Source of the DNA: Elusimicrobiota bacterium
GTDB taxonomy: Bacteria; Elusimicrobiota; Elusimicrobia; UBA1565; UBA9628
Direction of reading: 5' to 3'
DNA length: 64,000 nucleotides
NCBI GenBank assembly: GCA_016182905.1
Contig: JACPFR010000021.1
Coordinates: 1 to 64,000, forward strand
Of this stretch, positions 1 to 64,000 are shown in pieces. The translations under genes and the position numbers were made by a program. Within the stretch, counting starts at the first letter, position 1, and each line of letters opens with the position of its first letter. The notes below the pieces were generated by a model. The model searched no databases and was not told the origin of the DNA. It saw only the letters and a list, made by a program, of their open reading frames with translations.

Positions 1-1842
1 GGGCGCTCCGAGGGCGCCGAGGTGACCTTCAAGTCGGAGGGCGGGGACGAGATCAAGGTGTTCACCACCCGGCCGGACACTTTGTTCGGGGCGACGTACA
101 TGGTGCTGGCCCCCGAGCACGCCTTGACGGAGAAATTGACCACAGAGACACAAAGAACGAAGGTAACGGCTTACGTCGACGCGGCGAGGAATAAGTCCGA
201 CCTGGAACGGACGGAACTGCAGAAGGACAAGACGGGGGTGTTCACGGGCGGGTACGCGCTCAACCCGGTCAACGGGGAAAAGATACCGGTCTGGATCGCG
301 GATTACGTGCTCGGGTCGTACGGCACGGGGGCGATCATGGCGGTGCCGGCGCACGACGAGCGGGACCATGAGTTCGCGGCGAAGTACGGCATCGAGATCA
401 AGACCGTGGTCTTGCCTCCGGCGGGGGCGGATCTCGAGGAAGGAAAGGCTTTTACCGGCGAGGGAACGGCAACGAATTCGGGACTCCTGGACGGCCTTAC
501 GACGCCCAAAGCCAAGGAAAAGATTATCGCTTGGCTTGAAGAGAAGGGCCTCGGGGCCAAGCGGGTAAACTATAAACTTCGCGATTGGCTCTTCTCGCGG
601 CAACGGTATTGGGGAGAGCCGATACCGATAGTGCACTGCGCGAAGTGCGGAGTGGTCCCCGTACCTGAATCGCAGCTGCCGCTGCGATTGCCCGAGGTGG
701 CCGATTTTAAACCGACCGGGACGGGCGAGTCGCCTTTGGCGAACGTCACGGACTGGGTCAATACGGCGTGCCCCGCCTGCGGCGGGGCGGCCAAGCGCGA
801 GACCAACACGATGCCGCAGTGGGCGGGCTCGTGCTGGTACTACCTTCGGTACATCGATCCGAAAAATTCCACGGCGGCCTGGGACAAAGATCTCGAAAAA
901 TCCTGGGGACCGGTCGATTGTTATGTCGGCGGAGCCGAACACGCCGTCCTCCATCTGCTATATGCCCGGTTCTGGCATAAAGTCCTGTTCGACCTCGGCT
1001 TCGTCTCCACCAAGGAACCTTTTCAGAAGCTGAGGCACCAAGGGATGATCCTGTCGTACTCGAACCGGGATTCGAAGGGCAATTATCACCCCTACGAAGA
1101 CGTGGAGTATGACGAGAAGGGGCAGGCCAAGCTCGCGGCCACCGGCGAGGTCCTCGCCTCGCAGGTCGAGAAGATGTCCAAGTCCAAGAAGAACGTGGTC
1201 AATCCCGACACCGTGCTCAAGCGCTACGGCGCCGACTCCTTCCGCCTGTACGAGATGTTCATGGGGCCCTTCGAGCAGGCCAAGCCCTGGGACATGCGCA
1301 GCATTGAAGGGGTGCATCGATTCTTGAAGCGCGCGTTCGTGCTGATCAACGACCTGGAGACGGCTCCCGCCGGGGGCGAGGGGCTCGTCGCGCTGCGCCA
1401 CCGCACGATCAAGAAGGTCGGAGAGGACATCGAAGCCTTCGGCTTTAATACGGGCATCTCGGCGTTGATGATCTATTTGAACGCTCTTCAGGCTGATGAT
1501 GCGCCGTCGAAGATAGACCTCGATACGTTTCTTCTTCTGCTCAATCCGTTCGCCCCGCATCTGACCGAGGAATTGTGGGAAAAGCTAGGCCACGAAGATC
1601 TGCTCTGCCGTCAACCGTGGCCGTCGTGGGACGCCAAGCACCTCGTCGACTCGACCATCGAGTATCCCGTCCAGGTGAACGGCAAGCTGCGCGACACGTT
1701 CACGATCGCGGCCGACGCGGCGGACGACGTCGTCAAGGAGACGGCGGTCAACCTCGCGAAGGTCCAGAACGCCGTGGGGACTCAAAAAATCGTTAAGATA
1801 ATCCTCATCCCCAAGAAGCTGGTGAACCTGGTGGTCAAATGA
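1..1842 (+). CDS. leuS: leucine--tRNA ligase, C-terminal part (5' end outside window)
   Basis: Charges tRNA-Leu with leucine in the cytoplasm. The frame is already open at base 1, so the N-terminal catalytic half with the HIGH motif lies outside the window. Visible parts are the editing (CP1) domain, with TTRPDT at bases 64-81 and the GTGAIMAVPAHDERD block starting near base 322; a Cys-rich insert (CAKC and CPAC) before the WAGSCWYYLRY block; KMSKS at bases 1171-1185; and the C-terminal anticodon-binding domain. The stop overlaps the next start (ATGA), so leuS, lptE and holA look co-transcribed. Bases 139-155 are unusually AT-rich and match 16 of 17 bases of a repeat also found near 55.27 kb, yet the protein reads through normally. 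Confidence 0.97.
   Translation, partial: GRSEGAEVTFKSEGGDEIKVFTTRPDTLFGATYMVLAPEHALTEKLTTETQRTKVTAYVDAARNKSDLERTELQKDKTGVFTGGYALNPVNGEKIPVWIADYVLGSYGTGAIMAVPAHDERDHEFAAKYGIEIKTVVLPPAGADLEEGKAFTGEGTATNSGLLDGLTTPKAKEKIIAWLEEKGLGAKRVNYKLRDWLFSRQRYWGEPIPIVHCAKCGVVPVPESQLPLRLPEVADFKPTGTGESPLANVTDWVNTACPACGGAAKRETNTMPQWAGSCWYYLRYIDPKNSTAAWDKDLEKSWGPVDCYVGGAEHAVLHLLYARFWHKVLFDLGFVSTKEPFQKLRHQGMILSYSNRDSKGNYHPYEDVEYDEKGQAKLAATGEVLASQVEKMSKSKKNVVNPDTVLKRYGADSFRLYEMFMGPFEQAKPWDMRSIEGVHRFLKRAFVLINDLETAPAGGEGLVALRHRTIKKVGEDIEAFGFNTGISALMIYLNALQADDAPSKIDLDTFLLLLNPFAPHLTEELWEKLGHEDLLCRQPWPSWDAKHLVDSTIEYPVQVNGKLRDTFTIAADAADDVVKETAVNLAKVQNAVGTQKIVKIILIPKKLVNLVVK
139..155 (+). repeat. copy of a dispersed ACCACARAGACACAAAG repeat inside leuS
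   Basis: This 17-base AT-rich word differs at one base from the arm of the foldback repeat at 55267-55283. It lies in frame within the LeuRS editing domain and encodes the stretch TTETQR. It may be a remnant of a dispersed element absorbed by the gene, or chance. Only one copy of this type was seen in a coding region. Confidence 0.4.
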
Positions 1843-2456
1843 TCAAGAGATCGATTCCTCTCGTCCTGATCGCGCTCGCCGCCGCGTGCGGCACCGACGT
1901 CGCCTACAAGCCGACGCCCCAGCTGCTCCCGCAGCACGTCCAGCGCCTGGCTCTGCGGCCGATCGTCAACAAGACCCAGCAGTTCGGCCTCGAGGACAAG
2001 CTCCTGCTGCGCGTGCGCGACGAGTTCCTGCGCGACGGCCGCTACCCGCTGGTCCCCGAGCCCGAGTCCCAGGGGATCGTGTGGATCACGATCTCGCGCT
2101 ACATCCTGACCGCCGTGCAGTACGACGCAACGCAGATCGCGACCGCCTACAAGCTGCGCATCCTCGTCGATCTCCAGTTCGTCGACAAGAGCACCAACCA
2201 GATCATCTGGGAGGAGAAGAACCTCGAGGGCATCCTGTCCTTCCCGGCTCAGACCCTCCGCGGGGGCTTGACGGAAGAACAGGCGCGCGAGCAGATCTGG
2301 GACATCCTGTCGCGCAACATCGTCAAGCGCGTCGTGGAGGGCTTCGGCTCGGTCACCGGGACCACGGAGCGGCGCATCACCGGCGACGCCCCTTCCACGC
2401 AGCCCGCGGCCAAGCCCGAGGAGCCGCTGAAGCCCGTCATCTCCAACCCGTACTGA
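1839..2456 (+). CDS. lptE: LptE-like LPS-assembly lipoprotein
   Basis: A 205-residue lipoprotein. The N-terminus is a short signal peptide ending in the lipobox LAAAC, with lipidated Cys17. The body has the LptE-family pattern: a conserved first strand (LALRPIVNKT), a central region (GIVWITISRYI) and later strands (VDLQFVDKSTNQIIWEEK). LptE plugs the LptD barrel and helps insert LPS in the outer membrane. The ATG overlaps the leuS stop, and holA starts 4 bases after its stop. The link between leuS, lptE and holA is a common gene order in Gram-negative bacteria and supports the call. The C-terminal tail is Pro-rich and probably disordered. Confidence 0.85.
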   Translation: MIKRSIPLVLIALAAACGTDVAYKPTPQLLPQHVQRLALRPIVNKTQQFGLEDKLLLRVRDEFLRDGRYPLVPEPESQGIVWITISRYILTAVQYDATQIATAYKLRILVDLQFVDKSTNQIIWEEKNLEGILSFPAQTLRGGLTEEQAREQIWDILSRNIVKRVVEGFGSVTGTTERRITGDAPSTQPAAKPEEPLKPVISNPY

Positions 2457-2460
2457 GGCG

Positions 2461-3474
2461 ATGGAGCTCAGGCCGAACGACCTCGCCGCGGAGTGGAAGG
2501 CCGGCAAGTTCCGGCCCGTCTACTACCTGTTCGGCGAAGAGTCGGCGTCTAAGGCGGACGCGGTCCTGAGGCTCAAGGCGCTGTTCAAGCCCGACGACTT
2601 CAACCTGCGGGAGTTCAGCGGAGACCCGAACTCCGAGCACCCCGCGATCGTCAGCGAGGCCCTGACCTTGCCCGTGTTCGCCGACAAGCGGCTCGTGATC
2701 GTGCGCAACCCCAAGATCCCCGCCGAGGCGCGCGCGGCGCTGGCCGAGTACCTGCGCGCTCCCTCGGCGACGACGACCTTGGTGCTCCTGTCCGAGGACC
2801 GGCGTCCCGACAAGAAGGACGCGCTCGCCAACGCCGCCGCCGCGGCCGGAGCGGTGTGCGTTTTTTCCCCGCTCACGGAAGAGGAAGCCGTCGAGCGCCT
2901 CCTGGTCGAGGCCAAGAAGGCCGGGAAGAACCTCGATCCCGCGGCCGCCGCCGCGCTCACCGAGCAGGCCGGGACGGATTGGGGCATTTTAGCCGGAGAG
3001 CTGGAAAAAGCGATCCTCTTCGCCGGCCAGGCGGCCGACATCGGCATGGAGGCCGTGTCGGCGAGCATGGGCTTGCGCAAGGCGACCGACCCGTGGGCTT
3101 TCGAGCGCCTGGTGTCGTCGCGCGACCTCAAGGCCTGCATGACCTACCTTCGCGACGCCTTCGCCGACGCCAAGCCCGACGAGGTCGTGTTCCGCTCGCT
3201 CGCTCAGGCCCGCGCCGCCTACCTCAAGCAGCTCAAGGCCAAGCGCATGCTCAAGGCCGGCCTGGCGCAGAGGGACATCGAGATGAAGCTCCGGATCTTC
3301 TACGACCGCGACTTTTTCCAGCGCGCCCAGCGCGTCACCGAGGAGCGCCTGCGCCGCGACCTGCGCCGCCTGCTCGAGGTCGAGACCGACCTCAAGTCCA
3401 AGGCCTGGCTCGACGCCAAGATCGAGTTCGAGGGCGTCGTCGTCGAGCTCTGCACCCCGACGGCGCGCCTCTGA
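2461..3474 (+). CDS. holA: DNA polymerase III subunit delta
   Basis: A 337-residue protein of normal length for HolA, the clamp-loader subunit that opens the beta clamp. N-terminal features typical of the family are visible: YYLFGEE at the start, then the NLREFSGD strand and the PVFADKRLVIVRN block. The rest is the helical clamp-loader collar domain. It starts 4 bases after lptE and is the last gene of the leuS-lptE-holA run, followed by a strong terminator hairpin. DnaX, its clamp-loader partner, is encoded at 53.1-54.9 kb. Confidence 0.92.
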   Translation: MELRPNDLAAEWKAGKFRPVYYLFGEESASKADAVLRLKALFKPDDFNLREFSGDPNSEHPAIVSEALTLPVFADKRLVIVRNPKIPAEARAALAEYLRAPSATTTLVLLSEDRRPDKKDALANAAAAAGAVCVFSPLTEEEAVERLLVEAKKAGKNLDPAAAAALTEQAGTDWGILAGELEKAILFAGQAADIGMEAVSASMGLRKATDPWAFERLVSSRDLKACMTYLRDAFADAKPDEVVFRSLAQARAAYLKQLKAKRMLKAGLAQRDIEMKLRIFYDRDFFQRAQRVTEERLRRDLRRLLEVETDLKSKAWLDAKIEFEGVVVELCTPTARL

Positions 3475-3483
3475 AGGAAGCGA

Positions 3484-3517
3484 AGCGCCCGTCCCTTGCG
3501 GGACGGGCGCTCGTTTT
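3484..3517 (+). terminator. intrinsic terminator after holA (possibly shared with rpsT)
   Basis: A perfect 12-bp stem (3484-3495 with 3500-3511) closes a TTGC loop and is followed by CGTTTTA on the plus strand, 9 bases after the holA stop. The convergent rpsT ends at 3533, so the same hairpin may also stop rpsT transcripts, though its minus-strand tail is less T-rich. Confidence 0.85.
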
Positions 3518-3532
3518 ATGCCGTGAAAAGTG

Positions 3533-3823
3533 TTACTTCGCGGCGGCGGTCAGCTTGTTGACCTGAAGGGCCAGGCGCGACTTCTTGCGCGCGGCGGCCT
3601 TCCAGTGGATGGTTCCGCTCTTCGCGGCCTTGTCGAGCGCGGCGGAGGCCTTGCCCGTCAGCGCGCCGAGGTCCTTGATGTCCCTGCTCTTCGCGGCGTC
3701 CACGACGGCGCGGACGGCGAGGCGGACCGACTTCTTGATGCCCGCGTTGTGGATCGCGTGCTTCAGGGACTGGCGGTGAGCCTTGAGACCCGACTTGTGA
3801 CGCATCTGCTTCTTCTTTGCCAT
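3533..3823 (-). CDS. rpsT: 30S ribosomal protein S20
   Basis: A 96-residue, very basic, helical protein matching S20: the N-terminus MAKKKQMRHKSGLKAHRQ, a central VRAVVDAAKS segment, and the C-terminal block GTIHWKAAARKKSRLA. S20 binds 16S rRNA early in 30S assembly. It is monocistronic and convergent with holA. A TTGACG / CATAAT promoter ends only 9 bases before the ATG and there is no Shine-Dalgarno sequence, so the mRNA may be nearly leaderless. Confidence 0.97.
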   Translation of the reverse strand: MAKKKQMRHKSGLKAHRQSLKHAIHNAGIKKSVRLAVRAVVDAAKSRDIKDLGALTGKASAALDKAAKSGTIHWKAAARKKSRLALQVNKLTAAAK

Positions 3824-3832
3824 AGTTTTGAG

Positions 3833-3862
3833 ATTATGGCTTTTTAGAGCCTATGCCGTCAA
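3833..3862 (-). promoter_or_regulatory. promoter of rpsT
   Basis: On the minus strand a TTGACG -35 (3857-3862) and a CATAAT -10 (3833-3838) are separated by 18 bases. The expected start of transcription falls within a few bases of the rpsT ATG at 3823. Confidence 0.7.
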
Positions 3863-3879
3863 TGAGGCTCCGACGGGGC

Positions 3880-4641
3880 TCAGCGGGCCCGGATCAGGAC
3901 GGTGAAGCCCCAGACGAGGGACCGGTAAAGGGCCTTATAGGACCCCCCGCCGGAGGAGACCGCGTAGGCCGAGGAGGTCGTCCAGACCACGTCGCGCAGG
4001 GCCACGCTCGGGCCCACGGAGACGGCCGCGGAAGGGTGCCACAAGCCCGCCAGGTACCACCAGCGCTCGTAGTACGAACGCGTGCCGAAGTTCAGCGGGA
4101 TATAGGTGCCGTGGCGGAGGAAGACCGTCGCCTTCGGCTCCAAGCCCTCGAGCCAGAACCAGGCGAGCTCCGGCTCGAGCTTGAGGGAGCTCTGGTTGTT
4201 GAAGAAGTTGCGCTCGTAGCGGACCTTGAACGCGCCGACGAAGCTCCCTCCCAGGCCCGCGCGCGGCGTCGCGTCGAGGATGAGGATGTTCTCCGGACGG
4301 TTCCCGGTCGGCCGCCAGAACCACGTCCCCGCTCCGTTGTTCGTCCAATCGTCGTCGTGCCGGGCGCCGCTCTGCACCTGGTAGAAAACGCCGAGCTTGA
4401 GGTTCCGGTGGGCCCTCCCGTAGGTCCCCAAGGTCAAGGAGCGCTGCGGTCTCTGTCCCTCGAACTGCCAGCGCTCGGTAAGGTCGGCGAGCGGCTCGAG
4501 GCGCCCCGCGCGCCCCATCACGCGCGCCGAGGCCTCGTACTCCGGCAGGCGCCCGCGCGGGACCTGCGGGACGGGCGCGGCGAAGGCCGCGGACGCGGCC
4601 CACGCGAGGAGGAAGGCGGCCTTAACGGTAATCTTGGTCAA
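3880..4641 (-). CDS. predicted outer-membrane beta-barrel protein
   Basis: A 253-residue protein of unknown function. A signal peptide ends near Ala21 (AASAAFA). The mature part alternates polar and aromatic residues in strand-like blocks (WFWLEGLEPKATVFLRHG, RSYYERWWYLAGLW), rich in Trp, Tyr and Phe, as expected of a small outer-membrane barrel. It starts with TTG, overlaps the end of the upstream FecR-domain gene by 20 bases, and must be translated with it. The shared operon suggests a joint envelope role. I cannot name a substrate. Confidence 0.6.
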   Translation of the reverse strand: MTKITVKAAFLLAWAASAAFAAPVPQVPRGRLPEYEASARVMGRAGRLEPLADLTERWQFEGQRPQRSLTLGTYGRAHRNLKLGVFYQVQSGARHDDDWTNNGAGTWFWRPTGNRPENILILDATPRAGLGGSFVGAFKVRYERNFFNNQSSLKLEPELAWFWLEGLEPKATVFLRHGTYIPLNFGTRSYYERWWYLAGLWHPSAAVSVGPSVALRDVVWTTSSAYAVSSGGGSYKALYRSLVWGFTVLIRAR

Positions 4642-5323
4642 GGAGGTCCGCGTAGGCGCCGTCCAGATCCGTCTCGTCCTCGACCGGGCTCTTCTCGGCG
4701 TCCATGTTCCAGTTGAGGCTCTTGGTCCAGTCGTAGGCCTGCGGCTTGGTGAGGTCGACCCCGGCCTTGATCAGCACGCCTTTGCCCGCGGGCACGAGCA
4801 GGCTCTCCTTCGACTTGTCCGTCGAGAGCTCGACGGCGCCCTCGTTGACGCACACCCACAGGTCCCGGGACTTGCCCTTGGCGCGCCCGTAAGCCGTGAA
4901 GAACTCCGTGCCGCGCACGGCGGCGACGGCGGACGGCGTGCGCACGTTGAACTGCCGGCCGGCGAGGCGCTTCGTGATCTTCGCGAACACCGAGCCGTAG
5001 GAGAGGAAGGCCTCGGCCAAGGTCTCGGACTTCGAGCCGTTCGCGCCGGGCCAGGTCACGGCGACGCGGCTGGACCCGCGCAGCTTGAGGCGGGAGCCGT
5101 CGGGCAGCTCGATGACGGCGCCGGCGCCCTGCGCCGTGGTCACGGAGGCGCCGTGGTCGAGCCGCGCTCCGGTCTTGCCGAGGCCGCCGCCGTGCTCGGA
5201 CTCGACGGTCACGTCCCCCTTCACGTACACGAGCCGCGCGGAGGGAGCCTTGGGATCCGCCGCGAGCAAGGGGCCGGCGGCGAGGAGGAAGATGGCCGAT
5301 AGAAGTCCGATTCTCGTCGTCAT
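4622..5323 (-). CDS. FecR-domain secreted protein
   Basis: A 233-residue protein with an N-terminal signal peptide (cleavage near LLAADP). A FecR domain follows: a strand VKGDVTVES, the block GAVIELPDGSRLKLRGSSRV, and later QFNVRTPSAVAAVRGTEF, the family hallmark. There is no transmembrane anchor and no sigma factor nearby, so it is probably a free periplasmic FecR-type protein and not an anti-sigma regulator. It is divergent from uvrC and overlaps the outer-membrane protein gene downstream. A TAGAAT box sits 6 bases before its ATG. Confidence 0.8.
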   Translation of the reverse strand: MTTRIGLLSAIFLLAAGPLLAADPKAPSARLVYVKGDVTVESEHGGGLGKTGARLDHGASVTTAQGAGAVIELPDGSRLKLRGSSRVAVTWPGANGSKSETLAEAFLSYGSVFAKITKRLAGRQFNVRTPSAVAAVRGTEFFTAYGRAKGKSRDLWVCVNEGAVELSTDKSKESLLVPAGKGVLIKAGVDLTKPQAYDWTKSLNWNMDAEKSPVEDETDLDGAYADLLDQDYR

Positions 5324-5329
5324 GTGATG

Positions 5330-5350
5330 ATTCTACCTCATTGATATACT
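5330..5350. promoter_or_regulatory. divergent -10 boxes for the FecR-type gene and uvrC
   Basis: In the 33-base gap between two divergent genes, TAGAAT (5330-5335, minus) ends 6 bases before the FecR-type ATG, and TATACT (5345-5350, plus) ends 6 bases before the uvrC ATG. Neither gene has a Shine-Dalgarno sequence, so both transcripts could be leaderless. No clear -35 is visible. Confidence 0.6.
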
Positions 5351-5356
5351 GTAGGT

Positions 5357-6658
5357 ATGGAGCCTTTGGACCGCCGCCACCTCCCTCATAAGACCGGCGT
5401 CTACATCATGTGCGACGCCGGTGGGGAGATCCTCTACATCGGCAAGGCGCTGGACCTGGCCAAGCGCGTCGCGAATTATTTCAATCCCAACAAGGAGGAC
5501 CTCAAGAACCAGAGCCTCGTCCCCCTGATCCGGCGCATCGACTACGTCCTGTGCGAGTCCGAGCGCGAGTCCCTGCTGCTCGAGCGCCGCCTGATCAACG
5601 AGCACCAGCCCTTCTTCAACGTGATGTGGAAGGACGGCAAGACCTACCCGTACATCAAGGTCACTTTGGGCGAGGATTATCCAAGGATCTTCACCACGCG
5701 CCGCAAGGTCCGCGACGGCGGCGCCTACTTCGGCCCCTTCCCGAAGGTCTCCCCGATCCGGGCGCTCCTGCGCTACCTCTGGAAGCAGCGCCTGTTCCCC
5801 CTCCGGCCGTGCCGCTGGGAGTTCTCCGAGGCGAAGCCGCTGGACAAGCGCAAGATCACTTCGTGCCTGTACTACCACACCGGGGAATGCCCGGCGCCGT
5901 GCGCCGGGAAGACCTCGAAGAGCGCCTACCGCGACATCGCCGAGAGGGCCGTGCTGTTCTTCAAGGGCCGGTACGACGACCTCCGGGCGGAGTTCGAGCG
6001 GGACATGCAGGCCGCGTCGAAGGAGCTGGACTACGAGCGCGCGGCGCAATTGCGCGACAACGTCCTGGCCCTGTCCCAGATGGGCGAGCGGGTGCGGGTG
6101 CGCGCCGTCGAGGCCGACCAGGTGGGCGGCCACACCGCGCGCACGCAGATGGTCACGGACCTCCAGAAGGCCCTGATGCTCCCGACCCCGCCGGTGCACA
6201 TCGAGTGCTTTGACATCTCGCACTTCCAGGGCCATCAGACCGTCGCGTCCATGGTCTGCTTCACCGGCGGCAAGGCCAACCGGGACCACTACCGGAAGTT
6301 CAAGATCCGGGACACGGCGGGCATCGACGACTTCAAGTCCATGCACGAGGCCGTGTACCGGCGCTACAAGCGCCTCAAGGCCGAGAAAGCCGCCCTGCCC
6401 GACCTCATCCTCATCGACGGCGGCAAGGGCCAGCTCGGCGCCGCCCAGGAGGCCCTCAAGGCGCTCGGGCTCAAGATCCCGATGGCCTCGCTGGCCAAGC
6501 GCATCGAGGAGGTCTTCGTCCCGGGCCGCTCCGAGTCCATCCTCCTGCGCCTCGACGACCCCGCCCTGCGCCTGCTCCAGCAGCTGCGCGACGAGGCCCA
6601 CCGCTTCGGCGTCGCCTACCACCGCCTCCTGCGCGACAAGAGCCTGTTCGAAGGATAG
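5357..6658 (+). CDS. uvrC: compact UvrC-type excinuclease subunit lacking the HhH domain
   Basis: Nucleotide excision repair nuclease. GIY-YIG domain at residues 11-90 (GVYIM, LYIG, then NEHQPFFN). Four cysteines C152, C170, C178 and C182 match the iron-sulfur ligands reported for E. coli UvrC. A UVR motif lies near 222-240. The RNase-H-like nuclease keeps D286 (ECFDISH), D354 (LILIDGG) and H415 (DEAHRF). At 433 residues it is far shorter than the usual 600: roughly 100 residues between the UVR motif and ECFDISH are missing, and it ends right after the nuclease domain, without the tandem helix-hairpin-helix. The stop is clean and no HhH coding follows; a repeat element begins 7 bases later. 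Confidence 0.9.
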   Translation: MEPLDRRHLPHKTGVYIMCDAGGEILYIGKALDLAKRVANYFNPNKEDLKNQSLVPLIRRIDYVLCESERESLLLERRLINEHQPFFNVMWKDGKTYPYIKVTLGEDYPRIFTTRRKVRDGGAYFGPFPKVSPIRALLRYLWKQRLFPLRPCRWEFSEAKPLDKRKITSCLYYHTGECPAPCAGKTSKSAYRDIAERAVLFFKGRYDDLRAEFERDMQAASKELDYERAAQLRDNVLALSQMGERVRVRAVEADQVGGHTARTQMVTDLQKALMLPTPPVHIECFDISHFQGHQTVASMVCFTGGKANRDHYRKFKIRDTAGIDDFKSMHEAVYRRYKRLKAEKAALPDLILIDGGKGQLGAAQEALKALGLKIPMASLAKRIEEVFVPGRSESILLRLDDPALRLLQQLRDEAHRFGVAYHRLLRDKSLFEG

Positions 6659-6665
6659 GCGCGAG

Positions 6666-6785
6666 CGGTGTCAGGCTCGCAAATTCGTTGAATTCTCCTG
6701 AAAGCAGAAGGCCCCGGCAGCGTCGCCGAGGCCTTCCCACTCGCGGACGTCCTAAGAATTCAACGAATTTGCGAACCTGACACCG
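6666..6785. repeat. 120-bp element with 31-bp terminal inverted repeats (MITE/REPIN-like)
   Basis: The arms 6666-6696 and 6755-6785 are inverted copies matching at 30 of 31 bases. Each outer end reads CGGTGTCAGG and each inner end GAATTC. The core holds a second hairpin (GAAGGCC paired with GGCCTTC, with an inner CGGC/GCCG), which may act as a terminator. The element exactly fills the gap between the convergent stops of uvrC and pilC. It has no coding capacity. The arms resemble the palindromic sequences associated with REP-type tyrosine transposases, but none is encoded here. Confidence 0.8.
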
Positions 6786-6791
6786 TGTCCC

Positions 6792-8027
6792 TTAGCCTTG
6801 CTTGCCGGCCAGCTCGCCGAGGCCGAACATGGGCATGAACATCGCGATGACGATCGTGCCGATGATGAGGCCCATGACGACGATGACGATGGGCTCGATC
6901 AGGGAGGTCAGGCCTTTGACGGCGGTGTCGACCTCCTGGTCGTAGAAGTCGGCGATCTTGGAGAGCATGATGTCGAGGGCGCCGGTCTCCTCTCCGACGG
7001 AGATCATCGAGGTGACCATGTTCGGGAAGATGCCCGACTTCTTGAGCGGGTCGGACAGGTGGCCGCCCTCGCGGATGGACTCGCGCGTGCTGTCGACGGC
7101 CTCGGCGATGACGACGTTGCCGGCCGTCTGGGCGACGGTCTCCAGCGCCTGCATGATCGGCACGCCGGACTTGATCAAGGTGCCGAGCGTGCGCGTGAAG
7201 CGGGCGACGGCGACCTTCTTCAGGATGGGCCCGAAGATCGGAGCTTTGAGGGACTGGGCGTCGACCCATTTGTGGCCGAACGGCGTGGCGTAGAACTTCT
7301 CGAAGGCCTTCCAGCCGACGAACGGGGCCGCGACGATGAGGTACCATTTCGCCTTCATCGCGTCGGAGAGGTCGATGAGGATCTGCGTCGGCAGCGGCAG
7401 CTCCGCGCCGAAGCCCGCGAAGATGTTCTTGAAGGTCGGGATGACGAAGATCATCAGGAAGACGGTGACGATCGAGCAGATCGAGAGCACGATCGCGGGG
7501 TACATCATCGCACCCTTCACCTTGGCCTTCAGGGCCTCGGAGCTCTCGAGGTAGGCGGTCAGGCGCTCGAGGATGGTGTCGAGGATGCCGCCGAGCTCGC
7601 CGGCCTTGACCATCGAGCAGTACAGGTCGGGGAAGGCGTTCGGGTGCTTCTTCAGCGCGTCGGAGATGGACAGGCCGGCCTCGATGTCGGACTTGACCCC
7701 GCCGAGGACCTCCTTGAAGTCGGGGTTCTCGGCCTGGCTCTCGAGGATGCCGAGGCTCTGCACGATCGGCACGCCGGCGCCGACGAGGGTCGACAGCTGG
7801 CGGGAGAACAGCGACAGGTCCTTCGAGGGGATGCTCTTCTTGCTCTTCTTCCAGCCGACCGCGGCCTTGAACTTCTCGACCGGCGACATCGTCTTCTCCG
7901 CGATCTCGAGGACGACCATCTTCTGCCCGCGCAGCTTCTCGACGGCGGCGCGCTGCTCGTCGGCGTCGATGACGCCCTCCATGACGAGGCCGGCGGCGGT
8001 CTTGGCTTTATAGCTGTAGGCGGGCAT
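6792..8027 (-). CDS. pilC: type IV pilus inner-membrane platform protein PilC
   Basis: A 411-residue type II secretion F family protein. It has the typical start (PAYSYKAKTAAG), two repeated T2SSF domains (LSLFSRQLSTLVGAGVPI, and later RFTRTLGTLIKSGVPI), and hydrophobic segments near residues 170-195, 220-235 and 375-403. PilC is the membrane platform on which the PilB and PilT motors act. It is the last gene of pilB-pilT-pilC, starting 14 bases after pilT. Confidence 0.95.
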   Translation of the reverse strand: MPAYSYKAKTAAGLVMEGVIDADEQRAAVEKLRGQKMVVLEIAEKTMSPVEKFKAAVGWKKSKKSIPSKDLSLFSRQLSTLVGAGVPIVQSLGILESQAENPDFKEVLGGVKSDIEAGLSISDALKKHPNAFPDLYCSMVKAGELGGILDTILERLTAYLESSEALKAKVKGAMMYPAIVLSICSIVTVFLMIFVIPTFKNIFAGFGAELPLPTQILIDLSDAMKAKWYLIVAAPFVGWKAFEKFYATPFGHKWVDAQSLKAPIFGPILKKVAVARFTRTLGTLIKSGVPIMQALETVAQTAGNVVIAEAVDSTRESIREGGHLSDPLKKSGIFPNMVTSMISVGEETGALDIMLSKIADFYDQEVDTAVKGLTSLIEPIVIVVMGLIIGTIVIAMFMPMFGLGELAGKQG

Positions 8028-8041
8028 AGTCTCTCCCTATT

Positions 8042-9121
8042 CTACGATTGCGCGGGCGTCATGTGGCGCTGCATCAGGCGGCGAAGGTCCTCGGGGTCCA
8101 TCGAGTGCGCCATGGCCTCCTGGAAGGTGATCTTCTGCTTGAAGTAGAGGTCGGCCAGCGACTGGTTCATCGTCTGCATGCCGATCTTGCCGCCGGTCTG
8201 GATCGCGACCTGGATCTGCTCGACCTTCTGCTCGCGGATCAGGTTGCGGATCGCGGAGTTGACGATCAAAGTCTCGCAGGCCAGGACGCGGCCCGTGCCC
8301 GTCGAGTGGCTCAGCAGCTGCTGGCAGAGGACGGCCTGGAGGACGAAGGAGAGCTGGACGCGGACCTGATCGAGCTGGTGCTGGGGGAACACGTCGATGA
8401 TGCGGTTGATCGTCTGGGCGCAGTCCGTCGTGTGGAGCGTGGCCAGCACCATGTGGCCGGTCTCCGCGATGTTGAGCGCGGCCTGGATCGTCTCCAGGTC
8501 GCGCAGCTCGCCGATGAGGATGACGTCCGGGTCCTGGCGCAGGATGTGGCGCAGGGCGGCGCCGAAGGTCACCGTGTCGGAGCCGACCTCGCGCTGGTTG
8601 ATGACGGACTTCTTGTGCGCGTGGACGAACTCGATGGGGTCCTCGATCGTCATGATGTGCGCGGCGCGCGTCTCGTTGATGAAGTCGATCATGCTGGCCA
8701 AGGTCGTGGATTTGCCCGAGCCGGTCTGGCCGGTGACGAGGATGAGCCCCTTCGGGAGCTTCATGATGTCGAGGATGGACTTGGGCACGCCGATCTCCTC
8801 GAAGGTCTTGAAGGAGTTCGGGATCGCGCGGACGGCGGCGCCGACCGAGCCGGTCTGGCGGTACACGTTCATGCGCACGCGGCCGATGCCGCGCAGGTTG
8901 AAGGCGAGGTCGAGCTCGTTGGACGCCTCGAAGCGCTGGCGCTGCTGGTCGTTGAGCAGCGAGTAGATCAAGGTCTGCGCCGTCTCGCTGCTGAGCTTCT
9001 CGAACGGCGTCGGCAGCAGCGAGCCGTCGATGCGCAGGGTCGGCGGGGCCCCCACCGTGAGATGGAGGTCGGACGCGCCGCGCTCGTGCATCAGCAGGAA
9101 CAGCTCTCCCATCGAAACCAT
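8042..9121 (-). CDS. pilT: type IV pilus retraction ATPase PilT
   Basis: A 359-residue hexameric ATPase that retracts pili. Walker A is GQTGSGKST at 131-139, followed by the Asp box (TIEDPIEFVH), Walker B (VILIGELRD), the His box (ATLHT) and the PilT signature AIRNLIRE. The frame is open further upstream, but ATG at 9121 is chosen because AAAGGAG stands 7-8 bases before it and the protein then begins in the normal PilT way (MGELFLLMHERGASDLHL). It lies between pilB and pilC. Confidence 0.96.
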   Translation of the reverse strand: MVSMGELFLLMHERGASDLHLTVGAPPTLRIDGSLLPTPFEKLSSETAQTLIYSLLNDQQRQRFEASNELDLAFNLRGIGRVRMNVYRQTGSVGAAVRAIPNSFKTFEEIGVPKSILDIMKLPKGLILVTGQTGSGKSTTLASMIDFINETRAAHIMTIEDPIEFVHAHKKSVINQREVGSDTVTFGAALRHILRQDPDVILIGELRDLETIQAALNIAETGHMVLATLHTTDCAQTINRIIDVFPQHQLDQVRVQLSFVLQAVLCQQLLSHSTGTGRVLACETLIVNSAIRNLIREQKVEQIQVAIQTGGKIGMQTMNQSLADLYFKQKITFQEAMAHSMDPEDLRRLMQRHMTPAQS

Positions 9122-9138
9122 GCAGGACTCCTTTAAAG

Positions 9139-10920
<1,782 letters not shown>

Positions 10921-11006
10921 TTCCCTATAAGGTTACGGTCCACGGGGTTTTTTGTCAAGGCCGGTCGCTAGAACAGGCATATTAATAAGAAATGAACGAA
11001 TAACGC

Positions 11007-13193
11007 CTATATGCCCGAATCGACGGTGTCCGATCCGAAGGTGCCGTCGTCCTCGGCGGGCGGACGCAGCTCGCCGGAGTCGGGCAGGGGCAGCAGCGGC
11101 ACCTCCTTCGGCTCCTCGATGACCGCGCGGCGCCTGGGGGCGGCCTTCTTCACTGGCTTCTTCTTGGCCTTGGGGGCCTCCGGCGGGGGCCCGCCGGCGA
11201 GCATCTGGCGGGCCTCGATGTTCTTGCCCATGACGATGCCGTTGCCGTCGACCTCGAACAGATACAAGGCGCCCTTGCCCACGGACGAGCCCGGGACCAG
11301 GCGGTACTCGACGAGCACGGTGTTGTCCCCCGTCGTGCTCGCGTTCCACTCCTCGGTCCCGGCCCCGGGGCTGGCGGTGTACGAGTACTGCAGCCAGCGG
11401 CCGACGGTGCCGCGGTCGCCGTCGAGCGGGAAGTCCTTGACCGCCTCTATCGCGGCCAGATGCTCGGCCGACGGGCCGGGCGCCGGCGCCGGAGCGGGCG
11501 CGGGATCCTCGGCGATCTTCGGCTTGACCATCGGAGGAGGTACCACGGCTCCCTCGTCGACGGTGACGCCGATCGGGGCCTTGCCGTCGTCGAGCGTCGT
11601 CATCTGACGGAGGTCGTCCTTCGGCTGGCGCATGAAGATCACGCCCAGGACCACGAGCAAGGTCACGAGCACGCCGCCGGCGATGAGGAAAGGCTTGTTG
11701 CTGCGCCCCGGCTTCTTGATCTCGCCCGTCGGCGGGGCGGGCTCGGGCTTGGCGAAGCGCGCGGCGACGGCGGCGTCGGCCGGGGCGGCGGCGGACGCGG
11801 CGCCCGACCGCGCCATCGTCGCCGGGGGCGGGACCTGCGTGGTCGCGTCGGAGGAGCCGGACAGGTCTCCGCCGGTCAGGTCGGGCACCGGCTGGGAGCG
11901 GCTGAGGGTGTTCGGCGGCGGGGCCACCGGCGTCGGCGTCGCGGGCGCGGGCTGGGAGGGCACCGTGAACGGGCTGATGAGCGAGGAGGGCTCCGGCGTC
12001 GACATCGGGGTCATGACGACCGGAGCCGGCTCCGGCGGGACGATCGGCGCCAGCGTGATCGGGGGCGGCGGCGGGGGAGGCACGACCGGCATCGGCGCCG
12101 GCGTCGGGACGGGCGGGATCTCCGCCGGAGGCGGGGTCTGGGCCGGCGCCGCCTCGACGATGGGCTCCAGCTTGAACTCGGGGACCGGATTCGAGGAGGC
12201 GCCCTGCGCGGCCTCGTCGGCGCCGAGGACCTTGAACGACTTCTTGGTCGGGACGATCTTGAACGCATGCGGCTTGCCGAACGACAGCTTCGCGGGCGCC
12301 GGCGCGGCCTCCGGCGCCGCGGCCGGGGCCGCGATGCTCGGGAGCTCCACGGCGGGAGGTTGATCCGCCTTCGGCGAATCGATAACAGCCGGTGCGGCAG
12401 CGGAAGCGAAAGACGGGATGTCCGGAAGCGCCGGAGCGGGAGGCTCGACCGGCGCGGCCGGGGGCGGCGGGGCCGCGGCGGCGGGCGGGAGCGGCGCGGA
12501 GCCGGCGAAGGACGGGAAGCCGCCGCCGACGGGGGCCTCGGGCCACTCGGACGGGGGCTCCACCGCCGGAGATGCCGGGACGGCGGCGACCGGGGGCGGC
12601 CCGCCCGGGATCGGGGGCGGCGCCGGCGACAGGAAAGTCTTCACGGGCTCGGGCGCGGGAGGAGCCGCCGCGGCCTGCGCCGCGGGCTCGATACCGCGGG
12701 AGCGGAGCTCGAGGTCCTTCGCGGCCAGACGCCGGGACAGATCGGTCTGCGCGGCCTCCAGGTTGGAGACGTGGCGGTACATCGCCTCGAGCTGAGCCGT
12801 CAGCTCCGAGATCTTCTCGCGGGCGCAGCGCGACTCGGCCGCGTCGGCGTCGGCGCTCGGGAACAGGATATCCTTGAAGTCCTTCTTGAACGAGGCGTCC
12901 TGGAACAGGTCCTCGGCGAGGGAGGCGGGGAAGTCGTCGTCGCCGATGAGGCCGGCGGAGTCGATCTGCAGCTGGTCGAGCAAGCCGGAGGTCGAAGGGA
13001 AATCGTCGAGAGGACCCGCGCCGCCGTCGGGCAGCCCCGCCAGCTCGGAGAGCTCCCCCGCCGGGGTCCACGAACCGCCCGCGGGGTCGCCCGCGCAGAC
13101 GAGGGTGCCCGCGTCGAGGCCGGGAAGGCCCGACACGGCCTCCTTGTCGAAAGGGCCGAGGATGCGAGATTCCTTATAAACCCAATACTTCAC
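11007..13193 (-). CDS. GYF_2-domain, Ala/Pro-rich single-pass membrane protein
   Basis: 728 residues, starting at GTG. Residues 1-55 look like a bacterial GYF_2 domain (KYWVYKESRILGPFDKEAV). Residues 60-480 are Ala/Pro-rich and probably disordered, with runs of prolines (PPPPPPPI). One transmembrane helix follows (FLIAGGVLVTLLVVLGVIFM, about 495-518), then a Glu/Asp-rich linker and a C-terminal domain of about 130 residues (GRWLQYSYTASPG, VLVEYRLVPGS). It lies just upstream of pilB on the same strand, so a link to pilus assembly or envelope organisation is possible but unproven. I do not recognise the C-terminal domain. Confidence 0.6.
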   Translation of the reverse strand: MKYWVYKESRILGPFDKEAVSGLPGLDAGTLVCAGDPAGGSWTPAGELSELAGLPDGGAGPLDDFPSTSGLLDQLQIDSAGLIGDDDFPASLAEDLFQDASFKKDFKDILFPSADADAAESRCAREKISELTAQLEAMYRHVSNLEAAQTDLSRRLAAKDLELRSRGIEPAAQAAAAPPAPEPVKTFLSPAPPPIPGGPPPVAAVPASPAVEPPSEWPEAPVGGGFPSFAGSAPLPPAAAAPPPPAAPVEPPAPALPDIPSFASAAAPAVIDSPKADQPPAVELPSIAAPAAAPEAAPAPAKLSFGKPHAFKIVPTKKSFKVLGADEAAQGASSNPVPEFKLEPIVEAAPAQTPPPAEIPPVPTPAPMPVVPPPPPPPITLAPIVPPEPAPVVMTPMSTPEPSSLISPFTVPSQPAPATPTPVAPPPNTLSRSQPVPDLTGGDLSGSSDATTQVPPPATMARSGAASAAAPADAAVAARFAKPEPAPPTGEIKKPGRSNKPFLIAGGVLVTLLVVLGVIFMRQPKDDLRQMTTLDDGKAPIGVTVDEGAVVPPPMVKPKIAEDPAPAPAPAPGPSAEHLAAIEAVKDFPLDGDRGTVGRWLQYSYTASPGAGTEEWNASTTGDNTVLVEYRLVPGSSVGKGALYLFEVDGNGIVMGKNIEARQMLAGGPPPEAPKAKKKPVKKAAPRRRAVIEEPKEVPLLPLPDSGELRPPAEDDGTFGSDTVDSGI

Positions 13194-13255
13194 TCGATGC
13201 TAGGGTAGCTTCCCGGTGTTACATTTTCAAGGCGGCCGCGTCTCCCCCCAAAAGG

Positions 13256-13261
13256 TAAAAT
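13256..13261 (+). promoter_or_regulatory. -10 box TAAAAT before the MBL-rhodanese gene
   Basis: TAAAAT ends 6 bases before the ATG at 13268, with no Shine-Dalgarno sequence between. This fits a leaderless transcript. The GYF-domain gene diverges from the same 74-base gap. Confidence 0.5.
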
Positions 13262-13267
13262 GGGCGC

Positions 13268-14662
13268 ATGATCATCCGACCCTTCTACCTCGCCTGCCTG
13301 GCCCACGGCTCCTACCTGCTCGGAGACGAAAAAACGGGCGTCGCGGTGATCGTCGACCCCCAGCGCGACGTGGACGGCTACGTCGAAGAGGCGGCAAAGC
13401 TCGGCCTGAGCATCAAGCACGTGATGCTCACTCATTTCCACGCGGACTTCGTGGCCGGCCATCTGGAGCTGCGCGACCGCTGCGGCGCCGCGATCCATCT
13501 CGGCGCGCGGGCCAAGGCGGATTACCCGTTCTCCCCGCTCAAGGACGGAGCGCGCCTCGAGTTCGGCGCGCTCGGCATCGGAGTCCTCGAGACCCCGGGC
13601 CACACCCCGGAGGGCGTCTGCCTGACGGTGTACGACCTGGACGCCGACCGGAGCAAGCCCAAGGCCGTGCTCACCGGGGACACCTTGTTCATCGGCGACG
13701 TCGGCCGCCCGGACCTCATGGCGTCGGTCGGCTTCGCGGCCGAGGATCTCGCGGGGATGCTCCACGACTCCCTGAAGACCAAGCTGATGACCTTGCCCGA
13801 CGAGACCTTGGTCTATCCCGCCCACGGGGCCGGGTCGGCGTGCGGCAAGAACATGTCCGACGAGCGCGTCTCCACGATCGGCGAGCAGAAGCTCTACAAC
13901 TACGCCCTCAAGGCCCGCTCTCGCGAGGAGTTCATCCGCCTCGTGACCGAGGGCCAGGCCGAGGCGCCCGCCTACTTCGCGCACGACGCGGACATGAACC
14001 GCCGCGAGCGCGGCACCCTCGACACGGCGCTGGCCTCCCTCCCCGAGCTGTCCCCCGAGCGGGCGGAGACGCTCGTCCGCGAGGGGGCGGTCGTGCTCGA
14101 CACGCGCGATCCCGCCGACTTCGCCGGCGCGCACTGGCGCGGCGCGGTCAACATCGGGCTCGACGGCAAGTTCGCCAACTGGGCGGGCTCGGTGCTCGAC
14201 CCCGAGAAGCCGCTCATCGTCGTCGCCGACGCCGGACGGGAGAAGGAATCCGTCCTGCGGCTGGCCCGCGTGGGAGTCGACCGCGTGGCCGGCGTCCTGA
14301 AAAGCGGCATGGCCTCCCTGGACGGCCGCCCGGACCTCGTGGCGCGGACGCCGCGGACGACCGCCCGGGCCTTGGCCGAACGCCTCTCCGGGAAGAACGC
14401 TCCGTTGGTCGTGGACGTGCGCACCGACGCCGAGCGCGCGGCCGGCTTCGTCGCCGGAAGCCTCCACCTGCCGCTGGCGCAGTGGCCGCGGCGGGCGGCG
14501 GAGGTCCCGAAGGGGCGGCCGGTCGCCGTCTACTGCGCGGGCGGCTACCGCTCCTCGATCGCGGCGAGCCTGCTCCGCGCCGCGGGCCACGCCGACGTCA
14601 CGGACCTCGTCGGCGGCTTCGGGGCCTGGCGAGAGAGATCGCTGCCGACGTCTCTCTCCTGA
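13268..14662 (+). CDS. MBL-fold persulfide dioxygenase-like protein fused to two rhodanese domains
   Basis: 464 residues. The N-terminal metallo-beta-lactamase domain (1-240) carries THFHAD at 55-60, H65, the GHTPEG block, TGDTLFIGDVGRPD and the late YPAHGAGS histidine. This is the ETHE1/CstB-type arrangement that oxidises glutathione or low-molecular-weight persulfide. Two rhodanese domains follow. The first (about 260-360) has no cysteine where the active site should be (VVADAGRE). The second keeps it (VYCAGGYRSS). It probably acts in sulfide or persulfide detoxification in the cytoplasm. It is followed by a strong bidirectional terminator. Confidence 0.88.
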   Translation: MIIRPFYLACLAHGSYLLGDEKTGVAVIVDPQRDVDGYVEEAAKLGLSIKHVMLTHFHADFVAGHLELRDRCGAAIHLGARAKADYPFSPLKDGARLEFGALGIGVLETPGHTPEGVCLTVYDLDADRSKPKAVLTGDTLFIGDVGRPDLMASVGFAAEDLAGMLHDSLKTKLMTLPDETLVYPAHGAGSACGKNMSDERVSTIGEQKLYNYALKARSREEFIRLVTEGQAEAPAYFAHDADMNRRERGTLDTALASLPELSPERAETLVREGAVVLDTRDPADFAGAHWRGAVNIGLDGKFANWAGSVLDPEKPLIVVADAGREKESVLRLARVGVDRVAGVLKSGMASLDGRPDLVARTPRTTARALAERLSGKNAPLVVDVRTDAERAAGFVAGSLHLPLAQWPRRAAEVPKGRPVAVYCAGGYRSSIAASLLRAAGHADVTDLVGGFGAWRERSLPTSLS

Positions 14663-14668
14663 ACGACG

Positions 14669-14700
14669 AAGGGAACTATCCTTGAGGATAGTTCCCTTTC
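14669..14700. terminator. bidirectional terminator hairpin between convergent genes
   Basis: A perfect 13-bp stem (14669-14681 with 14686-14698) with a TTGA loop lies 6 bases after the MBL-rhodanese stop. It has short T runs on both strands. The core ACTATCC-loop-GGATAGT recurs inside dnaX at 53591-53612. Confidence 0.8.
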
Positions 14701-14739
14701 AACCGTCCGCGGGGACGGCTCGATCGACGGACCCTCCGG

Positions 14740-15225
14740 CTATTCTCCGGCGCGTTCCGTTTCGCCGATGACGCTGAAGTCGAGGCCCGGCTCGGCGGCC
14801 TCCGTCACCTTCTGCTCGATCTGGTTCTGATAGGCGATCGAGTAGCGCGCGTAGGGGATCGCCTCGAGGCGGGCGCGGGTGATGGGCTTCTGGGTGGCCT
14901 CGCACAGGCCGTAGGTCCCGTTGTCGATCTTGCGGATGGCGGCCTCGACCATGTCGAGGGTGGTGCGCTCGTTGTCGGAGAGCTCGAACATGAGCTCTTT
15001 TTCAATGGACTGGCTCGCCTGGTCGACGGAATCGCCGTTGTCCACGTCGCTGATACCCTGTTTGCGCACCGTGCGCAGGATGTCGTCGCGCATGGAGACG
15101 AGCTCGGCGCGGATCGACTTGATCTTCGCCGGCGTCAGCCACGCCAGATCTTTGGCGGAAGCTCCGGCGGAAGCCTTGGGCTTCGCCGGCGAGTTCACCG
15201 CCTTCTTCACGAGTTTTTTCGTCAT
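14740..15225 (-). CDS. DksA/TraR-family regulator with a degenerate zinc site
   Basis: 161 residues. The coiled-coil part (about 30-100, including the DSVDQASQSIEKEL block) and the C-terminal globule (GTYGLCEATQKPITRARLEA) place it in the DksA/TraR family, which binds the secondary channel of RNA polymerase. Of the four expected zinc cysteines only C108 remains; the others are T111, S129 and Y132. Cysteine-poor DksA variants are known in other bacteria. The basic, low-complexity N-terminus is an addition. A good Shine-Dalgarno sequence (GGAGG) precedes the ATG. The target promoters cannot be read from sequence. Confidence 0.8.
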   Translation of the reverse strand: MTKKLVKKAVNSPAKPKASAGASAKDLAWLTPAKIKSIRAELVSMRDDILRTVRKQGISDVDNGDSVDQASQSIEKELMFELSDNERTTLDMVEAAIRKIDNGTYGLCEATQKPITRARLEAIPYARYSIAYQNQIEQKVTEAAEPGLDFSVIGETERAGE

Positions 15226-15336
15226 AACGCCTCCGGAAAATCGGAAAGGGATAGTATATGAGAATGCCCGCGCGACGCAAGACCCAGGCCCGCCGGGCGC
15301 GACGCCGGGGTCCTCGCCCTGCCTGCAACAGAACGG

Positions 15337-16812
15337 CTATGCGCCGGGAACGGTCTCGGCAAGGCGAGAGGCGGCGTCCTTGAGGCGGGAGACGACCATG
15401 TCCTTGCCCATGATCTCGAGCATCAGGAACAAGGTCGGCCCCTCGGTCCGTCCGCTGACGGCCACCCGGATCGGATGGAAGACCTGGCCGTTCTTGAGGC
15501 CCTTGTCCGCGACGAACCGGCGGATGCGGGCCTCGAGGGCCTTGTCCTCGAAGGGCGCGAAGCCGGAGAGGACCTCGGCCATGTCCAGCAGCACCTGCTT
15601 GGCGCCGGGAGCCTTGAGGACCTTGTCGAAGGCCTTCGGGTCGAAAACGACGGGCTTGTAGAAGAACTCGATCAAGCCGGGTATCTCGGAGAGCAGCTTG
15701 AACTTCTCGTGCTCGAGCGCGACGACCTTCTCGAGCGCCGGCCCGGGCAGGCCGATCAGGCCCGCCTTCTCCAAAAAGGGCTTCGCCAGCTTCACGAGCT
15801 CGGCGACCGGAGTCTGCCGGATATACTCGCCGTTCATCCAGTTCAGCTTGACCGTGTCGAACGTCGCCGGGCTCTTCTGGCAGCCCGCGAGGTCGAACTT
15901 GGCGATCAGGTCCTCGTCGGTGAACAGCTGCTGGGACTCCGAGGTGGACCAGCCGAGCAGCGCGAGGTAGTTGCGCATCGTGTGCGGCAGGTAGCCCTGG
16001 TCGCGGTACTCGAGCACCGAGGTCGCCCCGTGGCGCTTGGAGAGCTTCGAGCCGTCGGGGCCGAGGATCATGGACAAGTGCGCGAACAGCGGCGGCGTCC
16101 AGCCCAGCGCGTAGTAGATCTGGATCTGGGACGGGGTGTTCGACAGGTGCTCGTCGCCGCGGATGACGTGGGTCATCTCCATCAGGTGGTCGTCGATGAC
16201 GCAGCAGAAGTTGTAGGTCGGGCCGTCGGTCGTCTTCCAGATGACGAGGTCCTGCTGCAGATTGTTCTCGAAGGAGACCTTGCCGCGGATCTGGTCGTCG
16301 ACGGCGGTCGCGCCGTCGGCCGGCATCTTGAAGCGGATGGAGAACTTCTTGCCGGCGGCCTCGCGCTCCCTGCGCTGCGCGTCGCTGAGCGCGCGGCACA
16401 CCCCGGGATAGCGCGGCGGGCGCTTCTCGAGCTGGGCCACGCGCCGGTACTCGTCGAGCTCCTCCTTCGTGCAGTAGCAGCGGTAGGCCTTGCCCTCGGA
16501 GACGAGCTGGTCGAGGTACTTGCGGTAGATGTGGACGCGCTGCATCTGGAAGTAGGGGGAGTACGGCCCCTTGTCGGTCTTGCCGTCGAGGGGACCCTCG
16601 TCCCAGTCGAGGCCGAGCCACTTCACCGAGTCCAGGATCGCGGTCACCGAGTCGTCGGTCGAGCGGACCTCATCGGTATCTTCTATCCGCAGGATGAAGT
16701 CGCCCTTGTGGCGGCGCGCGAAGAGCCAGTTGTACAGCGTCGTGCGCGCGCCTCCGATGTGCAGGAAGCCGGTCGGGGAAGGGGCGAAGCGAGTGCGGAT
16801 CTTTTGGCTCAT
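15337..16812 (-). CDS. gltX: glutamate--tRNA ligase
   Basis: 491 residues, class I synthetase. It has the HIGH-type motif PTGFLHIGGAR (HIGG at 18-21), the family block DFILRIEDTD, and the KMSKS-type motif GSKLSKRHGA. The frame is open well upstream, but ATG at 16812 gives the standard N-terminus (MSQKIRTRFAPSPTG) and overlaps the recN stop as ATGA. It may charge tRNA-Glu only or also tRNA-Gln; the sequence alone does not decide. It is the last gene of nadK-recN-gltX. Confidence 0.95.
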   Translation of the reverse strand: MSQKIRTRFAPSPTGFLHIGGARTTLYNWLFARRHKGDFILRIEDTDEVRSTDDSVTAILDSVKWLGLDWDEGPLDGKTDKGPYSPYFQMQRVHIYRKYLDQLVSEGKAYRCYCTKEELDEYRRVAQLEKRPPRYPGVCRALSDAQRREREAAGKKFSIRFKMPADGATAVDDQIRGKVSFENNLQQDLVIWKTTDGPTYNFCCVIDDHLMEMTHVIRGDEHLSNTPSQIQIYYALGWTPPLFAHLSMILGPDGSKLSKRHGATSVLEYRDQGYLPHTMRNYLALLGWSTSESQQLFTDEDLIAKFDLAGCQKSPATFDTVKLNWMNGEYIRQTPVAELVKLAKPFLEKAGLIGLPGPALEKVVALEHEKFKLLSEIPGLIEFFYKPVVFDPKAFDKVLKAPGAKQVLLDMAEVLSGFAPFEDKALEARIRRFVADKGLKNGQVFHPIRVAVSGRTEGPTLFLMLEIMGKDMVVSRLKDAASRLAETVPGA

Positions 16813-18464
16813 GAGATTGAACTCTCCAGTAATTCCTGCGCGTGCTTGCGGGACGCGCCCGTCGGCTTGCCGCCGAGCATCGTCGCGACCGCCTCGAGAC
16901 GGCCGGCCCCGTCGAGACGGTCGACGCGCAGGCGCGTGCGGCCCGCGGCGACGTCCTTGGCGGCGTGAAAGTGGTTCTGCGCGAAGCAGGCCACCTGGGG
17001 AAGGTGCGTGATGCACAGCACCTGGCGGCCCTTCGCCAGCGCGGACAGGCGCTCGCCCACGGCGTGCGCGACCTCGCCGCCGATGCCGGCGTCCACCTCG
17101 TCGAAGACGAGCAGCGCCGTCCGGTCGGCCTTCGCGAAGACGGTCTTCAAAGCCAGCATGACGCGGGAGAGCTCGCCGCCGGAGGCGGCGCTCTTCACCG
17201 GGCGGGGCGGCTCGCCGGGGTTTGGGGCAAGGAGGAATTCCACCGCGTCGGCCCCCGTCTTGCCCCAGCTCCCCTCCTCCATCTCGACGGCGCAGGAGAA
17301 GCGGGCGTGCGGCAGGCCCAGGACCTTGAGCTCCTTGAGCGCGGCCGCGTCGAGCTTCTTGGCGGCCTTCACGCGCTTATCATGAGCCTGGTCGGACAGG
17401 CGCATGAGCTCACCCTCGGCCTTGGCGAGCTCCTTGCGCGTCTTCTCGAGATGCGCGTCGGCGTTCTCCAGGCCGTCGAGCTCCGCGGCCAGGCGCTCGC
17501 GCGCGGCGAGCACCTCGGCCAAGGTGACGCCGTGCTTGCGCTTCAGGCGCGCCAGGGCGTCCTGGCGCGAGAGCAAAGCGTCGAGGGCGGCGGGATCGGC
17601 CGAGACCGAGTCGCGGTAGGCGCTGAGCTCGCGCGCGACCGAGCCGGCGGTGACGTGCGCGCTCTCGAGCTCGGTGTGGAGGCTGCCGGCGGCCGCGTCG
17701 AGCTTGGCGAGCTCGGAAACGGCGCGAGACGCTTTCAGCAGGCGCGCGACGGCGGCGTTCTCCTCGGCGTACAGCAGGCCGTAGGCGGCATCGGCGAGGC
17801 CGCGCAGGCGCTCGGCGTTCTTCAGGCGCGGGAGCCGCTCCTCCAATTCCTCGTCCTCGCCGTTGCGGATATTGGCCTCGTCGATCTCCTCGAGCTGAAA
17901 GCGCAGCAGGTCGGCGCGGCGCTCGCGCTCCGCCTCGGACAAGGAGGACGCCTCGAGGCGGGCCTTGAGCGCGGTCCAGGCGGCGTACGCCCCCGCCAGA
18001 GCCTCGCGCTCGGCGTCGAGGCCGCCGAAGCGGTCGAGCAGCTCGAGCTGGGAGGAGGCCTGCAGCAAGGTGCGGCTCTCGTGCTGGCCGTGGAAGTCGG
18101 CGAAATGGTCCCCGACGCGGCCCAGCGCGGCCACCGGGGCGGGGCGGCCCGCGATCATCGCGCGCGTGCGGCCGGTGGCGTCGAGCTCGCGGCGCAGCTC
18201 GACGGTCTTGCCCGTCAAACCGAGCTCGCGGCGCAGGTCGGCCGGGACGTCGGCGAGATCGACCAGGCCCTCGACCTCCAGGCGCTCGGCGCCCGCGCGC
18301 AGCCAGGACGAGGAGCCGCGCGAGCCGAGGAGGAAACCCAGGGCCTCGAGGAGGATGGACTTGCCCGCGCCGGTCTCGCCGGTGAGCGCGGTGAAGCCGG
18401 CGCCGAGCTCGAGCTCGACCTTCTCGGCCACCGCGAAGTTGAAGACCTTCAGCTTCCTCAGCAC
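16809..18464 (-). CDS. recN: DNA repair protein RecN
   Basis: A 551-residue SMC-like ATPase for double-strand-break repair. Walker A GETGAGKS at 29-36 is followed by the Q-loop block FHGQHES, long coiled-coil arms (about 150-350), the ABC signature SGGELSRVMLALK, Walker B ALLVFDEVDAGIGG and the terminal ITHLPQVA. It starts at GTG one base after the nadK stop and overlaps gltX by 4 bases, so translation is probably coupled along the operon. Confidence 0.95.
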   Translation of the reverse strand: MLRKLKVFNFAVAEKVELELGAGFTALTGETGAGKSILLEALGFLLGSRGSSSWLRAGAERLEVEGLVDLADVPADLRRELGLTGKTVELRRELDATGRTRAMIAGRPAPVAALGRVGDHFADFHGQHESRTLLQASSQLELLDRFGGLDAEREALAGAYAAWTALKARLEASSLSEAERERRADLLRFQLEEIDEANIRNGEDEELEERLPRLKNAERLRGLADAAYGLLYAEENAAVARLLKASRAVSELAKLDAAAGSLHTELESAHVTAGSVARELSAYRDSVSADPAALDALLSRQDALARLKRKHGVTLAEVLAARERLAAELDGLENADAHLEKTRKELAKAEGELMRLSDQAHDKRVKAAKKLDAAALKELKVLGLPHARFSCAVEMEEGSWGKTGADAVEFLLAPNPGEPPRPVKSAASGGELSRVMLALKTVFAKADRTALLVFDEVDAGIGGEVAHAVGERLSALAKGRQVLCITHLPQVACFAQNHFHAAKDVAAGRTRLRVDRLDGAGRLEAVATMLGGKPTGASRKHAQELLESSIS

Positions 18465-21040
18465 GTCAGCGCTGCCCCCACTTCAGCTTGCGGCGCAGGA
18501 CCTCGAAGAAGGAGCGGCCCGGCGGCAGCAGCAGGCGCAGCGGCGTCTCCGCGCGGCGCACGCGCACCTCGTCGCCGAGCTTGAGGTCGCAGCCGGGACG
18601 GCCGTCGAGCGAGACGAGCACGCGCGGCGCCTCGCCCTCGCGGCGCTTGCCGAGGCGGATGGTCAGGGGCAGGTGCGCCGGGACGATCAAGGGCCGCTGC
18701 GTCAGCGCGTGGGGGCAGATCGGCGCCACGAGGGTCACGTCGAGGGAAGGATCGATGATCGGGCCGGAGGCGGCCAGCGAGTAGGCCGTCGAGCCCGTCG
18801 GCGTCGCGACGATGAGCCCGTCGCCGAAGTAGTCGGCCACGAAGCGCTCCCCGGAGCGGGTGGAGAGCGTGATCGCGCGAGCCTGCTCGCCGCAGCGGAT
18901 GACGACCTCGTTGAGGGCGAGGTCCGGCCCGTAGATGCGCCGGCCGGCGCGCAGGACCTCCGCCGAGAGCATCGAGCGCTCCTCGACGGCGAAGCGCCCG
19001 GCGAGGACCGCGCTCACGCAGCGCTTGAGGTCCCCCGCCTCGGCCGCCGAGAGGAAGCCCAAGGTCCCGATGTTGACGCCGAGCAGCGGGATGCCGCGCG
19101 GGGCGACCTCGCGCGCGACGTGGAGCATGGTCCCGTCGCCGCCGAGCGCGACGGCGAGGTCGGCGTCGCGCAGGGAGCGCGCCGTCGGCACGCGCGCCGC
19201 CGTCACCGTGCGCACGCCGTGCTTCTTGAGCAGGGCGCGCACGAGCTCGAGCGTCCGCGACGAGTCGGGCTTGGCCTCGTTGCGGAAAATGAGGACCGAG
19301 CCGAACGCCGGGACGGAGGGGATCTTGGATGAAGTAGGAGTCGCCATCGGTCGTGACCTCGAACGCGGACGCCCAAGGAGGCTCGATTATAGCAAAAGGC
19401 CCTTGGGCCCTTCGGATGGAAGGATTACCCCGGCCCCCGACCGAGATCTCGACGCGGCCGAGCCTCAGCGTCCACGGCCCGCCCACGGCGACCCGCTCCA
19501 AGGTCCCCGCGCCCAGAGCCCGCGAGGCTCGGCGCGCCTTAGCCCGGGGCGGCTTGGGGCCCAGGTGCCAGGCGGGGCCGCCGTTGAAGCGCAGCAGGAC
19601 GCTCCCGTCCGTCAGGAACAACGCCGACACCGGCGGACGCGGGGCCAAGGCCCGCCCGCCGGCGAAGAGGAGCGCCGCGCAAGCCGCGAGGGCGGCGCAC
19701 GCCTTGCGCCGGGGCCAGAGGCTCAGGCCCCCGAGCAGGAGGAGCCAGGAGGCGATCTCGACGCCGGTCCAAGGCCGCGGCTCGACGGCCGCCCACGACA
19801 GGGCGGCGGCGCGCACGCAGGTCCGCTCGAACAGCCGCAGGCCCGCGTCGACGAGCCCCGACGCCGCGGGCGCCGCCGCCGGGAGCCACGCGTCCGCCGC
19901 CCACAGGCCGAAGCCGCCCGCGAGCAGCGGCCCCGACAGCGGGACGAGGATGAGGTTGACGAGCGGCCCGACGAGCGAGGCTCGCCCGAACACGGCGATC
20001 CACAGCGGCCACAGCGCCGCGGCGACGGCGACGCTGATCAGGAACAGGGCCGCCGCGGCGCGCGCGAGGCGCGGCCAGGACGCGGGCGCGGCGCGCTCCG
20101 CCCCGTTGCCCGCCCAGATGATCGCCGCGCAGGCCCCCACGCTCATGACCGCGCTCGGCGACAGGGCCGACGCCGGATCGAGGACGAGCATGACCGCCGC
20201 CGCGAAGGTGAGCGCCGCCGACGCCGTCGTCTCCCGGCCGAGGGCGCGCCCCGCGAGCGCCGCGGCCAGCATCACCCAGGCGCGCACGCACGGCGGGTCG
20301 GCGCCCGCCATCAAGGTGTAGAACCCGGCGGCGCCGAGCGTCAGCGCCGCGCGCGCCGCGGGCCGGAGGCCCGCGGCGAGCCCGCACAGCGCGGCCGCCG
20401 CCGCCGCGAAGCCGATGTTCGAGCCCGAGGCGACGAGCAGGTGCGTGGCCCCCGCGTCGCGCACCGCCTTGGCGAGCCCGTCGGAGAGCGCGCCCGCGTC
20501 GCCGAGCGCGATGCCGGCGAGCAGGGCGGCCCGCTCCGGCGGGAGGCGGCGCGCGAACGCGGCCTCGGCGGACAGGCGCGCGCGCTGGGCCCAGGCCCAG
20601 GGCAGGAAGCGGACGGGAGCGCCACCCGTCGAGACCGCGACATCGCGCGCGTGGAGCACCCAGCCGCAGCCCGCGGCCGCGAGCGCCCCCGCCTCGTCGA
20701 AGTCCCCGGGGTCGCGCGGGCGCCGCGGCAGCCGCAGCTTCCCCGCGACGACCGCCTCGCGCCCCTTTTCCAGGTCCCCGACCTCGCGCCCGCGCGGAAG
20801 CCAGACCTGCGCGCGCTGGATCCCCGTCGGCGAGGCGAACGCCAGCCGCGTGCGCCAGCCCCGCCGCGTCCGGCGCACCGGCGCGTCGAGCGTCCCCGCG
20901 ACGCGCACCGGCCCCGCGTACGCCGCCTCCCTCCAGCCCTCGTCGCGGGCGGGCGCGAGATGCCCCGCGCGGCGCGCGGCCAAGACGGCCAAAGCCCCGG
21001 CGACCACGGCCCAGAACAGCGGACGGCGAAGGATCCCCAT
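18458..21040 (-). CDS. comEC: ComEC/Rec2-like competence channel; no stop before or within nadK
   Basis: The recognisable protein is residues 1-564 (down to about 19350). It has an N-terminal membrane anchor and OB-like DUF4131 region, then a polytopic Competence domain (about 165-430) with RAALLAGIALGD and HLLVASGSNIGF and many hydrophobic helices. ComEC passes single-stranded DNA across the inner membrane. The C-terminal metallo-beta-lactamase domain is absent: no HxHxDH motif follows. The frame then continues without a stop through all of nadK in another frame, where it reads as Arg/Ala-rich junk. Either the product has a long out-of-frame tail, or a frameshift or deletion has removed the natural end. 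Only residues 1-564 are well supported. Confidence 0.7.
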   Translation of the reverse strand: MGILRRPLFWAVVAGALAVLAARRAGHLAPARDEGWREAAYAGPVRVAGTLDAPVRRTRRGWRTRLAFASPTGIQRAQVWLPRGREVGDLEKGREAVVAGKLRLPRRPRDPGDFDEAGALAAAGCGWVLHARDVAVSTGGAPVRFLPWAWAQRARLSAEAAFARRLPPERAALLAGIALGDAGALSDGLAKAVRDAGATHLLVASGSNIGFAAAAAALCGLAAGLRPAARAALTLGAAGFYTLMAGADPPCVRAWVMLAAALAGRALGRETTASAALTFAAAVMLVLDPASALSPSAVMSVGACAAIIWAGNGAERAAPASWPRLARAAAALFLISVAVAAALWPLWIAVFGRASLVGPLVNLILVPLSGPLLAGGFGLWAADAWLPAAAPAASGLVDAGLRLFERTCVRAAALSWAAVEPRPWTGVEIASWLLLLGGLSLWPRRKACAALAACAALLFAGGRALAPRPPVSALFLTDGSVLLRFNGGPAWHLGPKPPRAKARRASRALGAGTLERVAVGGPWTLRLGRVEISVGGRGNPSIRRAQGPFAIIEPPWASAFEVTTDGDSYFIQDPLRPGVRLGPHFPQRGQARLVADARARARPAQEARRAHGDGGARADGALPARRRPRRRARRRRDHAPRRARGRPARHPAARRQHRDLGLPLGGRGGGPQALRERGPRRALRRRGALDALGGGPARRPAHLRAGPRPQRGRHPLRRAGSRDHALHPLRGALRGRLLRRRAHRRDADGLDGLLAGRLRPDHRSFPRRDPRGADLPPRADAAALDRPGAPAPDHPPRQAPRGRGAARARLARRPSRLRPQARRRGARAPRGDAAAPAAAAGPLLLRGPAPQAEVGAALTC
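18466..19347 (-). CDS. nadK: NAD kinase
   Basis: A 293-residue NAD kinase that makes NADP from NAD in the cytoplasm. It has the GGDGTM motif (69-74), the NIGTLGFL block, ALNEVVI, and TPTGSTAYSLAASGP. The length is normal and the protein looks intact. A GAGGT Shine-Dalgarno sequence lies 8 bases before the ATG, and an extended -10 promoter lies about 40 bases upstream. The whole gene lies, in another frame, within the unterminated comEC-like frame. It heads nadK-recN-gltX. Confidence 0.95.
   Translation of the reverse strand: MATPTSSKIPSVPAFGSVLIFRNEAKPDSSRTLELVRALLKKHGVRTVTAARVPTARSLRDADLAVALGGDGTMLHVAREVAPRGIPLLGVNIGTLGFLSAAEAGDLKRCVSAVLAGRFAVEERSMLSAEVLRAGRRIYGPDLALNEVVIRCGEQARAITLSTRSGERFVADYFGDGLIVATPTGSTAYSLAASGPIIDPSLDVTLVAPICPHALTQRPLIVPAHLPLTIRLGKRREGEAPRVLVSLDGRPGCDLKLGDEVRVRRAETPLRLLLPPGRSFFEVLRRKLKWGQR
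19386..19394 (-). promoter_or_regulatory. extended -10 promoter for nadK-recN-gltX
   Basis: On the minus strand TGCTATAAT is a perfect TGnTATAAT extended -10. The expected transcript start is near 19379, giving a leader of about 32 bases with a GAGGT ribosome site. It lies within the 3' part of the recognisable comEC coding region. Confidence 0.7.
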
Positions 21041-21057
21041 CCTTTCATACGATCGAC

Positions 21058-21084
21058 CCGCCCGTTTTGTTCCCTCGCGGGCGG
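21058..21084. other. hairpin and -10-like box in the gap between comEC and the SRPBCC gene
   Basis: In the 189-base divergent gap, CCGCCCG and CGGGCGG form a 7-bp stem (21058-21064 with 21078-21084). Further on, TATACT (21124-21129) precedes a tiny 16-codon frame (21138-21188) that overlaps the upstream ATG of the SRPBCC gene. The role is unclear; it may be promoter DNA with a short leader peptide. Confidence 0.3.
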
Positions 21085-21229
21085 CTGTTTCCGGAAACGG
21101 TTGCGGGCCGCCCGGGCGCAGGCTATACTGCGGCCGTATGCTCCTTCCCGCACTTGGCGGTCAAGAAAACGTGACGCCGGGACGATGAAAGATTTTGCAG
21201 AATCCCTCATTCCCAGGAGGTCAGCGAAC

Positions 21230-21700
21230 ATGACGACCAAGACCGAAGAGAAGAGGACCACCGGCACCGTCCGGCTCCACCGCGTGCTCAAGGCGCCGGC
21301 GGAGCGCGTCTACAAGGCGGTGCTCGATCCAGCGGCGAACTGCAAGTGGCTGCCGCCGCACGGCTTCACCTGCACGGTCCACAGCCTCGACGCCAAGGCG
21401 GGCGGGACCTACAGGATGTCCTTCACGAACTTCTCAACGGGCAAGAGCATGTCCTTCGGCGGCAGGTACGTCGAGCTCAAGCCCGGCGAACGCATCGTCG
21501 CCACCGACGCCTTCGACGACCCCGCCATGCCGGGCGAGATGCGGACCACCTACGCCTTCACCAAGGTCTCCGTCGGCACCGAGGTCAGCATCGTGCAGGA
21601 AGGCATCCCGGCGATGATCCCGGTCGAGGCCTGCTATCTGGGCTGGCAGGAGTCCTTGGAGCAGCTCGCCGCGCTCGTCGAGCCGGAGATACCCGACTGA
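21230..21700 (+). CDS. SRPBCC (AHSA1-like) domain protein
   Basis: 156 residues forming one START/SRPBCC fold of the AHSA1 type: an N-terminal strand (TVRLHRVLKAPAERVYKAVLDP), the KWLPPHGFTC block, GGTYRMSFTNF, the FGGRYVELKPGERIV strand, and a long C-terminal helix (GWQESLEQLAALVEPE). Such proteins bind hydrophobic ligands or act as small stress or co-chaperone-like proteins. The substrate is unknown. The start is set at 21230 by a strong AGGAGG 9 bases upstream; an in-frame ATG at 21184 is weaker. Its stop overlaps the next start (TGATG). Confidence 0.85.
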   Translation: MTTKTEEKRTTGTVRLHRVLKAPAERVYKAVLDPAANCKWLPPHGFTCTVHSLDAKAGGTYRMSFTNFSTGKSMSFGGRYVELKPGERIVATDAFDDPAMPGEMRTTYAFTKVSVGTEVSIVQEGIPAMIPVEACYLGWQESLEQLAALVEPEIPD

Positions 21701-22614
21701 TGAAAGTGGTCTTGGCCGGCGGCACCGGCTTCATCGGCGGCGCGCTCATCGAGACTCTGCTCCAGCGCGGCGACGCCGTCGTCCTGCTCACGCGCGACGT
21801 CGCCGGGGCCCAGCTCCGCTGGGACGGCCGCGTCGACGCCCGCCTCTGGAACGGGCGCGACCCGGGCCCGTGGGTGATGACCGTCGACGGCGCCGACGCC
21901 GTGATCAACCTCGCCGGCGAGAGCGTGGCGGGCGGGCGTTGGACCGCGGAGCGCAAGCTCGCGCTGATCAAGAGCCGCGTGGACTCGACCCGGGCGGTCG
22001 TCGCCGCGATCGAGGCGGCCAAGGAACGCCCGCTGGTCCTCGTCAACGCCTCGGCCGTGGGCTTCTACGGCGTCTCTCCGGAGGGCGAGTGCGCCGAGGA
22101 CGCGCAGCGCGGCTCCGACTTCCTCGCCGCGCTGTGCGGGCAGTGGGAGCGCGACGCCCGCGAAGCGGACAGACTCGGCGTCCGCACGGTCATGACCCGC
22201 TTCGGCGTGGTCCTGGGCAAGGGCGGCGGGGCGCTGGCCAAGATGCTGACCCCGTTCAAGCTCGGCCTCGGCGGCCCGCTCGGCGGCGGGCGCCAGCCGT
22301 TCCCGTGGGTCCACATCGACGACGTCGTCGGGGCGATCCTGTTCGCGATCGACGACGCGAAGCTCACCGGACCCGTCAACGTGACCGCGCCCGAGGCGGC
22401 GACGAACGCGGGGTTCACGAAAGCCCTCGGCCGCGCCCTTCATCGCCCGGCCTTCCTGCCCGCACCCGCCTTCGCCCTGCGCCTGGCGCTCGGCGAGATG
22501 TCCTCTCTGCTGCTCGGCGGACAGAAGGCCGCGCCGAAGAAGCTCCTCGCGCACGGCTACCAGTTCCGCCGCCCGTCGCTCGACGGGGCCCTCGCCTCGC
22601 TGTTCACGAAGTAG
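21700..22614 (+). CDS. TIGR01777-type NAD(P)-dependent epimerase-like oxidoreductase
   Basis: 304 residues, extended short-chain dehydrogenase fold. It has the glycine-rich dinucleotide motif GGTGFIGG (7-14), the INLAGESVAGGRW block that marks the YfcH/TIGR01777 family, NASAVGFYG, TRFGVVLGKGGGAL and the PWVHIDDVVGAI block. The C-terminal DUF1731-like part ends with SLDGALASLF. The reaction is not known for the family. Its start overlaps the SRPBCC stop, and this pairing with a SRPBCC protein recurs in other bacteria. Confidence 0.88.
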   Translation: MKVVLAGGTGFIGGALIETLLQRGDAVVLLTRDVAGAQLRWDGRVDARLWNGRDPGPWVMTVDGADAVINLAGESVAGGRWTAERKLALIKSRVDSTRAVVAAIEAAKERPLVLVNASAVGFYGVSPEGECAEDAQRGSDFLAALCGQWERDAREADRLGVRTVMTRFGVVLGKGGGALAKMLTPFKLGLGGPLGGGRQPFPWVHIDDVVGAILFAIDDAKLTGPVNVTAPEAATNAGFTKALGRALHRPAFLPAPAFALRLALGEMSSLLLGGQKAAPKKLLAHGYQFRRPSLDGALASLFTK

Positions 22615-22628
22615 CACAGGAATGCGAC

Positions 22629-22648
22629 GCGCGGTCCATGGACCGCGC
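22629..22648. repeat. perfect 20-bp palindrome
   Basis: Bases 22629-22648 are their own reverse complement, centred on CCATGG within GCGCGG...CCGCGC arms. It lies 15 bases after the TIGR01777 stop and 26 bases before the SDR start. There is no loop and no T tail, so an operator is as likely as a terminator. The regulator is unknown. Confidence 0.5.
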
Positions 22649-22661
22649 TCCGCGCCCTCGC

Positions 22662-22667
22662 TATCCT
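22662..22667 (+). promoter_or_regulatory. -10-like box before the SDR gene
   Basis: TATCCT ends 6 bases before the ATG at 22674. There is no Shine-Dalgarno sequence, which fits a leaderless start. Confidence 0.4.
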
Positions 22668-22673
22668 TGCGGC

Positions 22674-23372
22674 ATGAACGTTCTTAAGCCGTCCGCGGAC
22701 CACGGGAAGCTCGTCGCCGGCCGGAGGGTGTTGATCACGGGGGCGTCCTCCGGGATCGGACGCGCCCTCGCCGCCGCGTTCCAGGTCGACGGCGCCGTCC
22801 TTGCGGTGTGCGCCCGCCGCGAGGTCCCAGTGGGCGAGGCGGCGTCTTTCCGCGCCGACGTCTCGAAGCCGGAGGACGTCGAGAGGCTCATCCGCGGGGT
22901 CGAGGAGGCGCTCGGCGGCCTCGACGCGGTGGTCAACAACGCGGGCGTCCTCGAGGCCGGGCGCGTGACCGAGCAGCCGCTCGAGCAATGGCGCCGCGCG
23001 CTGGAGATCAACCTCACCGGCCCGCTGCTCGTCGCTCGCGCGGCGGCGCGGCTGATGCCCCGCGGCAGCGTGATCAACGTGACCTCGGGCCTGGGCTTCT
23101 TCCCGATGGAGCCGTATCACGCCTACTGCGTCTCCAAGGCCGGGCTCAACATGCTCACTCGCGCCCTGGCCGCGGAGTGGCGCGGGCGCATCGCGGTGAA
23201 CGCGGTCGATCCCGGCGTCGCCCGCACCGCGATGAACCCTTCGGCCGCGGAGGAGCCGGCCGGCGTCTATCCCATCGTGCGCGCCCTGGTCGCGGCCGGC
23301 GCGGAAGGTCCGACGGGCCGCTGCTTCAAGAAAAACGGCGAGGACGTCCCCTGGGCCGGGTGCCTCAAATGA
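22674..23372 (+). CDS. short-chain dehydrogenase/reductase
   Basis: 232 residues, classical SDR. Cofactor motif TGASSGIG at 22-29, NNAG at 88-91, catalytic S138, Y151 and K155 (YCVSK), and the VNAVDPGVARTAM segment after the active site. No basic residue is visible directly after the first strand other than CARRE, which suggests NADP, though weakly. The substrate is unknown. It is probably transcribed alone from a box just before the ATG. Confidence 0.88.
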   Translation: MNVLKPSADHGKLVAGRRVLITGASSGIGRALAAAFQVDGAVLAVCARREVPVGEAASFRADVSKPEDVERLIRGVEEALGGLDAVVNNAGVLEAGRVTEQPLEQWRRALEINLTGPLLVARAAARLMPRGSVINVTSGLGFFPMEPYHAYCVSKAGLNMLTRALAAEWRGRIAVNAVDPGVARTAMNPSAAEEPAGVYPIVRALVAAGAEGPTGRCFKKNGEDVPWAGCLK

Positions 23373-23447
23373 GCCCGAAACGGCCTGGGTCCAAGGTCTA
23401 AGCCTCCTCGGGTCCTTCTTCCCTAGTCCTCCGTCGAGGGGCGGTGG

Positions 23448-23453
23448 TAGGAT
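23448..23453 (+). promoter_or_regulatory. -10-like box before the secreted PLD gene
   Basis: TAGGAT ends exactly 6 bases before the ATG at 23460, with only GGGGCC between. A leaderless transcript is plausible. Confidence 0.4.
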
Positions 23454-23459
23454 GGGGCC

Positions 23460-25610
23460 ATGAAGCGACTCCTCGCCCCCGTCCTCTGCGTCCTGCTCGA
23501 GCTGCCCTCCGCCGCGGCCGTCGTCGTGCCGCGCGTGCAGGCCGGGCTGACCCCGGCCCTGGGGCCGTCGCTCTCGGCTCCCGCGCTCTCGGCGCCGTCG
23601 TTCCAGCTCTCCCCGACAGCTTCCCTGACCCCCTCCTTGAGCGTCGCCGCCTTGCTCGCGGCTCCCGCCGCCCCTGTCCCCGTCGCCCCCGCCGCTCCCG
23701 TCTCCGCAGCCGTGCCCGCCGCCTTCGCCGCGCATCCGCTGCTTTCGGCCCCCGCCGCGCCCGGTCCCGTCGGCGCCGCCGCGACGCGCGCCGCCGAGGC
23801 CGCGCGCACGGCGCTCGCCGCCGCCGGCTTCGCCGCCCCGAGCGCCGCCGAGAAGGCCGACGACGCCGTCCCGGCCCGGAAGGCCAGTCACGATTTCGCG
23901 AAGATGTTCGCGCTCGCGCGCGAGGTGATGAAGCGCCCCGAGGCCCGCCGCTTCCTGCGCGAGGTCTTCAAGGAGGAGCTCACCCTCACCGACGAGCAGA
24001 AGAAGGAGTTCGCCCTCGAGGACGGCGTCAAGGACATGTCCGAGAGCCAGTTCATGCTGATGCTCCAGCACAACCCCGCGCTGTGGCCCGAGGTCGAGGC
24101 GTTCCTGAAGGCCGCCAAGAAGGAGGACAAGGCCGACCCCGACGCCGCGGACACCGAGTTCGAGAACGCGATGCGCGCCAAGTTCCGCGAGCTCCTCGCC
24201 GACCAGCGCGTCGCCGAGGTCTTCCGCAAGTTCAACGACCCCCTCACGCCGATGACCCTCGAGCTTCCCGGCGGCAAGCCCGGCTACCGCAACGCCGAAG
24301 TCCACGCCAACCATCAGCGCGTCGTCGACGGCAAGACCGTCCCCGCCGGCGACCTCAAGAAGGTCCTGCTCGACTTCATCGCCGGCGCCGAGACCGAGAT
24401 CATGTTCAACGTCTTCGACTTCGACCTGATGGACGTCGCCGACGCCCTGATCGCGCGGGCCAAGGACGGGGTCGTCGTCACCGGCGGCATCGACAAGAAC
24501 GTCGTCGAGTCCCGCCCCGAGGTCAAGGCCGTCTTCGACAAGCTCAACAAAGCCAAGGGCATCGCCATCCGCGCCGTCGACTCGGTCGGCCTCAACCACC
24601 AGAAGGTCATGGTCCGCGACTTCAACGACGAGAAGAAGGCCAAGGCGCTGTTCTCGTCGGGCAACTTCACGCAGTCCTGCATCGGCCCCGAGGGCGACCT
24701 TAAAGATCTTCCGGCCGCGAAGCGGCCGAAAGACTCGCTGCCCAACGCCAACCACATGCTCGTCCTCGACAGCTTCCTGCTGGCGCAGGTCGCGGCCAAC
24801 AGCCTGACCAAGACCCTCGTCTACGGCCTGCGCGGCGGCGAGTACCCGCTCGACGGCGCCTACAAGGTGCTCGGCGACGACGGGCAGTGGCTCGTCATCT
24901 CCTTCTCGCCGCGCGGCGGCATGGGCGACATCAACCGCGACATGACGCGCCGGCTCATCACGACGACCAAAGGCCCCCTGAGACTGCTGCAGTTCGCGTT
25001 CTCCTCGGAGGCGGTGCGCGACGCGATCATCGAGCGCGCGCGGATCGAGGGCAAGGACTTCGACCTCAAGGCCGTCGGCGACACGCCCTTCGCGGTGCGG
25101 CCGTGGAGCGTCTTCCTCGAGCTCGCCGGCTACGCGCTCGACGAGACGGAAGGCAAGGCCAAGGAGTACGTCGAGGCCGCCGCCAACGCCCTGCGCGAGG
25201 TCCTCGGCACCGAGCGCTACGAGGCGATCCGCAAGAACCTGCGCGTCGGCCCGCGCGCGTACAAGAACCACGTCTACAAGCCCGAGGAGGGCGCCGCGGT
25301 CCAGTACAACGCGAAGATCCACCACAAGGTGGTCATCAGCGGCGATTACGCGGTGCTCGGCACCTCGTTCAACTTCAGCGAAGCCGCCAACTCCAACCAG
25401 GAGCAGTTCCTGCTGACCAGCGACAAGGCCCTCGTCGCCGCGATGACGTCCGTCTTCGACGGGCTGTTCGCGTTGGCGACGACCTCGATCGTCGAGGAGA
25501 TCGTCCGCCGCAACGAGCTGTTCCGGAAGAACGAGGCCGAGGACGAGGGCGGCGACGCGCAGTACGACCACGTCGACAGGGAAGCCCGCCGCTCGCGCAA
25601 GAAGGGCTGA
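23460..25610 (+). CDS. secreted phospholipase-D-like protein
   Basis: 716 residues. A signal peptide (LLAPVLCVLLELPSAAA) is followed by a long Ala/Pro/Ser-rich tract to about residue 140, then helical and PLD-like domains. The first HKD motif is canonical (H380, K382, D387). The second reads H621-x-K623 with Asp at 629, one residue later than normal, followed by GTSFNFS. PLD-superfamily enzymes use both motifs to cleave phosphodiesters via a phosphohistidine. The substrate could be phospholipid or nucleic acid. The Ala/Pro-rich leader is typical of exported proteins in this window. The C-terminal end is very charged. Confidence 0.75.
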   Translation: MKRLLAPVLCVLLELPSAAAVVVPRVQAGLTPALGPSLSAPALSAPSFQLSPTASLTPSLSVAALLAAPAAPVPVAPAAPVSAAVPAAFAAHPLLSAPAAPGPVGAAATRAAEAARTALAAAGFAAPSAAEKADDAVPARKASHDFAKMFALAREVMKRPEARRFLREVFKEELTLTDEQKKEFALEDGVKDMSESQFMLMLQHNPALWPEVEAFLKAAKKEDKADPDAADTEFENAMRAKFRELLADQRVAEVFRKFNDPLTPMTLELPGGKPGYRNAEVHANHQRVVDGKTVPAGDLKKVLLDFIAGAETEIMFNVFDFDLMDVADALIARAKDGVVVTGGIDKNVVESRPEVKAVFDKLNKAKGIAIRAVDSVGLNHQKVMVRDFNDEKKAKALFSSGNFTQSCIGPEGDLKDLPAAKRPKDSLPNANHMLVLDSFLLAQVAANSLTKTLVYGLRGGEYPLDGAYKVLGDDGQWLVISFSPRGGMGDINRDMTRRLITTTKGPLRLLQFAFSSEAVRDAIIERARIEGKDFDLKAVGDTPFAVRPWSVFLELAGYALDETEGKAKEYVEAAANALREVLGTERYEAIRKNLRVGPRAYKNHVYKPEEGAAVQYNAKIHHKVVISGDYAVLGTSFNFSEAANSNQEQFLLTSDKALVAAMTSVFDGLFALATTSIVEEIVRRNELFRKNEAEDEGGDAQYDHVDREARRSRKKG

Positions 25611-25708
25611 GCGCGCCGGACACGCGCCCGCCACAAATGATTCACGCGGCATCAATTGGCATGCCCGTCCAGACCTGGCATCCTGTGTCAACGACGCACG
25701 GAGGTTCC

Positions 25709-25963
25709 ATGCCGATGACTCAAAACAGGGTGAAGCACATGACGTACGACGCCGGCAGCCGGCTGTCCCGGTTCACGGAGGAGGCGCGCCTGCGCCTGAA
25801 GAAGCGCGGCGGAGAGCTGCTCGCGGAGGCGCAGGGGCAGAGCGAGCGCGCGATCAAGAACTCGCGCGGCTGGATCGTCAAGAATCCCGGCCTCGCCGTC
25901 GGGTGCGCCTTTCTGGCCGGAGCCGCCGCGACCGCGCTGATCCGCCGGAAGAAGACGGAGTAA
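25709..25963 (+). CDS. small DUF883/ElaB-like membrane-anchored protein
   Basis: 84 residues. A charged helix (RLSRFTEEARLRLKKRGGELL) leads to KNPGLAVGCAFLAGAAATALIRRKK, the terminal glycine-rich membrane segment with basic tail seen in the DUF883/YqjD/ElaB family. Members anchor to the inner membrane and some bind ribosomes in stationary phase. GGAGG stands 4 bases before the ATG at 25709 and 10 before an alternative ATG at 25715; either may be used. Confidence 0.65.
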   Translation: MPMTQNRVKHMTYDAGSRLSRFTEEARLRLKKRGGELLAEAQGQSERAIKNSRGWIVKNPGLAVGCAFLAGAAATALIRRKKTE

Positions 25964-26016
25964 CCGCGCCGTTCAGGGGCCGCGCGCGCGGCCAGGGAGC
26001 GCGCGCGGCCCGGAGC

Positions 26017-26559
26017 TCAGCGGAACAGTAGCCGCCGCATCGACGGCTGAGACTTCCCCGCCGCCGCGAGCTGAAGGGTGCGCAGGTAGTCGCCGCGCGC
26101 CTCCTCGACGGTCAAGCGGCCCTTGACGATCCCGTCGGCCAGGTTGAGCATCAGCACGTTGCGCTCCTCGCTCGTCGAACGCGCGGACAGCTCGTTGCCG
26201 TCCGCCGACACGCGAAGGCCGCTGCTGAACGCCGCGAGGGCGTCCCGCTTGTCCGCGGGGACCGGATAGACGATCGAGCTCTCGATGTTCCTCCCGAAGG
26301 CGCTGTTGTCGAAGAAGCCGAGCTCGTCCCACACCACGATCCGCTTCCACGGCCCCCGATCCTCCCAGACGAGCCGGTCCTCGACCATGCGGGTCGGCGG
26401 GCCGTATTTCTCGACCATCAGCTCGTTGGTCAGGGTCGACCCTTGGGAGGAGCCCCGCTCGGCGGTCTCCTCCCGCGCGCGGCGCCACTCGGAGAGGCGC
26501 GGCGAACACGCGGAGCAGGCGGCGAGGAGCAGCAAGGCGGCGGCGATCGGTCGAGGCAT
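26017..26559 (-). CDS. predicted lipoprotein of unknown function
   Basis: 180 residues. The signal peptide ends in a lipobox (LLAAC, with a second SAC just after). The mature protein begins near WRRAREETAERG and contains an SmpA/OmlA-like opening (LTNELMVEKYGPPTRMVEDRLVWEDRG): a helix then a short strand pair, seen in several outer-membrane-assembly lipoproteins. The similarity is only by eye. ATG at 26559 is chosen for its AGGAGG and signal peptide; the frame extends further upstream. It is convergent with the DUF883-like gene. Confidence 0.6.
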   Translation of the reverse strand: MPRPIAAALLLLAACSACSPRLSEWRRAREETAERGSSQGSTLTNELMVEKYGPPTRMVEDRLVWEDRGPWKRIVVWDELGFFDNSAFGRNIESSIVYPVPADKRDALAAFSSGLRVSADGNELSARSTSEERNVLMLNLADGIVKGRLTVEEARGDYLRTLQLAAAGKSQPSMRRLLFR

Positions 26560-26642
26560 GAACCCTCCTGCGCGGTGCGCGACTCCCACGATACCTGAAG
26601 CCGCCGCCGCCGGGAATGGACGGATTGTAAAGGTATTTTTGG

Positions 26643-26648
26643 TAAAGT
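26643..26648 (+). promoter_or_regulatory. -10-like box before anmK
   Basis: TAAAGT ends 7 bases before the ATG at 26656, with no ribosome site between. This would drive the run from anmK to the oxidase-like gene. Confidence 0.4.
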
Positions 26649-26655
26649 CCACGCC

Positions 26656-27735
26656 ATGAGCACCCGCCTCGCCGTCGGTCTGATGTCCGGCACCTCCGCC
26701 GACGGGGTGACCGCCGCGCTCGTCGCCGTCGGCGCGGACCGCCTGCGCGTCCTGCGCCACCGGACCTATCCTTTCTCCGCCGCGCTCAAGAAGCGCGTCC
26801 TGGGCGCTCCCGGCCTCTCCGTCGCCGAGCTGTCGCGCCTGAACTTCGAGCTGGGCGAGGCCTTCGCCGCCGCCGCCCTCAAGATCGCCGGCCGCTCCCG
26901 CCCCGCCGTCATCGGCTCCCACGGCCAGACCGTCTGGCACGGCCCCGACGCGGCGCCGCCGAACACTTTGCAGATCGCCGAGCCCGCCGTCATCGCCGAG
27001 CGCACCGGCGTGACGGTCGTCGCCGACTTCCGGCCGCGCGACATGGCCGCCGGCGGCCAGGGCGCGCCGCTCGTCCCCGCTTTCGACCTTTTCCTCTATG
27101 GACGCGGATCGCTGAAGGCGGTGATCAACGTCGGAGGGATATCGAACGCGAGCATCATCGGCCATGATCGGATCCTCGCCGCCTTCGATACCGGCCCCGG
27201 GAATGTCCTTTTAGACGAGGCCGTGCGCCGCGCGACGAAAGGCCGCCTCGACTTCGACTCCGGAGGCCGCCTCGCCGCCGCGGGAACGGTCGACGAAAGG
27301 CTGCTGAGCCGCCTCCTGAAAAATCCGTACTTCCTCAAGCCCCCGCCGAAGTCCCTCGACCGCTCGACCTTCGGCCCGGCTTTGCTCGACCGCGTCTATC
27401 CGCGCCTGACGGCCAAGGCCCTTCCGGACGCTCTCGCCACCCTCGCCGAGCTCACCGCGCGCTCTTTGTGGCTCGGGGTCCTCCAAAGCTCGCCCGGGCC
27501 GTTGAGCGAGGTCGTGATCTCCGGCGGCGGCGCGCTCAACGCGCACCTGATGCGCCGCCTGCGCGCGCTGTTCTCCCCCGCGCCCGTCGGCGTCACCGCG
27601 ATCCCCGTCATGGCCAAGGAGGCCGCCTGCTTCGCCTGGCTCGCCGCGCGCGCCCTCGACGGGAAGCCGGGCAACGCCCCCGCCGCGACGGGCGCCCGCG
27701 GGGCCCGCATCCTTGGTAAAATAATACTCCCATGA
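26656..27735 (+). CDS. anmK: anhydro-N-acetylmuramic acid kinase
   Basis: 359 residues, normal for AnmK. It has the ASKHA-type phosphate motif (GLMSGTSADGV), SHGQTVWHGP, the TVVADFRPRDMAAGGQGAPLVP block, NVGGISN, FDTGPGN and ISGGGALN. It hydrolyses the 1,6-anhydro ring and phosphorylates the sugar, returning murein fragments to the MurQ pathway. Its stop overlaps the next start (ATGA). The rest of the recycling pathway is not in the window. Confidence 0.95.
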   Translation: MSTRLAVGLMSGTSADGVTAALVAVGADRLRVLRHRTYPFSAALKKRVLGAPGLSVAELSRLNFELGEAFAAAALKIAGRSRPAVIGSHGQTVWHGPDAAPPNTLQIAEPAVIAERTGVTVVADFRPRDMAAGGQGAPLVPAFDLFLYGRGSLKAVINVGGISNASIIGHDRILAAFDTGPGNVLLDEAVRRATKGRLDFDSGGRLAAAGTVDERLLSRLLKNPYFLKPPPKSLDRSTFGPALLDRVYPRLTAKALPDALATLAELTARSLWLGVLQSSPGPLSEVVISGGGALNAHLMRRLRALFSPAPVGVTAIPVMAKEAACFAWLAARALDGKPGNAPAATGARGARILGKIILP

Positions 27736-28037
27736 GACTCCCCAAGAAGATCCTCGTCGCGATGAAGTCCCACTCGCCGTTTTACCAGGCCGTCTGGAAA
27801 GCCTGCGCTTCCATACCCAAGGGCCAGGTCCGCACCTACGGCTGGGTCGCCAAGCGCATCGGCAAGCCCAAGGCGGCCCGCGCCGTCGGCATGGCGCTGG
27901 GCAAGAACCCCTTCGCCCCGACGGTGCCCTGCCACCGCGTTGTCGGCGCCGACGGGCGCCTCACCGGCTATTCCGCCGCCGGCGGAATAGCCAAAAAGCG
28001 CCGCATGCTGAAGGCCGAAGGCGTCCCGCTCCCCTAG
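27732..28037 (+). CDS. MGMT/Ada C-terminal domain protein (DNA alkyltransferase-like)
   Basis: 101 residues, only the DNA-binding domain of O6-alkylguanine-DNA alkyltransferase. It has the helix-turn-helix region (GQVRTYGWVAKRIGKPKAARAVG) and keeps the reactive motif PCHRV with C67. Proteins this short are either small alkyltransferases or ATL repair-signalling proteins; the latter usually lack the Cys, so transfer activity is possible. It overlaps anmK by 4 bases. Confidence 0.88.
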   Translation: MRLPKKILVAMKSHSPFYQAVWKACASIPKGQVRTYGWVAKRIGKPKAARAVGMALGKNPFAPTVPCHRVVGADGRLTGYSAAGGIAKKRRMLKAEGVPLP

Positions 28038-28042
28038 CTCCC

Positions 28043-28831
28043 GTGGGGCTCCCCGTCTGCGTCGTCGACGCCTTCGCGGAAAAGCCCTTCACCGGCAATC
28101 CCGCCGCCGTCGTGTTCCTCGACGGCCCCCGGGACGACGCCTGGAGGCAGAGCGTCGCCGCCGAGTTCAACCTGTCGGAGACCGCGTTCCTCGAGGACGC
28201 CGGAGGCGTCTTCAAGCTGCGCTGGTTCACGCCCGCGGTCGAGGTCGCGCTGTGCGGCCACGCGACCTTGGCCGCGGCCCACGCGCTGTGGGAGACCGGC
28301 CGCCTCGCCCCCGCGAAGCCCGCGCTGTTCGACACGAAGGGCGGAAGCCTGAGTGCCCGCCGCGACGGCGAGTGGATCGTCCTCGACCTGCCGTCGCTGC
28401 CCGTGACGCCGGCCAAGCCGCCGCCCGGCCTGCTGGCCGCCCTGGCCGACACCCCGCTCGCTTTCCTCGAGAACGACGGCCTCTACCTCCTGGAGATGGA
28501 CAGCGAGGAGACCGTGCGCCGCGCCGCGCCGAACCTCGCGGCCTGGTCGGCGCTGACCGGCAAAGGCCTCGTCCTGACGGCCGCCGCCCGTCGTCCGGCC
28601 TGCGACTTCGTCTCGCGCTGCTTCTTCCCCGCCGACGGCATCCCCGAGGACCCGGTGACGGGCTCCGCCCACTGCGCGCTGGGGCCGTACTGGTCGGAGC
28701 GCCTCAAGAAGCCCGTGCTCACCGCCTTCCAGGCGTCCAAGCGCGGCGGCTTCCTGCTCGTCCGGCCCAAGGACGGGCGCGTGGAGGTGGGAGGACGCGC
28801 CGTCACGGCGTGGAGCGGAGTCCTCGCGTGA
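28043..28831 (+). CDS. PhzF-family isomerase
   Basis: 262 residues, starting at GTG 5 bases after the MGMT-like stop. It shows the PhzF fold pattern: VVDAFAEKPFTGNPAAVVFL, the LSETAFLE segment with the family's catalytic Glu, LRWFTPAVEVALCGHATLA, and PEDPVTGSAHC near the end. PhzF-like isomerases act on small aromatic or amino-acid-derived substrates. The natural substrate is unknown; no phenazine genes are present. The next gene starts within its stop (GTGA). Confidence 0.88.
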   Translation: MGLPVCVVDAFAEKPFTGNPAAVVFLDGPRDDAWRQSVAAEFNLSETAFLEDAGGVFKLRWFTPAVEVALCGHATLAAAHALWETGRLAPAKPALFDTKGGSLSARRDGEWIVLDLPSLPVTPAKPPPGLLAALADTPLAFLENDGLYLLEMDSEETVRRAAPNLAAWSALTGKGLVLTAAARRPACDFVSRCFFPADGIPEDPVTGSAHCALGPYWSERLKKPVLTAFQASKRGGFLLVRPKDGRVEVGGRAVTAWSGVLA

Positions 28832-29790
28832 AGGCGGCCGCGTTCGTCCTCGCCGTCCTGACCCTCAACGTCGCCGGGCCGCGCCGGGTGCATCAGGGCT
28901 GGCAGAGCCGCCGCGCCGCCCTGATCGAGAACGTCAAGTCCGAGAACCCCGACGCCGCCGCGTTCCAGGAGGCCTGGCGCGGAGAGGACGCCGACGCCCT
29001 GGCTGAGGCCGCCGGCCACCCGTTCCGCGCGCACGCGCCCGCGCTCGGCCTCGCGGTGACGAGCCGGCGGCGCATCGTCGACCGCGCGACGCTCGACCTC
29101 GGCGACGGGTACGGCGTCCTGCGCGCCGGCCTCGACCTCGACGGCACGACGGCCGACGTCTACTCCGCGCGCCTCGAGCCCGGCTCCGGGCCCGCCGCCG
29201 CGCGCCGGCTCGGCCGTCTCCTGGCCGCGGCCGAGTTCGTCCGCGCCGAATCGAAGTCGCGCCCGTTCGTCCTCCTCGGCGACCTCGCGGCGTCCTCCGA
29301 CGAGAAGGATTCGGCGCTCTTCCTCGACCTCGTGGGAGCCCGGGACCTGTGCGTCTCGCACGGCGACGAGATGTGCGGCCGCACGGTCGAGGACAGCCGC
29401 GTCGACTACGCCCTGATCCCCTATTCGTCGCGCCCGCCGCGCGAGACGGCGCGCACGGCCTTCACAGGCAGCGTCGAGGACGGCGCCGACACCCGGCCGC
29501 TGTCGACCCACTTCGGCCTCGCCGCCCGCCTCGACGGCGCCTGGCTCAAGCTCCGCCTCGCTCCCGAGCCGGAGGGCCGGGTCGAGGCTCTCGCCGCGGC
29601 CGCCGAGCTGCTCGACGCGGCCCGCGCCGACGCGGAGGCCCGGGCCGCCCTCGCGGGCTGGCTCCCCTGGCGCGGCACCCTTCTGGCGCGGCGCGCCCGC
29701 GCCGACGCCGCGCGCTTCGCGGCCGACGGCGAGCGGGCCCGCACCGCCCTGGCGCGGACCGCCAAGCCGTCCGCCCCGGCCTACGAATGA
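28828..29790 (+). CDS. endonuclease/exonuclease/phosphatase-family protein
   Basis: 320 residues from GTG, overlapping the phzF-like stop. The EEP-fold blocks are visible: first strand LTLNVAG, metal Glu in AFQEAWRG, VLLGDLAAS in place of GDFN, DSRVDYALI and RPLSTHFGLAARL with the terminal His. The metal-binding Asn of GDxN is missing, so activity may be altered. It may be a phosphodiesterase or sphingomyelinase-like enzyme. The C-terminal 90 residues form an Ala/Arg-rich helical tail. It belongs to the same coupled run of genes. Confidence 0.7.
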   Translation: MKAAAFVLAVLTLNVAGPRRVHQGWQSRRAALIENVKSENPDAAAFQEAWRGEDADALAEAAGHPFRAHAPALGLAVTSRRRIVDRATLDLGDGYGVLRAGLDLDGTTADVYSARLEPGSGPAAARRLGRLLAAAEFVRAESKSRPFVLLGDLAASSDEKDSALFLDLVGARDLCVSHGDEMCGRTVEDSRVDYALIPYSSRPPRETARTAFTGSVEDGADTRPLSTHFGLAARLDGAWLKLRLAPEPEGRVEALAAAAELLDAARADAEARAALAGWLPWRGTLLARRARADAARFAADGERARTALARTAKPSAPAYE

Positions 29791-29840
29791 AGCCCGAGCC
29801 CGTGCGGTTCGAGCGCTGCGATTATAGTAGGCTTGAACCC

Positions 29841-30548
29841 ATGAGCACCACCCTCGAGCCCCGGTACATCGTCGAGACCGCCGAGCGCCTGCAGAAGCGC
29901 GTCGCCGAGCGCTTCCCCGGCTCGGGCCTCCTCGGCCTCGCCGGCTCCGTGGTCGGCCTCGCGCGCGAGGCCGACCACCGGAGCTCGCGGATCGCGAAGG
30001 CCCACCTGCCGCTGCGGGCCGCCGCGTGGACGCTCGCGGCCGCGCTGCTCGCCGGCGTCGCGGCCACCTTCGTGCGCGTCAGCGCTGCGCCGGGCTTCTC
30101 CAGCCTGGCCGACCTTCTCCAGGGCGTCGACGCGGCCGTGAACATCGTCCTCCTCCTCGGGGCGGGCATCCTGTCCATCGCCAAGCTCGAGGAGGCCGTC
30201 CGCCGCAAGAAGGCCCTCGCTCTCGTCCACGAGCTCAAGGAGCTGGCCCACGTCGTGGACATGCATCAGCTGACCAAGGACCCGGAGACCGTCACCGGCG
30301 GCTCCTCGCGCACGGCGTCCTCCCCCAAGCGCACGATGACGCGCTTCGAGCTCGGCCGCTACCTCGACTACTGCTCCGAGATGCTGTCGGTGCTCGGCAA
30401 GATCGCCGCGATCTACGGCCGCCGCATCCAGGATCCCGTCGTGCTCGAGGCCGTCGACGGCGCCGAGGACCTGTCCACCGCGCTGGCCGGCAGGATCTGG
30501 CAGAAGATCGCCATCCTCAACGACCGCGACCGGGCGGCCAAGACGTGA
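29841..30548 (+). CDS. conserved two-helix membrane protein of unknown function
   Basis: 235 residues. It opens with YIVETAERLQKRVAERFPGSGL, then two hydrophobic segments (PLRAAAWTLAAALLAGVAATF and VNIVLLLGAGILSIAKL), then the charged block HELKELAHVVDMHQLTKDP and a C-terminal domain with RFELGRYLDYCSEMLSVLGKIAAIYG. I have no function for it. An in-frame ATG at 29787 overlaps the previous stop; 29841 is preferred because TATAGT/TAGGCT promoter-like bases stand before it and the protein then begins in a regular way. Its stop overlaps the oxidase-like gene, so the two are probably linked in function. Confidence 0.65.
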   Translation: MSTTLEPRYIVETAERLQKRVAERFPGSGLLGLAGSVVGLAREADHRSSRIAKAHLPLRAAAWTLAAALLAGVAATFVRVSAAPGFSSLADLLQGVDAAVNIVLLLGAGILSIAKLEEAVRRKKALALVHELKELAHVVDMHQLTKDPETVTGGSSRTASSPKRTMTRFELGRYLDYCSEMLSVLGKIAAIYGRRIQDPVVLEAVDGAEDLSTALAGRIWQKIAILNDRDRAAKT

Positions 30549-31192
30549 CGGCCGACCTCGAGGCCGAGCAGGCGGCGACGCTCGCCTCCCCCCGCCGCGC
30601 GTACGGCCTCCTCGCTCGCGTCCTCTTCCTCGGCATGGACCTGGTGTACGGGAAGCGGCGCACCTTGCGCAAGTTCACCGTGCTCGAGGTGATCGCGCGC
30701 GTCCCCTACCAGGCCTGGGAGCAGGTGGCCTACGTCGCGATGACCCACACCTACCGCACGCCCGGGTTCGCCCGGCGCGTCTTCGAGTTCGTGAAGGAAT
30801 CCCGCGCGCAGCAGGACAACGAGCAGTGGCACCTGCTGATCCTCGAGGAGCTGATCCAGAAGGAGGGCCTCCCGGAGAGCTTCCTTCTGTACCGCCTCGC
30901 GCCGCAGCTCGTCGCCTTATTCTATTACCACGTGAGCTGGGTGCTGTACGCCGTCGACCCCAAGCTCAGCTACGCGCTCAACGCCGATTTCGAGGACCAC
31001 GCCGAGCACGAGTACATGGAGTTCGTGCGCGAGAACCCGGCCCTCGCGGGCCGGCCGTTCGACAGCGAGTTCAAGGCCGATTACGGGGAGCATCTCGCCA
31101 CGCTCGCCGACCTGTTCCGCCAGATCGGCCTCGACGAGCGGCGCCACAAGGACGAGAGCCTGGCCCGCATCGCCGCGCCGCGCTTCTCCTAG
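30545..31192 (+). CDS. alternative-oxidase-like diiron protein
   Basis: 215 residues from GTG, overlapping the upstream stop (GTGA). The four-helix diiron ligands fit the alternative oxidase family: E48 (LEVIARVP), E93 and H96 (NEQWH), Glu in DFEDHAEHEYMEF (150-156), and E198 with H201 (DERRH). A hydrophobic surface (LVALFYYHVSWVLYAV) would sit in the membrane. True AOX oxidises quinol and reduces O2 to water without pumping protons. The spacing differs from plant AOX, so it could be another quinol- or lipid-acting diiron enzyme. AOX is uncommon in bacteria. Confidence 0.7.
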   Translation: MTADLEAEQAATLASPRRAYGLLARVLFLGMDLVYGKRRTLRKFTVLEVIARVPYQAWEQVAYVAMTHTYRTPGFARRVFEFVKESRAQQDNEQWHLLILEELIQKEGLPESFLLYRLAPQLVALFYYHVSWVLYAVDPKLSYALNADFEDHAEHEYMEFVRENPALAGRPFDSEFKADYGEHLATLADLFRQIGLDERRHKDESLARIAAPRFS

Positions 31193-31256
31193 GCCGGCTC
31201 ACCGCCGCAAGAAAGGCTTTACCCGCCCGCGATGGCCGGGGCGCGCGCCGAGGACC

Positions 31257-31262
31257 TACACT
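31257..31262 (+). promoter_or_regulatory. -10-like box before yihY
   Basis: TACACT ends 6 bases before the GTG start at 31269 with no ribosome site, as at other operon-leading genes in this window. Confidence 0.35.
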
Positions 31263-31268
31263 GGCCCG

Positions 31269-32150
31269 GTGAAGAACCTCGTCCTGCCGGCGATGAAGGC
31301 CGCGCTCCGACAGAGCGCGGCGGACCGCGTCCCGATGATGGGCGCGGCCCTCGCCTTTTACGCGGTCTTCTCGATCGCCCCTCTCCTCGTGATCTCGATG
31401 AGCGTCGCCGGCCTGTTCTTCGGCGAGCGGGGCGGGGCCGAGGTGCTCGACACGCTCGGCGGCGCGGCGGGCGACCACGGGGCGCAGGCGCTCCGCTCGA
31501 TGGTCGAGGGCGCGGCGAGCCGGCCCTTCGCGGGCCGGACGGCGGCCGCGATCGGGGTCCTCACGCTCCTGATCGGCGCGTCGAGCGTGTTCGCCCAGCT
31601 TCAGGAGTCGCTGAACGTGATCTGGAAGGTCGCCCCGGCGACGGACGCGCACTGGAGGGACACCGCCCGCCGCCGCCTCCTGACCTTCGGCATGGTCGGC
31701 GGCATCGCCGCCCTCCTGCTGGCCTCCGTGATCGTCACCGCCGTGCTCTCCGCCGCGGGGCGCTTCGCCGGCGCCGACTCCGGGTCCGCCGCCTGGTGGC
31801 CGGCGGTCAACTCCCTCGTCTCGGCGGCGGTCATGACCGGCCTGTTCGGGGCGGTCTTCAAGTACCTGCCCGACGCGCGCCTGCCCTGGCGCGCCGCGCT
31901 GCGCGGCGGCTTCTGGACGAGCCTGCTCTTCGCCGCGGGCCAGCAGGCGATCGGACTCTACCTGGGACGGACGGCCGTCGCCTCCACGTACGGGGCGGCC
32001 GGCTCGCTCGTCGCCCTGCTGCTCTGGGTGTACTACTCGGCCCAGATCGTGCTGTTCGGCGCGGAGGTCACGCGCGCGTACGTCCTGCTCGAGGGGCTCC
32101 GCGCGCCGCCGAAGGCCGTCGCGCGGCGCGCGCACGCTCGGACCGGCTAG
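31269..32150 (+). CDS. YihY/BrkB-family inner-membrane protein
   Basis: 293 residues with six predicted transmembrane helices. Family blocks are visible: DRVPMMGAALAFYAVFSIAPLLVIS at the N-terminus, LNVIWKV, the FKYLPDARLPWRAALRGGFWTSLLF segment, and YGAAGSLVALLLWVYYSAQIVLFGAEVT near the end. Members were once called RNase BN; that role was disproved and the function is unclear. The stop is interleaved with the stop of the convergent ABC permease (shared CTAG). Confidence 0.9.
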   Translation: MKNLVLPAMKAALRQSAADRVPMMGAALAFYAVFSIAPLLVISMSVAGLFFGERGGAEVLDTLGGAAGDHGAQALRSMVEGAASRPFAGRTAAAIGVLTLLIGASSVFAQLQESLNVIWKVAPATDAHWRDTARRRLLTFGMVGGIAALLLASVIVTAVLSAAGRFAGADSGSAAWWPAVNSLVSAAVMTGLFGAVFKYLPDARLPWRAALRGGFWTSLLFAAGQQAIGLYLGRTAVASTYGAAGSLVALLLWVYYSAQIVLFGAEVTRAYVLLEGLRAPPKAVARRAHARTG

Positions 32151-33154
32151 TCCCAGCGGAAAGTCCAGGCGCCGACGCCCAGGAACACCGCCGTCATGAG
32201 GGCGAGGATGTACAGGTGCGGCGCGACCTGCGCCAAGGTCGCCCCCTCGGTCATCACCGCGCGCGCCGCGTCGATCAGGTGGGTCAGCGGCATCATGCCG
32301 GCGACGAAGCGCAGGGCCTTCGGCGCGCCCTCGAGCGAGAACCACACGCCGGACAGGAACATCATCGGCCAGGACAGCATGTTGAGCACGCCGCCGGCGA
32401 GCTCCTCGCTCGTCACGCGCGCGGCCACGAGCAGGCCGAGCGAGACCAGGCACGCCGAGCCGAGCGCGAAGATGAGGTAGAGGTCGAACAGCGAGCCCAG
32501 GCGCTCGTAACGGAGGAAGAAGTCCGAGCCGTGATAGACGACGGCGAAGACGCCCATGATCAGGATCAGGCGCGAGACGACCTGGGCGGCGAGGAACTCG
32601 ACGGCGCGCAGCGGGGTCGCCTTCAGGCGCTTGAGCACGCCGTTCTTGCGGTAGCGCACGAGGTTGTAGCCGACCCCGAACAGGGCGGAGAACATCATGT
32701 TCATCGACAGCAGGCCGGCCACCAGCCAGTCCACGTAGCGGATCGGCCTCCCCTCGACGGCCGCGCGCGCGGGCGCGAAGGCCGCGGCGTCGGTGCCGAG
32801 CATGATCTTCTCGACGAGGTAGCCCTTCGGGCTCTTCTCGTTGACGAAGTACGCGAGCGGCCGGCCCGGCGAGACCAGCATGTCGAGCTGATGATGCCGG
32901 AGCTTGTCCAGCGCGGCGGCCTTGTCCTCGAACGGGACGAACTTGAGGTGCTTCGTCGCGGCGAAGCCGGCCGGGAGCGCGGAGACCTCCCCGGCGACGC
33001 CGACCTTGAACACGTCCTGGCTCTTGTCGGAGAACGCGAAGGCCATGCCGAACACGACGAAGAACGGGAACAGGATGTTCCAGCCCAGCGCCCCGCGGTC
33101 GCGCAGGAACTCCTTGTTGCGGCCGATCAGGACGGCCCAGAAGCGCCGCGTCAT
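32147..33154 (-). CDS. ABC-2 type transporter permease
   Basis: 335 residues. One N-terminal transmembrane helix (WNILFPFFVVFGMAFAF) is followed by a periplasmic domain (about 45-160) and five further helices with the ABC-2 signature near the end (SWPMMFLSGVWFSLEGAP, MPLTHLIDAARAVM). This layout fits drug or lipid exporters of the NatB/DrrB/YhfI type. Its ATG overlaps the stop of the ATPase gene (ATGA). The cargo is unknown. Confidence 0.88.
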   Translation of the reverse strand: MTRRFWAVLIGRNKEFLRDRGALGWNILFPFFVVFGMAFAFSDKSQDVFKVGVAGEVSALPAGFAATKHLKFVPFEDKAAALDKLRHHQLDMLVSPGRPLAYFVNEKSPKGYLVEKIMLGTDAAAFAPARAAVEGRPIRYVDWLVAGLLSMNMMFSALFGVGYNLVRYRKNGVLKRLKATPLRAVEFLAAQVVSRLILIMGVFAVVYHGSDFFLRYERLGSLFDLYLIFALGSACLVSLGLLVAARVTSEELAGGVLNMLSWPMMFLSGVWFSLEGAPKALRFVAGMMPLTHLIDAARAVMTEGATLAQVAPHLYILALMTAVFLGVGAWTFRWD

Positions 33155-34041
33155 TCGCGCAGCTCCCGGCCGGTCAGCGCGAGGAACAGGTCCTCGAGGG
33201 TCCGCGGCCGCACACGCAGGTGGGCGAGGCTCGAGCCGCCGCGCTTGAGCGCCTCGAGCGCCGCCTCGACCTCGTTCGTCAGCAGCTCGGTGATCTCGCC
33301 GCGCTCGACGATCTCCCCCTGGAGGCCGCCGGAAGGCGCCTTGAAGTCGGCCTTCGGCAGCTCGATGACCACGCCGTCGAAGTGCCTCTTGAGGAGGGTG
33401 TCGGGCGCGCCCTGCGCGATGATGCGCCCCTTGTCCACGATGGCGACCTCGTCGCACAGCGCGTAGGCCTCCTCCATGTAGTGCGTGGTGAGCAGGACCG
33501 TCTTCCCGCGCGCCTTGATGGAACGCGCGAGGTCCCAGAAGTTGCGCCGGGCCTGGGGATCGAGGCCGGTGGTCGGCTCGTCGAGGAAGACGACGTCGGG
33601 ATCGTTGACGAGCGCCAGGGCCAGCAGCGCGCGCTGCCGCTGGCCGCCGGACAGCTTCTCCGGGTCGCGGTCGAGCAGCTCGCCGAGGTCGCACAGTTTC
33701 GTCAGCTCCGCCTCGCTCAGGCGCCGCGGATACAGCGCGCCGAACAGGTCGAGCAGCTCGCGCACGGTCAGATGGTCTTGAAGGGCGGTATCCTGGAACT
33801 GGATCCCCGTGCGCTCGCGGAACTCCGCCCCGATCGGCTTGCCTCTATAGAAGATATCGCCGCCGTCGGGCGGCAAGATGCCCTCGAGCATCTCGACCGT
33901 CGTGGTCTTGCCCGCGCCGTTGGGGCCGAGCAGCCCGAAGCACGAGCCCTCGCGCACCGACAAAGAGAGCCCGTCGACGGCGTTCGCCGCGGCTTTCGGG
34001 TAGCGCTTGACCAAGCCGCGGGCTTCGAGGACGGCGCTCAT
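33151..34041 (-). CDS. ABC transporter ATP-binding protein
   Basis: 296 residues. Walker A GPNGAGKTT at 39-47, Q-loop (IQFQDTALQ), signature LSGGQRQRALLALAL, Walker B VVFLDEPTTGLD and H-loop (LTTHYMEEA). The DrrA/CcmA-like C-terminal extension (about 220-296) is typical of partners of ABC-2 permeases. It heads the two-gene exporter operon. A consensus TATAAT box stands 7 bases before the ATG. Confidence 0.93.
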   Translation of the reverse strand: MSAVLEARGLVKRYPKAAANAVDGLSLSVREGSCFGLLGPNGAGKTTTVEMLEGILPPDGGDIFYRGKPIGAEFRERTGIQFQDTALQDHLTVRELLDLFGALYPRRLSEAELTKLCDLGELLDRDPEKLSGGQRQRALLALALVNDPDVVFLDEPTTGLDPQARRNFWDLARSIKARGKTVLLTTHYMEEAYALCDEVAIVDKGRIIAQGAPDTLLKRHFDGVVIELPKADFKAPSGGLQGEIVERGEITELLTNEVEAALEALKRGGSSLAHLRVRPRTLEDLFLALTGRELRE

Positions 34042-34048
34042 GGCGGCG

Positions 34049-34054
34049 ATTATA
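34049..34054 (-). promoter_or_regulatory. TATAAT box before the ABC exporter operon
   Basis: A perfect TATAAT on the minus strand ends 7 bases before the ATG at 34041 with no Shine-Dalgarno sequence between. This is the clearest leaderless-type start in the window. Confidence 0.6.
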
Positions 34055-34113
34055 CCAGTATGGGGAATTGCGGCGGAGGACTGTCGTGTATCCGATGGAA
34101 GATGGTATTGTTA

Positions 34114-34136
34114 CCTCCAGGAACCGCCGCTGGAGG
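34114..34136 (+). promoter_or_regulatory. hairpin covering the ribosome site of the 34.1-kb outer-membrane protein gene
   Basis: CCTCCAG (34114-34120) pairs with CTGGAGG (34130-34136) around a 9-base loop. The right arm is the Shine-Dalgarno sequence, 7 bases before the ATG, so the fold would hide it from ribosomes. Confidence 0.5.
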
Positions 34137-34143
34137 ATCACGA

Positions 34144-35328
34144 ATGATTCACCTTTTCTTTCTGATCGCGACGATCGCCTTGAGCCGGCCCGCGGCGGCG
34201 CAGGATAAGCCCGCCGTCCCCCAAGATCTTCAGGAGACCGTCCAGCAGCTCCAACGCCAGCTGAATCAGCAGCAGGAGGAGTTGCGGGAGCTCCAGAAGG
34301 CGCTGCCCCCTAAAGCGGCGCCGCCGGCCGCCGGCGCGGACAGGAAGCCGGCTCGCCTCGGCTTTTTCATCGACGTCGAGCCCCAATGGATCAGCGCGCT
34401 CGGCCTGGAGCGGGAGTACGCCGCCCGAAACAACACGGCCGTCTGTCCCGACCCCGGCGGCGGCGGCGGGCGCTGTCTCAGCGCGAGCGGAGCCTGGTCC
34501 ACCGTCGGGACGCAGGACGTCTTCGCGCCGAAAGTCACCGCCGGCTTCATCCTCCCCAGCGGCGACATCTTCTCCGTCGGCGGCTTCCACGCCCAGTCCC
34601 TCGGCGGCCGGTCGCGCCTCGCTTCGGGCAACGTGTTCGGCGCGGCCCCCTTAGAGCCCTTCGATGAGATCACCAATCCCAACGGGAACAACCAGCCCCT
34701 GCCCCTGTCGGCCGACGCGGAGAACACCTTCGCGATGGACCAGGTGGACTTCGAATACCGAAGGCCGCTGCGGTTCGAGAGCCTCGAGCTGACGCCCGAG
34801 CTGGGCCTGAGGTCTTTCTTTCTCAAGAACGAGCTGAAGACCACCTTCAACCATGCCGTCCCGGGCTTCTCCTTCAGCCTGGCGCGAGGCTCGCGCAGCG
34901 CGGCAATCGGGCCCAAGGCGGGCCTGGGCGCCGAGCGGCGGATCGCCGGGCCGGTTTCGCTCCGAGCCAAAGGAGTCTCCGGCTTCCTGATCGGCTACAA
35001 CGAGTCCGAGCAGGTTCTCTGCCAAGGGACCTCCTTCGCCAACCCGGGCTGCGGATCCCTGCACAGCTTTCGCAGGCGGGTCGATCAAGGCTTCCCCTTC
35101 ATCGAAGGGGAGTTCGCCGTCCAATACAAGGCGCGGCCGAGCGGCGGGTTCAGCGCGGCCGCGGGCTACCGCATCGCGAGCTACTTCGGCCTCGTGACCT
35201 TGCCGGAAACCATCGGGGATTCGCTCGACATCGGCGGCAGCGGCAACAGCTCGCTGCAGCGCGATATTTTCCAGCGTCACGACGTGGCGATCAGCAGCTT
35301 TTTCTTCCGTCTGCAGTATCTCTTCTAG
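34144..35328 (+). CDS. predicted outer-membrane porin-like protein with N-terminal coiled coil
   Basis: 394 residues. The signal peptide ends near Ala19 (ALSRPAAA). A Gln/Glu-rich coiled coil (about 27-55, QELQETVQQLQ-like heptads) precedes a barrel of amphipathic strands ending in RLQYLF, the C-terminal aromatic signal for BAM-dependent insertion. Two cysteine pairs lie in loops (CPDPG...RCLS and LCQG...PGCGS) and could form disulfides. It resembles Lpg1974-type pore proteins by layout only. The ribosome site is inside a hairpin. Confidence 0.6.
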   Translation: MIHLFFLIATIALSRPAAAQDKPAVPQDLQETVQQLQRQLNQQQEELRELQKALPPKAAPPAAGADRKPARLGFFIDVEPQWISALGLEREYAARNNTAVCPDPGGGGGRCLSASGAWSTVGTQDVFAPKVTAGFILPSGDIFSVGGFHAQSLGGRSRLASGNVFGAAPLEPFDEITNPNGNNQPLPLSADAENTFAMDQVDFEYRRPLRFESLELTPELGLRSFFLKNELKTTFNHAVPGFSFSLARGSRSAAIGPKAGLGAERRIAGPVSLRAKGVSGFLIGYNESEQVLCQGTSFANPGCGSLHSFRRRVDQGFPFIEGEFAVQYKARPSGGFSAAAGYRIASYFGLVTLPETIGDSLDIGGSGNSSLQRDIFQRHDVAISSFFFRLQYLF

Positions 35329-35333
35329 ACCCG

Positions 35334-35972
35334 ATGCTGACTTCCGTCGACCGGGACAGGGTGCGCGCGGCCGTCGCCGAGGCCGAGGCCGGGCTGACCG
35401 CCGAGATCGTCCCCTGCGTCTACGCGCAGAGCAGCCCTTACCCCGAGTCGATCTGGGGCGGCGCCGCCGCGGGCATGGGCCTCGCCGCCGGGGTCCTCCT
35501 GCTGGCCGACAGGATCCACCCGTTCTGGATGCCCCTGTCGCGGCTCATCCCGTGGGTCCCCGCGGCGGGCCTGCTCGGCGCCGCGCTCGGCCGCTGGTGC
35601 GGCCCCGTCAAGCGCGCGCTGATCGGAGCTGAGCGCATGGAGGCGTCCGTCGCGCGCCGCGCCAAGGAGGTCTTCTTCGACCGCGGCGTCGCGCGCACGG
35701 CCGGGCGCGACGGCGTGCTGATCTTCGCGAGCCTGCTCGAGCGCCGCGTCGTCGTGCTCGCCGACGAGGCCGTCCGCGCGCGGGTCCCCGCCGCCGCGTG
35801 GGACGCCGCGGTGGCCGCGATGACCGCCCGCGCCGCCGAAGGCCGTGTCGCCGACGGCCTGTGCGCCGCCGTCGAGAAAACGGCCGCGGCGATGAGGGAC
35901 GCGGGGTTCGCGGGCAAGCCGTCCTTCGGCAACGAGCTCGGCGACGACCCGCTCACGGGAGACGGGCATTGA
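35334..35972 (+). CDS. TPM-domain membrane protein
   Basis: 212 residues. It begins with RDRVRAAVAEAEAGLTAEIVPCVY, the TPM/DUF477-type opening. Two hydrophobic helices follow (AGMGLAAGVLLLADRI and WVPAAGLLGAALG), then the rest of a TPM domain (GVLIFASLLERRVVVLADEAV). TPM proteins are envelope proteins linked in some systems to membrane-protein quality control. Function here is unknown. It pairs with a second TPM gene whose TTG start overlaps its stop. Confidence 0.75.
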   Translation: MLTSVDRDRVRAAVAEAEAGLTAEIVPCVYAQSSPYPESIWGGAAAGMGLAAGVLLLADRIHPFWMPLSRLIPWVPAAGLLGAALGRWCGPVKRALIGAERMEASVARRAKEVFFDRGVARTAGRDGVLIFASLLERRVVVLADEAVRARVPAAAWDAAVAAMTARAAEGRVADGLCAAVEKTAAAMRDAGFAGKPSFGNELGDDPLTGDGH

Positions 35973-36886
35973 GCCGCGCGCTCCTCCTGCTGCTGGCGCT
36001 CGCCGCGCCCGCCGCCGCGCTCGAGGTCCCCTATCTGTCGGGCCGCGTCAACGACCGCGCCGGCCTGCTCTCCGCCTCGGCGAGCCAGGCCGTCGAGGCC
36101 AAGCTCAAGGATTTCGAGGCGCGCACCGGCCACCAGGTCGCCGTGCTCACTTTGAACTCGCTCGAAGGCGAGCCGCTCGAGGATTTCTCCCTCAAGGTCT
36201 CCCGCACCTGGGCGCTCGGCCGCAAGGGGCAGAACGACGGCGTCCTGTTCCTGATCTCGAAGAGCGACCGCAAGCTGCGCATCGAGGTCGGCCACGGCCT
36301 CGAAGGGAACATACCCGACGCGCTCGCGGGACGGATCATACAGAACGAGGTCGTGCCCCGCTTCCGCGCCGGCGACTTCGAGGGCGGAGTCGCCGCGGGG
36401 GTGGACGCGATCGTCGCCGCGGCGGAGGGCGCGTACTCACCGCCGCCGGCGCCGGGGGAAGACGGCGATCTCAACGGCATGGGGCTGCTCGAGAAGCTCG
36501 TGACGAGCGCCTTCGTCCTCGGCATGCTCGGCCTCTTCGAGGTCGTCGGCCTCGCCGCGCCCGGCGCGGGCTGGTTCCTCTATTTCTTCCTGATCCCCTT
36601 CTGGGCCGCGTTCCCGATGGGGATCTGGGGCGCCAAGATCGGCATGGGCTTCCTGATGACGCACCTGATCGGGTTCCCTTTCGTCAAATTCCTCCTTCCG
36701 CACACCTCGTTCGGCCGGAACTTCAGCCAGAAGGGCAACAAGGTCTACTACGGGAGCAGCGAGATCTTCACCATCGGCGGCGGCTCGGGGAGCTCCGGAG
36801 GAGGCTGGTCCTCGGGCGGAAGCTCCGGCGGCTTCTCGGGCGGCGGCGGCTCCTTCGGCGGAGGCGGCTCGTCGGGCAGCTGGTGA
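35969..36886 (+). CDS. YgcG/TPM-domain secreted membrane protein with glycine-rich tail
   Basis: 305 residues from TTG, overlapping the previous stop (TTGA). Signal peptide ALLLLLALAAPAAA, then a full TPM domain (about 20-165) with LSGRVNDRAGLLS, the HQVAVLTLNSLEG block and NDGVLFLISKSDRKLRIEVGHG. Hydrophobic helices lie near 175-240, and a Gly/Ser tail ends the protein (GGGSFGGGGSSGSW), the usual YgcG-type finish. This gene pair (membrane TPM plus secreted TPM) is common in bacteria. A terminator hairpin follows. Confidence 0.88.
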   Translation: MSRALLLLLALAAPAAALEVPYLSGRVNDRAGLLSASASQAVEAKLKDFEARTGHQVAVLTLNSLEGEPLEDFSLKVSRTWALGRKGQNDGVLFLISKSDRKLRIEVGHGLEGNIPDALAGRIIQNEVVPRFRAGDFEGGVAAGVDAIVAAAEGAYSPPPAPGEDGDLNGMGLLEKLVTSAFVLGMLGLFEVVGLAAPGAGWFLYFFLIPFWAAFPMGIWGAKIGMGFLMTHLIGFPFVKFLLPHTSFGRNFSQKGNKVYYGSSEIFTIGGGSGSSGGGWSSGGSSGGFSGGGGSFGGGGSSGSW

Positions 36887-36891
36887 AAGAA

Positions 36892-36915
36892 CAAGCCCCC
36901 CTTTCGGGGGGCTTG
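36892..36915. terminator. hairpin between convergent TPM and mtrB-like genes
   Basis: A perfect 10-bp stem (36892-36901 with 36906-36915) with a TTTC loop lies 5 bases after the TPM stop. T-rich bases follow only on the minus strand (TTCTTTC). Confidence 0.65.
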
Positions 36916-36959
36916 AGTACGGATCCATCCGCGAGCCTGGGAAAACCCGCGGAAGGAGA

Positions 36960-39395
36960 TCAGAACTTATAGGCCAGGTACGTTCCCACCATGTGCGCCG
37001 TGTAGTTGTAGTTGCTGGCGCCCGTGGCCACGTACTTGGTCGTGTTCTCGGGCGTGGTGCCCGACATGTACGCTCCCGTGTTCTGGAAGTCGTTGAGCAT
37101 GTACCAGGAGAAGAGGTAGTTCATGCCCACGGTCAGGTCCTTCATCAGCTCGTAGGAGCCCCCCGCCCGCACCTCGTGCGTCTTGTTCACGACGAGCGGC
37201 CACACCTGGGCCGCGCCGTTGGCGAGCTTCGTGCCGCTGTAGCCCATCGCGGAGGCCTCCGCGGCGTTCGGGTTGCTCGTGTCGAAGCGCATGCGGCTCT
37301 CGGAGTAGTCGTAGCCCGCGTTCAGGGTCAGCCTCTCCGGGATCGGCCGGATCTCCGCCGCGAACCCGATCGTATCCACGTTCTCGGTGATGTCCGTGTT
37401 CCAGTAGTTGAACGGGTTGAAGTTGTCGCCGCTGAGACTGTCGTCCAACCCGCTGCCCGCGACGTTGAAGGCGTCGTCCTTGGCCGCGTTCTGCGTGAGC
37501 CCCTTGCGGTGCTCCCGGCTGTAGTTCACGCTCAGTGAGACCTTGTCGGAGGCGTCATAGGTCACATCGACGCTCCCGATGAGGTTCTTCTGGCTCTTGA
37601 ACCCGAACCTCTCCGCCGCGCCGTAGTCGTCGTTCTGGTACTGCCCGGCGACGCCGAAGGACAGGGCGTCCGTGGGCGAGACGTCGGCGCGCAGGTCGGC
37701 CCGGTTGCGGATGCGGTCCGCCCAGTTGAAGTTGGCGAGGCCTACGGCTTCCGGGTTCGCGGCGGTCGCGCCGCGCTTGTAGTTCTTCACCGCGCGGTGG
37801 GCGTAGTGATACGCGCCGTGCAGCTTGGCCATCTCGACGGGATGGTAGACGAAGCCCGCGCCGGCCCCGACCTCGTCGGTGCTGTCGATGCGCTGCTGCT
37901 TGTGGTTGTAGCGGTCCCACATCGCGTCGGCCTCGACCGTCAACGGGTGCGCGACCTGATAATCGACGGCGAGCTTGGCGGTCTGGCGCGCGTAGGACGG
38001 CGTGTCGTTCCGGACGGCCGCGTTCTTGTCGTTCTTCACGGTCCGCCAGTAGGATTCGCCGAAGGCCGCGTAGCCCGGGAACAGGACGCTGTCGGATCTG
38101 TTCGAGTAGTCGTAGTAGCGGTACTTGAGCGACGCCCCGAGCTTCTCGGTCGGCTTCGTCGTCAGCGCGAGGCTGTTCGTGATCGTCCGGATCTCGCCGT
38201 TGAAGCGGGACACCGGCAAGGCCGCGGCGTCGGTCACGTTGGCCGGAGCGCCGCCGATCCCGGCGATCCCGCTGTTGAGCGTGTACGGCACCAGAAGCTC
38301 GTTCTGGTTGGTCATCCCGTAGCTCACGTTGCCCGTGAAGCGGCTGTGCATCGGCAGCTCCACCGAGCCGGAGAGCGAGACGTCATGGGACTGGTTCGAC
38401 GGCGCCAGCGACATCTGGCCGTTGACGAACCGGCCGCGGTCGTAGGCGTTGTTGTTGGTCACGCCGTCCGCCGCCTTGGCTCCGGAGTCGGTCGTGCGGA
38501 ACGGGTTGGACCAGGCGAACGAGCGGTAGCCGTTGTCGAAGTCCGTCAGCGTGTATTCCGCGTCGACGAGCCAGCCCTTCTTATAGACGCCGCCGCCCGC
38601 GTTGAAGGTCGTGGTGCGGTAGTTGATCGGCTCGGCCAGCTCCAGGCCGGTGACCACGAACTGGTCCTCGGTGTGCGCCAGCCCGGCCGCGCCCTGAGCG
38701 AATCGCTCGTAGGTCCCGGCCCCGATCGAGCGCGCGCCGTCGCGCCGCTCCTGGCTCACCTTCACCCACGTCTTGACGTCGGAGGTGACGTTGTAGCCCA
38801 TGCTCACGGCCGCGCGCTCGCGCTCGAGCTTGAAGCTCGTCGGGTCGCTGATCGACAGCAGGTTGCGGATGATCGCCTGCTGCGCGGCGTCCTCGCCGGT
38901 CGTGTCGGTCAGGGCCACGCCGCCGCGGTCCGCGCGCGTCTGCTCCGAGGCCTGCAGGGAGGTCTGCACCGCGTTGGCGATGCCCAGCCTGTTGGTGCCG
39001 GCGCCGTTGAGGATCAAGGTCCCGGTGTTGAAGTTGTGCGGAGTCCGGTCGAAGGACGCCGCGAAGCTCCACTTCCCGTGAACCCCGCTCTTGACGCCGT
39101 AGGACTCGTCGTCGCGCGTCGCGTTCTGGATCTTGAGGTCCAGGTAGTAGGGCTTGGTTTCGCTGTCCAGGCGCAGGCGCATGTCGTTGACCATGAAGCC
39201 GTTGCCGACGTCGCGATACTCGGAGAACTTGTCCTTCGAGCCGGACACGCTGGACGCCCGTCCTCCGATCTCGAAGTCGCCGGTGATGAGGGCCTTGGTC
39301 TCCGCGGTCTCCGCGGCCGCGGCCGGAGAACCGGCCGCCATGAACGCCAGGGAGAGGGACAGTCCCACTCGGATGATTCGGTGTGTTCTGATCAT
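36960..39395 (-). CDS. mtrB: MtrB/PioB-type outer-membrane porin of a decaheme conduit
   Basis: 811 residues. The signal peptide ends near Ala28. The mature protein is a large barrel of repeated amphipathic strands (MRLRLDSETKPYYLDLKIQNATRD, then YSFxxxFDRTPHNFNTGT-like segments) ending in HMVGTYLAYKF. The MtrB/PioB family forms a pore that holds a periplasmic decaheme cytochrome and lets electrons cross the outer membrane. I see no cysteine, so the N-terminal CXXC of Shewanella MtrB is absent. The partner cytochrome gene lies 25 bases upstream in the same operon. GGAG precedes the ATG. Confidence 0.88.
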   Translation of the reverse strand: MIRTHRIIRVGLSLSLAFMAAGSPAAAAETAETKALITGDFEIGGRASSVSGSKDKFSEYRDVGNGFMVNDMRLRLDSETKPYYLDLKIQNATRDDESYGVKSGVHGKWSFAASFDRTPHNFNTGTLILNGAGTNRLGIANAVQTSLQASEQTRADRGGVALTDTTGEDAAQQAIIRNLLSISDPTSFKLERERAAVSMGYNVTSDVKTWVKVSQERRDGARSIGAGTYERFAQGAAGLAHTEDQFVVTGLELAEPINYRTTTFNAGGGVYKKGWLVDAEYTLTDFDNGYRSFAWSNPFRTTDSGAKAADGVTNNNAYDRGRFVNGQMSLAPSNQSHDVSLSGSVELPMHSRFTGNVSYGMTNQNELLVPYTLNSGIAGIGGAPANVTDAAALPVSRFNGEIRTITNSLALTTKPTEKLGASLKYRYYDYSNRSDSVLFPGYAAFGESYWRTVKNDKNAAVRNDTPSYARQTAKLAVDYQVAHPLTVEADAMWDRYNHKQQRIDSTDEVGAGAGFVYHPVEMAKLHGAYHYAHRAVKNYKRGATAANPEAVGLANFNWADRIRNRADLRADVSPTDALSFGVAGQYQNDDYGAAERFGFKSQKNLIGSVDVTYDASDKVSLSVNYSREHRKGLTQNAAKDDAFNVAGSGLDDSLSGDNFNPFNYWNTDITENVDTIGFAAEIRPIPERLTLNAGYDYSESRMRFDTSNPNAAEASAMGYSGTKLANGAAQVWPLVVNKTHEVRAGGSYELMKDLTVGMNYLFSWYMLNDFQNTGAYMSGTTPENTTKYVATGASNYNYTAHMVGTYLAYKF

Positions 39396-39420
39396 ATATT
39401 CTCCAATTCGTTAGAGCGCG

Positions 39421-40326
39421 TCAGCGCTGAAGGACCGCGCCCGACGGGTGGTTCGAGCCGTGGACCATCGCATGGCAGTTCAAGCAGGAGCGGTTGGTCG
39501 CGTAGACGGACTTTTCGCTCAAGGTGCCCGACTGATGGCGTCCCTGCATGTGGCAGGACTGGCACAGGCGCGGGACCTTGACGGTCAGCATCTTGTTGTT
39601 GGAGGACCCGTGAGGCGAGTGGCAGGTCATGCAGTCTTCCTTGACCGGCGCGTGCTCCCACAGCATGGCGGCCTGCTTCTCCGTGTGGCACTCGTAGCAC
39701 TTGTCGTTGATCGACTTCGACGCGATCAGCTTCTCCGCCCGCGAGCCGTGGGCGTTGTGGCAGGAGGAGCACGTCATCTTCCCGGCGCCGCTCTTCGAGG
39801 TCGCGTCGCGCAGGGGATGCTTGGAGCGCTTGACCAGGTCGGCCTTCACGTCCTTGTGGCAGGTCGTGCACAGCTCCATCTCGGTCTTCTTCGACAGGAG
39901 CGTCTCGTTGCCGCCGTGGACCTTGTGGCAGGACACGCAGCTTTCGCCCTTGCCGGAGTGGGCGCTGCCCGCCCAGAACATCCGGTTGCGGTCGGCGGAG
40001 TGGCAGGTCAGGCAGGTCTCGGAGGCCTTCTCGGCGGCGGCCTTGCCGGGGTTGAAGATGTTCTTCCCGTCGCCGGCCGACGCGTGAGCGGCGCCGTCGC
40101 CGTGGCAGGTCTCGCAGGTCTTCTCGAAGGCGATGCCCTTGATCTTCTCGAGCCGCGCGCCGTGGGCGGTGCTCTTCAAGGTCGAGGCCTGCGCGTCGTG
40201 GCAGCTGGCGCAGGCGGGGGCGTCGGCCGCGCGCGCCGGCGCCTGGAAGAGCAAGGCCGCCATCGCGGCGAACGCCGTGACGACCAGGCCGGTCCGGCGT
40301 GTATGACCACTTCTTCGAGTATCCAT
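39421..40326 (-). CDS. mtrA: DmsE/MtrA-type decaheme c-type cytochrome
   Basis: 301 residues, close to MtrA and DmsE length. The signal peptide ends near QAPARAADAP. Ten heme motifs follow in order: CASCH, CETCH, CLTCH, CVSCH, CTTCH, CSSCH, CYECH, CMTCH, CQSCH and CLNCH. In the MtrAB/PioAB/MtoAB complexes this protein sits inside the porin and carries electrons between periplasm and cell surface. ATG at 40326 is chosen for AGAGGAG about 4 bases upstream and the signal peptide; the frame stays open upstream to 40482. Two sigma-54-like sites lie upstream, and mtrB follows. Confidence 0.93.
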   Translation of the reverse strand: MDTRRSGHTRRTGLVVTAFAAMAALLFQAPARAADAPACASCHDAQASTLKSTAHGARLEKIKGIAFEKTCETCHGDGAAHASAGDGKNIFNPGKAAAEKASETCLTCHSADRNRMFWAGSAHSGKGESCVSCHKVHGGNETLLSKKTEMELCTTCHKDVKADLVKRSKHPLRDATSKSGAGKMTCSSCHNAHGSRAEKLIASKSINDKCYECHTEKQAAMLWEHAPVKEDCMTCHSPHGSSNNKMLTVKVPRLCQSCHMQGRHQSGTLSEKSVYATNRSCLNCHAMVHGSNHPSGAVLQR

Positions 40327-40493
40327 TGGATCTCCTCTCATGTTCGTGCCGCGCCGGCTCAAGACCTCGTTTTCCAGCGCCCCTTCGGCTTCATCGAGCT
40401 TCCGGGCCAATCTTCGGATCATCTTTCGCGCAAGCTCCGGCTCATTCCAGAACCGTTCATCTTTTCGATATAGAACCTGCACGCATCACCTGT

Positions 40494-40509
40494 GGCAACA
40501 TTTCAGCCA
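40494..40509 (-). promoter_or_regulatory. sigma-54 promoter, proximal copy, for the mtrA-mtrB operon
   Basis: The minus strand reads TGGCTGAAATGTTGCC. It carries GG and GC with exactly 10 bases between, plus the TTGC core, as in the -24/-12 consensus TGGCACG-N4-TTGCW. The expected transcript start is near 40483, about 157 bases before the mtrA ATG. A sigma-54 activator gene lies immediately upstream. Confidence 0.75.
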
Positions 40510-40516
40510 ACCATAT

Positions 40517-40532
40517 CGCAACGTTTCAGCCA
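40517..40532 (-). promoter_or_regulatory. sigma-54 promoter-like site, distal copy
   Basis: The minus strand reads TGGCTGAAACGTTGCG, the same 15-base pattern as the proximal copy with one change in the core. The copies are 23 bases apart, about two helical turns. This could be a second start point, or a site that binds sigma-54 polymerase or another regulator. Confidence 0.55.
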
Positions 40533-40571
40533 CCCATTTTCCTCGACGGCGCGCTGGGGGGGCGTGAAAAA

Positions 40572-40607
40572 ACGCGCCGGGCAGGGAATATTTCCCGACC
40601 GGCGCGT
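40572..40607. terminator. strong bidirectional terminator between regulator and mtrA
   Basis: A 9-bp stem ACGCGCCGG/CCGGCGCGT (40572-40580 with 40599-40607) is extended by an inner GGGAA/TTCCC pair. T runs stand on both sides (TTTTTT on the minus strand, AATTTTT on the plus). It separates the regulator operon from mtrA, so mtrAB must have its own promoter. Confidence 0.85.
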
Positions 40608-40624
40608 AATTTTTCCCTGCCCGC

Positions 40625-41974
40625 TCAAGAAGCGGCCTCGTAATCCCGGAGCTTGTTGTAGAGCGTCTTGACGTCGATGCCGAGGCTGCGGGCCGCTTGG
40701 GTTTTATTGGCCCCCGTGGCCGCGAGGACCTTGAGGATATGGCAGCGCTCGACCTCCGCCAAAGACGAGTCCTTGGGGCGATTCCCGGAAGGGGAGCCGC
40801 CTTTCAGGCAGGAGGCGATGTCCGCGCCCCGGATCACCTCTCCCTCGGACAGGATCATCGCGCGCTCGACGATGTTCTCGAGCTCGCGGACGTTGCCGGG
40901 CCACGGATAATCCGTCAGGATGGCGAGCGCCTCCGGCGAGAGGCTCCGGCTGCGCGTGACGATGGTGGCGGCGCACTTCTTAAGGAAGTGCTCCGCGAGG
41001 CGCGGGATGTCCCCCCGGCGCTCCCGGAGCGGCGGCAGGCGGATGGTCACCACGTTGAGGCGGAAGAACAGGTCGTCGCGGAACTTGCCCTCCCGGATGG
41101 CCTTGGGCAGGTCGCGATGGGTGGCGCTGAGGATGCGGATGTCGGTCTTCATGTTCCGCGTGCCGCCCAGACGCCGGAACTCCCCGGAGTCGAGGAAGCG
41201 CAGGACCTTCGCCTGCACCCCCGGAGGCATGTCGCCGATCTCGTCGAGAAAAAGGCTCCCGCGGCTGGCCAGCTCCACGAGCCCCGGCTTCTGGCGGGAG
41301 GCGTCGGTGAAGGCGCCCTTCTCGTGGCCGAACAGCTCGCTCTCCAGAAGAGCGTCCTGGAAGGCGGCGCAGTTGAGCGCGAGGAAGGGCTCGTCCCGGC
41401 GGACGCTCTTCTGATGGATCATGCGGGCGATGATCTCCTTGCCCGTGCCGGTCTCGCCGGAGATCAGGACCGAGGAGGACGCGGTCGCCGCCCGCTCCGC
41501 CATGCGCAGGGCCTCCTGCACCCCGGGATCCTCCCCGACGAACAGGTCGAACTCCGACTCGCGGGAGAACCGGCGCTGCAGGACCTCGTGCTCGCGGCGC
41601 AGCTGGGTCTCCGCGAACGCGCGGTCGACGAGCAGGCACAGCTCGCCCAGGTCGTACGGCTTGGTCAGGTAGTCGTAGGCGCCCAGCTTCATCGACTCGA
41701 GCGCCGTCTCCACGGTGGCGTTGCCGGTCAGCATGATCACCCGCGCCAACGGATGCTCCTTGCGGATCTTCTCCAAGACCGCCACGCCGTTCTCGCCGGG
41801 AAGGGCGATGTCCAGAAGGACGACGTCCGAGGACTGCCGCGCCAGCGAGTCCAGGGCCCCTTTGCCCTCGCCGGCGTCCGAGACCTCGTAGCCTTTGCGC
41901 ACGAGCTCCTTCTTGAGGTAATGGCGGAGCTTCTCCTCGTCGTCGACGATCAGGACGCTCGCTTTTCTAGGCAT
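40625..41974 (-). CDS. sigma-54-dependent response regulator (NtrC family)
   Basis: 449 residues. Receiver domain with phospho-acceptor D55 (VVLLDIALPG); AAA+ domain with Walker A GETGTGKE (173-180), the sigma-54-contact loop at 220-225 reading GAFTDA instead of GAFTGA, and Walker B SLFLDEIGDMP; then a Fis-type helix-turn-helix (GANKTQAARSLGIDVKTLYNKL). It would activate sigma-54 promoters when phosphorylated by the adjacent kinase. It overlaps the kinase gene by 8 bases. Its likeliest target is the pair of sites upstream of mtrA, less than 140 bases from its own stop. Confidence 0.93.
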   Translation of the reverse strand: MPRKASVLIVDDEEKLRHYLKKELVRKGYEVSDAGEGKGALDSLARQSSDVVLLDIALPGENGVAVLEKIRKEHPLARVIMLTGNATVETALESMKLGAYDYLTKPYDLGELCLLVDRAFAETQLRREHEVLQRRFSRESEFDLFVGEDPGVQEALRMAERAATASSSVLISGETGTGKEIIARMIHQKSVRRDEPFLALNCAAFQDALLESELFGHEKGAFTDASRQKPGLVELASRGSLFLDEIGDMPPGVQAKVLRFLDSGEFRRLGGTRNMKTDIRILSATHRDLPKAIREGKFRDDLFFRLNVVTIRLPPLRERRGDIPRLAEHFLKKCAATIVTRSRSLSPEALAILTDYPWPGNVRELENIVERAMILSEGEVIRGADIASCLKGGSPSGNRPKDSSLAEVERCHILKVLAATGANKTQAARSLGIDVKTLYNKLRDYEAAS

Positions 41975-43418
41975 CGCCGGCGGCCTCTCTCCCGTCGAAC
42001 GGGATGGAAAAAGTGAAGGTGGCGCCCTGGCCGACGCGGCTCGCGACGTCCAGCCGCCCGCGATGGCTGTCGATGATCTTCTGGCAGATCGCCAAGCCGA
42101 GCCCCGTGCCTTTTCCCGCGGGCTTGGTGGTGAAGAAGGGCTCGAACACCTTGCGGAGATTCTCCGGCGGGATGCCGCTCCCGGAATCCGTCACCGACAC
42201 CGACGCGCGCTCCGCGCCGCGTTCGGCCCGGACGCGGACTTCCCCCCCGGGCGGATTGTGATCCACGGCGTTGATGAGGATGTTGAGCACGACCTGGCGG
42301 ATCTGATCGGCGTCGGCCTTCGCCGTCACGGGCTCCGCGGCCGGGTCGAAGACGATCGTCTGTCCCGCCTGCTTCGCGCGGTGGGCGACCAGGGGGATCG
42401 TGTGCGCGATGAGCTCGTTGAGGTCGACCTCGGCACGCCGCGGCTCCTTGTGGCGGGCGAAATCCAGCAGGCCGCCGGTGATCGTCTTGCAGCGGAAGAT
42501 CTCGTCGTTGACCGTCTTCAGGTACTCGGGGAACGCCTCGAAATCGGGATCGGCGAGGAGCGCGGGGCTCTTCGCCCGGTCGAGGAGGGCCTGAGTGCAG
42601 ACCGCCATCGTGTTGAGCGGGTTGTTGATCTCGTGGGACACGCAGCTGGCGAGCTCGCCGATGGCGGCCAGCTTTCCCGAGCGGATCAGGTCGGCCCGCG
42701 ACCGCTTGAGGTCGTCGATCATGACGTTCACCGCCCGAGCGACCCTCCCCACCTCGTCGCCCAGGTCGTCGTGGGCCCGGACGTCGAGGTTTCCCTCGCC
42801 GACCTGGCGGGCGACGTCGCCGAGATGCGAGAAGCGCCGCGCGAGCTGCGAGGTGAGCCGGTAGGCGATCCCGAGCCCCAAGCCCAGCATCAGCGCCGCG
42901 CCCGCGCCCCACCCCAGAACGACGAGCGCGATGCGCCGGCGCACCGACTGCTCGTTCATCCCCACGTGCACGGTCCCCAGCCTTCCGCCGAGCAGCGGGG
43001 TGGCGATGTCCTGGATGCGCCCCTCGTCCGTCGAGATCTGGCGCTTTTGCACGCCTCCCGGCGCCGGACCCGAAGGCACGGTGATCCGGGCCAGCCCTTT
43101 GGGCACGCCGGCGGAGAAGGTATGCGCCTGCATGTTCCCCGCGGGGCCGAGCACGTAGACGTAGCGCACGTCGTCGTAGCTGCTCAGGGTGTCGCGGAAT
43201 AATTGATGGAGCGCGAACTGATCGTCCGTCAGGATGGCGTCCTCGGCGGGGCCGACCAGGACCCGGGCGATGGTCACGCCGCGCCGCGTCAGCTCCTCCT
43301 TGAGCATGCGCGAGAGGCCGCGGTGGATGTTCCCCATGACGGTGATCCCGAACGCCAGGACCAAGGCGCCGACGCCCGTCATGATCTTGAGCTTGAGGCT
43401 GAGCCCCCGCACCTTCAT
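41967..43418 (-). CDS. membrane sensor histidine kinase
   Basis: 483 residues. Transmembrane helices at about 11-33 and 163-188 bracket a periplasmic sensor domain of about 130 residues (DDVRYVYVLGPAGNMQAHTF is visible, a dCache/PDC-like strand set). A HAMP domain, HisKA with H262 (CVSHEINNPLN) and an HATPase domain (NILINAVDHNP, DSGSGIPPENL, GKGTGLGLAI) follow. It starts within the stop of the binding-lipoprotein gene (ATGA) and overlaps the regulator by 8 bases, so the three products should be made together. Confidence 0.93.
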   Translation of the reverse strand: MKVRGLSLKLKIMTGVGALVLAFGITVMGNIHRGLSRMLKEELTRRGVTIARVLVGPAEDAILTDDQFALHQLFRDTLSSYDDVRYVYVLGPAGNMQAHTFSAGVPKGLARITVPSGPAPGGVQKRQISTDEGRIQDIATPLLGGRLGTVHVGMNEQSVRRRIALVVLGWGAGAALMLGLGLGIAYRLTSQLARRFSHLGDVARQVGEGNLDVRAHDDLGDEVGRVARAVNVMIDDLKRSRADLIRSGKLAAIGELASCVSHEINNPLNTMAVCTQALLDRAKSPALLADPDFEAFPEYLKTVNDEIFRCKTITGGLLDFARHKEPRRAEVDLNELIAHTIPLVAHRAKQAGQTIVFDPAAEPVTAKADADQIRQVVLNILINAVDHNPPGGEVRVRAERGAERASVSVTDSGSGIPPENLRKVFEPFFTTKPAGKGTGLGLAICQKIIDSHRGRLDVASRVGQGATFTFSIPFDGREAAGDA

Positions 43419-44320
43419 CGCGCTCTCGAGACCTCGGCCCGCATCCTGCGCACGCCTTCGTAGGATGAGTCGGTCCCGACGTTGAAGCGCTCGATCCCCG
43501 CCTGTCCGAGAAGAGCCTTGCCCTCGGCGTCGAGGTGCATCCTCAAGAAGACGCCGCGAAGCCGCTTCTTGAGCTCCGGGTCCAGGCGGGGATGCACGAC
43601 CACCGGCGGCATGCCGAAGGGCGCCGAGCGCTCGATCACCTTCGTCTGGAACGCGGCGCTCGAGCCGGACTTCGCCAGACCCTCCCAGACGAGGCTCGAG
43701 ACCGCCGCGCCGTCGGCCAAGCCGTGGGCGACGGCCTCGACGGAGTTGTCATGCCCCCAGGTGAGGATGGTCCTGCTGAAATAAGTCTCCGCCGTCGCTC
43801 CGGCCTTCGCGAGCAGGTGCGCGGGGTAGAGCTTTCCCGTCGTCGACAGGGGGTCGGTGAAGGCGAAGACCTTGCCGCGCAGATCCGCGAAACCGCGGAC
43901 CGGGCCGCCCTTGCGCGCGATGACGTAGGCGCAATAGGTCCCCCGTCCGCTGACCTGAGGAACGACCAAGGCCTCCGCCCCGAACCGCTCCCGCGCCTCC
44001 ACGTAAGGCCCGCTGCAGACGAACGCCGCGTCGACCTCGCGGTTCTCGAGCAAGGCGATGCACTCGGAGTAGCCCGAGCGCTGGACCACGTCGACGGGCA
44101 TCCCGAGCTTTCGGCCCAGATACTGGAGCATGCGCTCGTAGTCGCGCAGGTTCCTCTGCGGAGAAACGGTGGAGGCGATGGCGATCCGCAGCGGGTTGAC
44201 GGGCTTCTGAACGTCGGCGCCGGGAGCCTCGACGTCGCTGAAAGAGATGCGTGGTTCGGCCGGGTCCTTGCCGCAGGCGGTCGCAAGGAGCAGGCAAAGC
44301 GCGATGGAAAGGCGACGCAT
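43415..44320 (-). CDS. PhnD-like periplasmic oxyanion-binding lipoprotein
   Basis: 301 residues. The lipobox is LLATAC with Cys16. The mature protein is a type II periplasmic binding fold: RIAIASTVSPQRN, the YLGRKLGMPVDVVQ segment, VDAAFVCSGPYVEA with C102, TYCAYVIARKGG and VFAFTDPLSTTGKLYP. No ABC permease or ATPase is adjacent, so it is more likely a sensor partner of the kinase than a transporter part, as AioX is for AioS. AioX binds arsenite through a conserved cysteine; whether C102 is equivalent needs alignment. The start at 44320 has a GGGGAAGG ribosome site and gives the lipobox. Confidence 0.85.
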   Translation of the reverse strand: MRRLSIALCLLLATACGKDPAEPRISFSDVEAPGADVQKPVNPLRIAIASTVSPQRNLRDYERMLQYLGRKLGMPVDVVQRSGYSECIALLENREVDAAFVCSGPYVEARERFGAEALVVPQVSGRGTYCAYVIARKGGPVRGFADLRGKVFAFTDPLSTTGKLYPAHLLAKAGATAETYFSRTILTWGHDNSVEAVAHGLADGAAVSSLVWEGLAKSGSSAAFQTKVIERSAPFGMPPVVVHPRLDPELKKRLRGVFLRMHLDAEGKALLGQAGIERFNVGTDSSYEGVRRMRAEVSRAR

Positions 44321-44366
44321 GCCTTCCCCTTTAGCAACAAAACGGCCCCGCGGAATCAAATAGCGG

Positions 44367-44391
44367 AAAATACATTATTAATATGTATTTT
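44367..44391. promoter_or_regulatory. AT-rich hairpin in the gap upstream of the sensor operon
   Basis: AAAATACAT (44367-44375) pairs with ATGTATTTT (44383-44391) around a 7-base loop. It is the most AT-rich spot in the region. It may end the cystathionine gene's transcript, carry the sensor-operon promoter, or bind a regulator. Confidence 0.45.
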
Positions 44392-44418
44392 TCGCAAACG
44401 GCAAAAAACGGGAAAACC

Positions 44419-45597
44419 CTACTTCGCGGTCAGGCTGCGGTTGATCGCGCGGTCGAGGTCGGCGACGAGGTCCGCCACGTCCTCGATGCCCACGGAGAGA
44501 CGGATCAGCCCGTCGCCGAGTCCCGCCTTCAGGCGCTCCTCGCGCGGGATCGAGCCGTGCGTCATCGACGCGGGATGGCCGATCAAGGACTCGACGCCGC
44601 CCAGGCTCTCGGCCAGGGAGAAGATCCCGCAGGACGAGATCATGCGCTTGGCCCGCTCCATGTCCCCCTTGAGCTCGAAGGAGATCATGCCGCCGAAGCC
44701 GGACATCTGGCCTTCGGCGACCTCGTGGCCCGCGTGGGCCGGCAGGCCGGGGTAGTAGACCTTGGCGACCTCCGGGTGGGACAGAAGGTGCTTGGCGACG
44801 GTCATCGCGCTCCGGCAATGACGCTCGACGCGCAGGGCCAAGGTCTTCGTGCCGCGCAGGAGCAGGAAGCAGTCGAGGGGACCGGGCACGGCGCCGACGG
44901 CGTTCTGCAGGAACTTGTATTCCTTGTGCAGGGCCTCGTCGTTCAGGAGGATCGCGCCGCCGACGACGTCGGAGTGGCCGCCGATGTACTTCGTCGTCGA
45001 GTGGACCACGACGTCGGCGCCGAGGGACAGCGGGCGCTGGAGCGCCGGGGACGCGAAGGTGTTGTCCACGACGAGCTTGGCCTTCTTGGCGTGAGCCAGC
45101 TTGGCGAGGGCGCGGATGTCGGTGATCTTCAGCAGCGGATTGGACGGGGTCTCGATCCAGACGAGCTTCGTGTCCGGCGTGAAGGCGGCCTCGACGGCGT
45201 TCAGGTCGGTCGTGTCGACGAAGGTGAAGGCGACTCCGAAACGAGCGAACACTTTCGTGAAGACCCGGTAGGTGCCGCCATAGAGATCGTTGCCGCAGAC
45301 GACGTGGTCGCCGGACGACAAGGCCTCGATGATCGTCGAAGTGGCGGCCATGCCGGAGGCGAAGCATAACCCGAAGGCGGCCCCTTCCAACGACGCCAGA
45401 TTTTTTTGCAGGGCGTTGCGGGTGGGATGGACCGTCCTGGCGTAATCGAAGCCTTTATGCTTCTCCGGCCACTCCTGGACGTAGGTCGAGGTCAGGTAGA
45501 CGGGAGTCATGATCGCGCCGGTGGAAGGATCGGGGGACTGGCCGGCGTGGACGGCGCGCGTCGAGAAGCCGAGGGCTTTGTCGTCGGAGGTGCTCAT
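44419..45597 (-). CDS. cystathionine gamma-synthase/lyase-type PLP enzyme
   Basis: 392 residues, Cys/Met-metabolism PLP family. It has STRAVHAGQSPDPSTGAIMTPVYLTSTY, the RTVHPTRNALQKNLASLEG block, WIETPSNPLL, VVDNTFASP and HSTTKYIGGHSD with the PLP-binding lysine. Sequence alone does not separate MetB-type synthase from gamma- or beta-lyase. With cystathionine beta-synthase at 51-52.5 kb, a lyase in reverse transsulfuration is attractive. A TAGAAT box ends 7 bases before the ATG. Confidence 0.92.
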   Translation of the reverse strand: MSTSDDKALGFSTRAVHAGQSPDPSTGAIMTPVYLTSTYVQEWPEKHKGFDYARTVHPTRNALQKNLASLEGAAFGLCFASGMAATSTIIEALSSGDHVVCGNDLYGGTYRVFTKVFARFGVAFTFVDTTDLNAVEAAFTPDTKLVWIETPSNPLLKITDIRALAKLAHAKKAKLVVDNTFASPALQRPLSLGADVVVHSTTKYIGGHSDVVGGAILLNDEALHKEYKFLQNAVGAVPGPLDCFLLLRGTKTLALRVERHCRSAMTVAKHLLSHPEVAKVYYPGLPAHAGHEVAEGQMSGFGGMISFELKGDMERAKRMISSCGIFSLAESLGGVESLIGHPASMTHGSIPREERLKAGLGDGLIRLSVGIEDVADLVADLDRAINRSLTAK

Positions 45598-45604
45598 GAG
45601 GCCG

Positions 45605-45610
45605 ATTCTA
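45605..45610 (-). promoter_or_regulatory. -10 box before the cystathionine enzyme gene
   Basis: TAGAAT on the minus strand ends 7 bases before the ATG at 45597, with no ribosome site. It fits the leaderless pattern. Confidence 0.5.
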
Positions 45611-45632
45611 GCAATTTGACGGGACCGCGGCC

Positions 45633-46031
45633 TCAGGAGGCGCCGGCGAAGGCCTCGATCTCGCCCTGCGGGCCGTGAAGCTCGATCTCGATGCCCGAGC
45701 CGCGGATGAGGAACTCGCTCGATTCCCCCGGCTCGAGGAGCAGGGCCGTCTCGCCTTCCTCGTCGAGAGGGTAGGGCAGGATGTCGTCGAACTTGCGCCC
45801 GTTGAGCACGAGGCTGCCGCCGTCGAGGAGGAGCGGGAACTCGAACTCCTCGCGCTCGCACTCGAAGTCCTTGACGCGGATGACGGCGTCGTGGAAGCGG
45901 CCGGTCCCGGCCGCGACGCCCGGATCCCCCGACTCGTGGACGTAGACGACGCAGTTCAGGACGAGGTCGCCGTCCTCGATCGCGAGGGCTTCGATCGTCG
46001 AGTCGTGAAGCTCGATGCCGATCTTGGTCAT
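45633..46031 (-). CDS. small acidic conserved protein of unknown function
   Basis: 132 residues, strongly acidic. It begins TKIGIELHDSTIEALAIEDGDLVLN and continues as alternating strands (DAVIRVKDFECEREEFEFPLLLDGGSLVLNGRKFDD), likely an all-beta domain. No signal peptide or membrane helix. I do not recognise a characterised family. It starts within the stop of the carboxypeptidase gene (ATGA), so it is translated after it. Confidence 0.7.
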   Translation of the reverse strand: MTKIGIELHDSTIEALAIEDGDLVLNCVVYVHESGDPGVAAGTGRFHDAVIRVKDFECEREEFEFPLLLDGGSLVLNGRKFDDILPYPLDEEGETALLLEPGESSEFLIRGSGIEIELHGPQGEIEAFAGAS

Positions 46032-47506
46032 AGCGCGCCGTACTTGCCCTTCATGTAGCGCAGGTAGGGAGCGGGGTCGAGCGGCCCGCCCGTCGCCGCG
46101 GTCACGATCTCCCGGGCGGTGCCGGTCTTGCCGCGGGAGTGGACGTTCTCGACGAGCCAGGAGAGCAGGGACGGCGCGCCGCCGCCCTCGATCTCGGCCT
46201 CGATGCCCGGGCGGGCCTTGAGCGCCGCCTCCCAGAGCTGCAGCGAGATCGCGTTGCCGATCGCGTAGGTCGGGAAGTAGCCGATGAGGCCCTCCGCCCA
46301 GTGCACGTCCTGCAGCACGCCGCGCGCGTCGTCGGGCGGGACGACGCCGAGGGAGGCCTTCATCTTCGCGTTCCACGCCTCGGGCAGCTCGGCGGCGCGC
46401 AGGCGGCCGGCCAGGAGGTCGCGCTCGAGCTCGAAGCGCAGGATCACGTGCAGGCCGTAGGTCAGCTCGTCGGCCTCGACGCGGATGAAGGAGGCGGACA
46501 CTTGGTTGACGGCGCGGTAGAAGTCCTCGGGGCCGAGGCCGCGCGTCTGCGGGAAGGCCTCATGGAAGCGCGGCGTCCAGCGCCTCCAGAAGCCGCGGCT
46601 GCGGCCGACGACGTTCTCCCAGAGGCGCGACTGGGACTCGTGCATCGCCATCGTCGCCCCGGTGCCGAGCGGGGTGCCGTCGAGCTCCGGGGAGACGCCC
46701 TGCTCGTAGAGGCCGTGGCCGGCCTCGTGCAGGCACGAGTACAGGCTCGAGAACGGCAGCTCCTCGTGGTAGCGCGTGGTCAGGCGCACGTCGCCGCGGC
46801 CGAGGAAGCAGCAGAACGGGTGGGCGGCGACGTCGAGCCGCCCGCGGGTGAGGTCGAAGCCCATCTCGCGCACCGCGAGCTCGCCGAGGCGCCTCTGCGC
46901 GTCGACGGGGAAGCGTCCGCTCAGGGCGGGCGCGTCCGCGCCCCGGGCGAGGACTGCCTTGGCCAGAGGGGCCAGCCCCTCGCGGATCGCGCCGAGCAGG
47001 GCCGCCGCCTCGCCCGTGGTCATGCCCGGCTCGAACTCCTGGAGCCAGGCGTCGTACAGGTCGCCGGACGGCGCGAGCGCCTCGGCCTGGCGGCGCTTGA
47101 GCTCGAACATCTTCTCGAGGGCGGGGCGGAACAGGGCGAAGTCGCTCTTGGCCCGGGCCTCCACCCAGAGACCGTGGCTGAGGGCGGCGTGGCGGGCGAG
47201 TTCTTCGACCAGCGCCGCGGGGACGCGGCGGCGCCGCTCGAACTCGCGCCGGGACCAGCGGAGCATCGCGGCCTCGGTCGCGCCGGCGGGCTTCTCCGCC
47301 TCCGCCGCGTCGAGCAGGCGGCCGAAGTCCTCGCCCGCGATCAGGGCGTGCATCGCGGAGCCGACGGCGGCGCAGGCCTCGGCGCGGGAGGCGGCGCCGG
47401 CCGGGGGCATCATGACGGCGTGGTCCCAGGCGAGGAGGCCCTCGGCTTTCGTCAGCGCGCTGAAGGAGCGCAGCCGCTCGAGCAGGGCGCGATAGGCCGG
47501 CGTCAC
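46028..47506 (-). CDS. M32-family metallocarboxypeptidase
   Basis: 492 residues from GTG, normal for thermostable carboxypeptidase 1. Zinc motif HEAGH in LHEAGHGLYEQG, the substrate-site HPFCC-like segment upstream, MAMHESQSRLWENVVGRS, and YGLHVILRFELERDLL near the end. It removes C-terminal residues from peptides in the cytoplasm. It lies 4 bases after the E1 beta stop and overlaps the small acidic gene. Confidence 0.93.
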   Translation of the reverse strand: MTPAYRALLERLRSFSALTKAEGLLAWDHAVMMPPAGAASRAEACAAVGSAMHALIAGEDFGRLLDAAEAEKPAGATEAAMLRWSRREFERRRRVPAALVEELARHAALSHGLWVEARAKSDFALFRPALEKMFELKRRQAEALAPSGDLYDAWLQEFEPGMTTGEAAALLGAIREGLAPLAKAVLARGADAPALSGRFPVDAQRRLGELAVREMGFDLTRGRLDVAAHPFCCFLGRGDVRLTTRYHEELPFSSLYSCLHEAGHGLYEQGVSPELDGTPLGTGATMAMHESQSRLWENVVGRSRGFWRRWTPRFHEAFPQTRGLGPEDFYRAVNQVSASFIRVEADELTYGLHVILRFELERDLLAGRLRAAELPEAWNAKMKASLGVVPPDDARGVLQDVHWAEGLIGYFPTYAIGNAISLQLWEAALKARPGIEAEIEGGGAPSLLSWLVENVHSRGKTGTAREIVTAATGGPLDPAPYLRYMKGKYGAL

Positions 47507-47510
47507 CGGT

Positions 47511-48569
47511 CTACGCCGGGTCGGCGAGCAGCTCGGAGACGGCGCGCTCGACGTCCTTCGCCTGGGGCTGGATGAAGTACTCGAGGTTCGGCGACAGGGC
47601 GATGCCCGGCGTGGCCTTCCCGGCGAGCAGGCGCGGGCGGACCTTGAGCTCGTAGAAGCACTCGTCGACCAGGCGGCGGATGAGGTGCTCGGCGAAATTG
47701 GTGATCTCGGTCTCCTCGTTGACGAAGACGACGCGGCCGGTCTTCTTGACCGAGGCCTTGATCGCCTCCCAGTCGTAGGGGATCAGCGAGCGCAGGTCGA
47801 TGACCTCGAGCGAGCCCTTGCCCTCGGCCTTGAGGCGGCGCGCGACGTCCAGGCAGATCGGGGCCATGCGGCCGTGGGTGACGACGGTCGCGTCGGCTCC
47901 GGCGTGGGAGACCTTCGCCTTGCCGATCTCGACGGTGTAGTCGGTCAGCTTCGGCCAGGTCGCCTTCCACTTCGTGCGATCGCCGAGCGGCGCGTCGATC
48001 ATCCCGTGGAGCAGCTTCTCGTCGGCGGGCTCGCCGGGTATGAGCTCCTCGCCCTTGGAGCGCAGCAGGGCCTTGGGCTTGAGGTAGAGGACGGGGTCGT
48101 TGCTCTTGATCGCCGCGATCATCAGCCCGTAGGCGTCGAGCGGCGTCGAGGGGCAGACGACCTTCATGCCGTGGAGCTTGCTCGCGACGGAGTCGAACGA
48201 GTGGGAGTGGTACATGCTGCCGTGGATGCCGGAGCCGGTCGGGGTCATCACGACCAGCGGCGTCTTGTAGCGCCCGCCCGACGACCAGTGGCCGTTGGCG
48301 GCGAGCTTGAGCATGTCGACGACGTTGAAGATGTAGTCGACGAACTGGATCTCGGCGACGGGACGTCCGCCCGCCCACGCGAGACCCAGCGCCGCTCCTA
48401 TGATGCCGCGCTCGTCGAGCGGGCTGTTCCAGGCGTTCTCCAGGCCCTGCGTCGCGGTGAACACGCCGCCCAGCGGCGGGCCGACGTCCTCGCCGAAGAT
48501 CTCGGTGACCCCGAGGTTCTGCTCGCCGTAGTGGAGGGCCATGCGGATGGCCTGCGCCATGTTGGCCAT
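47511..48569 (-). CDS. 2-oxoacid dehydrogenase E1 component, beta subunit
   Basis: 352 residues, transketolase-like pyrimidine-binding and C-terminal domains. EDVGPPLGGVFTATQGL, the RGIIGAALGLAWAGGRPVAEIQFVDY block, VVMTPTGSGIHGSMYHSHSFDS, and the C-terminal INEETEITNFAEHLIRR-like segment. With E1 alpha it decarboxylates a 2-oxoacid using thiamine diphosphate. The substrate (pyruvate, branched-chain oxoacid or acetoin) is not fixed by sequence. No E2 or E3 gene is adjacent. It starts 3 bases after E1 alpha ends. Confidence 0.88.
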   Translation of the reverse strand: MANMAQAIRMALHYGEQNLGVTEIFGEDVGPPLGGVFTATQGLENAWNSPLDERGIIGAALGLAWAGGRPVAEIQFVDYIFNVVDMLKLAANGHWSSGGRYKTPLVVMTPTGSGIHGSMYHSHSFDSVASKLHGMKVVCPSTPLDAYGLMIAAIKSNDPVLYLKPKALLRSKGEELIPGEPADEKLLHGMIDAPLGDRTKWKATWPKLTDYTVEIGKAKVSHAGADATVVTHGRMAPICLDVARRLKAEGKGSLEVIDLRSLIPYDWEAIKASVKKTGRVVFVNEETEITNFAEHLIRRLVDECFYELKVRPRLLAGKATPGIALSPNLEYFIQPQAKDVERAVSELLADPA

Positions 48570-48572
48570 GGG

Positions 48573-49631
48573 TCAGCTGCCTCCCTTCGTCGGATAGGAC
48601 GGGGGCAGGCCGTCGGCGAACACGTCCTCCCACACCGTCTCGACGGCGGGGAAGGCCTCGGCCTTGACCTGCTTGTGGGCCTCGTCGAGCGCGAGCATCT
48701 CCCGCTCCCACACCTTCTTGATGCCGTCCACCTTGACGACGCCGTGCTTGACGAGCTTGTCCTCGAGCAGGGCGATGCAGTCCGTCTCGGGGATGCGGTT
48801 GGCGCCGGAGGACGAGGAGTGGCCGTACAGGCGGCTGCACTTCGCCTCGAGGAGATAGGGCCGGCGATGCTTGCGGACGTAGGCCATCGCCTCCTCGATC
48901 GCGTTCCAGGACTCGAGGACGTCGTTGCCGTCGATGGTCCGGCCGGGCATGTCCGGGAACGCCTTCGCCCAGTCGGAGATGTTCTTCTCGCCGTGCTGGG
49001 TCTTCATCTCGGTCGAGATTCCCCAGCCGTTGTTGACGACGATGATCAGGACCGGGAGCGGGAGCGCCGGGCGGTTGGCCCAGACCAGGCAGGAGTGGAA
49101 GTCGCCCTCGGCCGTGCCGGCGTCGCCGCCGTTGACGATGGTGATCGCGTCCGTCTTGGCGCGCGCCTGGGCGATGCCGGTGCCGATCGCCGTCGAGTAC
49201 TGCGTCTCGATCGTCGGCGAGATGGGCACGACGTTGTACTCCGGGATCGCGTAATGGTTGACGAAGTTGCGGCCCTTCGAGTACGGGTCGGTCCCGACCG
49301 AGCGCATCTGGCGGACCGAGTCGATCGGCTCGGCGCCCATCGAGAGCACGATGGCCGCCGAGCGGTAATGCAGGTGCAGGAAATCGTAGTTGACGCCGTG
49401 GCCCTTCTTGATCTGCAGGCCCAGGGGCACGTTGAAGGCCTCCTCGCCGGGGCCGCCGATCCAGAAGAACCCGTCGCCGCCCTTGCTCATCTTGATGAGG
49501 CGCTCTTCCAGGAGGCGGGCGCGGACCATCAATTCGTGGATCTTGAGGAGCTTGGCGGCGCCGAGCTTTTTATAGGCGTCGGCGGCGGGGGCGGTTTTGG
49601 CGGAAGTCTTGGCGGCCTTGGCGGTGGGCAT
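48573..49631 (-). CDS. 2-oxoacid dehydrogenase E1 component, alpha subunit
   Basis: 352 residues, thiamine-diphosphate-binding. It has the ELMVRARLLEERL opening, the FLHLHYRSAAIVLSMG block, and the metal/cofactor motif running from VNGGDAGTAEGDFH to VVNNGWGIST. The N-terminus is an Ala/Lys tail. ATG at 49631 is preferred over 49640 because TAGAAT then ends exactly 7 bases upstream, matching other starts here. It forms a two-gene unit with E1 beta. Confidence 0.88.
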   Translation of the reverse strand: MPTAKAAKTSAKTAPAADAYKKLGAAKLLKIHELMVRARLLEERLIKMSKGGDGFFWIGGPGEEAFNVPLGLQIKKGHGVNYDFLHLHYRSAAIVLSMGAEPIDSVRQMRSVGTDPYSKGRNFVNHYAIPEYNVVPISPTIETQYSTAIGTGIAQARAKTDAITIVNGGDAGTAEGDFHSCLVWANRPALPLPVLIIVVNNGWGISTEMKTQHGEKNISDWAKAFPDMPGRTIDGNDVLESWNAIEEAMAYVRKHRRPYLLEAKCSRLYGHSSSSGANRIPETDCIALLEDKLVKHGVVKVDGIKKVWEREMLALDEAHKQVKAEAFPAVETVWEDVFADGLPPSYPTKGGS

Positions 49632-49638
49632 CAGAGCC

Positions 49639-49644
49639 ATTCTA
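49639..49644 (-). promoter_or_regulatory. -10 box before the E1 operon
   Basis: TAGAAT on the minus strand ends 7 bases before the ATG at 49631. If transcription starts at that A, the alternative ATG at 49640 could not be used. Confidence 0.45.
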
Positions 49645-49680
49645 GGAAATCCGGAGCCCCCCCTCAATAGGTCCCGACCG

Positions 49681-51164
49681 CTAGTTCGCCGTTCCGAGCT
49701 TGGCGGCCCGGTCGGAGCCCTTCTTGGCGAGCTTGTGGGACGGGAACTTGTCCCCGACTTCCTTGTATAGCTCGATCGCCTTGGCGTTGTCCTTGACCGA
49801 GTCCTCGTAGACGCCGGCGGCGTCGTACAGGGCCTGCGGCGCCTCCTTGGCGCCGGCGTAGTCGTCGGACACCTTGCGCAGTATCTCGGCCTGGCGGGTG
49901 AAATCCTTCAGATCGCGGCGTGCGTAGTCGGCCGCCTGCAGAAGGGCGTCGATGCCGTCCTGGCCGCCGTGCATGGAGGACAGCCGCATCAAGGTCTTCA
50001 CCGCGTCGTCGGAGGCGTTCAGGCGGTCGCGCTGAAGCTTGGCGATCGCCTTGAGGGACGCAAGAGAAGCGGGCGTCTTCGGGAACAGCTTGACGATCCG
50101 CTCGTGCATCTCCACGGCGAGCGCGTACTGGCGCAGCTTCTCGTCGAAGAGCCGGGCCGAGTTCTCGAGGGCGGCCTGGACCTCGGGCGCCTTCGGATAC
50201 TTCTCCACGAGCTCCTGATAGGCGTCGATCGCCTTCTTCGGGTCGCGCAGGGCGTCCGCGAGCAGATCGCCGACGGCCATCTGAGCCTGCGCCCGCGCGG
50301 GGCTCTCCGGGAACAGCGCGAGCAGCTTGCGCCAGGACAGGAGGGCCGCCGCGGGCTTGTCGTTGGCGGCGTGGAGCCGCGCCAGCGCCGCCTGGAGCTT
50401 GTCGCCGTCCTTGTGGCCGGGGAAGCGCACGGTGAAGTCGCGTATCTCCGCGGCGACAGGCTCGTACAGCGCGTCGGGGGCGAGCTGCGCGAGCTTCTGC
50501 CAGAGCGCGGACAGGCGGTCGGCCTTGTCGGCGGTCTCGGGCAGCTTCACGAGCTCGTTGAGGATAGGGCGGTGCCGGCGCGACGCCTTCTTGTCCACCA
50601 CGGTCAGATAGTCGGACTTCGCGCGCAGGCCGACCTTCGTGTCCGGGTACTCATAAAGGAGACGGAGCAAGGAAGCGGTGGCGACCTGCCAGTCGCCGTT
50701 CTTCTGGCGCAGGCCCGCCAGCAGGAGCATGGCCTCGGGGGCCTGCTCGGAGGCGGGGTGGCGGCGCACGAAGACGGCGAGCTCCTCCATCGAGGCCTCG
50801 GAGACCTTGCCCTCGGCGTCCTCGGCCGCGGCCTTGGCGAACGCGAACTCCTCGTCGGGGCCGGCGGCCTTGGCGGCCGCGGGAACCGGCTTGGGCTCGG
50901 CCTTCGGCTCGGGCTTCGGCTCAGGCTTCGGCTCGGGTTTCGGCTCGGGTTTGGCTTCTTCCTTTTTATCCTCGAGCATCGACGGGCGCGGAAGATCAGC
51001 CGGCTCCTCCGGCGCCGCGGCCTTCGGCGCCTCGACGACCTCGGCGGCGGGGGCGGCGGGAGCCGCCTCCGCGTCCGCCGCCGGGACGACGAGGGCCCCG
51101 TCCGCGCCGTCTTCGGCGAAGGTCGCGACGGCGCACAGCAGCAGGAGCGGAAGGAATATCTTCA

Positions 51165-51165
<1 letters not shown>
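49681..51165 (-). CDS. secreted TPR-repeat protein with a PEPK-repeat linker
   Basis: 494 residues. A signal peptide (FLPLLLLCAVATFA) leads into an Ala/Pro/Glu-rich region with tandem KPEP repeats (about 70-92). Many TPR-like helix pairs follow from about residue 115 to the end (for example DPKKAIDAYQELVEKYPKAPEV and NAKAIELYKEVGDKFPSHKLAKK). It is probably a periplasmic scaffold, similar in build to BamD or CpoB/YbgF proteins; the PEPK linker may cross the peptidoglycan. Its ATG overlaps the stop of cystathionine beta-synthase (TGATG), which may be only positional. Confidence 0.75.
50891..50956 (-). repeat. 12-bp tandem repeat coding for KPEP units
   Basis: About five imperfect copies of a 12-base unit (GGCTTCGGCTCG-like on the plus strand) encode the Lys-Pro-Glu-Pro linker of the TPR protein. 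Copy number could vary between strains. Confidence 0.7.
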
Positions 51166-52550
<1,385 letters not shown>

Positions 52551-52564
52551 GATGGGCTCCTTCG

Positions 52565-53152
52565 CTAGACTTCCCGGCGTCCCGACAAGGCGTACGACAG
52601 GGTGCGCTCGTCGAGGTAGTCGAGGTCGCCCCCCAGCGGCACGCCGTGCGCGATGCGCGTGACCTTGACCGGGAAGGGCTTTAAGATCTGGGCGAGATAC
52701 AGGGCGGTCGCCTCGCCCTCGGTGTCGGGATCGGTGGCGAGCACGATCTCGCGGATGCCGCCGGCGCGCACGCGCTCGACGAGCTCCTTGGCCTTGATGC
52801 GGTCGGGGCCGACGCCGTCGAGCGGGGCCAGCGAGCCGTGAAGGACGTGATAGAGGCCGCCGAAGGCGCGCGAGCGCTCGAGCGCCGCCAGGTCCTGGGT
52901 CTCCTCGACGACGCAGATGAGCCCGGCGTCGCGCGCGGGGTCGGAGCAGAGGCGGCAGACCTCCTTGTCCGTGAAGTCGAGGCAGCGCGCGCACAGGCGC
53001 ACCCCGGCCTTGGCCTCGCGCAGCGCGTCGACGAGGCCCTCGACCTCGGTGCGCGGCGCGCGCAGGAGGTGGATGGCGAAGCGCTCGGCCTGCTTCGGCC
53101 CGACGCCCGGCAGGCGCTTCAGGGATCCGATCAGCTTCTCGAAGGCTTTCAT
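52565..53152 (-). CDS. recR: recombination mediator RecR
   Basis: 195 residues, complete. Helix-hairpin-helix (LKRLPGVGPKQAERFAIHLL), the four-cysteine zinc finger CARC...CRLC, and a Toprim domain (EIVLATDPDTEGEATALYLA) followed by RIAHGVPLGGDLDYLD. RecR works with RecO to load RecA at gaps. Its ATG overlaps the dnaX stop, the usual dnaX-recR order, although the common small ybaB gene between them is absent. Confidence 0.96.
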   Translation of the reverse strand: MKAFEKLIGSLKRLPGVGPKQAERFAIHLLRAPRTEVEGLVDALREAKAGVRLCARCLDFTDKEVCRLCSDPARDAGLICVVEETQDLAALERSRAFGGLYHVLHGSLAPLDGVGPDRIKAKELVERVRAGGIREIVLATDPDTEGEATALYLAQILKPFPVKVTRIAHGVPLGGDLDYLDERTLSYALSGRREV

Positions 53153-54861
53153 GACTGCGGCTTCTTGATGATCCTGGCCTTGCCGCCGAACACTCCCTCG
53201 GCGTTCTTCAGGCCGCCGGTGCCGGCGCCGGGAGCGCCCTCGCCGATGTCCTTCCAGCGCGTGCCGGGAGGGGCGTCGACGCCCGTCGCGGGCTCGGGCA
53301 TGCCGCGGTCGACGATCTCGCTGACCGCGGGCGCGTCGGCCGCGCCGAGCGCGAGCTCGAGCGCCACCGGGCGTCCCGCCAAAGCCTGCAGGGCCGACTC
53401 CAGGATCGAGGCCGAGCGCTTCGCCATGTCGAGGTCGAAGGCCTTCGGGAAGGTGATGCGGTAGCCGCTCCCGACGGGCTCGCCCTTGGCGCGCTCGAGC
53501 GCGGAGCCCAAGGTGATCTTCGTCTTCGAGACCGCCTCGATGAGCGCCGGCCAAGATATCGCTCCCATACCCGGGGCGGGCGCCGCTCCACGACTATCCT
53601 CAAGGATAGTCGCCGGGGCGCCTTCGAGAGGCTTGGCCGTGACGGGGCGCGGCGTCTCCGACGGAGGGATCGCGCGCGGCGTCAGGGCCGGCGCGGGCGA
53701 CAGGCCGCTGCCGCCGCCGCCGGCGGCGAGGCGCTTCTCGAGCGCCTCGAGGCGGGCGACCCAGGCGCCGAGATCGTGCGCGGCTTCGATCGCGGAGAAC
53801 AGGCCGAGCTCGAGCGCCAGGCGCGGGGAGTCGCCGTAGCGGAGCTCCTCGAGCGCGCGGTTGAGGCGCCGCATCAGGAAGCCGAGGGCGTCGGCCGAGG
53901 CCCCGTCGAGCGCCTTGGTCCACAGGGCGTCGACGGGCTCGCCCGCGCCGAGCTTGACGAGGTAGACGCCCTCGATCGCGGCGCGCAGGTCCTTGATCAG
54001 CTGCGCGGGCTCGACGCCCTCCTCGTAGATCTTCTTGAGCCAGCCCGCGAGCGCCTTGGGGTCGCGCGCGAGCAGCGCGCCCGCCACGCCGATCAGCAGA
54101 TCCTGGGGGACGAAGCCGAACATCTCGCGCACCGAGTCGACGGTGACCTTGCCCTCGCCGGCCGATCGGCACTGGTCGAGCAGGCTGATGGCGTCCCGCA
54201 GGGATCCTTCGGCGGCGCGCGCCAGCAGGGCCAGCGCCTCCGGCTCGACGGAGATCTTCTCCTTCTTGGCGATCCCCGAGAGGTACTCGGCCAGGGGCTC
54301 CGGCCCGACGGGGCGGAACTTGAAGCGCTGGCAGCGGGAGGCGATCGTCGCGGGGACCTTGTGCACCTCGGTGGTGGAGAGGATGAACACGACGTGCGGC
54401 GGCGGCTCCTCGATGGTCTTGAGGAGCGCGTTGAACGCCGAGTTCGAGAGCATGTGCGTCTCGTCGATGATGAAGACCTTGTAGCGGTCGCGCGTCGGGG
54501 CGAGCGCCACGGTCTCGATGATCACCTCGCGCACGTCGTCGACGCCGGTGTGCGAGGCGGCGTCCATCTCGAGCACGTCGAGGCTCGAGGACAGCGCGAT
54601 CTCGCGGCAGGAGGAGCACTCGTCGCAGGGCGTCGGCGTCGGACCCTTCTCGCAGTTGAGCGCCTTGGCGAGGATGCGGGCCGTCGTCGTCTTGCCGCAG
54701 CCGCGCGGGCCGGTGAACAGGTACGCGTGATGGACGCGCTTGGTCGTCAGCGCGTTGGCGAGGGTCTGAGAGACGGCGGGCTGGCCGACGAGCTCCTCGA
54801 AGCCCTTCGGGCGATACTTGCGGGCGAGGACCTGATGGGCGGCCGGCTTTTCCTTGCTCAC
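53149..54861 (-). CDS. dnaX: DNA polymerase III subunits gamma/tau
   Basis: 570 residues from GTG. Clamp-loader ATPase with Walker A GPRGCGKTT (51-59), zinc cysteines C70, C79, C82 and C85, Walker B FIIDETHMLS, and sensor-1 STTEVHKVPATIASRCQRF. The C-terminal part is a Pro/Ala-rich linker and a tau-like domain. A hairpin identical in core to an intergenic terminator lies within the coding of residues 417-424. The start overlaps the doxX-like stop (GTGA). Confidence 0.94.
   Translation of the reverse strand: MSKEKPAAHQVLARKYRPKGFEELVGQPAVSQTLANALTTKRVHHAYLFTGPRGCGKTTTARILAKALNCEKGPTPTPCDECSSCREIALSSSLDVLEMDAASHTGVDDVREVIIETVALAPTRDRYKVFIIDETHMLSNSAFNALLKTIEEPPPHVVFILSTTEVHKVPATIASRCQRFKFRPVGPEPLAEYLSGIAKKEKISVEPEALALLARAAEGSLRDAISLLDQCRSAGEGKVTVDSVREMFGFVPQDLLIGVAGALLARDPKALAGWLKKIYEEGVEPAQLIKDLRAAIEGVYLVKLGAGEPVDALWTKALDGASADALGFLMRRLNRALEELRYGDSPRLALELGLFSAIEAAHDLGAWVARLEALEKRLAAGGGGSGLSPAPALTPRAIPPSETPRPVTAKPLEGAPATILEDSRGAAPAPGMGAISWPALIEAVSKTKITLGSALERAKGEPVGSGYRITFPKAFDLDMAKRSASILESALQALAGRPVALELALGAADAPAVSEIVDRGMPEPATGVDAPPGTRWKDIGEGAPGAGTGGLKNAEGVFGGKARIIKKPQS
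53591..53612. repeat. hairpin in dnaX sharing its core with the 14.67-kb terminator
   Basis: A perfect 9-bp stem (53591-53599 with 53604-53612) with loop TCAA. The 18-base core is the reverse complement of the core at 14674-14691. It sits in the linker-coding part of dnaX. Confidence 0.55.
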
Positions 54862-55238
54862 GCCTTCCCCCCGCCCTCGAGGCTGATGCCGCCCGGGCCG
54901 CGGGCGATGAGGTTGAGCAGGCCGCCCAGGATCGCGAGGTTCTTCAGGAGCTGGATGCGCTGGTCGGGGCCGGTGTGGAACACCCAGGTCGCGGCGACGA
55001 GGTACGCCGCGAGCGCGGCCGCGCCCCAGCGGGTCTTGTAGCCGAGGATGACCGCGATCGCCCCGAGCGCCTCCACCGCGATCGCTCCCGCGCAGAGGAG
55101 GTTCACCGCCGGCATGCCGTGCGACTCCATGAACTGCAGAGTCCCGTCGAAATTCGTGATCTTGCCGAACGCCGAGGCGAGGAAGATGATGGCGACGAAC
55201 AGCCGTCCCACCAGGGCGAGAACGTCGTCGGTGTCCAT
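54858..55238 (-). CDS. DoxX-family membrane protein
   Basis: 126 residues with four hydrophobic helices in the DoxX pattern: ALVGRLFVAIIFLASAFGKI, then MPAVNLLCAGAIAVEALGAIAVILG, AAALAAYLVAATWVFH and LLKNLAILGGLLNLIARG. DoxX proteins sit in the inner membrane and are linked to redox or thiosulfate/quinone functions in some organisms. The role here is unclear. It is first in a run with dnaX and recR, all overlapping. Confidence 0.88.
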   Translation of the reverse strand: MDTDDVLALVGRLFVAIIFLASAFGKITNFDGTLQFMESHGMPAVNLLCAGAIAVEALGAIAVILGYKTRWGAAALAAYLVAATWVFHTGPDQRIQLLKNLAILGGLLNLIARGPGGISLEGGGKA

Positions 55239-55265
55239 CCGTTGATGTTAACAAAGAAACCGCTG

Positions 55266-55470
55266 AACCACAAAGACACAAAGACGCCGAGTCGTCGGCG
55301 CTCTTTGTCTCCAAGTTCACGGGGCGGGTTTGAGTCGCAGGCTGGGAGACAGTTTTATCTCAAGACAATCGAACGATCCCTCCGACCGTGCGGCACCGCC
55401 GGCGCTGGCGGTATTGGGGGATAAAATCCCGTGAATTTGGAGCTCTTTGCGTCTTGGTGTCTTTGTGGTT
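55266..55470. repeat. 205-bp foldback element built from two inverted repeat copies
   Basis: The outer arms 55266-55287 and 55449-55470 are inverted copies matching at 21 of 22 bases (ACCACAAAGACACAAAG type). A second, inner pair (CTCCAAGTTCACGGG near 55310 and the reverse of CTCCAAATTCACGGG near 55430) matches at 14 of 15. The left copy has an extra small hairpin (GCCGA/TCGGC) between its two blocks. The element fills the gap between doxX and the next gene. Its right arm may supply -35-like bases (TTGGTG) for that gene. Another partial copy lies in leuS. Confidence 0.7.
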
Positions 55471-55477
55471 TATCCGT

Positions 55478-55483
55478 TATACT
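55478..55483 (+). promoter_or_regulatory. -10 box before the 55.5-kb secreted protein gene
   Basis: TATACT ends 7 bases before the ATG at 55491. TTGGTG 18 bases upstream lies in the right arm of the foldback repeat. Confidence 0.5.
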
Positions 55484-55490
55484 AAGGCTG

Positions 55491-56138
55491 ATGCGCCGAA
55501 TCGCCCTCGCCGCCCTGTTCCTCGCGTCCGCCCTTCCCGCGGCGGCTATTGATAGCCAAGCTCCGACCCTTTGGCAGGAACGCTTCTTCTGGGACGCCCT
55601 GCTGACGGCGCGCGACCGCATGGCGCGCCAGCAGAGCGACCCGATGATGATCCCGGTGATGAAGGCCATCGCCGGCCAGGTCGCGCAGCAGGTGGCCAAC
55701 CTCGCGCAGATCCATCAATACGTGAAGGCCCAGGGCGACAACCTGCGCTACGCCTACGCCCAGCCCGACCCCCAGCCCAGCCTCGACACGATCATCAACA
55801 ACTTCGAGACGCTGACGACCGGGTGCGACCAGGTGCGCCAGAACCTCTATTACCTGACCGCCCGCCAGCGCATCGCCCAGTCTCAGGCGCTCCCCGACCC
55901 GGAGATGTACCAGACCGGCCTCCTGATCCTCGGCCAGGTCCAGCAGCTGCAGCTGACCCTGAACGCTTTATACACCGACATGACCGCCGTCCGCGCCGTC
56001 GTCATCGAGAACAACTGGGCCAACGACAAGAACTTCAGCAACAAGACCGAGGAGCTCATGCGCAGCATCGTGCGCGTGCAGGACTCGGTGTTTGCGGTGT
56101 ACAACGCCGGCTACGAGCTGGCGATGCGATGCCGGTGA
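55491..56138 (+). CDS. secreted helical protein of unknown function
   Basis: 215 residues. A signal peptide (LAALFLASALPAAA) is followed by a helical protein rich in Gln and Asn (ITGQVAQQVANLAQIHQY-like stretches) with two cysteines, one in TTGCDQVRQN and one near the C-terminus (LAMRCR), that may pair. No known domain is recognised. A leaderless-type box precedes the ATG. It overlaps the alpha/beta hydrolase gene by 10 bases. Confidence 0.65.
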   Translation: MRRIALAALFLASALPAAAIDSQAPTLWQERFFWDALLTARDRMARQQSDPMMIPVMKAIAGQVAQQVANLAQIHQYVKAQGDNLRYAYAQPDPQPSLDTIINNFETLTTGCDQVRQNLYYLTARQRIAQSQALPDPEMYQTGLLILGQVQQLQLTLNALYTDMTAVRAVVIENNWANDKNFSNKTEELMRSIVRVQDSVFAVYNAGYELAMRCR

Positions 56139-56818
56139 CCGCCTCCGCGGCGGCCGCCGTCGCCCTCGCGGCGGCACAGGCCGTGAGCTTCGCGACGAAG
56201 GACGGCTGGTCGATCTCGGCGTCCTATCGCCCCGCGGCCAAAGGCAAGGCGACCGTGGTCCTCGCCCACGGCGTGGGCAGCGCCGGCGTCGAATGGACGC
56301 GCTTCGCCGAGGCCTTGGCGGCCAAGGGCGTGGGCACGCTCGCGCTCGACCTTCGCGGCCACGCCGGAAGCCGCCGCGGGCCCCCGGGCTCGACGGACTT
56401 CACCGGCTTCGACGCCCGGCTCTCCTGGCCCGCCGCCGCCGAGGACCTGCGCGCCGCGGCCGCCTGGCTCAAGGCCCGGGGCGTGCCCGACGAGCGCATC
56501 GCCTTCGGCGGCGCCTCGATCGGCGCCAACCTCGCCTCGATCGTCGCCGCGGAACGCAAGTCCGCCCCGTTCCTGCTCCTGCTGTCCCCGGCGAGCCAGT
56601 ATCGCGGGGTGACGCTGAGGACGCGCAAAGGGCTCAAGACCCTTGCCGCCGCGTCTCCGGCCGACGGCTACTCCCTCATCGGCGTCCGGGAGCTCGAGGC
56701 GGCCAAGGCCGCGGCCGCGCTCTACCCTCCGGCCGGCCACGGCGTGCAGATGTTCGAGGATCCCGAGACCTTCGAACACGTCGCGGCCTGGACGGCCGCC
56801 GCCGCCTCCCCGCGCTAA
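56129..56818 (+). CDS. alpha/beta hydrolase, probably exported
   Basis: 229 residues. The N-terminus (ASAAAAVALAAAQA) may be a signal peptide. Fold marks: oxyanion strand VVLAHGVGSAGVEW, LALDLRGHAGS, nucleophile elbow GGASIGANLA with the serine, and late His in YPPAGHGVQMF. It is close to dienelactone-hydrolase or lysophospholipase types; the substrate is unknown. Its stop is interleaved with the convergent stop of the binding-protein gene (CTAA). Confidence 0.8.
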   Translation: MPVTASAAAAVALAAAQAVSFATKDGWSISASYRPAAKGKATVVLAHGVGSAGVEWTRFAEALAAKGVGTLALDLRGHAGSRRGPPGSTDFTGFDARLSWPAAAEDLRAAAAWLKARGVPDERIAFGGASIGANLASIVAAERKSAPFLLLLSPASQYRGVTLRTRKGLKTLAAASPADGYSLIGVRELEAAKAAAALYPPAGHGVQMFEDPETFEHVAAWTAAAASPR

Positions 56819-57624
56819 CGGCTCGGGGGAGCAGAGGTCGACAGCAGGACCGCCGTCGTGTCGGCCGTCGGGGGCGGGTAGACGGTCTGCGCCGTGGCTC
56901 GTCCGGCGAGCAGCTCCCGGGCCGCGCGCGCGGCCTCCCGGCCGCATTCGCGGAAGGAGACGGTCAGGTCGCCGCGCACCTCGTCCATGACGAGGCCCGC
57001 CGCGGGGGCGAAGAACGGCAGCGAGCGCGCCCGGGAGAACTCCCGAACGACGCCGAAGTTCTCCGGGGTCACCGAGCCGGGGTCCGGCGCCAGCCACACC
57101 GCGTCCGCGAGCACCCCTTCCTTCCGCAGGAGATGCGGCAGGCCGTCGGGTTCCGCGAGCAGGCCTTCGTCGATGCGGATGCCGGCCCGCGCGCCCGCGG
57201 CGGACGCGCGCTGGAGGAACTCCGGCTCCCCGGCGACCGCGCGCACCGCGAGCAGGCGGCGCACGCCGGCCGCCGACAGCGCGCTGATGAAGCGCTCCGG
57301 CGAAGGGGTCATCGCCACGCGGACCGTCGCGGCCGCGCGGCCTTCGTCCCGGTAGCCCGGAGCGAGCGCGACGACCATCGGCGCCCCCGTCTTGCGCGCC
57401 CGCGACGCGGCGCGCCCGCCGAACGCGATGACCACGCCGGGCTGTCCCGGAGGCAAGGCCCGTCCGGCGGACGCGGTGTCGACCGACTGCCCCCATTCGG
57501 CGAGGAAGCCGTCGAGCGCCTCGCGAAAGGACGGCGAGAGCGGCTCGCTGAGCACGACCAGCGCCTCCGCGGCGCGGGCCGCCGCGGGGGCCAGGAGCAG
57601 CACGGCGAGCAGCGCGGCGCGCAT
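56815..57624 (-). CDS. ABC-type substrate-binding-like protein
   Basis: 269 residues. Signal peptide LLAVLLLAPAAARA, then a Rossmann-like periplasmic binding fold of the ABC_sub_bind type (DUF534-like): EALVVLSEPLSPSF, GVVIAFGGRAAS, the RRLLAVRAVAGEPEFL segment, and VWLAPDPGSVTPENFGVVREFS. No permease is adjacent. It follows the TonB-dependent receptor directly (TGATG overlap), so it may pick up the receptor's ligand in the periplasm or feed the sensor kinase upstream. Confidence 0.7.
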   Translation of the reverse strand: MRAALLAVLLLAPAAARAAEALVVLSEPLSPSFREALDGFLAEWGQSVDTASAGRALPPGQPGVVIAFGGRAASRARKTGAPMVVALAPGYRDEGRAAATVRVAMTPSPERFISALSAAGVRRLLAVRAVAGEPEFLQRASAAGARAGIRIDEGLLAEPDGLPHLLRKEGVLADAVWLAPDPGSVTPENFGVVREFSRARSLPFFAPAAGLVMDEVRGDLTVSFRECGREAARAARELLAGRATAQTVYPPPTADTTAVLLSTSAPPSR

Positions 57625-59546
57625 CAGAACCTCACCGTCGCGCCGCCTTGGATGCGCCGCGGGACGAGCAGGCCGTCGACGTACTCGCGCCGATAGGCCT
57701 GCTCCAGGTTCTGCCCGGCGACGAACAGCTCGAGCCAGGACGCCGGGGACCAGGACACGCGCGCGTCCACGCGCCAGAAGGCGTGCACGTACTCCTGCGC
57801 CGCTCCCGAGGTCGAGTCGGCCTTGTAGGCGTCCTTCCAGCCGGCGTTCATGGACGCGCGCAGCTGGAACGGGAGAGCCCAGTCGAAGCCCAGGTTCACC
57901 TTGTGGCGCGGCGTCGTGTTCAGATAGATCGCGTGCCCGTCCTGGTCGGCGACGGTCTCCTGCGTGTAGTTGGAGTAGAAGGACCGCCCCGGTCCGGGGC
58001 GCCAGCGCAGCCCCGCCTCGAGCCCGCGCAGGGCCACCGTGTTGGTGTTGTCGTAGGTGAAGTTGACGGCGGCGGGACCGTTGGCCGCGTCGAGGTTGAT
58101 GTGGTCCCGGATCTCGGTGTAGAAGCCGGTCAGCTCCAAAGTCAGGGCCCTGTCGAGGAACAGGCCGCGCCAGCCGGCCTCGTAGTTCGTCAGCGGAGAC
58201 GGCTTCAGGTCCGGGTTGCCCGCGACGTGCACGAACCCGCCGTTCGAGAAGAAATCGGCGTAGCGATGCAGGATCTGCGGCTTGATGTTCGCGCGGGCGT
58301 AGGAGGCCCGGAAGGAGTGCTCCTCGACGGGGGCCCAGAGCAGGGCGCCCTGAAAATCCTTGTGGTAGCCGCCGACGTTGGCCGTCTCGTGGTTGAGGCC
58401 GCCCATGACGCTGACGGTGGGCAGGACCTGGATCGACTGGTGCAGGAAGCCGCGCATGGTGCGGTTGGCCTGCAGCGGGGTCGCGCCGTAAAGGTAGCTG
58501 GATCGCGAGGCGGCGTAGCGCCAGGCGGCGCCGTAGGTCGTGTGCAGGCGCCCGCCGCCCCATGCCACGGTGTGGAAGCCCTCGGCGTCGTACTGCCAGA
58601 AGCGCGTGCTCGTGTCGAGGCCGCTCCCGCCCGAGTATTCGCGGGAGATCGACTCGTTGCGGGAGACGCGCAGCTCCAAGGTCGAGTCGGGCCCCGTCGG
58701 GCTTTCCAGGCGGACGGTCTGATAATGCGACAGGTCGCCCTGCTGCGGCAGGTTGGCGCTGGTCTTCCCGAAGCTCTGAGCGGCGATGCCCGACAGCAGC
58801 TCGAGCCGGCCGTCGCCGAGGCGCGTCCAGCCGCGAAGATCGCCGGAGTGCTTATGGAGGAAGTCGTGGCCCTGCGTGTAGGGGTCCGCCACGGTCGGCG
58901 CGCCCCCCTCGGCGCGGGAGGTCGCGCTCAGGCGCAGCCCGCCGCGCTCGCCGGCCGCCTCGCCCGCGGCGGAAAGCTCGCCCGTGCGCTGGGTCCCTCC
59001 CTTGACCGTCGCCTGGCCCAGCCGCGGCGCGGCGGGACGGCGCGTGATGATGTTGATGACGCCCAGGCCCGCGTTCGAGCCGTACAGGGCGGCGTTGGGC
59101 CCGCGCACGATCTCGATGCGCTCGATGTCCTGGAGCTGCACGGGGATCCGTTCCCATAAGGTCGCGCCCCCCAGCGGGTCGTAGACGCTGCGTCCGTCGA
59201 GCAGCACCAGGAGCTCGTGGGTCCCGTCGCGGGGGATGCCGCGCACCGACACCACGGCCCGGTTGGAGCCGGCGCTCGAGCGCCCCTCGATCACGTCGAG
59301 CCCCACGCGGAAGCGCAGCAGGTCCCACAGGTGCAAGGCTCCGGAGGCGGCGATCTCCTCGGCCGTGATCACGTCCACCGGCACCGGAGACCCCTGCGTC
59401 GGCGAGACGCGCCGCAGCGCGGTCGAAGCGCGGCCTTCCTCGGCGAAGAAGCGGAACGCTTCCTTCGCCTTGTCGCTCTGGGCCGCCGCCGGCGGGGCGA
59501 GCAGGGCCAGGAGGAGGGCGAGCGTCGTCGGCGCGGGCCTACGCAT
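57624..59546 (-). CDS. TonB-dependent outer-membrane receptor
   Basis: 640 residues, a short receptor. Signal peptide ends near LLAPPAAA. Plug domain (about 45-165): VDVITAEEIAASGALHLWDLLRF, VSVRGIPRDGTHELLVLLDGR, IERIEIVRGPNAALYGSNAGLGVINIITRRP. The barrel follows and ends in RRIQGGATVRF with a terminal Phe. The ligand may be a siderophore, cobalamin or another compound; it cannot be read from sequence. It is in one operon with a hybrid kinase (8-base overlap) and a binding protein. Confidence 0.93.
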   Translation of the reverse strand: MRRPAPTTLALLLALLAPPAAAQSDKAKEAFRFFAEEGRASTALRRVSPTQGSPVPVDVITAEEIAASGALHLWDLLRFRVGLDVIEGRSSAGSNRAVVSVRGIPRDGTHELLVLLDGRSVYDPLGGATLWERIPVQLQDIERIEIVRGPNAALYGSNAGLGVINIITRRPAAPRLGQATVKGGTQRTGELSAAGEAAGERGGLRLSATSRAEGGAPTVADPYTQGHDFLHKHSGDLRGWTRLGDGRLELLSGIAAQSFGKTSANLPQQGDLSHYQTVRLESPTGPDSTLELRVSRNESISREYSGGSGLDTSTRFWQYDAEGFHTVAWGGGRLHTTYGAAWRYAASRSSYLYGATPLQANRTMRGFLHQSIQVLPTVSVMGGLNHETANVGGYHKDFQGALLWAPVEEHSFRASYARANIKPQILHRYADFFSNGGFVHVAGNPDLKPSPLTNYEAGWRGLFLDRALTLELTGFYTEIRDHINLDAANGPAAVNFTYDNTNTVALRGLEAGLRWRPGPGRSFYSNYTQETVADQDGHAIYLNTTPRHKVNLGFDWALPFQLRASMNAGWKDAYKADSTSGAAQEYVHAFWRVDARVSWSPASWLELFVAGQNLEQAYRREYVDGLLVPRRIQGGATVRF

Positions 59547-62172
59547 GCAGCGCGCCCTCCGCCTCGCGGATGCGTCCCACCTCGTGCTCGGCCTGAGCCA
59601 GCAGCGACGCGACCTCGGCGCCCTGCCCCGCTTCCTCCGCGAGCTCGACGCGGCGGCACAGCTCGCGCAAGCCCCGCGCGCCCAGCGACGCCGCCGCGCC
59701 CTTGACCGCGTGGACCTGCGCGGACATCGCGGCGCGGTCGCCCGCCTCGGCCGCCGCGCGCGCCTGACGCAGGCGGGCGGAGGAGTCCTCGATGAACTCC
59801 CCGAGGAGGCCCCGGAAGGAGGCGTCGTCGGTCGCGGCCAGCGCCGCGTACGCCTTGGCCGCGGTCTCGTCGAACGGCCGGTCCCAGCGATCGAGGACCG
59901 CGGACAGGTCGTCGAGCGTCGCCGGCTTGGGCAGGTAATCGTCCATGCCCGCGGCCAGGCAGCGCGCGCGGTCGCTCTCGCCGGCGTGGGCGGTCAGGGC
60001 CACGACCGGCACCCGCCGCCGCCCGGACTCCGCCTCGCGCAGGAGGCGCGTCGCTTCGTACCCGTCGACGCCGGGCATCTGGCAGTCCATCAGGATCAGG
60101 CCGTACTCGTTCCGGCCGATCGCCTCGAGGGCGTCCTCTCCGTTGGCCGCCGCGTCCGCCGGGCGGCCCAGCTTGCCGATCTGCATGAGGAGCAGGCGGC
60201 GGTTGATCGCGTTGTCCTCCACGATCAGCACGCGCTGGCGGTCCCGGCGGGACACGGCGGACGGGCGGACGCCCCGCTCCTCGACGGGAGCGGCGCCCTC
60301 CGGGGAGGACGAAGCCCGCTCGAACGGCAGGCGCACCCAGAAGGTCGAGCCCTTGCCCGGCTCGCTGTCGGCCCCGATGGTCCCGCCGAGGAGCTCGACG
60401 AGGCTCTTGGAGATGGAAAGGCCGAGGCCCGTGCCGCCGAAGCGGCGCGCCGTCGAGCTGTCGGCCTGGGTGAAGGCGCCGAAGACGCGAGGAAGGACCT
60501 CGGGCTCGATCCCGATGCCCGTGTCCGCGATGACGATCTCCAGCGTCACGTCGTCGCCGCCGCGCGGAGTGATCCGGCAGTCCAGCCGCACCGATCCCCT
60601 CGGGGTGAACTTCACCGCGTTGTCGAGGAGGTTCAGCAGGATCTGGCGCAGGCGCGTCGGATCGCCGAGCAGGACATCCTCGCACGCCGCGCCGGACTCG
60701 CACGCCAGGTCCAGGCCTTTGTCGGCGGCCCGCGGCTGGGCGATCGACAGCGCGTCCTTCAGCACGCCCCCGAGGCGGAAGGGTATCTTCTCCATGGCGA
60801 GGCGTCCGGCCTCGATCTTGGAAAAATCGAGCACGTCGTTGACCATGCTCAGCAGCGCGGACGCGGCCTTATCCACGCCCTCCACGAGCGCTTTCTGGTC
60901 GGGCTGGAGGACGCCGTCGCGCAGCAGCTCCGCGGAGCCGACGAGGGCGTTGAGCGGAGTCCGCAGCTCGTGGCTCATGTTGGCGAGGAACTCCGACTTG
61001 ACCCGGGCGGTCTGCACCGCCGTGTCGCGCGCCCGTTCCAGGGCCCGCTCGCTCTCGCGCAGCATCGTCAGGTCCTCGAAGGCGAGCACGCGGGCGAACA
61101 CCTTCCCGTCGATGAACATGGGCCGCACCGATTTCCGGATGACGCGGCCGTTCTTGAGGCACAGCTCGTCGATCCGTTCGTGCTCGTTGTCGTGAACGGC
61201 CTCGTCCGCCTTCTTCTCGAACGAATCGGGGTCTTCCATGACCTGACGGACCCTCTGGACGATCGCCGGGCGGCCGAGGGCGAGGATCTCGGGCGTCAGG
61301 TCCCACATCTCCATCAAGCGCCGGTTGCAGGTCAAAACCTTCCCGTCCAGGTCGTAGACGAGGATGCCCTCGGACGAGGCCTCGATGGTCCCGCGGGCGA
61401 CGACGAGCGCCTTCGCGAGCTCGTCGCGCGAGACCGTCGTGCGCGACAAGGTCGAGCTCATCTCGTTGAAGGCCGCGGCCAGTTCCCCGACCTCGTCCTT
61501 CGTCACGACGGGGACCTTGCTCGCGTAGTCTCCGGTCATGATGCGGGCCGTCGCCTCCGACAGCTGGCGCACCGGCCCCAGCAGCCACTGCATCAGGCCC
61601 AAGGCGGCCGCGAGGGCGATCAGGCAGAAGACGCCGACCAGGCCGGCGACGAAGTTCGCGATGCGGTTCGCCGACTCGAGGGAGCGCGCGATCGACAGGG
61701 AGAGCTGGAGCTCGCCCAGGCGCCGGTTCCCGGACCGGGCCGAGAGCAGGAAATCGGAGATCGGCTCGAACACCGGGATGGACAGGACGAGGAGGTCGCC
61801 GCCGGGGGCGGAGACGCGCTCCCAGCCCGGCCTCGTGGCGAGCTCGTGCAGGGAACCGGCCGCCGCGAGCTTGCCGGTCTGCAGCACGTTCGTGTGGGCG
61901 ACCGTCCGGCCGGAGGCGTCGAACAGCGCGACGTACTCCGCTCCCGTCTGGGCCTGCGCCGCCTGCAGCCGGGGGAGGAGGACGGCCTCGCGTCCCGCGG
62001 CGACCAGCGGCGCCAGCCCGGCCGCGAGCTCGACGCCCTGGGGGCGGACTCGGCTGACCGCCTCCTGAAGGACGATCCCCTGGATGCCCCGCCGCGCGGC
62101 CAAGCTGACGACCAGGACGAAGACGGTCGCCAATGGCAGGAAAGCCACGGCGGCTTTCGCCCTCAGTCGCAC
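59539..62172 (-). CDS. hybrid sensor histidine kinase with receiver and Hpt domains
   Basis: 877 residues from GTG. Transmembrane helices at about 7-26 and 175-197 enclose a periplasmic sensor. HAMP (198-250), a PAS domain (about 255-375), HisKA with H401 (ANMSHELRTPLNALVG), HATPase (GGTGLGLSI), a receiver domain (VLIVEDNAINRRLL, LILMDCQMPGVDGYEATR) and a C-terminal Hpt domain (SAQVHAVKGAAASLGARGL) follow. This is a multistep phosphorelay kinase; the final response regulator is not in the operon. It is translationally coupled to the TonB-dependent receptor, so it may sense the same ligand. Confidence 0.93.
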   Translation of the reverse strand: MRLRAKAAVAFLPLATVFVLVVSLAARRGIQGIVLQEAVSRVRPQGVELAAGLAPLVAAGREAVLLPRLQAAQAQTGAEYVALFDASGRTVAHTNVLQTGKLAAAGSLHELATRPGWERVSAPGGDLLVLSIPVFEPISDFLLSARSGNRRLGELQLSLSIARSLESANRIANFVAGLVGVFCLIALAAALGLMQWLLGPVRQLSEATARIMTGDYASKVPVVTKDEVGELAAAFNEMSSTLSRTTVSRDELAKALVVARGTIEASSEGILVYDLDGKVLTCNRRLMEMWDLTPEILALGRPAIVQRVRQVMEDPDSFEKKADEAVHDNEHERIDELCLKNGRVIRKSVRPMFIDGKVFARVLAFEDLTMLRESERALERARDTAVQTARVKSEFLANMSHELRTPLNALVGSAELLRDGVLQPDQKALVEGVDKAASALLSMVNDVLDFSKIEAGRLAMEKIPFRLGGVLKDALSIAQPRAADKGLDLACESGAACEDVLLGDPTRLRQILLNLLDNAVKFTPRGSVRLDCRITPRGGDDVTLEIVIADTGIGIEPEVLPRVFGAFTQADSSTARRFGGTGLGLSISKSLVELLGGTIGADSEPGKGSTFWVRLPFERASSSPEGAAPVEERGVRPSAVSRRDRQRVLIVEDNAINRRLLLMQIGKLGRPADAAANGEDALEAIGRNEYGLILMDCQMPGVDGYEATRLLREAESGRRRVPVVALTAHAGESDRARCLAAGMDDYLPKPATLDDLSAVLDRWDRPFDETAAKAYAALAATDDASFRGLLGEFIEDSSARLRQARAAAEAGDRAAMSAQVHAVKGAAASLGARGLRELCRRVELAEEAGQGAEVASLLAQAEHEVGRIREAEGALHA

Positions 62173-62301
62173 ATTTTTCTCCGCATCCGCCTATGATAAC
62201 ATTAGTGACACATCCCCTAAAAATCAGCCGCGGTTAAAAAGAGGGCGCTCGCTCTGCTATCCTATCCCCGGCGGTTTAATCTCGGATCCACGGAGTCCTC
62301 G

Positions 62302-62748
62302 ATGGCGAACCTGAACAAAGTCATGCTGATCGGCCGTCTCACCCGCGACCCGGAGGTCAAGACCTTCAGCAACGGCGGCAAGGTCGCCAAGATCGGCTTC
62401 GCGGTCAACAACAGGAAGAAGAACGCGTCGACCGGCGCGTGGGAAGACGTCCCCGTCTGGATCGACCTGAAGGTGTTCAACCGCGAGACCGGCCGCAAGA
62501 TGGCCGACCTCGTCGAGTCGAACCTCAAGAAGGGCCAGCAGATCTTCGTCGAAGGCCACCTCGTCCTCGAGGAGTGGACCGGCAAGGAAGACGGCAAGAA
62601 GGCCTCGAAGATGGTCGTCGTCGTCGACAACTTCGAGTTCCTCGACAAGAAGGAAGGCGGCTCCGGCGGCGGCATGGGCCGGCCCGCGGGCGGCGCCTCG
62701 AAGTCCTCCGACGTCGGCGACGACTCGATCGAGGAAGTCCCGTTCTAG
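62302..62748 (+). CDS. ssb: single-stranded DNA-binding protein
   Basis: 148 residues. OB fold (1-105): NLNKVMLIGRLTRDPEV, then WIDLKVFNRETG and GQQIFVEGHLVLEEW. A Gly/Ser linker follows, and the acidic tip ends EEVPF, a variant of the DDDIPF tail that recruits repair and replication proteins. GGAG stands about 8 bases before the ATG. A stem-loop separates it from the next gene. Confidence 0.95.
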   Translation: MANLNKVMLIGRLTRDPEVKTFSNGGKVAKIGFAVNNRKKNASTGAWEDVPVWIDLKVFNRETGRKMADLVESNLKKGQQIFVEGHLVLEEWTGKEDGKKASKMVVVVDNFEFLDKKEGGSGGGMGRPAGGASKSSDVGDDSIEEVPF

Positions 62749-62764
62749 CCGCAGCGTAAGTTCC

Positions 62765-62799
62765 GGCGTCCCCCGGGAGTAATCCCGACGGGGGACGCC
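62765..62799 (+). promoter_or_regulatory. hairpin over the ribosome site of the alpha-2-macroglobulin gene
   Basis: A perfect 11-bp stem (62765-62775 with 62789-62799) extended by GGA/TCC. The right arm contains the G-rich ribosome site (GGGGGA) and ends 2 bases before the ATG. It could be a terminator for ssb, a translation control for the next gene, or both; there is no T tail. Confidence 0.55.
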
Positions 62800-62801
62800 A
62801 A

Positions 62802-64000
62802 ATGGACACGACCGGAGCGCTGCGCCGCTGGTTTCAAGGACCGGGCGGCCAGCTCCGGTCGGCATCCGGGCTCCTCGCGCTGCTGCTGGTCCTCGTCGCG
62901 GTCCACGAGTGGGCGTCCTCGCGCCCGAAGCCGCGCCTCCTGTCGTGGAGCGCGTCCGGCCCGGGGCCGACGCCGTTGACGGACGGGGCGCGCCCCGATC
63001 CGGTCCGAATCTCGTTCTCCGATTCCGCCGCGAAGCTCGAGGACATCGGCAAGTCCGTGACTCGCGGGATATCCATCGCGCCGCGCGCGCGCGGGACCTG
63101 GTCGTGGGCGAGCGACCGCGAGATGATCTTCACCCCGGACGAGGACTGGCCCGCGGGCCAGGGCTACGCGGTCCGCTTCGAGCAGGGGTTCTTCCCGGGG
63201 CACGTCCGCCTGGAAAGCCTGGAGGGACGCTTCGTCACGGCGCCGTTCGCCGCGACGCTCGCCTCCTCCGAGTTCCACGTGGACCCGCGGGATCCGGCGC
63301 TGAAGCGCGTCGCCGCGACCTTCCGCTTCAGCCATCCCGTCGACACGGACGCGTTCGAGAAGCGCCTGTCCATGGTCATGAGCGGCCAGAAGCAGGGCCT
63401 GTTCGACCGGGACCGAGTTCCTCATAAGTTCACCGTCGCCTACGACAAATTCCACGGCGAAGCCTACGTCGCCTCCGAGCCGCTGCCCATACCGATCGAG
63501 GCGGCGATGATGGAAGTCGCCGCCGCCGCCGGCGTAGGCCCGGTGCGCGGAGGCCCGAAGACCCCCGCCCCGCTCTCCGCCGCGGTCCGAGTGCCGAGCA
63601 TGTACGACTATTTCCGGATCGAGAGCGCCCGGGCCGAGCTCGTGCGCAACGACCGGCTCGAGCCCGAGCAGGTGCTCGTCGTCGAGGCCTCGGGCGGCGT
63701 GAGCGAGAAGGAATTCGCGGCCCGGATCAAGGCGTGGCTCCTTCCCGCCGACCGGCCCGCGGCGCCCGGACGCCCCGTCGAACGGAACCATCATTGGAGC
63801 GATCCGTCCGAGATCGGCCCGGAGACGCTCGCCCGCTCCACCGCCGCGGCTTTGACGCCGGTCGCCGCCGAGAGGGAATACCCGTCCGTCCACAGCTTCA
63901 AGCTCAGGGTTCCGCCGGGCGCCGCGGTGTACGTCAAGGCGCCGCGCGGCCTCGTCGCCTACGGGGGCTACGTGCAGGCGAAGGACTTCGACGCAGTCGT
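62802..64000 (+). CDS. bacterial alpha-2-macroglobulin family protein, N-terminal part (3' end outside window)
   Basis: The first 399 residues of a larger open frame. A signal anchor (LLALLLVLVAVHEW, about 24-37) is followed by an Ig/MG1-like domain (PVRISFSDSAAKLEDIGKSV, WSWASDREMIFTPDEDWPAG) and a second MG-type domain (SEFHVDPRDPALKRVAATF, FSHPVDTDAFEKRL). This order matches bacterial alpha-2-macroglobulins, periplasmic protease traps. The thioester site, if present, is beyond the window. The ribosome site is hidden by a hairpin. Confidence 0.82.
   Translation, partial: MDTTGALRRWFQGPGGQLRSASGLLALLLVLVAVHEWASSRPKPRLLSWSASGPGPTPLTDGARPDPVRISFSDSAAKLEDIGKSVTRGISIAPRARGTWSWASDREMIFTPDEDWPAGQGYAVRFEQGFFPGHVRLESLEGRFVTAPFAATLASSEFHVDPRDPALKRVAATFRFSHPVDTDAFEKRLSMVMSGQKQGLFDRDRVPHKFTVAYDKFHGEAYVASEPLPIPIEAAMMEVAAAAGVGPVRGGPKTPAPLSAAVRVPSMYDYFRIESARAELVRNDRLEPEQVLVVEASGGVSEKEFAARIKAWLLPADRPAAPGRPVERNHHWSDPSEIGPETLARSTAAALTPVAAEREYPSVHSFKLRVPPGAAVYVKAPRGLVAYGGYVQAKDFDAV

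What the first reader, a model, noticed from the sequence alone, without database searches (positions are those of the whole stretch)
5357..6658. Compact UvrC without the HhH domain and inter-domain region
The protein keeps the GIY-YIG domain, four presumed Fe-S cysteines, the UVR motif and the three RNase-H-like catalytic residues. It lacks about 100 residues before the nuclease domain and ends right after it. Standard UvrC is near 600 residues. It could be a lineage-specific minimal form, or a second, specialised copy.
Basis: partly seen in the sequence, partly recalled or inferred. Interest (0 to 1): 0.6.

Follow-up and report, generated by a model that had tools for sequence, protein, structure and literature searches.

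The report
Phylum-wide compact UvrC repair nuclease
Every sampled family of the bacterial phylum Elusimicrobiota carries, as its only copy, a UvrC DNA-repair nuclease about 170 residues shorter than usual, missing an inactive middle domain and the C-terminal DNA-binding domain but keeping both cutting sites, so these two domains are probably dispensable for nucleotide excision repair.

Summary
ORF 5357-6658 (+) encodes a 433-residue UvrC that keeps GIY-YIG, the four cysteines, UVR and the RNase H domain, and scores above NCBI's uvrC cut-off (392.6 vs 285.45 bits). It lacks Pfam PF22920, the central RNase-H-like domain (about 117 residues), and the C-terminal helix-hairpin-helix domain (about 55).

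It is not a local truncation or a second copy. It is the only UvrC in its genome, beside one UvrA and one full-length UvrB. Representatives of all 23 sampled Elusimicrobiota families have the same form; PF22920 appears in 1 of 199 genomes, as a contig-edge fragment. Across 87 compact sequences the GIY-YIG residues, four cysteines and D-D-H triad are invariant, and the UVR-to-nuclease tether is 37 residues in about 90% (range 35-38). The form is one clade, consistent with a single loss before the phylum radiated.

I found no intact compact UvrC in two control phyla. A published study reports a partial, presumably convergent parallel in gastric Helicobacter, and H. pylori tolerates UV with its single HhH motif broken.

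Most likely it is the phylum's ordinary repair nuclease, positioned by UvrB and a fixed short tether. Biochemistry is inferred, not shown.

The parts
5357..6658 (+). uvrC, compact form, 433 aa plus stop
   Evidence: ORF; TIGR00194 uvrC 392.6 bits over cut-off 285.45
5393..5611 (+). GIY-YIG nuclease domain (residues 13-85), predicted 3' incision; Y16, Y27, R37, E76 invariant (N88 just outside)
   Evidence: Pfam PF01541; 87/87 invariant; Foldseek match to 1yd6
5810..5902 (+). four-cysteine loop (C152, C170, C178, C182), predicted [4Fe-4S] ligands
   Evidence: 87/87 invariant; aligned with the cysteines of full-length UvrC
5993..6079 (+). UVR motif (residues 213-241), predicted UvrB-binding
   Evidence: Pfam PF02151; M217 and E227 invariant
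6080..6190 (+). short tether (residues 242-278) where full-length UvrC carries the central RNase-H-like domain PF22920; 37 residues in about 90% of compact sequences
   Evidence: hinge with pLDDT under 50 at residues 244-256
6164..6613 (+). RNase-H-like nuclease domain (residues 270-419), predicted 5' incision; D286 (6212-6214), D354 (6416-6418), H415 (6599-6601)
   Evidence: Pfam PF08459; triad 87/87 invariant; Foldseek 8b0q, 2nrt
6614..6655 (+). C-terminal end of the long helix (residues 420-433); the protein stops where the (HhH)2 domain would begin

Best explanation
This is the orthologous, only and working UvrC of the Elusimicrobiota. Shown by sequence: it is single-copy, vertically inherited, and has lost exactly two modules, the central catalytically inactive RNase-H-like domain and the C-terminal (HhH)2 DNA-binding domain, while both nuclease sites, the four-cysteine loop and the UVR motif are strictly conserved. 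Inferred mechanism: UvrA2B loads UvrB at a lesion; UvrC docks on the C-terminal UVR domain of UvrB through its own UVR motif; GIY-YIG cuts on the 3' side; the RNase H domain, held at the end of a short tether of nearly fixed length, cuts on the 5' side. DNA contacts that (HhH)2 supplies elsewhere would come from UvrB, the Fe-S loop and the RNase H surface. Because the central domain, thought to act as a platform holding UvrC in a closed state, is absent, incision would be controlled by docking to UvrB rather than by self-inhibition.
For: Sole UvrC RNase H domain in a 97% complete genome, beside one UvrA of 942 aa and one full-length UvrB of 674 aa. Near-universal full-length UvrB in the phylum, 143 of 150 genomes, usually matched over the whole model including its C-terminal end. 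All 23 sampled families compact; PF22920 in 1 of 199 genomes. Catalytic residues and cysteines 87/87 invariant; tether 35-38 residues, 37 in about 90%. Compact form is one clade, SH-aLRT 99. The missing piece folds on its own as an RNase-H-like domain, pLDDT 94, Z 10.4 to UvrC's own nuclease domain. Precedent: H. pylori with its single HhH motif disrupted keeps near wild-type UV tolerance, while catalytic mutants do not (PMC9426483).
Against: No experiment exists on any of these proteins, as far as I could find. In E. coli the (HhH)2 domain is needed for ssDNA binding and 5' incision (PMC7835731) and for UV survival (PMC9426483). No substitute DNA-binding domain was identified. The platform and closed-state model of the central domain is from memory (Seck et al. 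2023); that paper was not held. UvrA was tested only in the window's genome.
Confidence: 0.75

Rival explanations
1. UvrC has been repurposed: with (HhH)2 gone it makes only the 3' incision or acts outside excision repair, for example in recombination.
For: E. coli (HhH)2 is needed for 5' incision (PMC7835731); H. pylori UvrC has a nuclease-independent role in DNA import (PMC9426483).
Against: The 5' nuclease triad D286, D354, H415 is invariant in 87 of 87 sequences, as are the GIY-YIG residues and UVR anchors. UvrB is retained in 143 of 150 genomes.
Confidence: 0.12
2. The lost DNA-binding function is supplied in trans by another protein, so the compact UvrC works only with an unknown partner.
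For: Not directly supported; it would explain how the loss was tolerated. Compact-specific residues (W91, P129, W142, Y172, T175) cluster around the Fe-S region, which could be a changed interface.
Against: The four HHH_5 proteins of the genome are NusA, PolX, LigA and RuvA, with no orphan HhH protein of that family. The flanking genes in the window, a FecR/LipL45-like protein and a PilC/GspF protein on the opposite strand, are unrelated.
Confidence: 0.08
3. Local truncation, frameshift or assembly error of an ordinary UvrC.
For: None found for this gene.
Against: Same length and end point in relatives at 96-48% identity and across the phylum; clean two-block deletion in the alignment.
Confidence: 0.01
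4. The compact form is the ancestral architecture, and the central pseudo-nuclease (a duplicate of the RNase H domain) and (HhH)2 were gained in the other bacteria.
For: The central domain is structurally closest to UvrC's own RNase H domain, as a tandem duplication would give. The tree is unrooted, so polarity is not fixed by it.
Against: Full-length UvrC is found in all sampled other phyla and PF22920 also in archaeal controls. Elusimicrobiota is not usually placed at the base of Bacteria (own knowledge), so loss is simpler.
Confidence: 0.03

Closest known systems
Orthodox UvrC (TIGR00194; E. coli, T. maritima, D. radiodurans)
   Same: GIY-YIG, four-cysteine loop, UVR, RNase H domain with D-D-H triad; about 38-46% identity to full-length homologues over the shared parts; orthologue by model score
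   Different: Lacks the central RNase-H-like domain PF22920 and the C-terminal (HhH)2; tether 37 residues instead of about 154
UvrC of gastric Helicobacter (H. felis, H. suis), as described in PMC9426483
   Same: The middle region is reported absent in both species, and the HhH region truncated or missing in all Helicobacter compared; the closest known architecture
   Different: A few species in an unrelated phylum, presumably an independent loss; I could not obtain those sequences to compare the boundaries
Cho, Cho-like and exonuclease-Cho fusions (UvrC relatives without the 5' nuclease)
   Same: GIY-YIG and cysteine domain; some keep a UVR-type domain (PMC1564403)
   Different: They lack the RNase H nuclease, which is intact here; they are usually additional to UvrC, not its replacement

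Membership tests
UvrC orthologue (NCBIfam TIGR00194) | Score above the curated equivalog cut-off | tested here: met
   392.6 bits vs 285.45
UvrC orthologue (NCBIfam TIGR00194) | GIY-YIG nuclease with catalytic Y, Y, R, E and N | tested here: met
   Pfam; 87/87 invariant
UvrC orthologue (NCBIfam TIGR00194) | Four conserved cysteines after GIY-YIG | tested here: met
   87/87
UvrC orthologue (NCBIfam TIGR00194) | UVR motif for UvrB binding | tested here: met
   PF02151 residues 213-241
UvrC orthologue (NCBIfam TIGR00194) | RNase-H-like 5' nuclease with D-D-H triad | tested here: met
   PF08459; triad invariant; structural match to 8b0q and 2nrt
UvrC orthologue (NCBIfam TIGR00194) | UvrB-dependent dual incision | not testable with these tools
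   Needs biochemistry
Orthodox five-part UvrC architecture | Central RNase-H-like domain PF22920 | tested here: not met
   Absent; 1 of 199 phylum genomes, a contig-edge fragment
Orthodox five-part UvrC architecture | C-terminal (HhH)2 domain | tested here: not met
   No HhH match; protein ends before it
Cho / Cho-like | No RNase H nuclease; additional to a UvrC | tested here: not met
   RNase H present and intact; only copy

The most novel reading that the evidence does not exclude
A whole phylum runs nucleotide excision repair with a UvrC that has no self-inhibiting platform domain and no (HhH)2. Placement of the 5' cut would be set by UvrB docking and a tether of nearly fixed 37 residues, so incision spacing or regulation may differ from the E. 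coli rule.
Probability: 0.35. Interest if true: 0.65.

Novelty: new variant of a known kind. Interest (0 to 1): 0.48.

Why it matters
UvrC has been hard to study; the role of (HhH)2 rests mainly on work in E. coli, and the role of its central pseudo-nuclease domain is little tested. Here evolution has made the deletion cleanly and kept it across a phylum with both active sites intact. That makes the protein a natural minimal UvrC for biochemistry and structure, and a direct test of which domains dual incision needs. It also warns annotators that a UvrC of about 430 residues in Elusimicrobiota is complete, not a fragment.

Tried and rejected
Second specialised copy: rejected. Truncation or frameshift: rejected. 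HhH supplied by an orphan protein: the genome's HHH_5 proteins are NusA, PolX, LigA and RuvA. Compensatory positive charge: the shared parts of compact UvrCs are on average more basic (26 vs 16 net), but some full-length Cloacimonadota UvrCs reach 42 and the window's own value is 18, so it is not decisive. The single PF22920 hit in the phylum (G149) is at the very end of a 3.4-kb contig, in frame behind an unrelated protein segment that looks PhoU/DUF47-like by eye, and is probably chimeric. PF22920 also misses T. maritima, so its absence alone is not proof; frame lengths and alignments carry the claim. Short UvrC frames in the control phyla that I looked at (G279, G284, G225, G395, G360, G310) lie at contig ends; one short frame in Bacillota (G404, 248 aa) was not examined. 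Viral contigs hold no relative. Literature searches for a short, truncated or minimal UvrC, or for UvrC in Elusimicrobia, found nothing relevant. The 2023 D. radiodurans UvrC paper and the 2007 EMBO J paper were not held. The nearest sister phyla of Elusimicrobiota could not be reached for a search.

Full report
The finding is real. The ORF at 5357-6658 (+) encodes 433 residues from an ATG. Pfam finds GIY-YIG (13-85), UVR (213-241) and the UvrC RNase H domain (270-419), and nothing else. NCBIfam scores it as uvrC above the equivalog cut-off. Full-length UvrCs from Cloacimonadota and Clostridia, run the same way, also show PF22920, a central RNase-H-like domain of 116 positions, and C-terminal HhH domains. 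In the alignment the two absences are clean blocks.

Size of the losses. From the end of UVR to residue 279 the compact proteins have 35-38 residues, 37 in about 90% (79 of 87; 77 of 86), while full-length ones have 147-172 with one outlier at 226, most often 154. The tail after the DEAHR motif is usually 14-25 residues against 68-90 or more.

Copy number and partners. The genome (3.98 Mb, 97% complete) has one UvrC RNase H domain, one UvrA and one full-length UvrB. The four HHH_5 proteins are NusA, PolX, LigA and RuvA, so no orphan protein of that family offers the missing domain.

Distribution. The nearest loci are all Elusimicrobiota, 96-48% identical, ending at the same point. Over 199 genomes of the phylum, 183 have the RNase H domain and only one has a PF22920 match, a contig-edge fragment. 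Representatives of all 23 sampled families were read or matched and all are compact; longer open frames are upstream read-through, an internal insertion (G115), or the fusions noted below. UvrB is near universal at full length, 143 of 150. In two control phyla the UvrC frames are about 600 residues, and the short ones examined lie at contig ends. The tree puts all compact sequences on one side of a branch with SH-aLRT 99. That is consistent with a single loss before the phylum radiated, although the tree is unrooted.

Constraint. Across 87 compact sequences Y16, Y27, R37, E76, N88, the four cysteines, D286, D354 and H415 never vary. Both nuclease sites and the UvrB anchor are therefore under strong selection. 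Compact-specific residues (W91, P129, W142, Y172, T175) lie in or near the Fe-S region. The compact clade is on average more basic in the shared parts, but not uniquely so.

Structure. AlphaFold2 gives two halves joined by a low-confidence hinge at 244-256 and a long C-terminal helix 402-432 that carries H415. They match the solved UvrC halves 8b0q, 2nrt and 1yd6. The region absent here, predicted alone from a full-length UvrC, is a confident RNase-H-like fold (pLDDT 94.3) most like UvrC's own nuclease domain (Z 10.4). So canonical UvrC holds tandem RNase H folds, and this lineage has only the active one. The idea that the central one is an inactive platform keeping UvrC closed is from memory (Seck et al. 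2023), not from a held paper.

Mechanism, inferred. UvrB docking through UVR, a 3' cut by GIY-YIG, and a 5' cut by the RNase H domain on a short tether of nearly fixed length. The E. coli literature assigns (HhH)2 a need in ssDNA binding and 5' incision (PMC7835731). But H. pylori with its single HhH motif disrupted is near wild type for UV, while catalytic mutants are not, and that paper notes that H. felis and H. suis lack the middle region and that HhH is truncated or missing in all Helicobacter compared (PMC9426483). This is an independent precedent for both losses, and it lowers novelty. The 2006 GIY-YIG survey lists UvrC only with the EndoV-like nuclease plus HhH, or variants without both (PMC1564403). 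No held paper that I found reports the phylum-wide form.

Verdict: an orthologous, probably functional UvrC in a new architecture fixed across a phylum. What would change this is biochemistry, which I could not run.

Noticed in passing
window 6666-6785: A 31-bp inverted repeat (GGTGTCAGGYTCGCAAATTCGTTGAATTC) right after uvrC. The genome holds 24 copies, mostly in inverted pairs from tens of bp to about 3 kb apart. One pair on contig 16 encloses a Y1/IS200-like transposase (locus L217:2234-2980), so these look like REPIN elements of a RAYT transposase.
   Followed up: partly
L153, L154, L157 (genomes G015, G024, G009; families f11 and f13): The compact uvrC frame runs on without a stop into a membrane or signal-like stretch and a lytic transglycosylase (SLT) domain, 671-684 aa in all. 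In a relative (L151) the SLT gene is a separate frame just downstream. No ATG/GTG/TTG is visible at the SLT start in L153, so this may be a true UvrC-SLT fusion.
   Followed up: partly
L152, L155 (genomes G012, G027, family f11): The same SLT domain lies in frame behind a polytopic membrane protein that looks like a glycosyltransferase, again without an obvious start codon; an odd gene-joining habit in this family.
   Followed up: no
L020 (CP096137.1, complete Elusimicrobiota genome): The compact uvrC is interrupted by a frame break after 148 codons; probably a sequencing error.
   Followed up: no
window 5741-5812 (residues 129-152): About half of the compact UvrCs (40 of 86), including the window's, have a 2-residue insertion (..LLRYLWKQR..) before the first cysteine, absent from all 55 full-length UvrCs compared.
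   Followed up: partly
window 4622-5323 (-): The gene divergent from uvrC encodes a secreted FecR-like protein weakly similar to leptospiral LipL45 and Lsa33.
   Followed up: no
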